Part shown: positions 1 to 45,688 of the stretch, piece after piece
How positions within the stretch are numbered: position 1 is the stretch's first letter
How the letters are laid out: the number at the start of each line of letters is the position of its first letter
From: Pseudomonadota bacterium
GTDB lineage: Bacteria; Desulfobacterota; Desulfobulbia; Desulfobulbales; SURF-16
Length of the DNA stretch: 45,688 nt
Assembly (NCBI GenBank): GCA_018816555.1
Contig: JAHIVT010000153.1
Span: 1 to 45,688 of the forward strand
Direction: 5' to 3'
Notes under the pieces: model-generated
Database searches by the model: none
Told to the model about the DNA's origin: nothing
What the model saw: only the letters and a program-made list of their open reading frames with translations
Made by a program: the position numbers and the translations under genes

Positions 1-2
1 AA

Positions 3-71
3 TCTCTTTTCTCGCCGAACCGCCCTTTCGGGTACCTCAACATCAAAAAGCTATTTCCTATATATATATGA
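3..71 (+). CDS. 3' end of a possible integron-cassette gene (partial)
   Basis: An open frame enters from the left edge and stops at a TGA at 69-71, nine bases before the attC site. The visible tail is about 22 residues and ends KKLFPIYI. A stop codon just upstream of attC, in the same orientation, is the normal layout of an integron cassette. This tail is too short to show coding bias and the family cannot be recognised, so the call rests on position only. Confidence 0.25.
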   Translation, partial: SLFSPNRPFGYLNIKKLFPIYI

Positions 72-79
72 CCGGGCTT

Positions 80-142
80 GTCCAACAAACGGTTCAGATT
101 GTGGCTCGCTCCGCTCTCACAATCTAACCTTATTCGTTATGC
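80..142 (+). other. attC: Integron attC recombination site
   Basis: The outer R'' box GTCCAAC (80-86) and R' box GTTATGC (136-142) flank an imperfect inverted repeat. The left arm GGTTCAGATTGTG (91-103) pairs with CACAATCTAACC (118-129), except for one extra C in the left arm. On the folded bottom strand that gives one extrahelical G, the hallmark integron integrases use to choose the strand; the same TTCA/TAA signature occurs in aadA-type attC sites. The central 14 bases are a variable palindromic terminal structure. Length (63 bp) is normal. No integron integrase gene is in the window, so this may be the last site of an array to the left or a stray (CALIN-type) site. Confidence 0.82.
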
Positions 143-571
143 AACCATCAATCAGTTTAATTATTAAATCATTATTTTTTTTAATATTTCATTTGTGATG
201 GGATTAATTTTCCGGATGCTCGTTAGTCCAAATGTTGTAGACAATTTTTCGTATCGCAACAATTTCCTGGCGTATATCCCACAAAATTATTGGGATACAA
301 ATAAAGACACCAAACAGGACAAAGTCCTTTATGATTTCTTTCATATGCCTATCTCCAAAATATTGATTTTAATAAGCCTAACGGCGGGCAAACTGAGAGA
401 AATTTGCTAAACAAAATAAAACGAAAAAGCCGTTCATCCATGGCAACTTGGCTTCTGACTTATTCTTTTCTTCTAGCAGACAGATCCCGAGAGCCATCTC
501 CGGCAACGAATTTAGCAAACGAATCAATCCCTCTGCTTCCTATCTACTCAAAGGATAAGGGAAGGTCAAGA
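143..571. other. AT-rich stretch without a confident gene
   Basis: A 71-codon plus-strand frame (195-410) begins 53 bases after the attC core, where a next cassette gene could sit. It has no recognisable domain and no clear ribosome site, and no second complete attC follows it. A GCCTAAC box at 376-382 resembles an R'' box, but no matching R' box or paired arms were found. Treated as non-coding or an unknown cassette remnant. Confidence 0.3.
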
Positions 572-883
572 TCATAGACTTCCCCCTTCTAATTCCATTA
601 ACACATTCTTGCTGTTTCTCAGTAATTCACGTATCTGTTTTTTGAATGCTTTTGCCTCTGCTGTGTGCTCCCCCGTCTTCAGGGCGTTTCGGTTTCCCGC
701 CGGGGCTCCGGTTGATTTTCCGCCATGCAGCCGGCAGCGACCATTCACCATGGCAGGGCATTGACAAGGGGTTCCTCTGCGCGTCTTGGCTTCGCATCTT
801 GAGGCTTTCGTAAAGTCGCCCGGCTGATTTCCATTTTTGAGCCAACCACGCCGTTTCTCTTGGGGTTGATTTTCACTTTTCAT
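572..883 (-). CDS. HGGxSTGAP motif protein (phage/island type)
   Basis: A 103-residue basic protein. Its middle contains the signature HGGKSTGAP preceded by a Cys/His-rich stretch (RCEAKTRRGTPCQCPA...RCRLHGG) that could bind zinc. The C-terminal third (KAFKKQIRELLRNSKNVLMEL) is probably helical. Proteins with this signature are common small genes in prophages and integrative islands; their biochemical role is not established. The start is supported by GGAGGGG six bases upstream. It overlaps the end of the upstream gene by 11 bases, so the two are probably co-transcribed. Confident as a gene, uncertain as to function. Confidence 0.75.
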   Translation of the reverse strand: MKSENQPQEKRRGWLKNGNQPGDFTKASRCEAKTRRGTPCQCPAMVNGRCRLHGGKSTGAPAGNRNALKTGEHTAEAKAFKKQIRELLRNSKNVLMELEGGSL

Positions 884-1433
884 TTTTTACCCCTCCCCCC
901 TCTTGGTTCACATTGCCCACTATTGCTTGTCCTCCTTGGTGCACGTGGACATGTTCAACGGTCATTTTTTGCTGGCCCTTTCCTCGATACCGGGTAAGAG
1001 CTTCCATTTGAGCTACAAAGGTTCGGGCCAGTTTATTGAAGGCACGTTCCGCACTGTCTTGTTGAGGGATATTTTCAACATGTGCAAGCCTGCGAGCGAA
1101 AGTCATTGTTGCCATTTGAACAGCGGCCATCTGAGAGGCTAACATTGCCTCAACCTGGTCTTTAGGATTAATGCCTTTAACCACTGACAGCATGAATTCT
1201 ACTCCTTTACCATCAAAGCTTCGGCCTCGTGTCCCAGCATTAACGATTTGCTCCAAAAGCCCGTATAAAAAATTCTCATCTTTTGATCCAAGTGCCTTCA
1301 TGAGCTGTTCATCGTTTACTGCAACCTGTAATACATCTTTTCCCGTTTGTTTTATCTCTTGAATGGGTGAAGATTGCTTTTCTGTTATTTCATTTTTCTT
1401 TTTTGGGGTTAGATTGTTTTTGTTCATAGTCAT
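873..1433 (-). CDS. Hypothetical island protein, partner of the HGGxSTGAP gene
   Basis: A 186-residue protein with a charged, low-complexity N-terminus (about 1-35), a central alpha-helical region containing LMKALGSKDENFLYGLLEQIVNAG and a run rich in Ala/Met/Gln, and a C-terminal motif HVHVHQGGQAIVGNV (about 160-174). The last motif recurs in island and prophage proteins near HGGxSTGAP genes, but I know of no assigned function. The start has GGAGG upstream. Coding is supported by length, the ribosome site and the 11-base overlap with the next gene. Confidence 0.7.
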   Translation of the reverse strand: MTMNKNNLTPKKKNEITEKQSSPIQEIKQTGKDVLQVAVNDEQLMKALGSKDENFLYGLLEQIVNAGTRGRSFDGKGVEFMLSVVKGINPKDQVEAMLASQMAAVQMATMTFARRLAHVENIPQQDSAERAFNKLARTFVAQMEALTRYRGKGQQKMTVEHVHVHQGGQAIVGNVNQEGGGVKNEK

Positions 1434-1504
1434 TATTTCTCTTCCTCCACCTATCCCCTTTTCTGCTAGGGAGGAATGGTACTACATTAGGTACATGCGT
1501 GGCT

Positions 1505-1660
1505 GCATGAGAAAAAATTTTTCTGAGCTTTAGTGCCGTTTTCTGCCACCAAAGCTTACACGACAAAGGTTAAGGTAAAATCTTTTCTCATGCGCTGCTG
1601 CAAAGCTAGGACAGTCTTTCTCATGCCTGGCTACATGGCTAAAGCGGCTCTTTCTCATGC
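1505..1660. repeat. Iteron-like direct repeats TTTCTCATGC
   Basis: Three exact copies of TTTCTCATGC start at 1584, 1617 and 1651, spaced 33 and 34 bp, close to three helical turns. An inverted copy, GCATGAGAAA, lies at 1505-1514. The last copy overlaps the end of the HTH/initiator-like gene. Regular helical spacing beside a DNA-binding protein gene suggests binding sites for that protein, either iterons of a replication origin or operators. This is inference from layout. Confidence 0.5.
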
Positions 1661-2506
1661 GGCATTGCCCCCCTTTATTGTTTTGGTATTACAAACTGAC
1701 CGGTAAAATTTTCCACTTCCAGGAACACAAAAACCCTTAACACGGCTCAAACCTGCCTTTGAAAAACATGGAGGGTCACCCTTCTTCCAGATTCGCCAGT
1801 TATTCTCCAGGCGGTATTTGCTCATATCACCTTTGCCGCTGCCACCAACATGAACACACGAGAGAAAGCCAACTTGCATGAGTTTATTCATTGCCCGTGT
1901 AATCGTGGATGAGTTGGGGGCAGTTCTCCTCATGTCCTTCCTATTAAAAAAATCAGCCACCGCCACCATGGGGATCGTTATTTCATGGCCATTCAACGGG
2001 TTCCAATAGTCCCGAGACAGACCTTTACCTTTCTTCAATTTTTTATTTGAAGGATATTCCCTCAGAGTCATTACAAAAAGAAGCAAGTCACTTTCAAATT
2101 TTGACAACTCACGGTAGGCATCTGAATTAATCAGCTCAGGAACAAGCCAGAACACCTTAGGCTTAGGCTGCCACCCTAGGTTTATGTGTGTCCGCTTTGT
2201 TACACGTTGAGTTTGCTGCGCCATCATTGCGCGACTTTTGGCAGGTTTCGTTGTGGGCCGTATGGTAACAAGAATTGGAGGAGTCACCCCCGCCCACTGA
2301 AACTGGCCAAGGAAATGTCGCACCTTGCCGCTATTCATACTTCCGACTTCAACCTTCCCAGACAACCAGTTAGAAACGGTGGGCTGGCTAACACCAATCT
2401 TTACCGCTGCCTCTTGGCCGGTCATTCCTATCCGACCAAGACAATCGGCCAGGGCTTTACCAAGGGGAATGCCAGCTTGTGCATGATCTTCGATATTCAT
2501 GCGCAT
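1655..2506 (-). CDS. HTH (XRE-type) protein with replication-initiator-like C-terminus
   Basis: A 283-residue protein. Residues about 10-65 form an XRE-type helix-turn-helix (LGRIGMTGQEAAVKIGVSQP, then TVSNWLSGKV). Residues about 125-260 look like a winged-helix module: SKFESDLLLFVMTLREYP, then SSTITRAMNKLMQVGFLS followed by a wing with Gly/Lys-rich turns. This resembles plasmid or phage replication-initiator and regulatory wHTH domains, without a family I can name firmly. The neighbouring TTTCTCATGC repeats fit a DNA-binding role. The next gene downstream on this strand begins 222 bases away, so it may be a separate transcription unit. Confidence 0.6.
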   Translation of the reverse strand: MRMNIEDHAQAGIPLGKALADCLGRIGMTGQEAAVKIGVSQPTVSNWLSGKVEVGSMNSGKVRHFLGQFQWAGVTPPILVTIRPTTKPAKSRAMMAQQTQRVTKRTHINLGWQPKPKVFWLVPELINSDAYRELSKFESDLLLFVMTLREYPSNKKLKKGKGLSRDYWNPLNGHEITIPMVAVADFFNRKDMRRTAPNSSTITRAMNKLMQVGFLSCVHVGGSGKGDMSKYRLENNWRIWKKGDPPCFSKAGLSRVKGFCVPGSGKFYRSVCNTKTIKGGNAA

Positions 2507-2554
2507 TTTTCAGCCACATTGTGAATTACTGCGATATTCTTTGCCATGTCATCT

Positions 2555-2737
2555 TCACCCTCCAGCAACAGGCCGCTCGTTAATCCACTTTTGAATATCG
2601 TCACTTCTCCAGGCGACCGACCGGCTACCCAACTTAACTGGCCGGGGGAAAATTCCCTCATCCATTTTCTGGTAAATTGCAGATCGTTTCAGGCCGGTAA
2701 TTTCTGTTACTACTGGCAGTCTTAATAATTTGGTCAT
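2555..2737 (-). CDS. AlpA-family DNA-binding protein (excisionase/regulator)
   Basis: A 60-residue protein with the MerR-like winged-helix AlpA pattern: LLRLPVVTEITGLKRSAIY, then FPRPVKLGSRSVAWRSDDI and KWINER. Members of this family (named for AlpA of the CP4-57 prophage) regulate integrase genes or act as recombination directionality factors. Its place between the integrase and the initiator-like gene in a tRNA-associated island fits that role. GGAGG is present upstream of the ATG. Normal length; no anomalies seen. Confidence 0.85.
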   Translation of the reverse strand: MTKLLRLPVVTEITGLKRSAIYQKMDEGIFPRPVKLGSRSVAWRSDDIQKWINERPVAGG

Positions 2738-2909
2738 TTGCTACCTCCATAAAATTAGATGGTTCTTTGTGGTATTTAATGGAAGGTATACAAGCGAAAA
2801 GAGGTGTTTGTCCAAGATAGAACTGGCCACTTTTATCCGGGATAATTGAGGGGGAATGCTGGACTGTAAAGCGGTGGGATAGTGACTATTTTTGTGAGGA
2901 GAGGAAGCT

Positions 2910-3440
2910 TTAGTCTTGTTCTTCTAGGTGGCCGAATGCCCGCTCCCAAGCTCTTTTATCTTCTCGGTATAGTTTCTCTAATTTTGAACTACCCAAATAG
3001 CCTCGTTGGCCGGGTTTTAAACCTTTCTGATCAATTTCTTCTTCTGTGTCAAAGGCCGCTTCTTCTATCGTTTGACCAGCGGCAATTTTCTCATCCATGA
3101 GATGGAGTGCGGCAAAAGTTCCATCGTTATCATTTTCATGGAGTTGGCTAAGCCGGTCAAAGCCAAGGCAGGCCACCACGCCGTTATCTCCTTTTGCTTT
3201 GCGGTCACATTTGTTCACCAGATTGTCAGCAGTTGCTGCGAGATACTCTCTTATCCATTGAGGATATTCTTTTATCTTATCCTCCTCACAGAGAAGAATA
3301 GCTTTCCATGCATGGCGTGGGTTGTGGTCTCTTTTGAAAAACGTTTCTAGCCACCAGATTTCTCTGCTGTTAGGCGTAGTTTTGTAATGAGAAAGAGATT
3401 CATAGTCAAGGCCTTTAAGGCCTTTAAGTTCCATTGTCAT
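2910..3440 (-). CDS. Hypothetical island protein
   Basis: A 176-residue soluble, acidic protein rich in Trp, Glu and Lys, with no signal peptide or membrane segment. It begins MTMELKGLKGLDYESLSHY and ends in a charged helical stretch. I recognise no domain. It starts 10 bases after the integrase stop codon on the same strand, so it is probably translated from the integrase transcript. Island cargo of unknown role. Confidence 0.55.
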   Translation of the reverse strand: MTMELKGLKGLDYESLSHYKTTPNSREIWWLETFFKRDHNPRHAWKAILLCEEDKIKEYPQWIREYLAATADNLVNKCDRKAKGDNGVVACLGFDRLSQLHENDNDGTFAALHLMDEKIAAGQTIEEAAFDTEEEIDQKGLKPGQRGYLGSSKLEKLYREDKRAWERAFGHLEEQD

Positions 3441-3450
3441 GTCTTCCTTG

Positions 3451-4686
3451 TTACAACCCGGCTGCTTTCATATGCAAAGGAATTATCTCCGCTCCCTGCT
3501 TCAAACCGTCCAGATAATCCGCCCAAGCCTGCATCATCTTTTTGCGCTCCGGCAAATGTGCCGTGCGGTTGTATGCCCGTCCCAACGGATCGCGCACCGC
3601 ATGGGCCAACTGGTGTTCAATGAAATCGGGCCTGAAGCCCAGCACTTCATCCAGGATAGTTCGTGCCACAGCCCTAAAACCATGTCCGGTTATTTCCGTT
3701 TTGGTATCTATTCCCATGCGCCGCATTGCCGCATTCATGGCCATATCAGACATAGGCCTTGTATTGGTTCTTGCCGAAGGAAACACGTAGGTGTCATTGC
3801 CGGAGAGAGGGTGAATCTCCCGGAGAATTGCCACCGCCTGTTTTGCCAAGGGAACAATGTGCGGGGTCTTGGTCTTGTTCACCATGTAGGACCACTCACC
3901 CTTTTCCAGATCCACATCCGCCCATAACATGGTCCGCAGTTCTCCTGGCCGGACAAACAACAGGGGAAGCAGCCGCAAGGCGCATCGGACCACGAGAGTG
4001 CCCTGGTAGCCGTCAAGCATACGCAGGAGGGGGGCAACCTCTTTAGGGTCGGTGGTGGCTGCCCGGTGGGTTGTCTTAATCGGAGTGAGAGCGCCTTTCA
4101 GGTCGGCGGTCGGGTCACGCTCACACCTGCCCGTCGCCACACCATAGCGGAAAATCTGACTGCAAAGACCGCGCACCCTATGGGCCGTATAATTCGCACC
4201 TCTTGCCTCTATGCGGCGCAACATGTTCAGCAGCAGAGGAGCATTGATGGAGGCAATAGGTTGATTGCCAATCTCCCCAAAAACATCTAAGGACAGCATG
4301 TCAAGGATTGCCTCCGCTGTTCGTGGTGCCCATTGGGGGAGAAACTGGTTGTGCCACTCACGGGCCACGACTTCAAAGGTTTCCTGCTCCCGGAGGATGG
4401 CCGCCTCCTGCTCCTTCCTGGCCGCGCCGGGATCAATTCCCTTGGCGATAAGCGTTCGTGCCTCTTCTCGCCTTTGCCTTGCAAGGGAAAGGGAGATTTG
4501 GGGGTATGCACCAAGTGACAAGAGTTTTTCCCTACCCCCAAAACGATACTTGAAACGCCACAACTTGCCGCCGGTGGGCTTAACCAACAAAAACAAACCT
4601 CCGCCATCAAAGAGCTTGATATCCTTGGAATCAGGCTTCATTGAACGAATCTGCGTGTCAGTCAAAGGGGTTGTCCGCTTGGGCAT
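3451..4686 (-). CDS. int: Tyrosine integrase, P4/DUF4102 type
   Basis: A 411-residue site-specific recombinase. The N-terminal DUF4102 arm-binding domain (about 5-90) shows DGGGLFLLV and LSLGAYPQISL. A core-binding domain (about 100-200) precedes the catalytic domain (about 210-390). Visible catalytic residues are R246 (in RPGELR), H335-G-F-R338, H362 (in HQLAH) and the nucleophile Y372 (in GRAYNR), so the enzyme looks intact. The start at 4686 is chosen because GGAGG lies seven bases upstream; the frame is open for 26 further codons, but those overlap promoter-region repeats. It sits 190 bases from the 3' end of tRNA-Leu, the usual place for an integrase of a tRNA-targeting island. Confidence 0.93.
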   Translation of the reverse strand: MPKRTTPLTDTQIRSMKPDSKDIKLFDGGGLFLLVKPTGGKLWRFKYRFGGREKLLSLGAYPQISLSLARQRREEARTLIAKGIDPGAARKEQEAAILREQETFEVVAREWHNQFLPQWAPRTAEAILDMLSLDVFGEIGNQPIASINAPLLLNMLRRIEARGANYTAHRVRGLCSQIFRYGVATGRCERDPTADLKGALTPIKTTHRAATTDPKEVAPLLRMLDGYQGTLVVRCALRLLPLLFVRPGELRTMLWADVDLEKGEWSYMVNKTKTPHIVPLAKQAVAILREIHPLSGNDTYVFPSARTNTRPMSDMAMNAAMRRMGIDTKTEITGHGFRAVARTILDEVLGFRPDFIEHQLAHAVRDPLGRAYNRTAHLPERKKMMQAWADYLDGLKQGAEIIPLHMKAAGL

Positions 4687-4711
4687 TGGCTTACCTCCAG
4701 AATAGGCATCC

Positions 4712-4766
4712 TTGGGGGTACACAAGTTTTCTTTATTGGGGTACACCCCCAAAGATACCCCCAAAA
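4712..4766. repeat. TTGGGGGTA repeats upstream of the integrase
   Basis: TTGGGGGTA occurs at 4712-4720, a shortened TTGGGGTAC at 4736-4744, and the inverted form TACCCCCAA at 4756-4764. They lie in the integrase promoter region, between it and the tRNA attachment site. Likely binding sites for the integrase arm domain or the AlpA-like protein; this is inferred from position. Confidence 0.5.
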
Positions 4767-4810
4767 CTCATGGATTTCAGCATATCACAACAGATATTAT
4801 CGGACAACAG

Positions 4811-4842
4811 AAAAAGAAAAAGCCCTTATTTCTAAGGGCTTC
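4811..4842 (-). terminator. Rho-independent terminator of tRNA-Leu
   Basis: On the minus strand AAGCCCTTA, a 4-base loop and TAAGGGCTT are followed by TTTCTTTTT. It lies 34 bases past the tRNA 3' end and separates the tRNA transcript from the integrase. Confidence 0.8.
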
Positions 4843-4875
4843 CTGGATGGTTCCGGATGTTCTCGGATTATAATT

Positions 4876-4962
4876 TGGTGCCGGAGGTCGGGCTCGAACC
4901 GACATGACCTTGCGGTCGCGGGATTTTGAGTCCCGTGCGTCTACCAGTTTCACCACTCCGGC
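4876..4962 (-). tRNA. tRNA-Leu (anticodon CAA)
   Basis: The minus strand folds as a class II tRNA. The acceptor stem GCCGGAG pairs with CTCCGGC, followed by discriminator A and an encoded CCA (4876-4878). The anticodon stem CGGGA/TCCCG encloses the loop CTCAAAA, giving anticodon CAA, which reads the leucine codon UUG. A long variable arm (CGACCGCAAGGTCATG) and the T-loop GTTCGAGCC are typical of tRNA-Leu. The gene is intact although an integrase abuts its 3' end, as expected when the element restores the tRNA end on integration. Confidence 0.97.
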
Positions 4963-5194
4963 TTTTTTTATTTATGTGGGCGCTGCAGTCTGAAACTGCA
5001 ACTCGTATTGAAGAGCAGAATGCGGCTCAGCAATGTCCTTAGATATACTACTTCCTGTTAATTTTCAAGTGTTTTTGCCGAGGGGGCAACGGAGAAAAAA
5101 CGTGTACGGAAAATCCCTCACTCCCCGCAAGATGAGGTGGATTATTGAAGTAATACATGGCAGGCAGCAAATTTCCGCCGGGCAGCCGGCTATT

Positions 5195-5686
5195 TCATCT
5201 TTCGCAGATACCCCGGAAAACCTGGCGCAGCACCGGATCACTCAATTTGGCGGACAGCTGCTCCTCATACTCGTCAACCATCTCCTCGACCAGGGTATCA
5301 GCCAAGCAGTCGGACGGGGTTTCCCCGTTTTCCGCCACAAAGATGAAACTATCGGGCTCCACCTGCAGCTTAATGCCCCGCTTCTTGTTGAGCCAGCGGT
5401 CGCACTCGTCATGGGTGCCCACATAGAGCAGAAACAGCTCACTGTCCCTTTTTAGGCTGATCAGCCGGTAGCCGCTGCCCAGGTCGTATTTCAGACATTT
5501 TCTGACCCGCAACTCCCCGCGTTTGGTGCGTTTGTTCATCATGGCCACACACTGCCAGCCATCCACGGCCAGCTGCCTGATGATCTCTGCGGCACGTTCA
5601 GCCGCCTGGGCTCCCTTCTTATCAGCCTTGTCCAAGGCCTTCAGCTGTTTCTCGAAAAGAGGTGTTCGGTAAAGAGATAATTCCAT
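5195..5686 (-). CDS. RelE/ParE-like fold protein with acidic C-terminal extension
   Basis: A 163-residue protein. The first ~100 residues resemble the RelE/ParE toxin fold: an N-terminal helix (YRTPLFEKQLKALDKADKKG), a beta-hairpin region with basic residues (GELRVRKCLKYDLGSGYRLI) and LFLLYVGTHDECDRWL, which matches the usual final strand and helix. Unlike ordinary ~90-residue toxins it continues for ~60 residues, including an acidic helix (about 128-150). No antitoxin gene adjoins it. Start supported by GAGGGA upstream. It may be a solitary RelE-superfamily protein rather than an active toxin; the fold call is by pattern only. Confidence 0.6.
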   Translation of the reverse strand: MELSLYRTPLFEKQLKALDKADKKGAQAAERAAEIIRQLAVDGWQCVAMMNKRTKRGELRVRKCLKYDLGSGYRLISLKRDSELFLLYVGTHDECDRWLNKKRGIKLQVEPDSFIFVAENGETPSDCLADTLVEEMVDEYEEQLSAKLSDPVLRQVFRGICER

Positions 5687-5801
5687 GGCTTCCCTCTTTC
5701 AGTAGATATCACATGCCGCAGGATGGTCCGCAACCCGGCGGCATGTGCTGTTTGCAAAAAAAATTATAAATTATTTGTAACCACCAAGATCAAGGATTTT
5801 A

Positions 5802-5825
5802 ATCGCGGGCATGGCCCGTTCCTAC
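5802..5825. repeat. REP-like palindromic element, copy 1
   Basis: Contains TCGCGGGCATGGCCCGTTCC, which differs at one base from the copies at 19024-19043 and 19069-19088, followed by TAC. Palindromic core CGGGC-CAT-GCCCG. It lies downstream of the rhodanese gene, in an otherwise featureless gap (5687-5884), where it could stabilise or end the transcript. Confidence 0.6.
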
Positions 5826-5884
5826 ACGGTGCCCCTTGTGTTCCGCGAGTGCGGGACATGAAACCCACCCTTACAGCGCCACCA

Positions 5885-6418
5885 TTATTTTACGCTTTCC
5901 ACCGGGTAACCGGCTCCTTTCCAGGCAAAAATTCCGCCTGGCTGGCGCAGCACGTTCTTGTAGCCGAGCTTTTTGGCCCACTCGGCCCCGTTGTGGCTGC
6001 GGGTACACTTGACAAAGCCGCAGTAGACCACGATGGTTTTGTCCTTATCCGGGCCGAGCAGGGCGGCGTAATCTTCCATGGTCTTGCCGTCTGTCTCCTT
6101 GGTGTCCCACTGAGCCATATCCGGGATGGGAAAGAGAAACTGCTTGGCGCCGGGGATGTGTTCCTTTTTATAGCTGGAGTCATAGGGCATGGTATCAACA
6201 ATGAGCATGTCCTTGCCGGAATCAATCATTTTCTTGAGTTCTTCCGTGGAGATGACATCATAACCGCCCCGCTGCACCTCCCGCACCAGCTTGATCGCCG
6301 CAGTTTCAGTCTCCACTTCCTGCTCGAATTTATTCTTGCCAAAGGCAAAAGCCTGTGTTGAAAAAGCCATCAGCATGACCACCAGCGAAAGCACAATCAA
6401 AGTTTTACTCTTGCTCAT
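5885..6418 (-). CDS. Exported rhodanese-domain protein
   Basis: A 177-residue protein with a signal peptide (about 1-25: Lys-rich start, hydrophobic core, AFA cleavage motif), so probably periplasmic. The rhodanese domain spans about 54-175. The active-site loop is VVYCGFVKCTRS, with C133 in the catalytic position and a second Cys at 138; PGGIFAWKGAGYPV is the typical rhodanese end. Rhodaneses carry sulfane sulfur as a cysteine persulfide. It is the last gene of an operon, 18 bases after the MauE/DoxX-like gene. The partner and physiological sulfur donor cannot be read from the sequence. Good ribosome site (GGAGAACGAA) upstream. Confidence 0.85.
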   Translation of the reverse strand: MSKSKTLIVLSLVVMLMAFSTQAFAFGKNKFEQEVETETAAIKLVREVQRGGYDVISTEELKKMIDSGKDMLIVDTMPYDSSYKKEHIPGAKQFLFPIPDMAQWDTKETDGKTMEDYAALLGPDKDKTIVVYCGFVKCTRSHNGAEWAKKLGYKNVLRQPGGIFAWKGAGYPVESVK

Positions 6419-6436
6419 TTCGTTCTCCTCATTTAT

Positions 6437-6919
6437 TCATTTATTTCTGATAAACAGGCCCTGCCGGGCCTGTTTCGTTAACTGCGTTTGACGCCACCAA
6501 TAGAGATAGACAGCGCCCATCATCATGGCCATATCCCGCGCCAGCGAGCTGTGCAGACTGTTATAGACCCTGGCCTCAGGAGCTTCCGGGCCGAAACAGC
6601 CGCAATCAATATCCAGCCCGAGCCGGATACCGTAGGAGAGCACAGCGATAAACAGCAGCAGCATAATAACCACCGCTGAAAGCGCCCCCCGCATGTCAAT
6701 CAGCAACCCCAGAGCGGCAAGCAGTTCCACGGCAGGCAGCATGACGGCAACCGGCCAGACCAGGCTTTCCGGCAGCAGGCCGAAATCGTCAATCACCGCG
6801 CCGAAGCCCTGCAGATTGCCCAGCTTCATAACGCCGGCATAGAGGAAAAGCACGCCAAGCAGACTGCGGACCAACAGATATGCCCGGGATGAAATAAATA
6901 TCCTCGGCAGGGCCGTCAT
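6437..6919 (-). CDS. MauE/DoxX-family redox-associated membrane protein
   Basis: A 160-residue protein with four predicted membrane helices (about 15-32, 53-73, 78-100, 127-143). Near the third helix is the motif DIDCGCFGP (C106, C108), the CxC signature of MauE-like proteins, which are thought to act in thiol/disulfide or electron transfer across the membrane, as proposed for MauE in methylamine dehydrogenase maturation. Its ATG overlaps the activase stop codon (ATGA), so the two are translationally coupled. The context suggests it links the cytoplasmic double-cubane proteins to the periplasmic rhodanese; that link is inferred. Confidence 0.8.
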   Translation of the reverse strand: MTALPRIFISSRAYLLVRSLLGVLFLYAGVMKLGNLQGFGAVIDDFGLLPESLVWPVAVMLPAVELLAALGLLIDMRGALSAVVIMLLLFIAVLSYGIRLGLDIDCGCFGPEAPEARVYNSLHSSLARDMAMMMGAVYLYWWRQTQLTKQARQGLFIRNK

Positions 6920-7665
6920 GCCAGACCCGCCTGGATGGCCGCCCCCAGCGCGCCGACGATATCCGGCAGCTCCGGAGACAACACGCTGACCCCTTCCAGC
7001 CGCGCCTGCAGCAGTTTCACGATGCAGGGATTACGGGCCACGCCCCCGGAAAAGACCAGGCAGTCGCCGTAACCCACCCTGTTCAGCATGCCGATCAGCC
7101 TGCTGACCACGGAGAGATGCACCCCCATGGCAATATCCCTGGCCGGCACCCCGCGGTTCTTCATGGAGATCACCTCGGACTCGGCAAACACCGTGCACAT
7201 GGAGTTGATGGCCACGTCCTGCTCGGACTCCAGGGCGGCCGGGCCGAACTCGTCCAGGCTGTAGCCCAGGGTGGCGGCCATGATCTCCAGAAAGCGGCCG
7301 GTTCCTGCGGCACACTTGTCATTCATCTGAAAGTTGCTTACCCGGCCCTGCTCATCGAGAGCGATCACCTTGGAATCCTGGCCGCCGATATCGACAATGG
7401 TGCGGCAATCCGGAAAATAATATCTGGCCCCCAGGGCATGGGCCTTGATCTCGGTGATCACCTCGTGGGCAAAATGCTTCTGGGCCAAGTGGCGACCGTA
7501 ACCGGTGGCCACCACCCTGACCGGATCAAAGCCTTCCATCATCTCCAGCGACTGCCGGTGCGGGTCAAAACCGCTCTCCCGGATCTGATGCCCGATAAGC
7601 CGGCCATCCTGGAGTGCGGCAATTTTGACGGTGCGGGAGCCGAGATCTACGCCGACAAACATCAT
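6916..7665 (-). CDS. ATP-dependent activase of the BadF/BcrA/HgdC family
   Basis: A 249-residue ASKHA-fold ATPase. N-terminal phosphate-binding motif GVDLGSRTVK (5-14), a second phosphate motif VDIGGQDSKV (91-100), and the two cysteines expected to bridge a [4Fe-4S] cluster between the subunits of a dimer, C118 (NDKCAAGTGRF) and C157 (SMCTVFAESEV). Such proteins use ATP to push low-potential electrons into 2-hydroxyacyl-CoA dehydratases or double-cubane cluster proteins. It begins on the last base of the double-cubane gene's stop codon (TGATG), marking the two as a dedicated pair. Length matches stand-alone activases (~250-260). Confidence 0.9.
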   Translation of the reverse strand: MMFVGVDLGSRTVKIAALQDGRLIGHQIRESGFDPHRQSLEMMEGFDPVRVVATGYGRHLAQKHFAHEVITEIKAHALGARYYFPDCRTIVDIGGQDSKVIALDEQGRVSNFQMNDKCAAGTGRFLEIMAATLGYSLDEFGPAALESEQDVAINSMCTVFAESEVISMKNRGVPARDIAMGVHLSVVSRLIGMLNRVGYGDCLVFSGGVARNPCIVKLLQARLEGVSVLSPELPDIVGALGAAIQAGLA

Positions 7666-8954
7666 CAGCCCCTGATCTGCTCCAGAAATGCCTCGATTCT
7701 GGTCTGCAGTTGCCCCACATCCTCGGGAGAATAATCGGACTCAATGGAGAGATAGGGGATGCCTTCCTTCTGGCAGGCCTCCTTGATCCTGATCTCCTCA
7801 ATATTGTAGGTATGGCAGAACTGCAGGGAATAATGGAGAATTCCCTGGGCCGTGCTTTCCCGGTACTCCTTGATCACCTGGTCGATGCGTTCATCGTTGG
7901 GGGTAAAGCAGGAGCAGTCGATCTTCATGTAGCGGTCGGTCAGCACATCGAGCTGGCCGTCGATATCTTTGATATTTTCGTCAATCAGATCCTTGAAATA
8001 GCGGGTGCCGATACAGCTCTCCTCACCCACGATGACCGCGCCGGCGGTCTCCACCAGGTTGTGCACCTTCCAGTTGGGCAGGGCCATGGGCACGCCGGCC
8101 ACCATCACCCGGGGCGCATCCGCCGTCATGACCCCTTCACCTTTTTTGACCCTCTCCTCCAGCTCGTCGCACAGGGCATTTACTTTCTCGGCAAAACGCA
8201 CCGGCTCATCATAAAAGGCGATCTGCTCAATGAGCAGGGCATCCTTGCCGCTGATGGGCGCGGGATTGTTGGCCCGCAGCCGGGTCAGCCGCTGCAGGGC
8301 CCGACGTTTGTTATTGATGACCTTGATGGCGGCAGCCAGGTCATCGGCGGATATCTTTTTGCCGGAGACCACCTCAACCTTGTGCTTGAACTCCTGCACT
8401 TCACCCAGCCACAGGTCCTTGTCCCGCTTATTTTTCATCTGCGGAATCTCCATGACATAGGTGGGAACGAGCCGGTCAAGAATCTCCCAGGTCTTTTTCT
8501 TGGCATCACAGGTGGTTTCGCCGTAGACAAAATCAACGACCTGGAAATAGGGGCAGATTTTACCGGCCTTGAAGCCATAGGCTGACTTGACCATCGGGCA
8601 GATATTGCGGGGCAGAATCTTTTCCGCGTCCGGGATGGATCCCTGGGAGCCGCCGCACAATCCCACGCAGATGCCGCCGGCAGCCACCACCACCTCCTCC
8701 GGGATATAGACACAGAAGGTGCCCACCACCGGCCGCCCCTCTTTTTTAGCGGCCACCAGCTCCTGCACCCGGCCGCCATGGATCTCCGCAACCATGTTGT
8801 CAAAATAATCCATGCGGGTTGGCCGGTTCTGCTGGGAAAGATAGATGGAGGCATAGGCGCTACCCAGCATCTGCCGCGCCTTGTCAAACCTTGCCACATC
8901 AACCCCCAGCTCCTGCCACATCTCCGGGTATGCCTTCACTTCAAAATCCGCCAT
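7665..8954 (-). CDS. Double-cubane cluster protein (2-hydroxyacyl-CoA dehydratase superfamily)
   Basis: A 429-residue HgdB/BcrBC-like protein. Cysteines are spread in family motifs: C81, ICVGLCGGSQ (C96, C100), NICPM (C119), KICPYF (C134), GETTCD (C149), DCSCFTPND (about 320) and FCHTYNI (about 370). Single-subunit proteins of this form next to an activase match the double-cubane cluster protein described from Carboxydothermus, which holds an [8Fe-9S] cluster and performs ATP-dependent low-potential reduction of small substrates; the natural substrate is unknown. The alternative, a subunit of a true dehydratase, is less likely because no second dehydratase subunit or CoA-transferase is present. 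It heads a four-gene operon. Confidence 0.82.
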   Translation of the reverse strand: MADFEVKAYPEMWQELGVDVARFDKARQMLGSAYASIYLSQQNRPTRMDYFDNMVAEIHGGRVQELVAAKKEGRPVVGTFCVYIPEEVVVAAGGICVGLCGGSQGSIPDAEKILPRNICPMVKSAYGFKAGKICPYFQVVDFVYGETTCDAKKKTWEILDRLVPTYVMEIPQMKNKRDKDLWLGEVQEFKHKVEVVSGKKISADDLAAAIKVINNKRRALQRLTRLRANNPAPISGKDALLIEQIAFYDEPVRFAEKVNALCDELEERVKKGEGVMTADAPRVMVAGVPMALPNWKVHNLVETAGAVIVGEESCIGTRYFKDLIDENIKDIDGQLDVLTDRYMKIDCSCFTPNDERIDQVIKEYRESTAQGILHYSLQFCHTYNIEEIRIKEACQKEGIPYLSIESDYSPEDVGQLQTRIEAFLEQIRG

Positions 8955-9204
8955 ATTCCTTTTCCCTCCAAGCCATTCGGCTTCCTGTTGATCTTACACC
9001 TTACCATTATATGTATCCGACTTTTCAATAATAAATATCGCTATCAAGCAAACTACAAAATATAGAAATTTATCTATAAGTCAAATTGGAAATCTTGATT
9101 TAAAAATGTCGGGATATAGGGAAAGCGAATGACGGACGGGTTGGGGCCAGGAGATGAGGGTTGTAGGGGTACCCCTTGTGGGTACCCTTGCGACAGCGGA
9201 CGGC

Positions 9205-9762
9205 TCAGGGGTTGAGATATACCTTCTGAAAGCGGTAGAAGTAGTCGATGCCGGACCAGATGGTCAGAAAGAGGGCAATGTAGAGGATCACCAGACCGAT
9301 CTGGTACAGGTAGGGAATGGGCAGGACTCCCTCGGGAAACATCAGGGTGCCCAGGGCGATGAGTTGGACCACGCTTTTCCATTTGCCCAGCCAACTGGCG
9401 GATATCACCAGGCCGGAGGAGGCGGCGACGCCGCGCAGGCCGGTCACCACCAGCTCGCGGGAAAGGATAATAAAGGCCACCCAGGCGGGCATCCGGCCCA
9501 GCGGGATCAGCATGACCAGGACCGAGGCCACCAGTACCTTGTCGGCCAGCGGGTCCATCAGCTTGCCCAGCACCGATTCCACCTTGTACTTTCTGGCAAT
9601 ATAGCCGTCAGCCAGATCGGTGAGGGCGGCGGACAGATAGAGGCCAAACCCCAACAGGCTGACCCAGGTCTCGGCTCCGGGGTAAAGACAGAAGAGCAGA
9701 AGCGGGGCGGCAACAAACCGGTAGCCTGTCAGAATATTAGGGACATGGGTATACTGACTCAA
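9205..9762 (-). CDS. pgsA: CDP-diacylglycerol-glycerol-3-phosphate 3-phosphatidyltransferase
   Basis: A 185-residue integral membrane enzyme that makes phosphatidylglycerol phosphate, the committed step to phosphatidylglycerol and cardiolipin. The CDP-alcohol phosphotransferase signature is complete: DLADGYIAR, then GKLMDPLADK (about 48-74), with the conserved Asp residues that bind metal and substrate. About five hydrophobic helices. N-terminus NILTGYRFVAAP is typical of PgsA. Normal length. It follows the lytic transglycosylase gene by 24 bases and ends the long biosynthetic run on this strand. Confidence 0.93.
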   Translation of the reverse strand: MSQYTHVPNILTGYRFVAAPLLLFCLYPGAETWVSLLGFGLYLSAALTDLADGYIARKYKVESVLGKLMDPLADKVLVASVLVMLIPLGRMPAWVAFIILSRELVVTGLRGVAASSGLVISASWLGKWKSVVQLIALGTLMFPEGVLPIPYLYQIGLVILYIALFLTIWSGIDYFYRFQKVYLNP

Positions 9763-9786
9763 ATTATCAACACCTTAGGCGTGGCC

Positions 9787-10398
9787 TCATCCTCCCGTTT
9801 CAGAGGAAGAAGCCACCTGGTAGCGCCGGTAATGGCGCAGAACTCTTTCGACATATTCAATGGTCTCCGGGATATCCGGAATGCGACCGATGCTTTTTAC
9901 CGTTTCAGGGCCGGCATTATACGCTGCCAGAGCAAGATGCAGATCATCATCAAAGATATTCAGCATTTTTCGCAGATAGCGGGTGCCGCCGTTGATATTC
10001 TCCCGGGGGTCAAAGGGGTCTGATACCCGCATATCCCTTGCCGTGCCGGGCATGAGCTGCATCAGCCCCTGTGCCCCCTTGCAGGAGAGGGCCAGAGCGT
10101 CAAAATTCGACTCGGCCTTGATCACCGCCCGGATGAGCAGCGGATCAATCTGGTAGCGGCTGCCCACCGATTGGATATAATGCTCATATTCTCGAGGGTT
10201 GATATACCTTGGCGTAGGAGCCCGGAGCTGGCTGCGCGACAGGGTATCCACCTTGACGTAGCGGCGGTCATTGGGCACATTGGAAAAGTGTATCACCCCG
10301 TTTTCATCCACAAAAGTATACATGGTCGCAAATGAAACCGAAGGCAGCAACGCCCACAGCACCGCAATAATAATCCATGACCTCAACAAAGTAGACAT
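9787..10398 (-). CDS. Periplasmic lytic transglycosylase (SLT domain)
   Basis: A 203-residue exported murein hydrolase. Signal peptide about 1-24 (ends SFA), then a short DUF4124-like segment (YTFVDENGVIHFSNVP, 27-42), then a family-1 SLT domain (about 70-195). The catalytic Glu is E96 in AVIKAESNFDA, followed by GLMQLMP (111-117) and AYNAGP (159-164). It cleaves the MurNAc-GlcNAc bond to give 1,6-anhydro ends. No lipobox, so it is soluble in the periplasm. It lies 36 bases after the transaldolase gene on the same strand. Confidence 0.92.
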   Translation of the reverse strand: MSTLLRSWIIIAVLWALLPSVSFATMYTFVDENGVIHFSNVPNDRRYVKVDTLSRSQLRAPTPRYINPREYEHYIQSVGSRYQIDPLLIRAVIKAESNFDALALSCKGAQGLMQLMPGTARDMRVSDPFDPRENINGGTRYLRKMLNIFDDDLHLALAAYNAGPETVKSIGRIPDIPETIEYVERVLRHYRRYQVASSSETGG

Positions 10399-10434
10399 GG
10401 ATTTATTATAGTTCTAAAAAAATCTCCCGTCAGC

Positions 10435-11079
10435 TTACTTTTTTCTTTTTTCCCAATCTGCCAGAAATTTTTCCATGCCGAGATCCGTCAGGGGGTGTTT
10501 GGCCAGCTGGGCAATAATATTATAGGGGATGGTGGCGATATCCGCGCCGATGAGCGCGGCGTCAAGCACATGCACCGGGTTGCGGATGCTGGCCACGATC
10601 ACCTCGGTCTGGTAGCCGTAGTTGTCATAAATGGTCATAATGTCACTGACCACATCCATGCCGGTCAAGGAGATATCATCAAGCCTGCCGACAAAGGGAC
10701 TGACATAGCTTGCCCCGGCTTTGGCGGCCAGCAGGGCCTGGGTGGCGGAAAAAACCAGGGTAACGTTGGTCTTGATCCCTTCTGCGGCAAACTGTTTGAC
10801 CGCCTTGAGACCTTCCGTGATCATCGGCACCTTGATGACAATGTTCTTGTGCAGGGAGGCAAGCTGCCGCCCCTCAACCAGCATGCCTTCCGCATCGAGA
10901 CTGACCACCTCGGCGCTGATGGGGCCATCCACTGTGGCGCAGATTTCTTTCAAAATCTTTTCAAAAGGTTTCTTTTCCCTGGCAATGAGGGAAGGATTGG
11001 TGGTTACGCCATCAACCATGCCCATTTCCACGCCTTTTTTGATCTCTTCGATATTGGCTGTATCAATAAAAAACTTCAT
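10435..11079 (-). CDS. Small transaldolase / fructose-6-phosphate aldolase
   Basis: A 214-residue class I aldolase of the TalC/FSA group. It starts [13 protein letters not shown] and carries [20 protein letters not shown] (K85 is the Schiff-base lysine), [22 protein letters not shown] and ASIRNP. In most bacteria this subfamily is a transaldolase of the non-oxidative pentose phosphate pathway; aldolase activity cannot be excluded. The ATG overlaps the stop of the YHS gene (TAATG), and its ribosome site AAAGGAG lies inside that gene, so translation is coupled. Length is normal for the family. Confidence 0.93.
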
Positions 11080-11345
11080 TATTTTTCTCCTTTACCCGCT
11101 AAAAAAGTTTGGCAGCACTTTTCACTGCAGAAATAGTAAATTTTGCCGTCTTTTGCAGCCCGAATCGCCTGCTTCTGCGGCACATAGGTATGGCAGACCG
11201 GATCTTCCACCAGTACGTCCTGGACAGCGGTGGAACTGGAGGAGACAGGCCGTGGTGGCGGCTTCTCCTTTTTCTTGCCGGCAAAAAGCAGCCGGTAGAG
11301 GATATAGCACAGTGCTGCCAGAACAATGATACGCAACGGACTCAT
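11079..11345 (-). CDS. Small membrane-anchored YHS-domain protein
   Basis: An 88-residue protein with one N-terminal membrane helix (about 4-22), a Lys/Pro-rich linker and a C-terminal YHS/TRASH-like metal-binding module: [14 protein letters not shown], then [15 protein letters not shown]. The Cys residues suggest a transition-metal site. The function of this family is not established. It overlaps folK by four bases (ATGA) and the transaldolase by one, forming a coupled trio whose members share no obvious pathway. Confidence 0.8.
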
Positions 11346-11833
11346 GTTTTCTCCCAGGTAATCTGCTGCACCCCGGTTTGCCGGGCAAGCCGCTGCAACA
11401 TCTCAAGCGATGTCAGGCGCAGGACGGGATGGATGTGCAACGGCGCCACAGCAGCAAGAGGGGCAAGCACAAAACGCCGGTTGGCGATTTCAGGATGGGG
11501 CAGGATGAGCGAGGCTGTGTTAATCACCAGATCGTCATAATAAAGCAGATCAAGATCAACCGTGCGGTCCTTTCCCTTTTGCCGGTCTCGTCCCAGCTCT
11601 GCTTCGACCCCCATCATCTTATCCAGAAGATCCTGCGGCGTCAGCCTGGTTTCCAGCAGCCCCACGGCGTTGGTGAACAGCTGATCGCTCTCCATGCCCA
11701 CCGGTTCAGTCAGAAAGGGAGGCGAAAGGGCCACAGCCCGTCCCGCCTCTTCCTGCAGCCTGTGCCAGGCGGCAAGCAGATTGTTTTGCCCGTCGCCCAG
11801 GTTGGAACCGAGCCCGATAAAGGCCTGTGCCAC
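11342..11833 (-). CDS. folK: 6-hydroxymethyl-7,8-dihydropterin pyrophosphokinase
   Basis: A 163-residue folate-pathway enzyme that transfers pyrophosphate from ATP to hydroxymethyl-dihydropterin. Family motifs: FIGLGSNLGD at the N-terminus, the signature GRDRQKGKDRTVDLDLLYYDD (about 82-102, with the Mg-binding Asp pair), and LPHPEIANRRFVLAPLAAV. The start is GTG (AQAFIGLG follows). It lies 26 bases after the FAH-like remnant, which itself follows dapB by 22 bases, so it is probably read from the lysine operon. Confidence 0.95.
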   Translation of the reverse strand: MAQAFIGLGSNLGDGQNNLLAAWHRLQEEAGRAVALSPPFLTEPVGMESDQLFTNAVGLLETRLTPQDLLDKMMGVEAELGRDRQKGKDRTVDLDLLYYDDLVINTASLILPHPEIANRRFVLAPLAAVAPLHIHPVLRLTSLEMLQRLARQTGVQQITWEKT

Positions 11834-11858
11834 TAGAATACCGTCCTGCCGGCCGCTG

Positions 11859-12053
11859 TCATGACCGCACCGGATTGGTCAAGGTGCCGATGGGTCCGAT
11901 CACCGCGCTGGGGGGTTTGTGAAAAATCATCAGTTCCGCGGGAATCTGCAAATCAAGCTCTTCATAGGGAGTACCCCGCAGCAACCGGATATTGTCATCT
12001 TCCTGCACCATGTAGCGGGCGCCGGCAGATGTCTGGCAACGAACCATCTTCAT
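11859..12053 (-). pseudogene. Remnant of a fumarylacetoacetase-family protein
   Basis: Only 64 codons. Residues 1-36 resemble the DUF2437 N-terminal domain found before fumarylacetoacetate hydrolase domains. Residues about 38-55 (PAELMIFHKPPSAVIGP) match the FAH domain's substrate-loop region, but the segment that normally lies between them (with the GLNYRDHA motif) is absent, and the frame stops at once where about 150 further residues with the metal-binding Glu/Asp should follow. So there are an internal deletion and loss of the catalytic part. It still has its ATG and its place between dapB and folK. A conserved micro-protein is possible, but a decayed gene is simpler. Confidence 0.6.
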
Positions 12054-12074
12054 CGGTGTAGAATGGCGCCGCTG

Positions 12075-12884
12075 TTAGAGATCGCCAAGCCCCAGCACAT
12101 CAAACATGCTGTACATGCCGTTCGCCTTGCCGGCGATCCAGGCCGCAGCCACGGCAGCGCCACGGGCAAAATTGTCGCGACTGTGGGCCCGGTGGGTAAG
12201 CTCTATCCGCTCCCCCGGTCCGGCAAAATAGACGGTGTGCTCGCCGACGATATCCCCGCCGCGGATGGTCTGGATGCCTATTTCCTCCTTGGTCCGCTCG
12301 CCGATGATGCCGTTGCGCTCAAAAACTCCCACCTTCTGCAGATCGCGTCCCACTCCGAGGGCGGCCATCTCGCCAAGCTTTAAGGCCGTGCCGCTGGGGG
12401 CGTCCTTTTTCATTCGGTGGTGGGCCTCGACAATCTCAATGTCATAATCATTGCCCAGGATTGCAGCCACCTTCTGGGTGATTTTAAACAGCACATTAAC
12501 TCCCACCGCCATATTGGGCGCCTGAACAATGGGAATGTCTTTGGCCAGATCTTTCAGTTCAGCCAGATTCTCCTGGCTCAGCCCAGTGGTGCCGATGACC
12601 ATGGCCTTTTTGTGCTGGGCGGCGATCCTGGCAAAGCCCATGGTGGCTGCATGAAAGGTGAAGTCAATGATCACGTCACACTGATCAATCACTGACGACA
12701 AATCAGGCGCGATGAGGGCACCCACCGGGCCATATCCGCCCACCTCTCCGATATCCTTCCCCACTGCGGGATTGCCGGCCTGCTCAAAACCGCCGACAAG
12801 CTGCAGTGCGGGATTCTGGGTCACCATGTAACCAACCCGCTTTCCCATCCGACCGGAAGCTCCGGCAACAATGACTTTTGTCAT
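12075..12884 (-). CDS. dapB: 4-hydroxy-tetrahydrodipicolinate reductase
   Basis: A 269-residue enzyme of lysine/diaminopimelate synthesis that reduces HTPA to tetrahydrodipicolinate with NAD(P)H. The Rossmann motif VAGASGRMGKRV begins the protein, and the family signature VEAHHRMKKDAPSGTAL contains the catalytic His pair and Lys. The start at 12884 (MTKVIVAG) is preferred because GGAG lies just upstream; an upstream in-frame extension of 27 codons has no family similarity. It follows dapA on the same strand after a repeat-containing gap. Intact. Confidence 0.96.
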   Translation of the reverse strand: MTKVIVAGASGRMGKRVGYMVTQNPALQLVGGFEQAGNPAVGKDIGEVGGYGPVGALIAPDLSSVIDQCDVIIDFTFHAATMGFARIAAQHKKAMVIGTTGLSQENLAELKDLAKDIPIVQAPNMAVGVNVLFKITQKVAAILGNDYDIEIVEAHHRMKKDAPSGTALKLGEMAALGVGRDLQKVGVFERNGIIGERTKEEIGIQTIRGGDIVGEHTVYFAGPGERIELTHRAHSRDNFARGAAVAAAWIAGKANGMYSMFDVLGLGDL

Positions 12885-12941
12885 ATCTTTTTCTCCATTT
12901 GGCAAAAAACAATTATGATGAACTCGCCAAAAGTCTTTTTT

Positions 12942-13032
12942 AACCACAGAGCGCACAGAGATCACAGAAAAATATTTTTAATTACAGTCAGTCAGCTCTG
13001 TGGGCTCTGTGGGCTCTGTGCTCTCTGTGGTA
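12942..13032. repeat. Degenerate CACAGAG / CTCTGTG tandem-repeat hairpin
   Basis: The left arm (12943-12968) has repeated CACAGAG units; the right arm (12994-13031) has four CTCTGTG units, two of them in CTCTGTGGG. The arms are complementary, forming a long imperfect hairpin between dapA and dapB. A related but shorter hairpin is at 21321-21376. No terminator-like T run follows, so it may affect RNA stability within the operon. Confidence 0.7.
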
Positions 13033-13059
13033 AATTTTCAGTTTTTACGAATCCATCAA

Positions 13060-13941
13060 TCATATCATATTCTGATCTTTCAGAACGGCCTTCATGCGGT
13101 TCATGGGCTCTTCACCCATGTGCCACAACGGCTGGCGCGGAGCACCGGATTTAATTTTGCCCATCAGCTCCAGCGCCTTCTTGGCGGGCACCGGATTGGT
13201 ATCATAAAACATGGCGCCCATGAGCGGAAAGAGCCGGTACTGAATCTCCCGGGCCTTGGCCACGTCCCCTGCCAGGCCAGCGTTCATCAGGTCGGACATG
13301 CCCTTGGGATGCACATTGGAGGTGACGGAAATCACGCCGGTTCCGCCGAGCAGCACCAGGGAGAGGGAGGTGAAATCATCGCCGGACAGGACGGCGAAAT
13401 CCTTGGGGCAGCGCCGGATGACATCACAGGCCCGGTTCATATCTCCGGTGGCCTCTTTGATGCCGACAATGTTGTCCACCTCGGCGCAACGGGCCACGGT
13501 TGTGGCGGCCATGTCAATGGCGGTGCGGGAGGGAACGTTATAGAGAATCAGGGGAAGATCCACCGCCTCGGCCACGGTCTTGAAATGCTGGTACAGACCT
13601 TCCTGGGACGGTTTGTTGTAATAGGGCGTAATGACCAGAGCACCCGCTGCCCCGGCCTCTTTGGCATGCCTGGTCAGCTCGATGGTTTCCGAGGTGGAGT
13701 TGGAACCGGTCCCGGCCAGGACCGGAACCCGGCCGTTGACTGTCTTGATGGTCAACTCCACCACCCGACGATGCTCGTCATGGCTCAATGTAGCTGACTC
13801 CCCGGTGGTTCCGCACGGTACGATGCCGTGGGTCCCGTTACTGATCTGAAACTCAATGAGATCCTTCAAGCCCTGCTCATCAAGCTGCCCATCAATAAAC
13901 GGTGTCACTATGGCCACAAAGGCTCCTCGAAACGGCGTCAT
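13060..13941 (-). CDS. dapA: 4-hydroxy-tetrahydrodipicolinate synthase
   Basis: A 293-residue class I aldolase condensing pyruvate with aspartate semialdehyde. Motifs: GTTGESATL (about 42-50, pyruvate binding), ITPYYNKP (catalytic Tyr region), YNVPSRTAIDM, and GIKEATGDM with the Schiff-base lysine near residue 160. Full length. GGAGG precedes the ATG. It lies between dapF and dapB in the lysine cluster, consistent with meso-diaminopimelate supply for both the cell wall and lysine. Confidence 0.97.
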   Translation of the reverse strand: MTPFRGAFVAIVTPFIDGQLDEQGLKDLIEFQISNGTHGIVPCGTTGESATLSHDEHRRVVELTIKTVNGRVPVLAGTGSNSTSETIELTRHAKEAGAAGALVITPYYNKPSQEGLYQHFKTVAEAVDLPLILYNVPSRTAIDMAATTVARCAEVDNIVGIKEATGDMNRACDVIRRCPKDFAVLSGDDFTSLSLVLLGGTGVISVTSNVHPKGMSDLMNAGLAGDVAKAREIQYRLFPLMGAMFYDTNPVPAKKALELMGKIKSGAPRQPLWHMGEEPMNRMKAVLKDQNMI

Positions 13942-14189
13942 ATTTTCCTCCTCTGATTGTTGACAATCATCTTATAATTTCCCGATCACCCTGCAATTCC
14001 AGTCTATGACATTGCGCAAGCCCATGACAGGCTGACTCCAGGAGCTCAAAGTCGGACAGATCCAACATCTGTCGCGGGCTCTGAACGATTCAATCCCCCA
14101 GCCTAATGCAAGTCGTTATACTCGCACCGGCTTTCCGCGTCACAATGGACCGAAATGACATGGCAATCCAATATACATTCTCTCTTCGC

Positions 14190-15020
14190 TTACAGCATGG
14201 CCTCGGCGTTCAACTGCCCTTCATAGATAAAATGCGCCGGGCCCTCAAGAAAAACTTTCGATATTTTCCCTTCATCCTCCAGGGTAAAATGAATGGAAAG
14301 CACCTCGCCCCCGGAGGTGGTCACCTGTACCGGAGCGCTGACCAGCCCGAGTACCCCGCCGATCACCGCCGAGGCCACCGCCCCCGTGCCGCAGGCCATG
14401 GTCTCATCCTCAACGCCTCTTTCATAGGTGCGGACATGGAGGGTATCCGGCCCCAGAACCTCAACGAAATTGGCATTAGCCCCGGCAGGCTGAAAAAGCT
14501 CGTGAAAACGGACGGAGGCTCCCCAGGCCTTGACCGGCGTACCATGGTTGCCTTCCACAAAACAGACCGCATGGGGTACCCCGGTATTGAGAAAATGCAC
14601 CTTACGGGCAACCCCATCCAGCACCACCTCATGGTTAAGGGCCAGCCCCTCCGGCGGCGTCATGGCAAGCTTGACCCCTATGCCCTTGATCTCAGCGTGG
14701 ATAATACCGGCAGCAGTCAAAAAACTCATTTTGGCTGGGGCAATGCCCTTGCTGTGGGCAAAACGGGCCGCGCAACGGGCTCCGTTACCGCACATCTCGG
14801 CCTCGCTGCCGTCTGCATTGTAAAAATGCCAGCAGAAATCCGCCCTGTCGGAATTTTCAATGAGAATCAGACCATCGGCACCCACTGAAAACTTGCGCCG
14901 GCAGACTGCTTTGGCAAAGGCGCTCATTTCCTCTTTGGCCAGAAATGGTTTTCGATGGTCAATGATGATGAAATCATTGCCCGTGCCGCTCATCTTGGTA
15001 AATGCAACGAGAAAATTCAT
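14190..15020 (-). CDS. dapF: Diaminopimelate epimerase
   Basis: A 276-residue cofactor-independent racemase converting LL- to meso-diaminopimelate. The N-terminus FTKMSGTGNDFIIIDH is typical. The two catalytic cysteines are visible in MCGNGARC (about residue 77) and MACGTGAVAS (about 217). Full length and intact. It follows lysA on the same strand. The 210-base gap between them and the 248-base gap to dapA show no terminator I can recognise. Confidence 0.97.
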   Translation of the reverse strand: MNFLVAFTKMSGTGNDFIIIDHRKPFLAKEEMSAFAKAVCRRKFSVGADGLILIENSDRADFCWHFYNADGSEAEMCGNGARCAARFAHSKGIAPAKMSFLTAAGIIHAEIKGIGVKLAMTPPEGLALNHEVVLDGVARKVHFLNTGVPHAVCFVEGNHGTPVKAWGASVRFHELFQPAGANANFVEVLGPDTLHVRTYERGVEDETMACGTGAVASAVIGGVLGLVSAPVQVTTSGGEVLSIHFTLEDEGKISKVFLEGPAHFIYEGQLNAEAML

Positions 15021-15230
15021 AATCTTTTCTTAAAGTTCTGACTTTGTTCACCACTGCGGAAGCCTGCAGCGAGTATGCAGAAAGCAGAATAACTGATTTT
15101 TTTTCTTTACACCATCTTTCTGACCGGTAAATGCCGTCTTCTCCGGAAAAACAGACTTACCCTAAGCAAACATTTTTTTATTTCAATCGGTTATATTAAG
15201 TCAGAATGCCGTGTTTTTTTTAAGGGTGCC

Positions 15231-16469
15231 TTAAGGGATCATCTCCCCGGCAATCAGAGAATCATAGGTCTCCCGTTGACGGATCACATGAAAGGACTCG
15301 CCATCCACCAGCACCTCAGGCACCCGGGGCCGGGAGTTATAATTGGATGACATGCTGAAGCCATAGGCCCCGGCACTCATGACGGCCAGCAGATCGCCCT
15401 GGCCGCACACCGGCACCTTCTTGCCCCTGGAGAGGAAATCACCGCTCTCGCAGATGGGGCCGACCACGTCTGCCAGTTCCTCATCATCGTTTCTGCGGAC
15501 AACGGGCTTGACGGCATGATGGGCGTCATAGAGGCTGGGCCGGGCCAGATCATTCATGCCGGCGTCGACGATCACGAATTTCTTGCCGCCCTGTTTGGTA
15601 TACAGCACCCTGGTCACCAGAATCCCGGCATTGCCCACGATAACCCGACCCGGCTCAAGGATCAATTTACAGTCAAGGCCATTCATCTCCCGCTCAAGGG
15701 CCGCGGCATAGGCAGCCGGCAGAGGCGGTTCCTCATCGCTGTAACGGATGCCGACGCCACCTCCCAGATCAACACAGGAAACAGGGATGCCGGCCTGCCT
15801 GAGACGCTCGACAAAAAGCTTTACCTTCTGCAGGGATTCGACAAAAGGTGATACATCGGTGAGTTGTGACCCGATATGACAGCTGACGCCGACAATCTCA
15901 ATATTTTTCATCTTGCGTGCGGCCAGATAGGAATCCAGCGCATCCTGGATGGGGATGCCGAACTTGTTTTTGGCCAGCCCGGTGGAGATATAGGCATGGG
16001 TTTTCGGATCCACATCCGGGTTGACCCGGAAGGAAACCGGCGCCGTCACGCCGAGGGCGGCGGCAACCTGCTGCAATGTCTCCAACTCCTGGTGTGATTC
16101 CACGTTGAGCATCAAAATTTTCGAATCCAGGGCAAAACGCATTTCGTCTACAGTTTTGCCCACCCCGGAGTAGACAATTTTCTGCGGGTCAATACCAGCT
16201 TTCAAGGCACGGAACAGCTCCCCGCCGGAAACGATATCAGCCCCGCCTCCCAGCTTGCCGAAGAGATTGAGCAAGGCGATGTTTGAACAGGCCTTGGTGG
16301 CAAAACAGGTGATATGCGGCAGGGTGAAAGCGCCGTCAAAGGCCTGGAAATGCCGGGTCAGCGTGGCGGTGCTGTAGAGGTAAAACGGAGTGCCCACCCC
16401 AGCGGCAATATCGGCAACCGGGACTTCCTCACAGAAAAGGACATCATTCTTGTAGTGAAAATGATTCAT
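15231..16469 (-). CDS. lysA: Diaminopimelate decarboxylase
   Basis: A 412-residue PLP enzyme making L-lysine, the last step of the pathway. The PLP lysine is in CFATKACSN (about residue 58). HIGSQL, VDLGGGVGIRY (phosphate-binding glycines), LEPGRVIVGNAG and the active-site CESGDFL are all present. Full length. It follows the FN3 lipoprotein gene by 53 bases and leads the lysA-dapF-dapA-dapB series. Confidence 0.97.
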   Translation of the reverse strand: MNHFHYKNDVLFCEEVPVADIAAGVGTPFYLYSTATLTRHFQAFDGAFTLPHITCFATKACSNIALLNLFGKLGGGADIVSGGELFRALKAGIDPQKIVYSGVGKTVDEMRFALDSKILMLNVESHQELETLQQVAAALGVTAPVSFRVNPDVDPKTHAYISTGLAKNKFGIPIQDALDSYLAARKMKNIEIVGVSCHIGSQLTDVSPFVESLQKVKLFVERLRQAGIPVSCVDLGGGVGIRYSDEEPPLPAAYAAALEREMNGLDCKLILEPGRVIVGNAGILVTRVLYTKQGGKKFVIVDAGMNDLARPSLYDAHHAVKPVVRRNDDEELADVVGPICESGDFLSRGKKVPVCGQGDLLAVMSAGAYGFSMSSNYNSRPRVPEVLVDGESFHVIRQRETYDSLIAGEMIP

Positions 16470-16522
16470 TGCTTCACAAAAAAATTAAAATTTTGATCAG
16501 TTGGCAGAGCTGCCGAAAAAAA

Positions 16523-17563
16523 TTATCGCGCAAATTCCACTTCCCGTGAAAAAGCACTCTCATTGGGCGGCACCGCGTCATCAATGGCAGTCACGGCATA
16601 GTACAGGGTCGCCTTGCCCGGCGGCAGATTGCGGTCGGTGTAGGAGAAGGAGGACCTGTCCGCCTCGCCCACCATCACCATTTCCTTGTCACCGCCCTCT
16701 CGCCGGTAGATGCGGAAACCGGCCACTCCCTGCTGGGCGATGTTTTCCCACAGAATCTTCACTCCGTCACCGGTTGCCACGATGGTGAATTTCTCCGGCG
16801 GCACAGGGGCAATCACATCAAGCGCCATGCCCGCGATCACCTCGCTTGGCGCACCGGGCAACTCCGTGTCATCCAACGTGCGGAGCGCCCTCACCCGATA
16901 AAAATACTTCCTGCCGTTTGTCAGCTCCTGGTCAATATAGGAATGTCCGTCAACCGGCTGGCCGATTTCGGCAAATTCCCGTCCTTTATTGCTGCGATAG
17001 ACCTGATAGCGCACCGGTTCGCTGATCGGGCTGCCGTCATACAGAGCCATCACCGGCTGCCAGCTCAGAATCAGCCTGCGGTCGGCAACCTGCAGAGTCA
17101 AACCGATTGGGGGCGGCAGCGGGGTTTCCCACCGGAAGGACACCTTGTTTGAATCGTCGCTTGCAATATTCCAACCCGACCCGGACACCACCTTATATGT
17201 ATAGTGGTAATCTTTTTTCAAGGCGGTGTCCCTGTAGGTCAGCTTTGCGCCGGGCTGAACCCCTTCCGCGCTCAAGGTGATCACCAGGTCATACTCCACA
17301 GGGCAGTCCGGGCAGAAATCTTCGGCGGCCGCCTCGCTTTTATACAGCGTAAATGTCCTGATATTATCAATTTTCTCACCTGATTCGGCAAAAGAAGGAT
17401 AGGTCCAGTTCAGGATGACGCCCTGATCATCCAGGGTGCGGCTCAGATCGGTGATCGGCACAGGGATGACAGCCTGGGGAGGAATGGGCAGGGTTTTTCT
17501 CCCGCAGCCGGCCAAAACCAGCAGAAGACAACAAAGCGCTATGGCATACCCGAATCGGTTCAT
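16523..17563 (-). CDS. Lipoprotein with LptM-like N-terminus and three FN3 domains
   Basis: A 346-residue exported lipoprotein: hydrophobic signal and lipobox LAGC with the lipidated C20. Directly after it comes GRKTLPIPPQ, similar to the short motif that follows the lipidated Cys in LptM/LppL-type lipoproteins, which also lie upstream of lysA in gammaproteobacteria. Unlike those tiny proteins it continues with three fibronectin type III-like domains (about 32-140, 150-245, 255-345), seen as repeats of the form LSW/LNW...YFYRVRAL. It starts three bases after the argH stop. Likely anchored in the outer membrane facing the periplasm; function unknown. Confidence 0.75.
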   Translation of the reverse strand: MNRFGYAIALCCLLLVLAGCGRKTLPIPPQAVIPVPITDLSRTLDDQGVILNWTYPSFAESGEKIDNIRTFTLYKSEAAAEDFCPDCPVEYDLVITLSAEGVQPGAKLTYRDTALKKDYHYTYKVVSGSGWNIASDDSNKVSFRWETPLPPPIGLTLQVADRRLILSWQPVMALYDGSPISEPVRYQVYRSNKGREFAEIGQPVDGHSYIDQELTNGRKYFYRVRALRTLDDTELPGAPSEVIAGMALDVIAPVPPEKFTIVATGDGVKILWENIAQQGVAGFRIYRREGGDKEMVMVGEADRSSFSYTDRNLPPGKATLYYAVTAIDDAVPPNESAFSREVEFAR

Positions 17564-17566
17564 CGC

Positions 17567-18952
17567 TTACATCCCCAAGTCCCTTTCCGCCTTCTCCAAA
17601 GCCTCCTTCACCCTGAAGATGGAGGTGCCGCCGAAGGAGCGTCGGCTGTCAACCGAGCCTTTTACGGTCAGCACGGCAAAAACATCCTCATCAATCGCCT
17701 TGGAAAATTGACGCAGTTCATCCAAAGTAAGCTCGATAAGTTCCTTTTTCTTTTTCACGCAGTAGGCCACGGTCTGGCCGACAATGGCATGAGCCTCACG
17801 GAACGGCACGTTTTTCAGCACCAGATAATCAGCCAGATCCGTTGCCGTCATATAGCCCGTCTGGGTGGCGTCCTCCAGGCGGGCCGTATTGAACTTCATA
17901 TTGCCCAGCAGTTCGGCGGTGATCGCCAGCCCCCTGGAAACCGTATCTAGGGTATCAAAGACCGGCTCCTTATCCTCCTGCAGATCACGGTTATAGGTGA
18001 GGGGCAGACCTTTCAGCATGGTGATCAAGGCCATCAGGTTGCCCACCACGCGCCCGCTTTTGCCACGGATCAGCTCCGGGATGTCAGGATTTTTCTTCTG
18101 CGGCATGATACTGCTGCCGGTGCAGAAACTGTCGGCCAGCTCGACAAAGCCGAATTCGCTGCTGGACCAGAGCACCAACTCCTCGGACAGACGGCTCAGA
18201 TGCAGCTGGATCAGGGTGCAGGCACTGACAAACTCCACAACGAAATCGCGGTCGCCCACCGTGTCCATGCTGTTAGCGCTGACCTGGGGAAAACCAAGCT
18301 CTGAGGCGACAAACTCCCGGTCAATGGGCAGACCCGTCCCGGCCAGAGCCGCCGCACCCAGGGGCAGCACGTTGATTCTTTTGGCACAATCGCGCAAGCG
18401 CTCCTGATCGCGGCCGAACATCTCAAAATAGGCCAGCATATGATGGGAAATCAGCACCGGCTGGGCCCGCTGCATATGGGTATAGCCGGGCATCACCGCG
18501 CCGAGGTATCTCCTGGCAAGCCGGACAAAGGAGAGCCTCACCCCGGCCAGCAGTTCCACCAACCGATCGGTCTCCTCCCGCAGATAGAGGCGCAGGTCAA
18601 GATTAATCTGATCGTTTCTGCTGCGGGCCGTGTGCAGTCTGGCACCGGCCGGGCCGATCCTGTCCACCAGGGCCTTTTCGATATTCATATGAATATCTTC
18701 CAGTTCCGGCCTGAAGACAAAAACACCCTGCTCGATCTCCTGCTCGATTTCGGCCAGCCCCTTGGCGATCTGTTCACCTTCCTCGGCCGTGATCAGCCCC
18801 TGCCTGACCAGCATTTTTGCATGGGCCTGGCTGCCGGCGATATCCTGCCGAAAAAGCCTGCAGTCATAATGAATGGATGCGGTAAAGGCCTCCACCGATG
18901 CGGCTGTTTTCTCGGAGAAACGCCCTCCCCACAGTTTCGTTTCGTTTGTCAT
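17567..18952 (-). CDS. argH: Argininosuccinate lyase
   Basis: A 461-residue fumarase/aspartase-superfamily enzyme that splits argininosuccinate into arginine and fumarate. The signature GSSIMPQKKNPD (about 285-296) with its catalytic Ser is intact, as are the N-terminal KLWGGRF and TARSRNDQ regions. Normal length. It is the last arg gene of the run and is followed three bases later by the lipoprotein gene. No strong ribosome site is visible upstream of the ATG, where a repeat hairpin begins. Confidence 0.97.
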   Translation of the reverse strand: MTNETKLWGGRFSEKTAASVEAFTASIHYDCRLFRQDIAGSQAHAKMLVRQGLITAEEGEQIAKGLAEIEQEIEQGVFVFRPELEDIHMNIEKALVDRIGPAGARLHTARSRNDQINLDLRLYLREETDRLVELLAGVRLSFVRLARRYLGAVMPGYTHMQRAQPVLISHHMLAYFEMFGRDQERLRDCAKRINVLPLGAAALAGTGLPIDREFVASELGFPQVSANSMDTVGDRDFVVEFVSACTLIQLHLSRLSEELVLWSSSEFGFVELADSFCTGSSIMPQKKNPDIPELIRGKSGRVVGNLMALITMLKGLPLTYNRDLQEDKEPVFDTLDTVSRGLAITAELLGNMKFNTARLEDATQTGYMTATDLADYLVLKNVPFREAHAIVGQTVAYCVKKKKELIELTLDELRQFSKAIDEDVFAVLTVKGSVDSRRSFGGTSIFRVKEALEKAERDLGM

Positions 18953-18959
18953 GTTTTTC

Positions 18960-19163
18960 AGTCTTACTGGTCTTATTGGTCCGACTGGTCGGACTGATCA
19001 AGTCTTCATATCATTCTGGAGCAGGAGCGGGCCATGCCCGCGACCCTCTGCTATTGTGGAAACCATTATCGCGGGCATGGCCCGCTCCGGTGATCTTATT
19101 TTGTCAAATTCATCTGACCAACCGGACCAATTGGACCAATGAGACCAGTCAGACCAATCAGAC
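18960..19163. repeat. Nested palindrome: 9-bp tandem units enclosing two inverted REP elements
   Basis: Left arm 18961-19000: about four 9-bp units of the form RYTGGTCNN. Right arm 19114-19163: about five units of the complementary form NNGACCARY. Between them lie two exact inverted 20-base REP-like copies, GGAGCGGGCCATGCCCGCGA (19024-19043) and its reverse complement (19069-19088). The right arm runs into the last bases of argG. The whole argG-argH gap can therefore fold into one large structure, probably affecting mRNA stability or the ratio of ArgG to ArgH. Confidence 0.75.
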
Positions 19164-20360
19164 TTTCTTCAAGGCCTGCATGGTCATGCGCAGGGCATTG
19201 AGCTTGATAAAACCACCGGCATCCGCCTGGGTATAAACCGCATCTTCCTCAAAGGTGGCAAAGCTCGCCTGGTACAGGGACTGGTCCGACTTGCGTCCCA
19301 CCGGGGTGCAGTTGCCCTTGAAGAGTTTCAGGCGGACAACTCCGCTCACCGTTTCCTGGGCCGTATCCATGGTCTTCTGCAGCAGCTTCATCTCCGGCGA
19401 GAACCAGAAGCCGTTATAGATGAGTTCGGAATAACGGGGTACCAGGCTGTCCCGGATCTTCATCACCTCTCGGTCAAGGGTGATGGTCTCCAGATCCCGA
19501 TGGGCGATGCGCAGGATGGTGCCGCCTGGGGTTTCATAGACGCCACGGGATTTCATGCCGACAAAACGGTTTTCCACCAAGTCAAGACGGCCGATACCGT
19601 TCACCCCGCCCAGCTCATTAAGTCGGCCCAGCATGGCCGCAGGGGACAATTTTTCGCCGTCGATGGCCACCGGATTGCCCTGCTCAAAAGTCAGCTCCAT
19701 ATAGGTCGGCTTGTCAGGCGCTTTCTCCGGCGAACGGGTCAGCTTGAACATCGACTCCTCCGGTTCATTCCACGGGTCCTCCAGGATACCCCCTTCAAAA
19801 CTGATATGCAGCAAGTTTTCATCGGAGCTGTAGGGTTTCTCCTTGGTCACCGGGATGGGAATGCCGTGTTTTTCCGCATAGGCGATCAGCTTTGTCCTGG
19901 AATTGAGCGTCCACATACGCCACGGAGCGATAATGGTCAGCCGGGGATCAATGCCCAGGTAGGCCATCTCAAAGCGGACCTGATCATTGCCCTTGCCGGT
20001 GGCGCCATGGCTCACCGCATCCGCCTGCTCCTCATGGGCAATCCGCACCTGCTCCTTGGCAATCACCGGCCGGGCCAGGGAAGTGCCCAGCAGATAGGAG
20101 CCTTCATAAATGGCATTGGCCCGGTAGGCGGCAAAGACATAGTCCCGGACGAATTCCTCTTTCAGGTCAGAGATAATGACCTTTTCGGCGCCGGTTGCCA
20201 GACCTTTCTGCCGCACCTTATCCCAGTCCTCTTCCTGGCCGATATCAGCGGCAAAGGCCACCACCGGGCACTGATACTCCTCCTTGAGCCATTTCAGGAT
20301 CACGGAGGTGTCGAGCCCGCCGGAATAGGCCAGAACAATTTTTTTAACTTCCCCTTCCAT
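19158..20360 (-). CDS. argG: Argininosuccinate synthase
   Basis: A 400-residue enzyme joining citrulline and aspartate at the cost of ATP. The N-terminal PP-loop [13 protein letters not shown] (about 9-21) is diagnostic. [15 protein letters not shown] and [23 protein letters not shown] are also present. Full length. AAGGAG precedes the ATG. It lies 11 bases after argF on the same strand. Confidence 0.97.
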
Positions 20361-20371
20361 GCAAAACTCCT

Positions 20372-21292
20372 TTAACCTTCTGCCAATATATGTATTTCTA
20401 AGATAGCCTTATGAATATGCATCTTATTTTCCGCCTGGTCGAAGGCACAACACTGCGCACCTTCCAGCACATCATCGGTGATCTCTTCACCCCGATGGGC
20501 GGGCAGACAGTGCAAAACCGTTGCGCTTAACTTGGCCGCGGCAAGCAGCTCTCTGTTGACCTGATAAGGCTGGAATACCGCCACCCTTTCATTCTGTTCA
20601 TGCTCCTGGCCCATGCTGGCCCAGACGTCACAGTTGATCACATCCACATCCCTCACCGCCTCAACCGGGTCTCTGAGGAGCGTGATCGGCTTTACCGCCT
20701 CTTTGACGGCGGCAGCCAGGATCCCGGGGTCCGGGTCATAACCCTGGGGACAGGCCAGTTTCAGCTCAAATCCCAGGCGACTGGCCGCCTGTATCCAGGT
20801 ATTGGCCATATTGTTGCCGTCCCCGACCCAGGCGATTTTCAGCTTGCCGATCTCGCCCTTCACCTCCTCCACGGTCATAATGTCACTTAAGACCTGACAG
20901 GGATGAAAAAGATCGGTCAGGGCATTGATCACCGGCACAGTGGAGTAGCGGCCGAGTTCTTCAACCACCTCCTGGCCGAAGGTGCGCACCACCATGGCGT
21001 TGACATAGCGGGCCATCACCCTGGCCATATCCTTGAGCGGCTCATTGCGCGCCAGCTGGGTATCACGTCCGGAGAGATAGATGACCTGCCCCCCCAGCCC
21101 ATACATGGCAGACTCAAACGAGACGCGGGTCCTGGTTGACGGCTTTTCAAAAATCAGACCGATGACCTTGCCGTCAAGCTGGTGGTGACGGATGCCCTCC
21201 CGGGCTTCCCTTTTCAGCTGCAGGGCTCTCCTGATATAGGAGTAGAGCTGCTGCTTATCAAAATCCCAAAGGCTTAAAAGATGATTTGACAT
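20372..21292 (-). CDS. argF: Ornithine carbamoyltransferase
   Basis: A 306-residue enzyme forming citrulline from ornithine and carbamoyl phosphate. The carbamoyl-phosphate motif [13 protein letters not shown] and the ornithine-site motif [11 protein letters not shown] are intact; DLFHPCQ is also present. The frame is open further upstream, but the start at 21292 ([11 protein letters not shown]) fits the family; the extra upstream codons run into the repeat hairpin at 21321-21376 and look non-coding. The ribosome site is weak. Confidence 0.95.
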
Positions 21293-21320
21293 ATAATTCA
21301 CACAAAATACATGAACCAGA

Positions 21321-21376
21321 GAGCCCACAGACTTCGCAGAAGAGCACATCTCGCACTCTGCCAACTCTGTGGGCTC
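21321..21376. repeat. Hairpin related to the CACAGAG repeats
   Basis: Perfect 11-base arms GAGCCCACAGA (21321-21331) and TCTGTGGGCTC (21366-21376) enclose a 34-base loop containing further AGAG/CTCT pieces. It lies just upstream of argF, in the argD-argF gap, and belongs to the same repeat style as 12942-13032. Confidence 0.65.
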
Positions 21377-21499
21377 CAGGCTCGTTTACTGTTGACGAGA
21401 AGCTCGTAATCAAAGAACTAAAGGGTTAATCAATACAAAAAAAGTATCTCTTTGGGAAGTCTTTTTTCCCGCTTGAGCCCCCTTTTGCAATTCCCGTTT

Positions 21500-22690
21500 T
21501 TACAGCGCCCCTAAAACATCTTGCAGCCGGTCGACCATTTCATCAATCTGGCTTTCACTGACCACCAGTGGCGGAATGAAACGCAGGGCCACTCCCCCGG
21601 CAAAATTGGCCAGCACGCCTTTGACAAAAAGGCTTTTCACCATATCAGCCCCCAGGGCGGCACCGCGGTTGGTCAACACCAGCCCCTGAATAAGCCCCAT
21701 CCCCCTCACCCCGACGGCCAGATCGGGAAATTGCCCGGCAAGCCCCTGCAGCCGTCCGGCCAGATACTCCCCCTTCCGGTTTACTGCGGCCAGAAAGCCG
21801 TCGGCCAGCATTGTTTGCATCACCGTTACCGCAGCGGCGCAGGCCACCGGATTGCCCCCGAAGGTGGAGGCATGATCACCCGGCGAGAAAGAAGCGGCAA
21901 CCTCCTGCCTGGCCAGCATGGCGCCGATGGGCAGGCCGTTGCCCAGGGCCTTGGCCAGGGTCATGATGTCAGGCTCGATGCCGAAATGCTCATAGGCAAA
22001 CAGGGTGCCGGTTCTGCCCATGCCCACCTGCACCTCGTCAAAGATAAGCACCAGCCCGTGTTGGTCACAGAGTTCTCTGATGCCCTGCAGATACTCCTGC
22101 GGCAGCGGCCGCACCCCGCCCTCACCCTGCAGCGGCTCACAGAGGATGCCGCAGGTCTTGGCGCTTATCATTTTTTCCAGGGCCGCCAGATCGCCAAAGG
22201 GGGCATGGACAAAGCCCTCGGGCAGCGGCTCAAAACCCTTATGAAATTTGGCCTGTCCGGTGGCGGCCACTGTCGCCAGGGTCCGGCCGTGGAACGAGCC
22301 CTGCAGAGAAATAATCTCATAGCGGCCGGGCCCGCCATACTTGCGGGCAAGCTTGAAGGCCCCTTCATTGACCTCCGCGCCGCTGTTGGCGAGAAAAACC
22401 CGGTCGGCAAAGCTGTTTGCCACCAAGAGTTCGGCCAGCTCTGTCTGGGGCAGGGTATAGTAGAGATTTGAGACATGGACAAGTTTACCGGCCTGGGCGA
22501 CAATGGCCTCGGTCACAGCCGGGTGGCAATGCCCCAGGCTGCAGACCGCGATGCCGGAAACAAAATCCAGATACTCCTTACCCGTATCATCCTTCAGCAC
22601 GCAGCCCTTTCCTTCCACCATCACCGCCGGATAGCGGCCATAGGTGTTCATGAAGAGGCTGTCGCTTTTTTCCATAATGTTTGTCATCAT
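21500..22690 (-). CDS. argD: Acetylornithine aminotransferase
   Basis: A 396-residue class III PLP aminotransferase of arginine synthesis; the same enzyme often serves as N-succinyl-diaminopimelate aminotransferase, which would fit the linked lysine genes. Motifs: NSGAEVNEGAFKLARKY, SFHGRTLATVAATGQ, LIFDEVQVGMGRTG, and the PLP lysine in LAKALGNGLPIGAML. The start at 22690 is chosen because AGGA lies about six bases upstream; an upstream in-frame extension has no family similarity and runs toward a REP-like element. Confidence 0.93.
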   Translation of the reverse strand: MMTNIMEKSDSLFMNTYGRYPAVMVEGKGCVLKDDTGKEYLDFVSGIAVCSLGHCHPAVTEAIVAQAGKLVHVSNLYYTLPQTELAELLVANSFADRVFLANSGAEVNEGAFKLARKYGGPGRYEIISLQGSFHGRTLATVAATGQAKFHKGFEPLPEGFVHAPFGDLAALEKMISAKTCGILCEPLQGEGGVRPLPQEYLQGIRELCDQHGLVLIFDEVQVGMGRTGTLFAYEHFGIEPDIMTLAKALGNGLPIGAMLARQEVAASFSPGDHASTFGGNPVACAAAVTVMQTMLADGFLAAVNRKGEYLAGRLQGLAGQFPDLAVGVRGMGLIQGLVLTNRGAALGADMVKSLFVKGVLANFAGGVALRFIPPLVVSESQIDEMVDRLQDVLGAL

Positions 22691-22720
22691 CTTTTTCCTA
22701 TGCTGGGTTGTCATTCTGCG

Positions 22721-22743
22721 GCAGGAGCGAGCCATGCCCGCGA
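22721..22743. repeat. REP-like palindromic element, degraded copy
   Basis: GGAGCGAGCCATGCCCGCGA (22724-22743) differs at one base from the copies in the argG-argH gap. It lies in the argB-argD gap. The stem is interrupted by the G-to-A change. Confidence 0.55.
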
Positions 22744-22811
22744 GAGACTTTCAGCAGCAAAACGGCTTCACCGCTCCAACGCAGCAGATCGAATTTTTCG
22801 CGAGGCCATCC

Positions 22812-23699
22812 TTAGCGAACGATCTCCGTGCCGATGCCCTCACGGGTGAACATCTCCAGTAAAATAGCGTGCTTGAGCCGGCCGTCAACGATGTGGGCCT
22901 TGCCCACCCCCTGGGCCAGGGCATCCTGGCAGCATTTAATCTTGGGAATCATCCCGCCCACCGCCACGCCGGAGGCTATCATCTCATCCGCCTCGCGGCT
23001 CGTCATGGAGGCAACCAGTTTGCCCTCGCGGTCAAGCACTCCTTCCACGTCGGTGAGCAGAATCAGCTTTTCCGCTTTCATATGAGAGGCCACTGCACCG
23101 GCCACCAGATCCGCGTTGATATTATACGATCCACCATCCTCGCCAACTCCCACCGGGGCAATAACCGGGATGAAATCCTTACTGTCCAGGGTGTTGAGCA
23201 CCTCGGGATTAACCTGGGTGACCTCCCCCACACGGCCCAGGTCGATTAATTCCGGCGGTGCGTTTTCCGCCATGCTCTTCATGACCTGCATTTTTCTGGC
23301 CTTGATCAGGTCACCGTCGCGGCCGGACAGCCCAATGGCCTTGCCCCCGTGAAAATTGATGAGGCCGACGATCTCCTTATTCACCTTGCCCACCAGCACC
23401 ATCTCCACCACATCCATGGTCTCGCCATCGGTGACCCGCATCCCCTGAATGTAGTTAGACTGAATGTTCATCTTCTGCAGAAACTTGTTGATCTGCGGGC
23501 CTCCGCCATGCACCACGATGGGATTGATGCCGATGTATTTCATTAAAATGATGTCAAGGGCGAAATTCTTTTTCAGCTCCTCGTCAACCATGGCATGCCC
23601 GCCATATTTAATGACAACGGTCTTCTTATAAAACTCCTTGATGTAAGGAAGCGATTCAATAAGGATATTGGCCTTTTCTATACTTTGACTTTTGTCCAT
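22812..23699 (-). CDS. argB: Acetylglutamate kinase
   Basis: A 295-residue amino-acid kinase phosphorylating N-acetylglutamate. Motifs: [11 protein letters not shown] (phosphate binding), [48 protein letters not shown] and GGMIPKI. The start at 23699 (MDKSQSIEK) agrees with the family; a further 51 upstream codons are open but unrelated. The N-terminal helix ([16 protein letters not shown]) is the type found in arginine-inhibited hexameric enzymes, so feedback control is likely. First gene of the argBDFGH run. Confidence 0.96.
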
Positions 23700-24029
23700 A
23701 ATTATCCAAATATCTATACCGTTAAATTTTTCAGGGAGGCACAAAGTCGATATTCCATGCCGGCAGGTCATCTTGTTGACCGACGGCACCAGCTCCCCGG
23801 CATATTGTCCTGTTGCGCAGTCATTCGGCTCATGGCGAACAATGCAAGGCACAAATATTACATGATCACCTCAAGCGAAGCAAAGAAAAAGCGTTGGCGC
23901 CTGCTTGTTATGCAATTTTAAAGCCCTTCCTCTTTCCCTTCTTTACTTTCTTCCTTTCACCCAGTATTATTCGAGTAAATAGGGTATACTGCCACAATGC
24001 GTGACAAAAGCGGCATACTGAAATCAAAC
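23700..24029. promoter_or_regulatory. Divergent promoter region between argB and lptA
   Basis: About 330 bases separate the two divergent genes. On the plus strand TATACT at 23985-23990 (in GGGTATACTG) is a good -10 element, placing the lptA transcript start near 23997; no clear -35 is seen. On the argB side I find no convincing promoter or ARG box by eye. No open frame here looks like a gene. Confidence 0.35.
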
Positions 24030-24566
24030 ATGAAAACAATGGTTACCATGCTCAGAAAACTCTTTCTCATATGCCTTATCGGGTCCATCACACTCCTGCC
24101 GGCCCTGCCCGCCTCCGCCCAAGGCCCCAAGGCGGACGAGCCCATCCACGTTGAGGCTGACCGCATGGTTTCCAAACAGAAGGAAAATGCCATCATTTTT
24201 ACCGGCAATGTGGATGCAAAACAGGGAGTGCTTACCATTCATTCCGACGAAATGACGGTCTACCACCAGAATCAACCGGCCGCCGCAGGGGCCAAGCAGG
24301 AAGGCCCCCAGAAAATCCAGAAGCTGTATGCGGACGGCAATGTAAAAATTGTGCAGGACAACCTGGTGGCCACCGGCAACCACATGGAATTTTTCGCAGA
24401 TACACGCAAAGTGCTGCTGACAGGTGACACCAAAGTGTGGCAGGATAACAACCTGGTGACCGGCGAGAAGGTGATGCTCGATCTCAATACCGGGACCACA
24501 GTAGTTGAACCGGACAAAAACAACGGCGGCCGGGTAAAGGCCTTTTTTTATCCGGAAAACCAGTGA
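24030..24566 (+). CDS. lptA: LPS export periplasmic protein LptA
   Basis: A 178-residue periplasmic protein that bridges the inner and outer membranes for lipopolysaccharide transport. Signal peptide about residues 7-30 (ends ASAQ). The OstA/LptA-like beta-jellyroll repeats follow: IHVEADRMVSKQKENAIIF, GNVDAKQGVLTIHSDEMTVY, YADGNVKIVQDNLVATGNHM, GDTKVWQDNNLVTGEKVMLDL. The start is uncertain: the frame is open from 23997, but the likely -10 element implies transcription begins about there, so 24030 or 24048 is more plausible. Its stop overlaps the lptB start (TGATG). No lptC lies upstream. Confidence 0.88.
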   Translation: MKTMVTMLRKLFLICLIGSITLLPALPASAQGPKADEPIHVEADRMVSKQKENAIIFTGNVDAKQGVLTIHSDEMTVYHQNQPAAAGAKQEGPQKIQKLYADGNVKIVQDNLVATGNHMEFFADTRKVLLTGDTKVWQDNNLVTGEKVMLDLNTGTTVVEPDKNNGGRVKAFFYPENQ

Positions 24567-25288
24567 TGGCAGTCCTTGAAGCCAGAAATATCGTCAAGTC
24601 ATATAAGAACAGGCGGGTTGTCGATGGTATCAGCCTGCAGGTGGACAGCGGCAAGGTGATCGGCATGCTGGGGCCCAACGGCGCCGGTAAAACAACATCC
24701 TTTTATGCAATAGCCGGTTTTGTCCGGCCGGATGCCGGGCAAGTGCTGCTTGACGGCAAAGATATCACCACCCTGCCGATACACAAAAGGGCCTTAAACG
24801 GCATTTCCTATCTGGCCCAGGAACCGTCTATTTTTAAAAAGCTGACGGTTGAGGAAAATGTCCGAATTATCCTGGAGCCGCTGGGCGTGGCGAAAAAAGA
24901 GATTGACCGGCGGATCAGCCAGCTCATGCAGGAACTGAAAATCGACTATCTGGCCAAAAATAAGGGGCATGGATTATCCGGCGGCGAGAGGCGGCGGGTG
25001 GAAATCATGCGGGCGCTTGCCACCAATCCACGCTTTATTTTGCTTGATGAACCTTTTGCCGGCATTGATCCTTTATCGGTGGCGGACCTGCAGGTCATCA
25101 TCAAGGAGTTGAAAGAAAAGGGCCTTGGCATACTGATATCGGACCATAATGTCAGGGAGACCCTTGCCGTCTGCGATTTCGCCTATATTGTCAACAACGG
25201 CAGAACCCTGACCAGCGGGGTAGCGGAAGAAATCGTCAATTGCGAAGAGGCCCGCCGCATGTATCTTGGCCACGATTTTGTAATGTGA
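24566..25288 (+). CDS. lptB: LPS export ABC transporter ATP-binding protein
   Basis: A 240-residue ATPase that powers LPS extraction by LptFG. Walker A GPNGAGKT (36-43), Q-loop AQEPSIF (84-90), signature LSGGE (137-141), Walker B FILLDEP (157-163) and the switch SDHNV are all present. The ATG at 24566 shares a base with the lptA stop; a GTG three bases earlier is an alternative. Transport partners LptFG and LptC are not in the window. Confidence 0.96.
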   Translation: MAVLEARNIVKSYKNRRVVDGISLQVDSGKVIGMLGPNGAGKTTSFYAIAGFVRPDAGQVLLDGKDITTLPIHKRALNGISYLAQEPSIFKKLTVEENVRIILEPLGVAKKEIDRRISQLMQELKIDYLAKNKGHGLSGGERRRVEIMRALATNPRFILLDEPFAGIDPLSVADLQVIIKELKEKGLGILISDHNVRETLAVCDFAYIVNNGRTLTSGVAEEIVNCEEARRMYLGHDFVM

Positions 25289-25359
25289 TGGCAAATAACC
25301 GGCAATACTATTATAATGAAACGAAAGTAAAAAAAGAAAAGGCTTAACCCAAACGAAAT

Positions 25360-26835
25360 ATGTCATTCCTGGAATTAAAACAAAATCTTAAGCTCGCACA
25401 GCAGCTGGTTATGACTCCCCAGTTGCAGCAGGCCATCAAACTGCTCCAGCTCTCCCGCCTGGAGCTGGTGGACACCATTCAGCACGAGATTGAACAGAAT
25501 CCGCTGCTGGAGGAGGAAATTCCCGGAAGCCCCACTGATAGCGAGCCCGGTCAGGATATTGAGGCTCCGGCCGAAAGCGGCATACCCCTTGTCACTGAAA
25601 AGACCAGCGAAGTCACCCTGGGAGAAAACCCGTCAACAATGACGGAAATCGACTGGTCTGACTATGCCAATGAATATGAAAGCGGCGGAGCCTATAAGCC
25701 ACGCGAATCAGCCGGAGAAGACCAGCCTTCGCGCTTTGACATTCTCACCCAGACTCCGGACCTGCACAGCCATCTGAGCTGGCAACTCAACCTCTCCAAG
25801 GTTACGGACGAAGAAAGAAAGGTGGGTTTTTATATCCTTGGCAATCTTGACCACAACGGTTTTCTCAAGGTAAGCGAGGAGGAGATCGTCGAAGAATCCG
25901 GTTGCGATCCGCAAATGGCAAAAGACATGATCGCCCTGATTCAGGATATGGATCCCTCGGGCGTGGGTGCCCGTAATGTCAAGGAATCGCTGCTGTTACA
26001 GCTTAAAAGGCTCGGCCTTGAGAACTCCCTGCCGGCAAGAATCGTGCAGGATCATCTCCATTTTCTGGAAACAAAAAATTACGGCGCCATCAGCAAGGCC
26101 ACCAGACAGCCGATCAACGATGTGCTCACCGCCGTAAAAATTATCGTCGGCCTTGACCCCCATCCGGGCCGGGTTTACTCTGATGAATCCCCTCAATACA
26201 TCCTGCCGGATGTCTTCATTCAAAAGGTTGATGACGAATATGTCATTATGCTTAATGATGAAGGGCTGCCCCGGCTGAAAATCAGCAGCTACTACAAGGA
26301 GATTTTGAAGGCGAAAAGAGGCCAGCAGGACGCCACCAAAGACTACATCCAGGAAAAGCTCAAATCCGCCGCCTGGCTCATCAAAAGCATTCATCAGCGG
26401 CAGCGCACCATATACAAGGTTGTTGAGAGCATCCTGAAATTTCAGTTCGACTTTTTCGAAAAAGGAGTCGCCCACCTGAAACCGCTGGTGCTCCGGGATG
26501 TGGCGGAAGACATAGAAATGCACGAATCCACCATCAGTCGCGTTACCACCAATAAATATGTTCACACACCCCAGGGAATCTTTGAACTGAAATATTTCTT
26601 CACCTCATCCATCGAACGAAAGGACGGCGGCGACTCGCTTTCATCGGAAAGCATCAAGGAGCGCATCCGCCACATTATTCAGGTCGAGCATCCGGACAAA
26701 CCGATGAGTGACAAGGCACTTTCCGAAGTATTCCAAAAGGAAGGCATCCAGCTTGCCCGCCGGACAGTGGCAAAATACCGTGAGCAGCTCGGCATTCTCT
26801 CTTCCAAATTCCGTAAACGACCCAACCTGAACTGA
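25360..26835 (+). CDS. rpoN: RNA polymerase sigma-54 factor
   Basis: A 491-residue sigma factor. The Gln/Leu-rich activator-interacting region I (LKLAQQLVMTPQLQQAIKLL, about 7-26) is followed by an acidic region II (about 45-120), a core-binding region, an HTH region and the RpoN box ARRTVAKYRE (about 466-475) that reads the -24 element. Full length. It starts 71 bases after lptB. Three near-consensus sigma-54 promoters in the ammonium/nif region of this window are likely targets. Confidence 0.97.
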   Translation: MSFLELKQNLKLAQQLVMTPQLQQAIKLLQLSRLELVDTIQHEIEQNPLLEEEIPGSPTDSEPGQDIEAPAESGIPLVTEKTSEVTLGENPSTMTEIDWSDYANEYESGGAYKPRESAGEDQPSRFDILTQTPDLHSHLSWQLNLSKVTDEERKVGFYILGNLDHNGFLKVSEEEIVEESGCDPQMAKDMIALIQDMDPSGVGARNVKESLLLQLKRLGLENSLPARIVQDHLHFLETKNYGAISKATRQPINDVLTAVKIIVGLDPHPGRVYSDESPQYILPDVFIQKVDDEYVIMLNDEGLPRLKISSYYKEILKAKRGQQDATKDYIQEKLKSAAWLIKSIHQRQRTIYKVVESILKFQFDFFEKGVAHLKPLVLRDVAEDIEMHESTISRVTTNKYVHTPQGIFELKYFFTSSIERKDGGDSLSSESIKERIRHIIQVEHPDKPMSDKALSEVFQKEGIQLARRTVAKYREQLGILSSKFRKRPNLN

Positions 26836-26851
26836 TCCATTACCCGACACC

Positions 26852-27310
26852 GTGATCCACACCATAACAGAGAACAGAATAGCCCCTTTCATACGGGCTA
26901 CCACAAAGAAGGAGGCTCTGCACGAACTTGCAGAGCTGATGCACGCAGCCTGCCCAGCCTGCGGCAGCACAAAAGATATTGCCACCATCCTCGCCGAAAG
27001 AGAACAGATCGGCTCAACCGGCATTGGGGAAGCCATAGCCATTCCCCACGGAAAAATGGCTGGTCTTTCCCAGATAGAGATCTGCTTCGGCAGAAGCATT
27101 CCCGGTATTGCCTTCTCCTCCGCCGACAATAAACCTGTCCACTTCATCTTTCTGCTGCTTGCCCCGCTGGATTCATCCGGCCCCTATCTCAAGGCCCTGG
27201 CCCGGCTTGCCCGCTTCCTCAAAAGCCCTCATACCCGTTCCCGCTTACTCCATGCGGAGAGTGCCCATGAAATCGCCAACATCTTTGCCGAAACCAGTGC
27301 ATTCACATAA
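26852..27310 (+). CDS. ptsN: PTS IIA-Ntr-like protein
   Basis: A 152-residue EIIA(Fru)-fold protein. The phosphorylatable histidine is H66 in AIAIPHGKMAGL. EIIANtr proteins are phosphate acceptors of the nitrogen PTS that regulate potassium transport and other processes. The start is GTG. It follows rpoN by 16 bases, as in many proteobacteria, but the hpf gene usual between them is missing. Its last 44 bases overlap rapZ. Confidence 0.92.
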   Translation: MIHTITENRIAPFIRATTKKEALHELAELMHAACPACGSTKDIATILAEREQIGSTGIGEAIAIPHGKMAGLSQIEICFGRSIPGIAFSSADNKPVHFIFLLLAPLDSSGPYLKALARLARFLKSPHTRSRLLHAESAHEIANIFAETSAFT

Positions 27311-28166
27311 ACTGCAGATCATCATCATCACCGGTCTGGCCGGCGCCGGGAAAAGCACCGCACTGAACGCCTTTGAGGATATGGGCTATTACGCCATTGA
27401 CAATCTGCCGGTCTTTCTCCTCAAGGAACTGCAGACCAAGGCCGGCACCGAGCACCTCCCCAACAGCAAGCTTGCCCTGGTCATGGACTGCCGTGACCCC
27501 TCCTTCCTCCCCTCCTTTACCCCTGTTGTCACGCAAACCAGCAGCTGCATTGACAAGGAAATTCTTTTTCTGGACTGCGATGAGGAGGTTCTGCTCAGGA
27601 GATTCAGCCAGCTGCGACGTCAGCATCCCCTGGCAACCGAGGGCACGATCCGTGAGGCCATCATCAAGGAAAAGAGAACCCTGCAGCCTCTGCTGAGCCA
27701 GGCAACCAGGGTCATCGATACCTCCAGGATCACCCCCCATGAACTGGCAAGACAGCTGCGCAAAATTTACGGTAATCAGGACGCTGCAGACCGGTTTGTG
27801 ATGAACCTCATGTCGTTCGGCTTCAAACATGGCCCTCCGGCTGAAACGGACATTACCTGGGATGTGCGCTTCCTGCCTAATCCCTATTTTGTTCCGGAAC
27901 TGAAACCCTTTACCGGACTGGACGAACGGGTGGCGCAATATGTATTGGAGAACGAGACAAGCCGACGTTTTTTCGCCCTGCTCGAACCAATGCTTGAATT
28001 TCTCATCCCACAGTACAGAAAGGAAGGCAAGGCACAGCTCACCATCGGCATCGGCTGCACCGGGGGCAAACATCGTTCCGTGGCCGTGGTCGAGATGCTG
28101 AAACAGTTTCTCTCCCACCGGAATGTCAAACTGTTCGTCGATCATCGCGACATTGACAAGGCCTGA
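27267..28166 (+). CDS. rapZ: RNase adapter / nucleotide-binding protein RapZ
   Basis: A 299-residue P-loop protein (YvcJ/RapZ family). Walker A GLAGAGKST (about 23-31), GYYAIDNLPV, and the C-terminal family motifs SFGFKHGPP, DVRFLPNPYF and IGIGCTGGKHRSV. In Enterobacteria it directs RNase E to the GlmZ small RNA; in other lineages the target is unknown. The start at 27267 has GGAG upstream and overlaps ptsN by 44 bases; a GTG at 27297 would give an N-terminus closer to the family. Intact. Confidence 0.95.
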   Translation: MKSPTSLPKPVHSHKLQIIIITGLAGAGKSTALNAFEDMGYYAIDNLPVFLLKELQTKAGTEHLPNSKLALVMDCRDPSFLPSFTPVVTQTSSCIDKEILFLDCDEEVLLRRFSQLRRQHPLATEGTIREAIIKEKRTLQPLLSQATRVIDTSRITPHELARQLRKIYGNQDAADRFVMNLMSFGFKHGPPAETDITWDVRFLPNPYFVPELKPFTGLDERVAQYVLENETSRRFFALLEPMLEFLIPQYRKEGKAQLTIGIGCTGGKHRSVAVVEMLKQFLSHRNVKLFVDHRDIDKA

Positions 28167-28202
28167 ATCGACGGCAGGCCGGCCTAGACTCAAAAGCACG
28201 CA

Positions 28203-28754
28203 TCAAAGCCTGATCACATCACCGTTGGCAACCTTGATTTCACGGAAATGAGCCAGAGGCCTGCCGCTAGAGTGCAGGATGAGGCAGCAGGCCACAATCA
28301 GATGGGTGACCAGCAACACCCGCCGACCGTCATCTTGTCGCCAGATCTGTTCCACTGACCCTACCGCCCGCTGCTGCACATCAGCCAGCGTCTCACAGCC
28401 CTCCACCCGAAAACTCTCCGGCGATTCTTTCCAGGTCGGATACTGGCTGCCGAACCGCTGCCGGATCTCCTCTTTGGTCAAGCCCTCCCAGTGGGGCAGA
28501 CTGATATCGGTCAGGCCTGCTTCCACCGCAAAGGGAATGCCGCACATCCCGGATAAAATCTCCGCTGACTGCCTGGTCCTGGCCACAGGTCCGGCATAAA
28601 TGGCGGCCAGACCAATTTTCTGCAATTTACATCCTATTTCTTTAATCTGCATGACCCCCTCGGCATGCAGTGGCTCATCGGTTCGACCGGCAAATCTGTC
28701 CTCCCTGTTGGCCCGGGTCATGCCATGCCGCATAAGGTAGATGGATGCTGTCAT
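28203..28754 (-). CDS. Histidine phosphatase (phosphoglycerate-mutase-like)
   Basis: A 183-residue protein with the catalytic YLMRHGMT (RHG at 9-11), the conserved Arg/Glu region (ARTRQSAEIL, ISLPHWEG) and the second His in LLVTHLIV. The size and ISLPHWEGL motif resemble CobC/alpha-ribazole phosphatases and related small phosphatases; the substrate cannot be assigned because no cobalamin genes adjoin. The ATG at 28754 is preferred over a GTG two codons earlier because GGAG is spaced correctly. It converges on rapZ. Confidence 0.88.
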   Translation of the reverse strand: MTASIYLMRHGMTRANREDRFAGRTDEPLHAEGVMQIKEIGCKLQKIGLAAIYAGPVARTRQSAEILSGMCGIPFAVEAGLTDISLPHWEGLTKEEIRQRFGSQYPTWKESPESFRVEGCETLADVQQRAVGSVEQIWRQDDGRRVLLVTHLIVACCLILHSSGRPLAHFREIKVANGDVIRL

Positions 28755-28786
28755 TGTCACTCCGGGAAAAAAGATGGCTTCGTATT

Positions 28787-28859
28787 ATGCCCCTTGCGGG
28801 TGTTTATGCCCCTTGCGGGTGTTTATGCCCCTTGCGGGTGTTTATGCCCCTTGCGGGTG
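28787..28859. repeat. 19-bp tandem repeat, about 3.9 copies
   Basis: The unit ATGCCCCTTGCGGGTGTTT begins at 28787, 28806, 28825 and 28844 with no mismatches until the end of the last copy. Each unit contains the short palindrome CCC-TTGC-GGG. It lies just upstream of the phosphatase gene. Perfect identity implies recent expansion or active copy-number variation. Confidence 0.9.
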
Positions 28860-29145
28860 AAAAGTCCTGACGCCGAATTTTCGTGACGATAAATCAGTAT
28901 TTATCATGCACTGTAAGGCTGTCGAGGGGGGGACAAGACTGTCAAAAAAACTTGCTAAGACTTTCCCATTCAAAGTAAGGTCATTGACTATTTTGAAAAA
29001 AAAATTTAACGTGCTGCCAATCGAAATAAACGTCACTGACCGATCTTTCATTACCCGTGTTCAACCTCTCTCTCCCGCCGTGTTAAATTCATAACACCGC
29101 CCATTGAGAAATCCGCACGGCAACATAGTAACAGGATTATTCAAC
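28860..29145. other. Gap upstream of the FG-GAP protein gene
   Basis: No gene is recognised. A possible plus-strand -35 TTGACT (28984-28989) has only a poor -10 (TAACGT) 17 bases on. G- and A-runs (GGGGGGG near 28926, AAAAAAAAA near 28997) are present. No riboswitch or small RNA was recognised. Confidence 0.3.
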
Positions 29146-30945
29146 ATGACAACAGCTCCCTTTCGTTTTCCACTGATCCCTATTCTTCTCTTTTTTGCCA
29201 TTCTTGCCGGAAACGTTTCCGCTGCTGAGGAAACCGGCAAACAATCCCTTGCTATTCTCCCTTTTACGGTGAATGCCACCAAGGACATATCCTATCTGCA
29301 GGCCGGCATCCGCAACATGCTGGCCAGCCGCCTGGCCGCCGATACCGGCCTCAGCATCATTGACCAGTCCCGGGTTGACCAGCAAGCGAAGGCAGCCGGT
29401 GATACCAAACAGCAAAACCTGCTGATCCAGCTCGGTAATACCCTGCAGACCGATTATCTGTTGAGCGGCACCCTGACCGCCATCGGCCAGAGCCTCAGCC
29501 TTGACGCCAAGCTCTATCCGGTAAAGGACCCGGGCAAACCGGTGGAATCGTTTTATGCCTCTGCCCCCACGGAAGATGATATCATCACGGCAGTGGACAG
29601 CCTGGCCTGGGACATTGCCGAAAAATCCTTCGGCAAGCAGCGTCCTGTGCCGAAATATCCGCAACAGGCACAAATGCCCGGCAACGCTGCCATGCCCATG
29701 CAGGGCATTCAACCCCCCGCATTACCCACCGGTGAACCACAGGGCGATCCGGCATACAGGACAGCTCATCCGGACCGCCAATTCATGGGCAACTACCAGG
29801 GAGGCAATTATGGCGGAGGCTCTCCCATCCTCTATCCCTCGGCAATCACCAGCGCCTTTGGTTTCACCAAAACCCAGAACTTTGACTACGCCATGCAGGG
29901 ATTCGATATCGGCGACATTGACGGGGACGGCAAGCAGGATGTTGTTATCGCCTCCAAAGATAAAATTTACGCATATCATCTGACGGATAATCGTCTGGTG
30001 CCCTTCGGTGAAATAGAATTCCAGAGCCGTTATAAAATCATTTCCCTGGATCTTGCCGATCTAAACGGCAACGGCAAGGCGGAAATTTATGTAACGGGTG
30101 TTGACTGGATTACCCCCAACTCTATGGGGCTGGAATGGCAAGGAAAGGAATTCGATTATCTCTTTAAGAACGAACGCTGGTATGTGAGAACCATGTATAT
30201 CCCGGGGCCGGGCAAAATGCTGATCGGCCAGAAAGCGCAAATCAACGAAGCCTTTGCCAGCGGCATCTACCAGCTGCGGGTGACCGACAATATCCTCCAG
30301 CATGAAGAGAAGCTGTCTGTGCCGGATTCTCTCAACCTTTATGATTTTGCCCTGGCCGATCTTGATGGGGACGGGAAAACCGAGGTCATTGCTCTCGACG
30401 GATATGATAAACTGAAGGTGTTGCAGGCAGGCGGAAAGCAGCTCTGGAAAAGTGATGAAAACTTCGGCGGCAGCTTGGTCTATGTGGGAGGCGAGAACCC
30501 CACAGCCAAAAGCGATAAAAACATGTCGGAAACCAGGGTAAAGGAGAGGATCTACATCCATTCCCGCATCCTTGTCCAGGATGTCAACAACGACAATCAG
30601 CCTGATATTGTCATCAACAAAAATCTGTCAACCGCCTCACGCGTTCTTGAAAACATGAAGAACTACCCGAGTGGCGAGATTCATGCCCTGGCGTGGAACG
30701 GTATAGGTCTCACCGATCTGTGGCGGACAAGAAAAATCGACGGCTACGTTGCATCTTATCAGCTTGATCGCGATCCGGAAAACAAGGACATGGCCACCCT
30801 TTTTGTCGGCATCATCACCAATACCGGCTGGCTGGACATCTTCACTGCCAGCGACAGCACAGTGCTCATGTATCCGCTTGATCTGCGCAAAGCAGAGTCC
30901 CAGGATCAAAATGTCCAGCAGGGATATCAATACATGGGCAAGTGA
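29146..30945 (+). CDS. Secreted FG-GAP/VCBS-repeat protein with TolB/CsgG-like N-terminus
   Basis: A 599-residue exported protein. Signal peptide about 1-27 (ends VSA). Residues about 35-165 resemble the TolB-N/CsgG-like fold (LAILPFTVNA...YLQAGIRNMLASRLAADTGL). A Pro/Gln-rich linker (about 165-235) leads to a beta-propeller with calcium-type repeats: IGDIDGDGKQDVVI, LADLNGNGKAEIYV, LADLDGDGKTEVIA and VQDVNNDNQPDIVI. No lipobox. It is followed directly, with stop and start a few bases apart, by a membrane polyferredoxin, suggesting joint expression. Function unknown; possibly an envelope scaffold or binding protein. Confidence 0.75.
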   Translation: MTTAPFRFPLIPILLFFAILAGNVSAAEETGKQSLAILPFTVNATKDISYLQAGIRNMLASRLAADTGLSIIDQSRVDQQAKAAGDTKQQNLLIQLGNTLQTDYLLSGTLTAIGQSLSLDAKLYPVKDPGKPVESFYASAPTEDDIITAVDSLAWDIAEKSFGKQRPVPKYPQQAQMPGNAAMPMQGIQPPALPTGEPQGDPAYRTAHPDRQFMGNYQGGNYGGGSPILYPSAITSAFGFTKTQNFDYAMQGFDIGDIDGDGKQDVVIASKDKIYAYHLTDNRLVPFGEIEFQSRYKIISLDLADLNGNGKAEIYVTGVDWITPNSMGLEWQGKEFDYLFKNERWYVRTMYIPGPGKMLIGQKAQINEAFASGIYQLRVTDNILQHEEKLSVPDSLNLYDFALADLDGDGKTEVIALDGYDKLKVLQAGGKQLWKSDENFGGSLVYVGGENPTAKSDKNMSETRVKERIYIHSRILVQDVNNDNQPDIVINKNLSTASRVLENMKNYPSGEIHALAWNGIGLTDLWRTRKIDGYVASYQLDRDPENKDMATLFVGIITNTGWLDIFTASDSTVLMYPLDLRKAESQDQNVQQGYQYMGK

Positions 30946-30947
30946 TA

Positions 30948-31958
30948 ATGCCCAACCGGCAATTTCTTGTTCTTCCTTGGATGCGCCGTCTGGTCCACGG
31001 CGCATTTCTCCTCTTCTGCCTGTTTACCGGCCTGCGTTTTTACCAATTTTACCAATGGGCGGTTGCCGGCGGTAACTATACTCAAAGGCCTCCCTCAGTG
31101 GAGGCCTTTCTGCCCATCGGCGCCTTGGTGAGCCTGAAGCAGTTCCTCCTTACCGGGCAATATGACCCGCTTCATCCTGCCGGTCTTACCATTTTCATCG
31201 CCGCTCTTGTGCTTGGATTCTTTTTCCGCAAAGGCTTCTGCGGCTGGCTATGCCCGGTGGGCTACATCTCAGAGCAGCTGCATTCCTTGACCAACAGAAT
31301 GACCGCCCTGGTCCGCCAGAGTAAGAGACCCTATCTTCTGCGCCTTCCACCATGGCTTGACTATCCCATGAGGCTGCTCAAATACCTGCTCCTCGGCTTT
31401 TTCCTCTACCTCATCCTCTGGAAAATGGATCGTGCCGCCCTGGAAAATTTCAGCCGTTCTCCCTACAGCATCACCACCGATGCGCGTATGCTGCTCTTTT
31501 TCCTCCACCCTTCAGATCTTGCCCTGGGCATCATGATTTGCCTGGTGCTTTTATCCATTGTACTGCGCAACTTCTGGTGCCGCTATCTCTGCCCGTACGG
31601 CGCCCTGCTTGGTCTGCTTGCCCTGGGAGGCCCGCTGCAGGTTGCCCGGGACAGCAAAAAATGCATCGACTGCAAAAAATGCGAGGATATCTGCCCTGCG
31701 GACATCAAAATTACGGCAAAAAAACGGCTGGTAACCCCGGAGTGTATCGGCTGCCTGGAGTGTGTGGCCCGCTGTCCCCAGGAAGACTGCTTGACCCTGA
31801 CTGTTTTTTTCAAGAAAAAACTTTCCCCCTTTCTTTTGCCCCTTGGCCTGCTGATCCTCTTCTTTACCCTCTGGCTTACAGCAAAATATACCGGCCACTG
31901 GCGGTCATCCCTGCCGGATGATGCTTTCAAACATTTCTATCAGATGATCCACCGCTGA
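30948..31958 (+). CDS. NapH/RdxB-like membrane 4Fe-4S protein
   Basis: A 336-residue polytopic protein with about five membrane helices. CGWLCPVG (98-105) and CRYLCPYG (211-218) are the paired CxxxCP motifs of the NapH/NosR/RdxB group. Two ferredoxin [4Fe-4S] motifs follow at CIDCKKCEDICP (239-250) and CIGCLECVARCP (266-277). Such proteins pass electrons from the quinone pool or cytoplasm across the membrane; the acceptor is not visible here. The ATG at 30948 is two bases after the previous stop. No nitrate reductase genes adjoin, so the napH name is not used. Confidence 0.83.
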   Translation: MPNRQFLVLPWMRRLVHGAFLLFCLFTGLRFYQFYQWAVAGGNYTQRPPSVEAFLPIGALVSLKQFLLTGQYDPLHPAGLTIFIAALVLGFFFRKGFCGWLCPVGYISEQLHSLTNRMTALVRQSKRPYLLRLPPWLDYPMRLLKYLLLGFFLYLILWKMDRAALENFSRSPYSITTDARMLLFFLHPSDLALGIMICLVLLSIVLRNFWCRYLCPYGALLGLLALGGPLQVARDSKKCIDCKKCEDICPADIKITAKKRLVTPECIGCLECVARCPQEDCLTLTVFFKKKLSPFLLPLGLLILFFTLWLTAKYTGHWRSSLPDDAFKHFYQMIHR

Positions 31959-31984
31959 GCGCTGCCTTCTTCCATCTGTTGACA

Positions 31985-32032
31985 TAAAAAAAGCCACGGC
32001 CGCCCAGTTCCCCAGAACTGTGCGGCCGTGGC
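31985..32032 (-). terminator. Strong terminator of the first ammonium transporter gene
   Basis: Near-perfect hairpin: GCCACGGCCGC (31993-32003) with GCGGCCGTGGC (32022-32032), continued inside by CAGTTC/GAACTG around a four-base loop. On the minus strand it is followed by seven or more T, so it ends the amt transcript. It may also block read-through from the convergent polyferredoxin gene. Confidence 0.9.
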
Positions 32033-32130
32033 CATCATCAAGGCATGAATGAGAAAATCAATTTATTGGTAAATCGCTTCTCTTCCTTTATTTCCGGACA
32101 TTGAAAACCCAATTGCGGCAATCATCAACC

Positions 32131-33345
32131 TTACAGATTGTAACCAATTTCGCTGTGCTGCGTAATATCAAGGCCCTGCACCTCATCATCCTTTTCTACC
32201 CGCAGGCCGACAACCAAATCAATGACCTTGAGTATGATAAAGGTGACGGTCATTGAGTAACCGATGGTAATAAAGGCATCCATGGCCTGAATACCCAAGA
32301 GACTGGGGTTACCGAAAAAGAGCCCGTCATGGCCAGCCGGGTTCACGGCTGTTGAAGCAAAAAGGCCTGTGGCCAGAGCTCCCCAGAGTCCGCCAACCCC
32401 ATGTACACCGACCACATCCAAAGAATCGTCATAACCGATCTTGCCTTTGGCAATTACTGCCAGATAGCAGATAACCCCTGCAACCAGGCCGATAGCAACC
32501 GAGGAAAGCGGCCCGACAAAACCTGCGGCCGGCGTGATGGCAACCAGTCCGGCAACCGCACCTGATGCAGCACCCAGGGTGGTCGGCTTGCCCTGAATAA
32601 ACCATTCGGCGATGATCCAGGAAAGGGCCGCGCAGCCTGCGGCTACCTGGGTAACAAAGAAGGCATTGGCCGCAATGCCGTTTGCGGCAAGCGCGCTCCC
32701 GGCATTAAAGCCGAACCAGCCAAACCACAGGATGCCGGCACCCAGGATGGTCATGGAGAGATTATGGGGATGGATGGCCTCCGTGCCCCAGCCCTTTCTC
32801 TTCCCGACTAACAGCGCAGCCACCAATGCCGCGGCACCGGAATTAATATGGATAACCGTGCCGCCGGCAAAATCCAGCCCGCCATGGCCGCTGACCCAGC
32901 CTCCGCCCCATACCCAGTGACACACCGGGAAATAAACCAGGGTGCTCCACAGTACAGTAAATAGGAGAAAGGCGGAAAACTTGATACGCTCGGCAAAGGC
33001 GCCTGTAATGAGTGCCGGAGTAATCACCGCGAACATGAGCTGAAAGGCACTGAATAGCAAATGAGGGATCGTTGCGCTGTAAGGACCCGGCTCCAGCCCA
33101 ACTCCTTTCATACCCAGGAAGTCCAGGTTACCGATAACCCCGCCCACATCCGGGCCAAAGGCCAGGGAATAACCATACACCACCCATATAATGGAAATAA
33201 GCCCCAGACAGATAAAACTTTGCATAATCGTACTGAGCACATTTTTGGAACGAACCATTCCTCCGTAAAACAGGGCAAGGCCAGGGGTCATCAACATGAC
33301 CATGGCAGTTGCAACCAGCATGAAGGCTGTATCACCGGTATTCAT
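32131..33345 (-). CDS. amtB: Ammonium transporter 1
   Basis: A 404-residue Amt/MEP/Rh channel with eleven predicted helices and no signal peptide. It starts MNTGDTAFMLVATAMV and shows TPGLALFYGGMVRSKNVL, GAFAERIKFSAF, the pore region WVSGHGGLDFAGGTVIHIN (conserved His), GWFGFNAGS, and the second pore His in VVGVHGVGGLWG. The C-terminal tail that meets PII (GLRVEKDDEVQGLDITQHSE) is complete. The start at 33345 has AAGGAG; the upstream open frame is intergenic. A near-consensus sigma-54 promoter lies 62-77 bases upstream. Confidence 0.96.
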   Translation of the reverse strand: MNTGDTAFMLVATAMVMLMTPGLALFYGGMVRSKNVLSTIMQSFICLGLISIIWVVYGYSLAFGPDVGGVIGNLDFLGMKGVGLEPGPYSATIPHLLFSAFQLMFAVITPALITGAFAERIKFSAFLLFTVLWSTLVYFPVCHWVWGGGWVSGHGGLDFAGGTVIHINSGAAALVAALLVGKRKGWGTEAIHPHNLSMTILGAGILWFGWFGFNAGSALAANGIAANAFFVTQVAAGCAALSWIIAEWFIQGKPTTLGAASGAVAGLVAITPAAGFVGPLSSVAIGLVAGVICYLAVIAKGKIGYDDSLDVVGVHGVGGLWGALATGLFASTAVNPAGHDGLFFGNPSLLGIQAMDAFITIGYSMTVTFIILKVIDLVVGLRVEKDDEVQGLDITQHSEIGYNL

Positions 33346-33406
33346 TGTTATTACTCCTTTTGTTTTTGTCAAAATTGAACATTTGTTTATAACTACCACA
33401 ACTAAA

Positions 33407-33422
33407 AGCAAATGATGTGCCA
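33407..33422 (-). promoter_or_regulatory. Sigma-54 promoter of amtB 1
   Basis: On the minus strand TGGCAC-N5-TTGCT matches the -24/-12 consensus exactly. It lies about 60 bases before the amtB start, giving a leader of about 50 bases. Expression would need RpoN (encoded at 25360) and an activator such as NtrC or NifA. Confidence 0.88.
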
Positions 33423-33498
33423 GCATCTGCAAAAACAAATCAACATATTGAAACAAAAGGGAAAAATTAATATTACCCAACCAAATACCCAGGCAAAC

Positions 33499-33516
33499 AT
33501 TTACATTTTTGTAAAT
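33499..33516. promoter_or_regulatory. Palindrome ATTTACA-N4-TGTAAAT
   Basis: Perfect 7-base arms around TTTT in the amtB-glnK divergent region. A related perfect palindrome lies 179 bp away (33678-33693), and an imperfect version (TTTACATTTTTGGCAA) near 33646. Likely an operator for a dimeric regulator; which one is not known to me. Confidence 0.5.
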
Positions 33517-33677
33517 AACGAAATAATACTTCTCACAAAAATAGAAACCGAACCAACACCCCCTCTCGATAAAGCTATACAGAGTACAGTAGCCGCACAA
33601 TCCCTCGGGCACCAACACGCCATGCAAGACCCGCCATCCTACTTGTTTACATTTTTGGCAACAAACAAAATACAAAA

Positions 33678-33693
33678 ATTACATAATTGTAAT
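33678..33693. promoter_or_regulatory. Palindrome ATTACA-N4-TGTAAT
   Basis: Perfect 6-base arms around TAAT, 101 bp upstream of the glnK sigma-54 promoter, the usual distance for an activator-binding site. Same TTACA-N4-TGTAA core as the site at 33499-33516. Confidence 0.5.
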
Positions 33694-33793
33694 ATATCAC
33701 CCCGAACACTCCATCGAGGCACACACCTGTTCATTTCCTCATTTATATATATTTTCGGGCAGTTAAGAAAAAAAAGTTCCGAGCGACAGCCTT

Positions 33794-33809
33794 TGGCACA
33801 CAACTGGCT
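33794..33809 (+). promoter_or_regulatory. Sigma-54 promoter of glnK-amt 2
   Basis: TGGCAC-N5-TGGCT matches the -24/-12 consensus, with GG and GC ten bases apart and one departure (T to G) in the -12 box. It is 48 bases before the PII start codon, giving a leader of about 35 bases with AAGGAGGG as ribosome site. Confidence 0.82.
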
Positions 33810-33853
33810 ATACTAGCTTGCAAAGTAACTAACGGCAACTTTAAGGAGGGTAA

Positions 33854-34195
<342 letters not shown>

Positions 34196-34243
34196 CAGCA
34201 GAAAAACAGCAAAGATTAATTCTCTACATTTTGGTGAAATATC

Positions 34244-35563
34244 ATGAAGAAAAAAATACTACTCACAACAGCCCTTCTCCTATTGCCCGCCCTGGCGTGG
34301 GCAGCAGATGAAGCGCCCACAGCCATCAGCAATGCCGCAGCCATTGCCCTGGTTCAGGACCACGCCAATTACCTGTGGACGCTGATCGCCGCCGCCCTTG
34401 TCTTTTTTATGCAGGCCGGTTTCGCCATGGTTGAAACAGGATTTACCCGCGCCAAGAATGCGGTCAACATCATGATGAAAAACCTCATGGACTTTTCCAT
34501 GGGCTCCATAGCCTTCTGGGCCGTGGGCTTTGGCCTGATGTTCGGCACCACCAGCACCGGCTGGTTCGGTACCTCTGATTTTTTCCTCTCCGGCTGGACG
34601 CCGGACGGCGATCCCTGGGTGCTGGCCTTCTGGATGTTTCAGTGTGTGTTTGCAGCCACAGCGGCCACCATTGTCTCCGGTGCCATGGCCGAACGCACCA
34701 AGTTTAGCGGCTATCTGGTCTACAGTGCTATCGTCTGCGCCTTTATCTACCCGATTTTCGGCAGTTGGGCCTGGGGCAGTCTGCTGAACGGCAACGGCTG
34801 GCTAGAACAACTCGGATTTATTGACTTTGCCGGCTCAACTGTAGTACATTCTATTGGCGGATGGGCTGCTCTGGCTGGGGCCATCGTCCTGGGACCACGC
34901 ATCGGCAAATACGGCAAAAACGGTGAAGTACGGGCGATACCTGGTCACAACATCCCCATGGCCGCCCTCGGCGTCTTTATCCTCTGGCTGGGCTGGTTCG
35001 GATTCAACCCCGGCTCCACCACCACGGCGGATAAGAGCATTGCCATGATCTTTGTCAACACCAACATGGCTGCCGCAGCAGGCGCAGTTTTAGGCATGAT
35101 CACCTCATGGGTCATGTTCAAAAAACCTGACATCGGCATGAGCCTGAACGGTGCCCTGGCCGGCCTGGTGGGTATCACCGCCGGATGTGCCAATGTGAGC
35201 CCGACCAGCTCAATCATCATCGGCGCTATCGCGGGTATCCTGGTTGTGGTTTCTGTTTATCTCATCGACCGCATGCACATCGATGATCCGGTTGGCGCCG
35301 TTTCCGTACACGGCGTATGCGGGGCATGGGGAACCCTGGCTGCCGGACTCTTCAACATGGGAGGGCCTACTATGAAGATTGTGACCACCCAGCTGATCGG
35401 CATCGGTGCAGCCTTTATCTGGTCCTTTGGAGTAGCATTTCTCCTTTTCAAAGCCATCGACCTGACCATGGGACTCAGGGTAAGCGAAGAGGAAGAGATG
35501 GAAGGACTTGATATCGGCGAACATGGAGCTAACGCCTACAACGATTTTCAGGTATCCAAATAA
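34244..35563 (+). CDS. amtB: Ammonium transporter 2, with cleavable signal peptide
   Basis: A 439-residue Amt channel. Unlike transporter 1, it has a signal peptide (about 1-20, ending ALAWA), as in the E. coli-type AmtB. Pore and signature motifs: QAGFAMVETGFTRAKNAVN, GAMAERTKFSGYL, DFAGSTVVHSIGGWAAL (first pore His), GWFGFNPGST, VSVHGVCGAWGTL (second pore His). The PII-interacting tail is present (GLRVSEEEEMEGLDIGEHG). It forms a glnK-amt operon under the sigma-54 promoter at 33794. Confidence 0.96.
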   Translation: MKKKILLTTALLLLPALAWAADEAPTAISNAAAIALVQDHANYLWTLIAAALVFFMQAGFAMVETGFTRAKNAVNIMMKNLMDFSMGSIAFWAVGFGLMFGTTSTGWFGTSDFFLSGWTPDGDPWVLAFWMFQCVFAATAATIVSGAMAERTKFSGYLVYSAIVCAFIYPIFGSWAWGSLLNGNGWLEQLGFIDFAGSTVVHSIGGWAALAGAIVLGPRIGKYGKNGEVRAIPGHNIPMAALGVFILWLGWFGFNPGSTTTADKSIAMIFVNTNMAAAAGAVLGMITSWVMFKKPDIGMSLNGALAGLVGITAGCANVSPTSSIIIGAIAGILVVVSVYLIDRMHIDDPVGAVSVHGVCGAWGTLAAGLFNMGGPTMKIVTTQLIGIGAAFIWSFGVAFLLFKAIDLTMGLRVSEEEEMEGLDIGEHGANAYNDFQVSK

Positions 35564-35575
35564 CAAGATTTTATC

Positions 35576-35597
35576 GCCCCGGGGTTCAACCCGGGGC
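35576..35597. other. GC-rich hairpin between amt 2 and the porin gene
   Basis: Arms GCCCCGGG (35576-35583) and CCCGGGGC (35590-35597) around a six-base loop, 12 bases after the amt stop. No T run follows, so it is more likely an mRNA-stability or attenuating hairpin than a full terminator, letting part of the transcription continue into the porin. Confidence 0.6.
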
Positions 35598-35633
35598 ACT
35601 GCAATCAATCTATTTTTCCAAGGAGAAAGAAAA

Positions 35634-36443
35634 ATGAGAAAGAGTATGTTAACAATAAGCGGCATGGCCCTGCTGGGCATCCTCTGCACCGGTATCGCGG
35701 CATCAACAGCCTGGGCAGAAGAAGAAAAACCTACTGCAGACCTCAGCGTATCAGCACTCAGCAAATACGTATGGCGCGGCTATGAACTGAGCAAGGACAG
35801 CATTGTCCTCCAGCCCTCCATGACCATCGGCTACAAAGGTTTCGGCTTCAATCTCTGGGGCAACCTTGACACGGACCTGCATGATGAATTGACTTACGAT
35901 GAGAACGGCAACGACACAATAGACAACTGGACCGAAACCGATATGACCCTCTCCTATGACGGCTCCTGCAACTATGCCGATTATGGGGTTGGTTACATCT
36001 ATTATGCCATAGATGGTTATGAGAATACCCAGGAGATTTACGTCAGCGCCACCCTGCAAACCCTGCTGTCGCCTTCGTTGACAATTTATCGGGATATTGA
36101 TGCTCTTCCAGGCTGGTACGTTTCACTGGGCATTTCCCATTCTTTTGCCATCACCGAAGAGCTGTCCCTGGATCTGGGCGCCAAAATCGGCTACTACGAC
36201 ATTGATGATGAGGATGACATGGCCGATCCGGATGACCCCAATGACGCATACAGTAGCTTTCATGACGGCGTCATATCCGCTTCCATGACTTTCCCCATGG
36301 GAGAGTATTTCTCCGTCACCCCGGAGCTTTACTACTCTTTCTCATTGGACAGCGATGCTAAAGATGTGATTGAAGCCGCCAGCGTCAACGGCGATGACAG
36401 TGACTTTGTTTACGGTGGTGTAACCCTAAGCATGTCCTTCTAG
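35634..36443 (+). CDS. TorF-family outer-membrane porin-like protein
   Basis: A 269-residue protein with a signal peptide (about 1-28, ending TAWA). The mature part alternates hydrophobic and polar residues as in beta-barrels, begins with LSVSALSKYVWRGYELSKDS (typical of the Gcw_chp/TorF putative-porin family) and ends in an aromatic C-terminal strand (GGVTLSMSF). Highly acidic loops (for example DDEDDMADPDD). It follows amt 2 after a hairpin and has AAGGAG at its start. The context suggests it helps nitrogen compounds cross the outer membrane; that is inference. Confidence 0.8.
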   Translation: MRKSMLTISGMALLGILCTGIAASTAWAEEEKPTADLSVSALSKYVWRGYELSKDSIVLQPSMTIGYKGFGFNLWGNLDTDLHDELTYDENGNDTIDNWTETDMTLSYDGSCNYADYGVGYIYYAIDGYENTQEIYVSATLQTLLSPSLTIYRDIDALPGWYVSLGISHSFAITEELSLDLGAKIGYYDIDDEDDMADPDDPNDAYSSFHDGVISASMTFPMGEYFSVTPELYYSFSLDSDAKDVIEAASVNGDDSDFVYGGVTLSMSF

Positions 36444-36468
36444 CAGGTCGTAAAAAAACCTCCCCCCC

Positions 36469-36513
36469 GGCGCACAGGGCTTCTCTTACATCTCCGACCC
36501 TGTGCGCCTTTTT
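36469..36513 (+). terminator. Rho-independent terminator after the porin gene
   Basis: GGCGCACAGGG (36469-36479) pairs with CCCTGTGCGCC (36498-36508), followed by TTTTT. It closes the glnK-amt-porin transcription unit. Confidence 0.92.
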
Positions 36514-36527
36514 AGGCAGAAAACACC

Positions 36528-37259
36528 ATGATACAGCTAGCCGTTTTCCAACATGTATGGTGGGAAGGCCCGGGGAAATTCCTGATCGAGGCCGCAGCCA
36601 GGGATAACGTGAGACTGAACGTTATAGAGGCATGGCATCAACAAATCCCCGATCTGTCGCCATACAACGGCCTTATCATCCTGGGCGGAGGCCCCAACGT
36701 TAACCAGGTGGATGAGTATCCCTTCCTGTACCGGGAAAAACAGGCTATCCGCCTCTGGCTGCAAAGTGACAGACCATGCCTGGGCATCTGCCTCGGCCAT
36801 CAGCTTCTTGCTGAAGCACTGGGCAGTCGCATCGACTCCAACTTCTGTCACAGCATCGGTTTTATCGAGGGCCACCTGACAAGTAATGGTCGTGCTCATC
36901 CGATATTCAAGGGCATTGACACCCATCCGCCCCTGTTCAAATGGCACGGGCAGGCGGTCATACCACCCGTACCCAGCCATCTGCAGATCCTGGCCACCTC
37001 AAAGGAATGCCAGGTTGAGGCCTTTACCGTGCAGAACAGGCCTTACATTATCGGAGTTCAGTTCGACAACCACGCCGCCGCCCCGGAAGACGTCTCCATG
37101 TGGCTGAACAAGGATGCGGGCTGGCTCGACTCCATCCCCGGTAAGAATATCAATACAAAAAAGATAGCAGCGGATGCAGAAAAGCAAAAGTGGCTAACCG
37201 GGCGCCATTTCCATCAATTTTTTAGAAATTTTATCAGACTGATACAAAAACACGCCTGA
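36528..37259 (+). CDS. Class I glutamine amidotransferase-like protein, altered triad
   Basis: A 243-residue protein with the class I GATase fold. The nucleophile elbow CLGICLGHQLLAEALG carries C88, and the oxyanion region LIILGGGPNV is present. At the usual GVQFHxE position, however, the sequence is GVQFDNHAAAPED (176-188): Asp180 and His182 stand where the catalytic His and Glu should be. The protein may therefore be inactive as a glutaminase, or the His may be shifted by two residues. The C-terminal ~45 residues are basic and non-conserved. It begins 14 bases after a terminator and may start an operon ending at nifV. Confidence 0.75.
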   Translation: MIQLAVFQHVWWEGPGKFLIEAAARDNVRLNVIEAWHQQIPDLSPYNGLIILGGGPNVNQVDEYPFLYREKQAIRLWLQSDRPCLGICLGHQLLAEALGSRIDSNFCHSIGFIEGHLTSNGRAHPIFKGIDTHPPLFKWHGQAVIPPVPSHLQILATSKECQVEAFTVQNRPYIIGVQFDNHAAAPEDVSMWLNKDAGWLDSIPGKNINTKKIAADAEKQKWLTGRHFHQFFRNFIRLIQKHA

Positions 37260-37310
37260 TTCGATCAAAGTTATTTTTGCAATTTATTTTCTTTACGATA
37301 AAGATATCTC

Positions 37311-38621
37311 ATGCCCCAGACAACCCAGAACAATATGTTTCTCCTGCTTGACCAGAGCGGACCCTTTGCCACTCCGGCCAGCCTGCTACAGAGCAACAGC
37401 AATTTTGCCCAACAGGCCCGCGCCATGGCGTCCCTGCTGGGCAAAGGAGAGTTGTCAACAAAATACCGCGTCATCCGCAACCAGATCTTTGAATTTCTCA
37501 ATGTCCGTTCGTTTGCCGCCATTCAGACCCTGCTCCATGACCGGAACCGCCGCCAGGAAATAGACCACCGGGCCTATATGCTGCTGGGCAACATGTTCGG
37601 CATTGAAGGCACGGAACGGGAAATCGTCTCCCGGGTCAACAACTACTCCAGAACAGCAGATGGCGTGATCCGTTACCTGCGCAGCAAAGTGCTGGCCAAT
37701 TACAGTTCCCATATCGAGATGACCAACGAAATCGATGCCCTGAGCAGTCCTGCGGAACTGCTGCTCATCGTCTTCGACGACCGTTACCACCAGAAGGCCC
37801 GTTTTGAAGCCAAACGCAAGCTGATCCTCATGAACCTGGCCGGCTCAATCGACCAGAGGGAGAGGGAAACTGGCATTGAGGGCAAATTTGCCCAGTTTCT
37901 CGAATTTCTCAACGATCATGTCTGGAGCAAAAAGGCCAAGATCGGTGAACTGGAAATCGTCTATCTGCTCAGCACCCACGAAAAGGATCATTTCACCTGC
38001 CAACAGCTGAAGATCATCAGCCGCAAAGAGGCGGAGCACATCTCCCTTGATCCGGGACAGAAACTCACCCTGCTCAAACGACGACGCTTTTCGCAAAACG
38101 GCAGAGAAATCCCCATCTATGTCTCGATCCGCAAAAAACCGCCCGAGGCAAAAGTGCTGAAACTGCTGCGCAAGGGGGAGGAAAATCCTGCGGTGGCGGT
38201 GGATGACGAATTAGGCCTCATGGGGGTGCTGGAATCCACCCAGGATATCAAGATATTCCAGAAGCACCTGACCAGCAGCGCTATTAAAGCAAATTCCTTC
38301 ATGGCGCTCGAGGACATCTCCGACTCGCTCACCGGCGCCAAACGGGCCGGCAAAAACACGGGCAGCTCCTCCAACACCGCAATGTTCAAGTTTTTTGCCC
38401 GACTCGGTGGCATGCGGGTTGAATTCATCGTCCATACTTACCAGAGCTACCTCAATTATATTTACCAGAGGGACGTTTCCCACGATGAGTATGAGGTCAA
38501 ACGCATCTTTGACACCGGGGTTGCCGAACTGCTTTTCCCGCAGAACATCTATTATCTGGACATGAAAAAGATCCGCGACAAACAGCTTCACTGGTTCCGC
38601 AGGCAGATAGAGGAGTCTTGA
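37311..38621 (+). CDS. Conserved-looking protein of unknown function (436 aa)
   Basis: I do not recognise a family. It is soluble, basic and probably mostly alpha-helical, with no signal peptide or membrane segment. The N-terminal half has helical stretches such as KYRVIRNQIFEFLNVRSFAA and QKARFEAKRKLILMNLAGSI. A central basic region (QKLTLLKRRRFSQNG) precedes IPIYVSIRKKPPEAKVLKLL. A Ser/Gly-rich linker (about 350-365) precedes a C-terminal part with VEFIVHTYQSYLNYIY. One base separates it from the small membrane protein, and the four-gene run ends at nifV, so co-expression with nitrogen fixation is possible. Confidence 0.7.
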   Translation: MPQTTQNNMFLLLDQSGPFATPASLLQSNSNFAQQARAMASLLGKGELSTKYRVIRNQIFEFLNVRSFAAIQTLLHDRNRRQEIDHRAYMLLGNMFGIEGTEREIVSRVNNYSRTADGVIRYLRSKVLANYSSHIEMTNEIDALSSPAELLLIVFDDRYHQKARFEAKRKLILMNLAGSIDQRERETGIEGKFAQFLEFLNDHVWSKKAKIGELEIVYLLSTHEKDHFTCQQLKIISRKEAEHISLDPGQKLTLLKRRRFSQNGREIPIYVSIRKKPPEAKVLKLLRKGEENPAVAVDDELGLMGVLESTQDIKIFQKHLTSSAIKANSFMALEDISDSLTGAKRAGKNTGSSSNTAMFKFFARLGGMRVEFIVHTYQSYLNYIYQRDVSHDEYEVKRIFDTGVAELLFPQNIYYLDMKKIRDKQLHWFRRQIEES

Positions 38622-38622
38622 G

Positions 38623-39003
38623 ATGAAAAATGCACCGCATACCCTGCCGCCGTTCGTGATTAATCTTTTTTTTGTCATCGGGCTCATGTCCGCCCTGTCC
38701 TTCCGGGCGCTGATGGCCATAAAAGACTTGCAGCCGCAACTGTTGCGGCCTGTATGGTACATGGGAATCATCGGCTACATCCTCTTTTTCGGCTTCCGAT
38801 ACTCCATCACTGAAAAACGCAAAAAGGCCATCTGCGAATTCAAACTGATCGATAAGCTTAAGAAAGGCGAAGAACTATCACCCAACGACCGACAGGTTAT
38901 GACTTACATCCTGTCGTCCCTGCAGAAATCGCGGGAGAACCTCAATTACCTTTTCATCTTCGCCACTTCTGCCATTGCCATTTTGCTGGATCTGCTTTTC
39001 TGA
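38623..39003 (+). CDS. Small membrane protein of unknown function
   Basis: A 126-residue protein with three hydrophobic segments (about 11-30, 43-58, 108-125) and a charged cytoplasmic-type middle (ITEKRKKAICEFKLIDKLKKGEEL, written here in part as KLKKGEEL). No family recognised. It is coupled to the preceding 436-residue protein (TGA-G-ATG) and lies 11 bases before nifV, suggesting that the pair forms a membrane-linked unit. Confidence 0.7.
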   Translation: MKNAPHTLPPFVINLFFVIGLMSALSFRALMAIKDLQPQLLRPVWYMGIIGYILFFGFRYSITEKRKKAICEFKLIDKLKKGEELSPNDRQVMTYILSSLQKSRENLNYLFIFATSAIAILLDLLF

Positions 39004-39014
39004 GAGGCGCAACC

Positions 39015-40121
39015 ATGAAAGGACTGATCGACAGCACATTACGGGAAGGCGAGCAGGCCCCCGGGGTTTTCTTTCCCCTGGCGGTAAAAATAAAAATCGC
39101 TAAACTGCTGGCCAGGATAGGCATCGAAGAGATCGAGCTCGGCATCGCCACCCCCTACGACCAGGAACTCCCCTTGCTCATGCGCATTCTGCGGCGCAGG
39201 AGCAGCAGCAGCAGCCTGGCCCTCTGGTGCCGGTGCGTTGTCGCGGACATTGACTTTGCCGCCGCGCTTGCCCCTGACGTTCTTTCCCTGTCGATCCCGG
39301 CCTCGGATCTGCATATCTATGAAAAACTCGGCCGCAACCGCAATTGGATCAAAGAGACTTTGGCCCAGGCCATCCGACACAGCCTGGCACAAGGCATTAC
39401 CTCTGTTTCCGTAGGGCTGGAAGATGCCACCCGGGCTGATGAGGATTTTCTGGCGCAGCTCATTCAGACCGCGGAGCAGGCCGGGGCCGCCAGGGTACGG
39501 CTGGCGGATACGGTGGGAATTGCCAGCCCGGGAACAATCGCCGGGCTCGTCCGCAGGATTGCCAGGATCAGCACGCTTGAGATCGGCATTCATGCCCATA
39601 ACGACTTCGGCATGGCCACGGCCAATGCCATTGCAGCACTTGAGGCCGGAGCCGACTGGGCTGACGCCACTGTCCTCGGTATCGGGGAGCGCGCCGGCAA
39701 CAGCCGACTGGAGGAGATGGCAGGCTACCTTGCCCTGCGCGGCGACAGACGCCCTTACAAAACCGAACATCTTCGTCCCCTCTGTCTGACCGTGGCCCAT
39801 GCCGCAGCAAGACAGATTCCCGGCTCCCATCCCCTGGTGGGCGATGAAATCTTCACCTGCGAAACCGGCCTGCATCTGCAGGGCCTGACCAGAAATCCGG
39901 CTACCTATGAGCCTTATGACCCGGAAAGGGTGGGAGGAGAGCGACGCCTGCTGCTGGGCAGGAAATCAGGCAAAAGGGCCATCCAGGACCGGTTGCACGC
40001 CTTGGGCTGCTCCCTGCCGGAAGAAAGACTTGAACAGGTCGTCCACCTGGTCCGCCGCGAGGCGGGCAGCAAAAGACGGCCACTCAATGATGAGGAAATC
40101 CGTACGATTATCGGCGTCTGA
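39015..40121 (+). CDS. nifV: Homocitrate synthase
   Basis: A 368-residue DRE-TIM metallolyase condensing 2-oxoglutarate and acetyl-CoA to homocitrate, the organic ligand of FeMo-cofactor. DSTLREGEQAPGV (6-18), HAHND (193-197, metal-binding His pair) and GERAGN (224-229) are typical. The C-terminal part (HPLVGDEIFTCETGLHLQGL) fits NifV-type enzymes and is shorter than isopropylmalate synthases, which carry a regulatory domain. A run of five Ser (AGC repeats, about 63-67) is a minor oddity. The setting next to nifA and nifH supports nifV over leuA. Confidence 0.9.
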   Translation: MKGLIDSTLREGEQAPGVFFPLAVKIKIAKLLARIGIEEIELGIATPYDQELPLLMRILRRRSSSSSLALWCRCVVADIDFAAALAPDVLSLSIPASDLHIYEKLGRNRNWIKETLAQAIRHSLAQGITSVSVGLEDATRADEDFLAQLIQTAEQAGAARVRLADTVGIASPGTIAGLVRRIARISTLEIGIHAHNDFGMATANAIAALEAGADWADATVLGIGERAGNSRLEEMAGYLALRGDRRPYKTEHLRPLCLTVAHAAARQIPGSHPLVGDEIFTCETGLHLQGLTRNPATYEPYDPERVGGERRLLLGRKSGKRAIQDRLHALGCSLPEERLEQVVHLVRREAGSKRRPLNDEEIRTIIGV

Positions 40122-40190
40122 CGTGTCGCGGTCCTGAGCCAAAGCGAGCACCCCTCCGGGAGTCAGAAGCATCCTCCCGCAAATAAAAAA

Positions 40191-40223
40191 GGAAAAGCAA
40201 AGATATCACCTCTTTGCTTTTCC
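40191..40223 (-). terminator. Bidirectional terminator between nifV and nifA
   Basis: GGAAAAGCAAAGA (40191-40203) pairs with TCTTTGCTTTTCC (40211-40223). On the minus strand it is followed by TTTTTT, ending nifA; on the plus strand only a short T-rich tail follows, so it also insulates nifV. Confidence 0.85.
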
Positions 40224-40232
40224 GTTTGATTG

Positions 40233-41837
40233 TTATTGCCATTGCTCCGGCCTTTTCAGGCCATACTTCTTGATCTTGTAGCCGATCTGCCGCTGGGTCA
40301 AGCCCAGCTCCCGGGCTGCCCTGGACTGCACCCAACCGTGCCGCTTGAGAGAAGATTCAATTTCCACCCGCTCAATGTCCTTCAGCACTCTCCCTCTTCT
40401 TTCATTGCCTCCTGCCGCGGGAACTAAATCTTCGCCGGAACTCTGAACCGCAACAGTAACCTGCTGCGGCCCGGCAAACATCCGGTCCGGCAAATCCGAA
40501 ATCTGCAGCCAACCGCTATCAGAGAGAATGACCAGCCTCTCGACCAGGTTCTGTAGTTCCCGGACATTGCCGGGCCAGTCATAGGCGGTCAGAAAATCAA
40601 GAAACTCCTTGGTCATTTTCACATTTTTCTCATTGCGCTTATTGCTCGACCTGAGAAAATGATCCAGCAGCAGAGGAATATCCTCTCTTCTCTCCCGCAA
40701 GGGCGGCAGGGTGAGCGGCACCACATTCAGCCGGTAATAGAGATCATTGCGGAATTTGCCCTCAAGCACGGCATTTTCGAGACTGACATTGGTTGCCGCG
40801 ATAATCCGCACATCCACGGTCAAGGTGGAAGTGCCGCCCAGTCGCTCGAACTGGCTCTCCTGCAAAACCCGCAACAGCTTGGACTGCAGGGCAAGCGGCA
40901 GTTCGCCGATCTCATCAAGAAACAGCGTCCCGCCATTGGCCAGTTCAAATCGACCGGGCTTGGTGCTCACCGCGCCGGTGAAGGCCCCTTTTTCATGACC
41001 AAGCAGTTCACTTTCCAGCAGGTTTTCCGGCAAGGCAGCGCAGTTCACCTTGATAAAGGTTTTGTCCTTGCGGGTGCTGGCCTGATGGAGAGCCCTGGCT
41101 ACCAGTTCCTTGCCGGTGCCGGACTCACCCAACAGCAGCACCGTAGCTCGACTGGGCGCCACCTTCTCAATGCTCCAGAAAATGCCCTGCATGGCCTTGC
41201 TTTGCCCGATCATGTAATGCCGGTTGTAACGGCTGTGCAGTTCAGCCTTCAGGCTCTTATTTTCCTCCACCAACACTGCCTGGTTGCGGATGATGGCCCG
41301 ATGCAGACTAAGAAACTGAGCAATCAGGATGGACAGCACGGAGAGAAAACGGATGTCCTCCTCAAAGGAAACATCCATGCCGAAGAGTCGATCCACACTG
41401 AGCACCCCAACGGGCTTCTGGGACAGCATGACCGGCACGCCGATAAAGGAAATGCGCTCTTTGCTTATCTTGGACCTGGCCTTTGTTCGGTTAAGAAAGA
41501 GCGGTTCACTCTGGATATCGGGAACGACAAAGGGAGAACAAGTCCTGAAAATTTGACCGCAAATCCCCTCGTTCAGACCATATACCCCGCGCTGCTCCTC
41601 CTGGACGCTCAGCCCGTATGAGGCGCGGATGCTCAACTTTTCCCCCGATTTATCGAGCAGAAGCAGGGTAGCCCGCTCCATGCGCAGGATGTCATGCACG
41701 ATGCGCAGTATCTTGCTGAGGGTGGTGTCCAGATGAACCGCAGAACCAATAAGCTGACAGATCTCACTTAAGGCCTGCAGCTCAAGGGCTTCAATCGTCG
41801 GCTTCTGGGAAGATGGAATAACGCTTGAAACTGTCAT
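40233..41837 (-). CDS. nifA: Nif-specific sigma-54 activator NifA
   Basis: A 534-residue enhancer-binding protein. N-terminal GAF domain (about 20-180); AAA+ domain (about 205-440) with Walker A GESGTGKE (237-244), GAFTGA (284-289, the sigma-54 contact loop) and Walker B FLDEIG (306-311); C-terminal Fis-type HTH (about 503-526, [19 protein letters not shown]). The linker between AAA+ and HTH (about 440-500) has no cysteine, unlike the oxygen-sensitive NifA of rhizobia. The start at 41837 has GGAG upstream. No NifL gene adjoins; PII contact with the GAF domain is possible. It lies beside nifH, whose upstream region has a NifA site. Confidence 0.94.
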
Positions 41838-42112
41838 TTTTGCTCCATTCAATGGCTGAATTCATATCAATACATATATGTATCTGAGTTTTGCAATATA
41901 TATTCCGCTCCAGCCCAGCATCAAAGTATTCTCCCATCATATTGATATTAAATAATAAAATATCAAAAACACCCAACTCATTTCACTTATCCCGATCTGC
42001 ATAAATACCATAATTGTAAATTTACCAAAACTAAATATTACTTTTTCGTTATATTTTCCCAAAAACAAACAACAGCCCCCATGCTACAAAATTGAAACAG
42101 GAACTTCTTTTT
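41838..42112. promoter_or_regulatory. AT-rich divergent region upstream of nifA
   Basis: Contains the perfect 14-bp palindrome ATACATATATGTAT (41870-41883), centred about 40 bases before the nifA start, and GTAAATTTAC (42016-42025). No consensus sigma-54 promoter faces nifA. A possible minus-strand TTGCAA box (41895-41900) lacks a good -10. The palindrome over the nifA start region may be an operator. No gene is present. Confidence 0.4.
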
Positions 42113-42128
42113 TGTCATCTTCCCGACA
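42113..42128. promoter_or_regulatory. NifA upstream activator sequence
   Basis: TGT-N10-ACA (TGTCATCTTCCCGACA) matches the NifA-binding consensus exactly. It is about 100 bp upstream of the nifH -24 box, the standard distance for activation by DNA looping. Confidence 0.85.
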
Positions 42129-42227
42129 AAAGCGCCTGTCACCATCCCCTTCCCCGCTGTGCCATCTTTACCTGCAACACCTAGTCAACATATTGATAAA
42201 TCAACAATATTTTTTATATCTCCCGAG

Positions 42228-42243
42228 TGGCACACCTCTTGCC
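42228..42243 (+). promoter_or_regulatory. Sigma-54 promoter of nifH
   Basis: TGGCAC-N5-TTGCC is a full -24/-12 match. Transcription would start near 42254, leaving a leader of about 165 bases. Confidence 0.93.
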
Positions 42244-43245
<1,002 letters not shown>

Positions 43246-43251
43246 CGTTCC

Positions 43252-43330
43252 AACGCGCAAACGCTCAAACGTTTAAACACTGGAACGCTCAAACACTTTA
43301 ACTCTGGAACGCATACAACTGGAGCGTTCC
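43252..43330. repeat. Degenerate 8-bp tandem repeats between nifH and nifI1
   Basis: About nine units of the form AACGCTCA (for example AACGCGCA, AACGCTCA, AACGTTTA, AACACTGG, AACGCTCA, AACACTTT, AACTCTGG) lie between the nifH stop and nifI1. CGTTCC at both ends pairs with internal GGAACG copies, allowing alternative hairpins. It probably marks an mRNA processing or stability point that lets nifH be made in excess. Confidence 0.6.
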
Positions 43331-43352
43331 CTCACATACTGGAGATAATACT

Positions 43353-43709
43353 ATGTTGACTATGATTAGAGCAATTGTCAGACCGGAAAGAGCAGACAAA
43401 ATCCTTGCCGCACTCATGGATGCCGGCTTTCCTGCTGTGACCAAATATTCGGTGGCCGGCCGCGGCAAGCAGCGCGGCATTAAAATCGGCGAGGTCACCT
43501 ACGACGAAATTCCCAAAATGATGCTGATGAGCGTTGTCAAAAGCGAAGATAAGGATTTCGTCATCCAGACCATCATGGATACGGCGCGCTCCGGCACCAA
43601 AGGCGCGTTCGGTGACGGCAAGATCTTTGTCAGCGAAGTGGAAGAATCATATACCATCAGCTCCGGCGTCAAGGAAACCGCCGCGCCCCCCGAGGAGGTC
43701 ACAGCATGA
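43353..43709 (+). CDS. nifI1: Nitrogenase-regulating PII-like protein NifI1
   Basis: A 118-residue GlnB-superfamily protein. The body matches PII (MIRAIVRPERADKILAAL; FGDGKIFVSEVEE as B-loop), but the T-loop is GRGKQRGIKIGEVTYDEIP, lacking the uridylylated Tyr motif of GlnB and typical of NifI1. With NifI2 it blocks the MoFe protein when 2-oxoglutarate is low (ammonium switch-off), as shown in Methanococcus. It starts 108 bases after nifH, beyond a repeat region, with GGAG upstream, and overlaps nifI2 by four bases. Confidence 0.95.
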   Translation: MLTMIRAIVRPERADKILAALMDAGFPAVTKYSVAGRGKQRGIKIGEVTYDEIPKMMLMSVVKSEDKDFVIQTIMDTARSGTKGAFGDGKIFVSEVEESYTISSGVKETAAPPEEVTA

Positions 43710-44080
43710 AAGAGGTGATCGCCATCGTGCGAATAAACATGATGAATCAGACCAAGCAGGCCTTGACCGACATCGGTATCGATGCCTTTTTTGCCCATGA
43801 AGCCCATGGCCGCGGCAAAGGCTTTGTCAATCCCGCGGTTCTCAATGGAGTCCAGCAGGGCTACGAGGAGGCAGCCTCTCTGCTCGGAGAAAAAGGGAAA
43901 CTCTATGCCAAGCGCATGGTGACGGTGGTGATAAAAGACGATCTCGTCGACGAGGTGGTGCAGGCACTCATCGAGACGAACCAGACCGGCAAGCCGGGTG
44001 ACGGCAAAATTTTTGTCCTGCCGGTGACTGATGCCGTCCGGGTCCGCACAGGCGAGAAGGGCATCAAGTCCATCGTCTAA
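43706..44080 (+). CDS. nifI2: Nitrogenase-regulating PII-like protein NifI2
   Basis: A 124-residue partner of NifI1. The longer T-loop region (HGRGKGFVNPAVLNGVQQGYEEAASLLGEKG shortened here to HGRGKGFVNP...GYEEAASLL) is characteristic of NifI2, and the B-loop TGKPGDGKIFVLPVTDAVRVRTGEKG is intact. The ATG overlaps the nifI1 stop (ATGA), giving one-to-one coupled synthesis as expected for a hetero-oligomer. Confidence 0.95.
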   Translation: MKEVIAIVRINMMNQTKQALTDIGIDAFFAHEAHGRGKGFVNPAVLNGVQQGYEEAASLLGEKGKLYAKRMVTVVIKDDLVDEVVQALIETNQTGKPGDGKIFVLPVTDAVRVRTGEKGIKSIV

Positions 44081-44104
44081 TCACCAAAACAAGGAGCAAA
44101 CGAT

Positions 44105-45688
44105 ATGTCAACAATGCCAAAGAAAAAAAGAAAAATGGTGCAGTGGGATCCGGCCGACGTCAAGGCCCAGCTGCTGGCAAAGTATCCGCCCAAGGTAGCC
44201 CGCAAACGCGCCAAACAGATAATGATCAATGAGGCCCTGGAAAACGACACCCCGGAGATTTCAGCCAACGTACGCACCACGCCAGGCATCATCACCATGC
44301 GCGGCTGCACTTACGCCGGCTGCAAGGGTGTTATCATGGGCCCCACCCGCGACATCATCAACCTGGTGCACGGCCCCATCGGCTGCAGCTTTTACGCCTG
44401 GCTCACCAGACGCAACCAGACCGATGCCGGCCCGGACGGTGAAAACTACATGCCTTACTGTTTTTCCACCGACATGCAGGATTCGGACATCATATTCGGC
44501 GGTGAGAAAAAGCTGGAAAAGGCCATCCAGGAAGCCTATGACCTGTTCCACCCGAAATCAATTGCGGTTTTTGCCACCTGCCCGGTGGGTCTGATCGGCG
44601 ATGATATCCATACCGTCACCAAAAGGATGAAGGAGAAATTCGGGGACTGCAACGTGTACGCCTTCAGCTGTGAAGGCTACAAGGGCGTCAGCCAATCAGC
44701 GGGGCATCACATCGCCAACAACCAGGTTTTCCGTCATATCGTCGGTGAAAACGATGAGGTGAAACCCGGCAAATACAAGATCAACCTGCTCGGCGAATAC
44801 AATATCGGCGGCGACGGCTTTGAGATTGACCGCATTTTCAAGAAATGCGGCATCACCAACATTGCCACCTTTTCCGGCAACTCGACCTATGACCAGTTCG
44901 CTTCGGCCCACACCGCCGATTTGAACACCGTCATGTGCCACCGCTCCATCAACTATGTGGCCGACATGCTGGAAACGAAATACGGTATTCCCTGGATCAA
45001 GGTGAACTTTATCAGCGCCAAGGCCACGGCCAAGTCCCTGCGCAAGATCGCCGAGTACTTCGGGGACCAGGAACTCATTGACCGGGTCGAGGCAGTGATC
45101 GCCGAAGAGATGCCCGCTGTTGAGGCGGCCAGGCAGGATGTCCTGCCCCGCACCGAGGGCAAAACCGCCATGTTGTTTGTCGGCGGCTCCCGGGCTCACC
45201 ATTACCAGGAACTCTTCAGTGAGATGGGCATGAAAACCATCTCAGCCGGTTACGAGTTTGCCCACCGCGACGATTACGAAGGACGCCAGATCATTCCCAA
45301 TCTGACGGTGGATGCTGACAGCCGCAATATTGAAGAGATAGAGGTGGAAGCGGACGCGACACGTTACAACCCGCGCAAGAGTCCGGAAGAGATGAAGGCC
45401 CTGGAAGAGGGTGGCTACAAATTCAAAGATTACGACGGGCTGATCCCTGATATGGAAAAAGGCACCCTGGTGATTGACGACCTTAATCAATACGAGGCCG
45501 AGAAACTGGTGGAGCTGATGAAACCGGATATTTTCTGCGCCGGTATCAAGGAAAAATTTTCCATCCAGAAACTGGGCATTCCCATGAAGCAGCTGCACAG
45601 CTACGACTCCGGCGGACCCTACGCCGGGTTCAAGGGTGCGGTCAACTTCTACAAGGAAATCGACCGGCTGGTGAACAGCAAGGTCTGG
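44105..45688 (+). CDS. nifD: Nitrogenase MoFe protein alpha chain (5' part)
   Basis: 528 codons are visible; the gene runs off the right edge. P-cluster cysteines C68 (RGCTYAG), C94 (PIGCSF) and C159 (ATCPVG), FeMo-cofactor ligands C278 (MCHRS) and H498 (QLHSYD), and the substrate-site Q197 and H201 (SQSAGHH) are all present, so it is a true molybdenum NifD. An insertion of about 50 residues (about 405-460, rich in Glu/Lys) before the cofactor-His region matches the Clostridium pasteurianum type. RBS AAGGAG lies upstream. The beta chain nifK should follow outside the window. Confidence 0.97.
   Translation, partial: MSTMPKKKRKMVQWDPADVKAQLLAKYPPKVARKRAKQIMINEALENDTPEISANVRTTPGIITMRGCTYAGCKGVIMGPTRDIINLVHGPIGCSFYAWLTRRNQTDAGPDGENYMPYCFSTDMQDSDIIFGGEKKLEKAIQEAYDLFHPKSIAVFATCPVGLIGDDIHTVTKRMKEKFGDCNVYAFSCEGYKGVSQSAGHHIANNQVFRHIVGENDEVKPGKYKINLLGEYNIGGDGFEIDRIFKKCGITNIATFSGNSTYDQFASAHTADLNTVMCHRSINYVADMLETKYGIPWIKVNFISAKATAKSLRKIAEYFGDQELIDRVEAVIAEEMPAVEAARQDVLPRTEGKTAMLFVGGSRAHHYQELFSEMGMKTISAGYEFAHRDDYEGRQIIPNLTVDADSRNIEEIEVEADATRYNPRKSPEEMKALEEGGYKFKDYDGLIPDMEKGTLVIDDLNQYEAEKLVELMKPDIFCAGIKEKFSIQKLGIPMKQLHSYDSGGPYAGFKGAVNFYKEIDRLVNSKVW

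What the first reader, a model, noticed from the sequence alone, without database searches (positions are those of the whole stretch)
5885..8954. Four-gene system: double-cubane protein, activase, MauE-like membrane protein and exported rhodanese
The stop/start overlaps (TGATG, ATGA) and 18-base spacing make this a tightly coupled operon. A cytoplasmic ATP-driven low-potential reductase pair is joined to a membrane redox protein with a CxC motif and a periplasmic sulfur carrier. Such a combination suggests an ATP-driven reduction connected to sulfane sulfur or periplasmic thiols, which would suit a sulfur-metabolising anaerobe. I know of no described function for this set.
Basis: partly seen in the sequence, partly recalled or inferred. 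Interest (0 to 1): 0.72.

Follow-up and report, generated by a model that had tools for sequence, protein, structure and literature searches.

The report
Two redox modules tied to selenium genes
An anaerobic bacterium carries an operon that joins an ATP-driven iron-sulfur reductase of unknown job to a membrane protein and an exported sulfur-carrier protein, and in related bacteria both halves often sit beside genes that handle selenium, which points to a testable role for this orphan enzyme.

Summary
The four genes and their overlaps are real. They are not one fixed system but two modules: a double-cubane protein with its activase (DCCP-ACT; DCCP family in 163 of 395 genomes of the phylum) and a MauE-like membrane protein with a distinctive exported rhodanese (RhoA, in 32 of 395; MauE adjoins it in 23 of 29 further loci). 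The full order recurs in 10 of 80 DCCP loci and is lost or decayed in others. Both modules lie near selenium genes more often than chance predicts. One relative (L010) has SelD-YedF-HesB_Se-RhoB-DCCP-ACT-MauE-RhoA on one strand; another (L120) has DCCP-YedF-Se/S carrier-C_GCAxxG-MauE-RhoA-cysteine desulfurase. Twenty control windows held one HesB gene and no SelD, YedF, rhodanese or MauE match. The window's organism has a selenoprotein SelD and a YedF cluster elsewhere. I read the operon as part of selenium/sulfane-sulfur capture and reduction: rhodanese and CxC membrane protein outside, ATP-driven reductase inside. Substrate and direction are inferred. Against: no selenium gene in the window, only 3 of the 10 other four-gene loci have a confirmed one within 6 kb, 25 of 38 sampled DCCP loci have neither kind of neighbour, and 13 DCCP genomes lack a detected SelD.

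The parts
7665..8954 (-). double-cubane cluster protein (DCCP), 429 aa, likely ATP-dependent low-potential reductase
   Evidence: NF040772 497.6 bits over cut-off 350; phmmer E 2.8e-157 to PDB 7yyl and 5.8e-157 to 6eno; each of its 12 cysteines is conserved in 79-81 of the 80-81 aligned rows
6916..7665 (-). activase (DCCP reductase type), 249 aa
   Evidence: TIGR00241 228.4 bits over cut-off 125.4; phmmer matches to PDB 4eht, 1hux and 7yyl chain E
6437..6919 (-). MauE/DoxX-like membrane protein, 160 aa, with an invariant C-x-C in the loop before the last helix, predicted periplasmic
   Evidence: PF07291 93.5 bits, PF07681 35.1 bits; C106 and C108 invariant in 11 rows; AlphaFold2 mean pLDDT 80, but about 50 in the CxC loop; basic N- and C-terminal ends, acidic CxC loop
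5885..6418 (-). RhoA: exported-type single-domain rhodanese, 177 aa, active loop CGFVKC, conserved N-terminal extension
   Evidence: PF00581 67.8 bits; YCGFVKC invariant in 11 rows (CGFTKC in L207); AlphaFold2 model poor, pLDDT 51
5195..5686 (-). conserved downstream neighbour, ParE/RelE-like fold suspected; not claimed as a functional part
   Evidence: homologues within 6 kb at 23 of 80 window-like DCCP loci and 5 of 38 phylum-sample loci; Pfam ParE hits below cut-off

Best explanation
The operon joins two partner modules of a selenium/sulfane-sulfur (chalcogen) handling guild. Outside, exported RhoA binds sulfane sulfur or selenium on its loop cysteine, and the periplasm-facing CxC of the MauE-like protein exchanges thiol electrons with it. 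Inside, the activase uses ATP to drive electrons onto the double-cubane protein, which reduces an incoming chalcogen species to the -II state (selenide for SelD, or sulfide). Shown: gene content, spacing, recurrence, modularity, and physical linkage of both modules to SelD/YedF/HesB_Se and related genes in relatives. Inferred: that RhoA carries selenium, that MauE is its redox partner, the direction of flow, and the DCCP substrate.
For: L010: SelD, YedF, HesB_Se, RhoB, DCCP, ACT, MauE, RhoA in line on one strand; SelD, YedF, HesB_Se, DCCP and ACT over their NCBIfam cut-offs. L120: DCCP-YedF-Se_S_carrier-C_GCAxxG-MauE-RhoA-cysteine desulfurase, all over cut-offs. L129: DCCP-ACT-YedF-rhodanese-MauE-RhoA; L207: YedF and SelD upstream of MauE-RhoA. 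Full-length YedF in 7 of 29 RhoA regions, four families, against 0.08 expected if one copy per 4.3 Mb. SelD or YedF within 6 kb of DCCP in 9 of 80 and 8 of 38 loci; with HesB_Se added, 29 of 80 and 9 of 38 (the sets share 3 records; HesB is the weakest marker, 1 in 20 controls). 20 control windows: one HesB, two hits of an unrelated regulator cluster, none of SelD, YedF, LysR, rhodanese, MauE. SelD within 5 kb of DCCP in at least 10 genomes of 6 families (SelD list truncated). RhoA within 10 kb of DCCP in 5 of 32 RhoA genomes (4 families), 0.11 expected. Among 14 well-known control genomes the DCCP family and SelD each match in the same two, E. coli and M. jannaschii. Own genome: SelD with an in-frame TGA and a YedF-desulfurase-Se_S_carrier cluster. 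Lin et al. 2015 (PMC5322559, passages) list an activase and 2-hydroxyglutaryl-CoA dehydratase subunits as STRING partners of YedE, YedF, LysR and DUF3343 in Slackia. Rhodanese as a debated selenium-binding protein: PMC8538045 (passages).
Against: No SelD, YedF, HesB_Se or LysR match in the 45.7-kb window. Of the 10 other four-gene loci only 3 have a confirmed selenium gene within 6 kb (L010, L068, L071); L027, L035 and L040 have a LysR below the selenium-LysR cut-off (220-227 against 250) that scores higher to YeiE; L002, L003, L019, L058 have none. The DCCP of L120 has no activase match in its 14-kb region. 13 of 163 DCCP genomes lack a detected SelD. SelD is so common (346 of 395) that presence/absence says little (DCCP 150/163 against 196/232, p 0.03; RhoA 31/32 against 315/363, p 0.16). 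The 5 SelD loci of the 38 come from two families. 25 of 38 sample loci, and 22 of 80 window-like loci, have neither a rhodanese nor a YedF/SelD/HesB/LysR hit within 6 kb. [quoted passage not shown] coli, so ATP-driven reduction is not known to be needed. Relatedness inflates all counts; no correction was made.
Confidence: 0.47

Rival explanations
1. Sulfur only: the operon serves periplasmic sulfane sulfur, polysulfide or thiosulfate. The selenium neighbours reflect shared sulfur-type carriers, not selenium as substrate.
For: 41 of 80 window-like DCCP loci have a rhodanese of one of three types within 6 kb, 36 within 2 kb, and only 15 of those 41 also have SelD, YedF or HesB_Se; many record titles name Desulfobulbales, known for sulfur metabolism (recalled); periplasmic rhodaneses are discussed for sulfur trafficking in cable bacteria (PMC13047784, passages).
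Against: SelD, YedF and HesB_Se are annotated selenium families and recur beside both modules; sulfur reduction does not obviously need ATP-driven electrons (recalled, no call).
Confidence: 0.28
2. Envelope thiol and oxidative-stress system: MauE(DoxX)-rhodanese works like the mycobacterial DoxX-SseA-SodA membrane oxidoreductase complex, and DCCP-ACT keeps a redox partner reduced.
For: PF07681 DoxX hit on the membrane protein, 35.1 bits over cut-off 23.6; DoxX, SseA and SodA form a membrane-associated complex (PMC6930017, passages); MauE-RhoA lies beside a C_GCAxxG redox protein in L120 and L124.
Against: The DoxX match is superfamily level; superoxide dismutase was not searched for at these loci, and none was recognised in the gene maps.
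Confidence: 0.13
3. DCCP is a nitrogenase-like scavenger of small N or C compounds (azide, hydrazine, acetylene in vitro), and MauE-RhoA is an unrelated neighbour.
For: In vitro substrates as cited in PMC11971306 (passages); a NifH-like gene at 42421 in the same window (recognised by eye).
Against: RhoA lies within 10 kb of DCCP in 5 genomes of 4 families against 0.11 expected. Nif genes were not searched for at the DCCP loci.
Confidence: 0.08

Closest known systems
DCCP and DCCP reductase of PDB 6eno/7yyl (Carboxydothermus hydrogenoformans, organism recalled)
   Same: Same family over its cut-off, aligned over residues 11-428 with shared cysteines
   Different: Physiological role of the known pair is called unclear (PMC11971306, passages); here it shares an operon with MauE and an exported rhodanese, and relatives sit by selenium genes
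Selenium gene clusters of Lin et al. 2015 (YedE, YedF, LysR_Se, DUF3343, Sec lyase; PMC5322559)
   Same: Activase and 2-hydroxyglutaryl-CoA dehydratase subunits appear in their STRING table; much of the set plus MauE-RhoA occurs in L120
   Different: In the passages seen those authors do not name the dehydratase/activase pair among their candidates; MauE has 0 occurrences in the text; the window's operon lies apart from its genome's YedF cluster and SelD
M. tuberculosis DoxX-SseA-SodA membrane oxidoreductase complex (PMC6930017, passages)
   Same: DoxX-superfamily membrane protein with a sulfur-type partner (that SseA is rhodanese-like is recalled; the paper calls it a predicted thiol-oxidoreductase)
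   Different: Exported-type rhodanese, anaerobe, linked to DCCP; no SodA recognised in the operon
TsoB rhodanese/DsbD fusion-like selenoprotein (NF045694)
   Same: Best NCBIfam match of RhoA (99 bits)
   Different: Far below the cut-off of 805 and only profile positions 9-159 of 572; no in-frame TGA in RhoA

Membership tests
double-cubane cluster proteins (NF040772) | profile score over curated cut-off | tested here: met
   497.6 against 350 bits
double-cubane cluster proteins (NF040772) | conserved cysteines | tested here: met
   12 window cysteines each in 79-81 of 80-81 aligned rows; alignment to 7yyl/6eno. Which of them bind the cluster was not mapped
double-cubane cluster proteins (NF040772) | [8Fe-9S] cluster and ATP-dependent reduction | not testable with these tools
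   needs purified protein
acyl-CoA dehydratase/DCCP activases (TIGR00241) | profile score over cut-off, beside its partner | tested here: met
   228.4 against 125.4 bits; activase profile hit within 6 kb in 77 of 80 DCCP loci
MauE (PF07291) | profile score over cut-off, C-x-C | tested here: met
   93.5 against 27 bits; CxC invariant in 11 rows
methylamine-utilisation MauE proper | lies with MauD thioredoxin and the mau cluster (recalled) | tested here: not met
   the partner is a rhodanese and none of the four genes is a thioredoxin; not filed as such
thiosulfate:quinone oxidoreductase DoxDA | DoxD/DoxA domains and quinone-linked thiosulfate oxidation (recalled) | tested here: inconclusive
   PF07681 DoxX 35.1 bits over cut-off 23.6 but no DoxD/DoxA family match on the four proteins; activity not testable
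selenium-metabolism guild | selenium genes in the same neighbourhood in relatives | tested here: met
   L010, L120, L129, L207; 29 of 80, 9 of 38 and 7 of 29 loci against controls
selenium-metabolism guild | selenium gene in the window itself | tested here: not met
   no SelD, YedF, HesB_Se or LysR hit in 45.7 kb by these profiles
sulfur-disproportionation YTD cluster | yedE, tusA, dsrE and conserved hypotheticals together | not tested
   described in PMC12998232 (passages); not searched for here

The most novel reading that the evidence does not exclude
DCCP-activase is a dedicated ATP-driven reductase that turns protein-bound Se(0)/perselenide into selenide for SelD, and MauE-RhoA is its envelope intake arm that takes selenium from the periplasm and passes it inward.
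Probability: 0.17. Interest if true: 0.87.

Novelty: new variant of a known kind. Interest (0 to 1): 0.62.

Why it matters
The in vivo job of double-cubane proteins is described as unclear (PMC11971306, passages), and how thioredoxin-bound selenium is finally reduced to selenide for SelD is called an open question (PMC8538045, passages). A reproducible genomic link between the two, plus an exported-type rhodanese with a membrane CxC partner in the same clusters, turns both into one bench-testable hypothesis.

Tried and rejected
Fixed four-gene system: rejected, because both halves occur apart and the cassette (11 of 80 tips) needs 6 parsimony changes on the DCCP tree (shuffled mean 10.5), with MauE fragments left in L026 and L077 and a RhoA remnant in G301.

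Selenium-type LysR as evidence: weakened after checking. The cluster is mixed: L043, L068, L071, L119 and L124 pass NF040786, L027, L035 and L040 fail; the other LysR genes were not scored against it. LysR counts are left out of the main counts. YedF-profile hits of 43-49 bits in L186, L189 and L199 (open frames of 71-91 aa, TusA-like) were dropped by a 120-bit threshold.

Structure route: the MauE model is usable (pLDDT 80), but Foldseek found nothing at E<=0.001 in the PDB; the RhoA model is poor (pLDDT 51) and was not searched.

Phage collection: only 2 records, 22-23% identity. Literature: double-cubane+activase+rhodanese gave 0 papers; selenophosphate+2-hydroxyacyl-CoA dehydratase gave 0; the double-cubane/selenide/yjiM/selenophosphate synthetase search gave 176 papers with at least two terms, 12 listed, none of those 12 holding double-cubane. 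The library lacks most subscription papers, so absence is weak.

Promoter-like sites 4 against 3.1 in shuffles, terminator-like 9 against 4.8: not used. A Pfam scan of 96 unclustered neighbour proteins (of 116 listed; 20 left out, mostly short or very long) gave no dominant family; best counts were 4 of 96 methyltransferases.
Full report
Observation. The window carries, on the minus strand, DCCP (7665-8954), activase (6916-7665), a MauE-like membrane protein (6437-6919) and an exported-type rhodanese, here RhoA (5885-6418), with overlaps TGATG and ATGA and an 18-base gap. Family scores pass the curated cut-offs: NF040772 497.6/350, TIGR00241 228.4/125.4, PF07291 93.5/27, PF00581 67.8/22.2. DCCP aligns almost end to end with the solved protein 7yyl/6eno, and each of its 12 cysteines is conserved in 79-81 of 80-81 aligned rows. 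A fifth co-directional gene, 5195-5686, follows 198 bases later.

Modularity. Of 80 DCCP loci from named genomes (the best 80 of 129 confirmed), 10 have DCCP-ACT-MauE-RhoA in order, one of them (L071) with an extra gene between. L026 and L077 keep only MauE fragments. On a DCCP tree the cassette (11 of 80 tips, the window included) needs 6 changes; shuffles average 10.5 and none of 1000 is as low. In 395 genomes of the phylum, RhoA occurs in 32 at E<=1e-20 and the DCCP family in 163 at E<=1e-60, 132 of them over the family's cut-off. DCCP is in 24 of the 32 RhoA genomes and 139 of the 363 others (p 1e-4, relatedness not corrected; my count from the two lists). MauE adjoins RhoA in 23 of 29 other genomes' loci, but RhoA lies within 10 kb of DCCP in only 5 of 32 genomes: the window's, G030, G278, G201 and G301. 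G301 is of the same genus and has only a C-terminal RhoA fragment with a stop, right after the activase. Random expectation is 0.11. A quick RhoA tree mixes DCCP-linked and lone copies.

Selenium neighbourhood. Neighbour clustering gave families whose representatives pass NCBIfam cut-offs for YedF (TIGR03527), SelD (TIGR00476), IscA_HesB_Se (NF038090) and, for part of a LysR cluster, LysR_Sec_metab (NF040786). With score thresholds and a 6-kb limit, SelD or YedF lie near DCCP in 9 of 80 window-like loci and 8 of 38 loci of a phylum sample; with HesB_Se the counts are 29 of 80 and 9 of 38. Twenty control windows of 14 kb, about 300 kb from a DCCP or RhoA gene in 20 genomes, held one HesB gene, two hits of an unrelated regulator cluster, and no SelD, YedF, LysR, rhodanese, MauE or DCCP match. 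From the genome lists, SelD is within 5 kb of DCCP in at least ten genomes of six families (G164, G075, G045, G072, G086, G277, G391, G028, G100, G065); the SelD list was truncated, so this is a lower bound. Among 14 well-known control genomes, the DCCP family and SelD match in the same two, E. coli and M. jannaschii.

The same holds for the other module on its own. Of 29 RhoA regions (window excluded), 7 contain a full YedF (L119, L120, L124, L125, L129, L131, L207; four families), against 0.08 expected for one copy per 4.3 Mb; L207 also has SelD, and L119 and L124 a LysR over the NF040786 cut-off.

Bridging loci. L010 (Desulfobulbus sp. SURF_48) has, all on one strand, SelD, YedF, HesB_Se, tandem rhodanese RhoB, DCCP, activase, MauE, RhoA, then a small Cys-rich protein, the ParE-like gene and a transglutaminase-like gene; SelD, YedF, HesB_Se, DCCP and ACT pass their cut-offs. 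L120 has DCCP (no activase match in its 14 kb), YedF, Se_S_carrier (PF11823), C_GCAxxG_C_C, MauE, RhoA and a TIGR01977 cysteine desulfurase. The window's own genome has a SelD with an in-frame TGA (read as U at AAGUAAK) and, on another contig, YedF, a TIGR01977 desulfurase and a Se_S_carrier.

Topology and chemistry. MauE has four predicted long helices, basic ends and an acidic loop with the invariant DCxCF motif before the last, which puts the CxC on the periplasmic side by the positive-inside rule. RhoA has an invariant CGFVKC loop in 11 rows, so a second cysteine could resolve a persulfide or perselenide. The DCCP superfamily includes [4Fe-5S] and sulfur-transferring members (TudS) (PMC11971306, passages). 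H2Se is called a powerful reductant with a potential close to that of H2 (PMC5187540, passages), so strongly reducing electrons for selenide formation are plausible but not proven necessary.

Weighing. The linkage of both modules to selenium genes is well supported; the step from linkage to mechanism is inference. The window itself lacks a selenium neighbour, only 3 of the 10 other four-gene loci have a confirmed one, 25 of 38 sample loci and 22 of 80 window-like loci have neither kind of neighbour, and 13 of 163 DCCP genomes lack a detected SelD. A sulfur-only role is the strongest rival: rhodaneses are near DCCP in 41 of 80 loci, more often than selenium genes, though in only 2 of 38 sample loci. 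Lin et al. 2015 already list activase and 2-hydroxyglutaryl-CoA dehydratase subunits among STRING partners of selenium genes in Slackia, so the DCCP side of the link exists in print as table entries; in the listings and passages that I saw no paper proposes it or the MauE-RhoA side.

Noticed in passing
window 5195-5686 (-): Small conserved gene with sub-threshold ParE-toxin similarity, with homologues within 6 kb of DCCP in 23 of 80 loci of several operon types; function unknown.
   Followed up: partly
window 3451-4962: Phage-integrase gene next to tRNA-Leu(CAA), with lower G+C to its left: an integrated element seems to end just downstream of the operon.
   Followed up: no
among DCCP loci: L030, L031, L035, L040, L054, L059, L062, L066-L068; and L005-L008, L010, L016, L023, L034, L045, L048: Two other rhodanese types with signal-peptide-like starts (about 140 aa with CPRG-type loop, and tandem about 265 aa) also sit beside or near DCCP; rhodaneses recur with DCCP in three forms.
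   Followed up: partly
L004:6252-7943, L081:6168-7940: One open frame holds both a transglutaminase-like part and a tandem rhodanese directly upstream of DCCP, a possible natural fusion of two guild members.
   Followed up: no
L006, L008, L016, L022, L025 upstream of DCCP: HdrA-like and FlpD/MvhD genes (possible electron supply) precede a rhodanese and/or HesB_Se and DCCP.
   Followed up: no
L010:8244-9257, L024:6754-7914 and others: Transglutaminase-core protein with a signal-peptide-like start near DCCP at 15-16 of 80 loci; a transglutaminase-like enzyme is also in the Slackia YedF partner list of PMC5322559.
   Followed up: partly
L124:3271-5766 and L234:5839-7429: Metal-ABC-transporter-like genes (by eye) beside YedF/MauE-RhoA in one genome and beside the window genome's SelD.
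   Followed up: no
window 39015-43245: Homocitrate-synthase-like, NifA-like and NifH-like genes (by eye) in the same window, about 30 kb from the operon.
   Followed up: no
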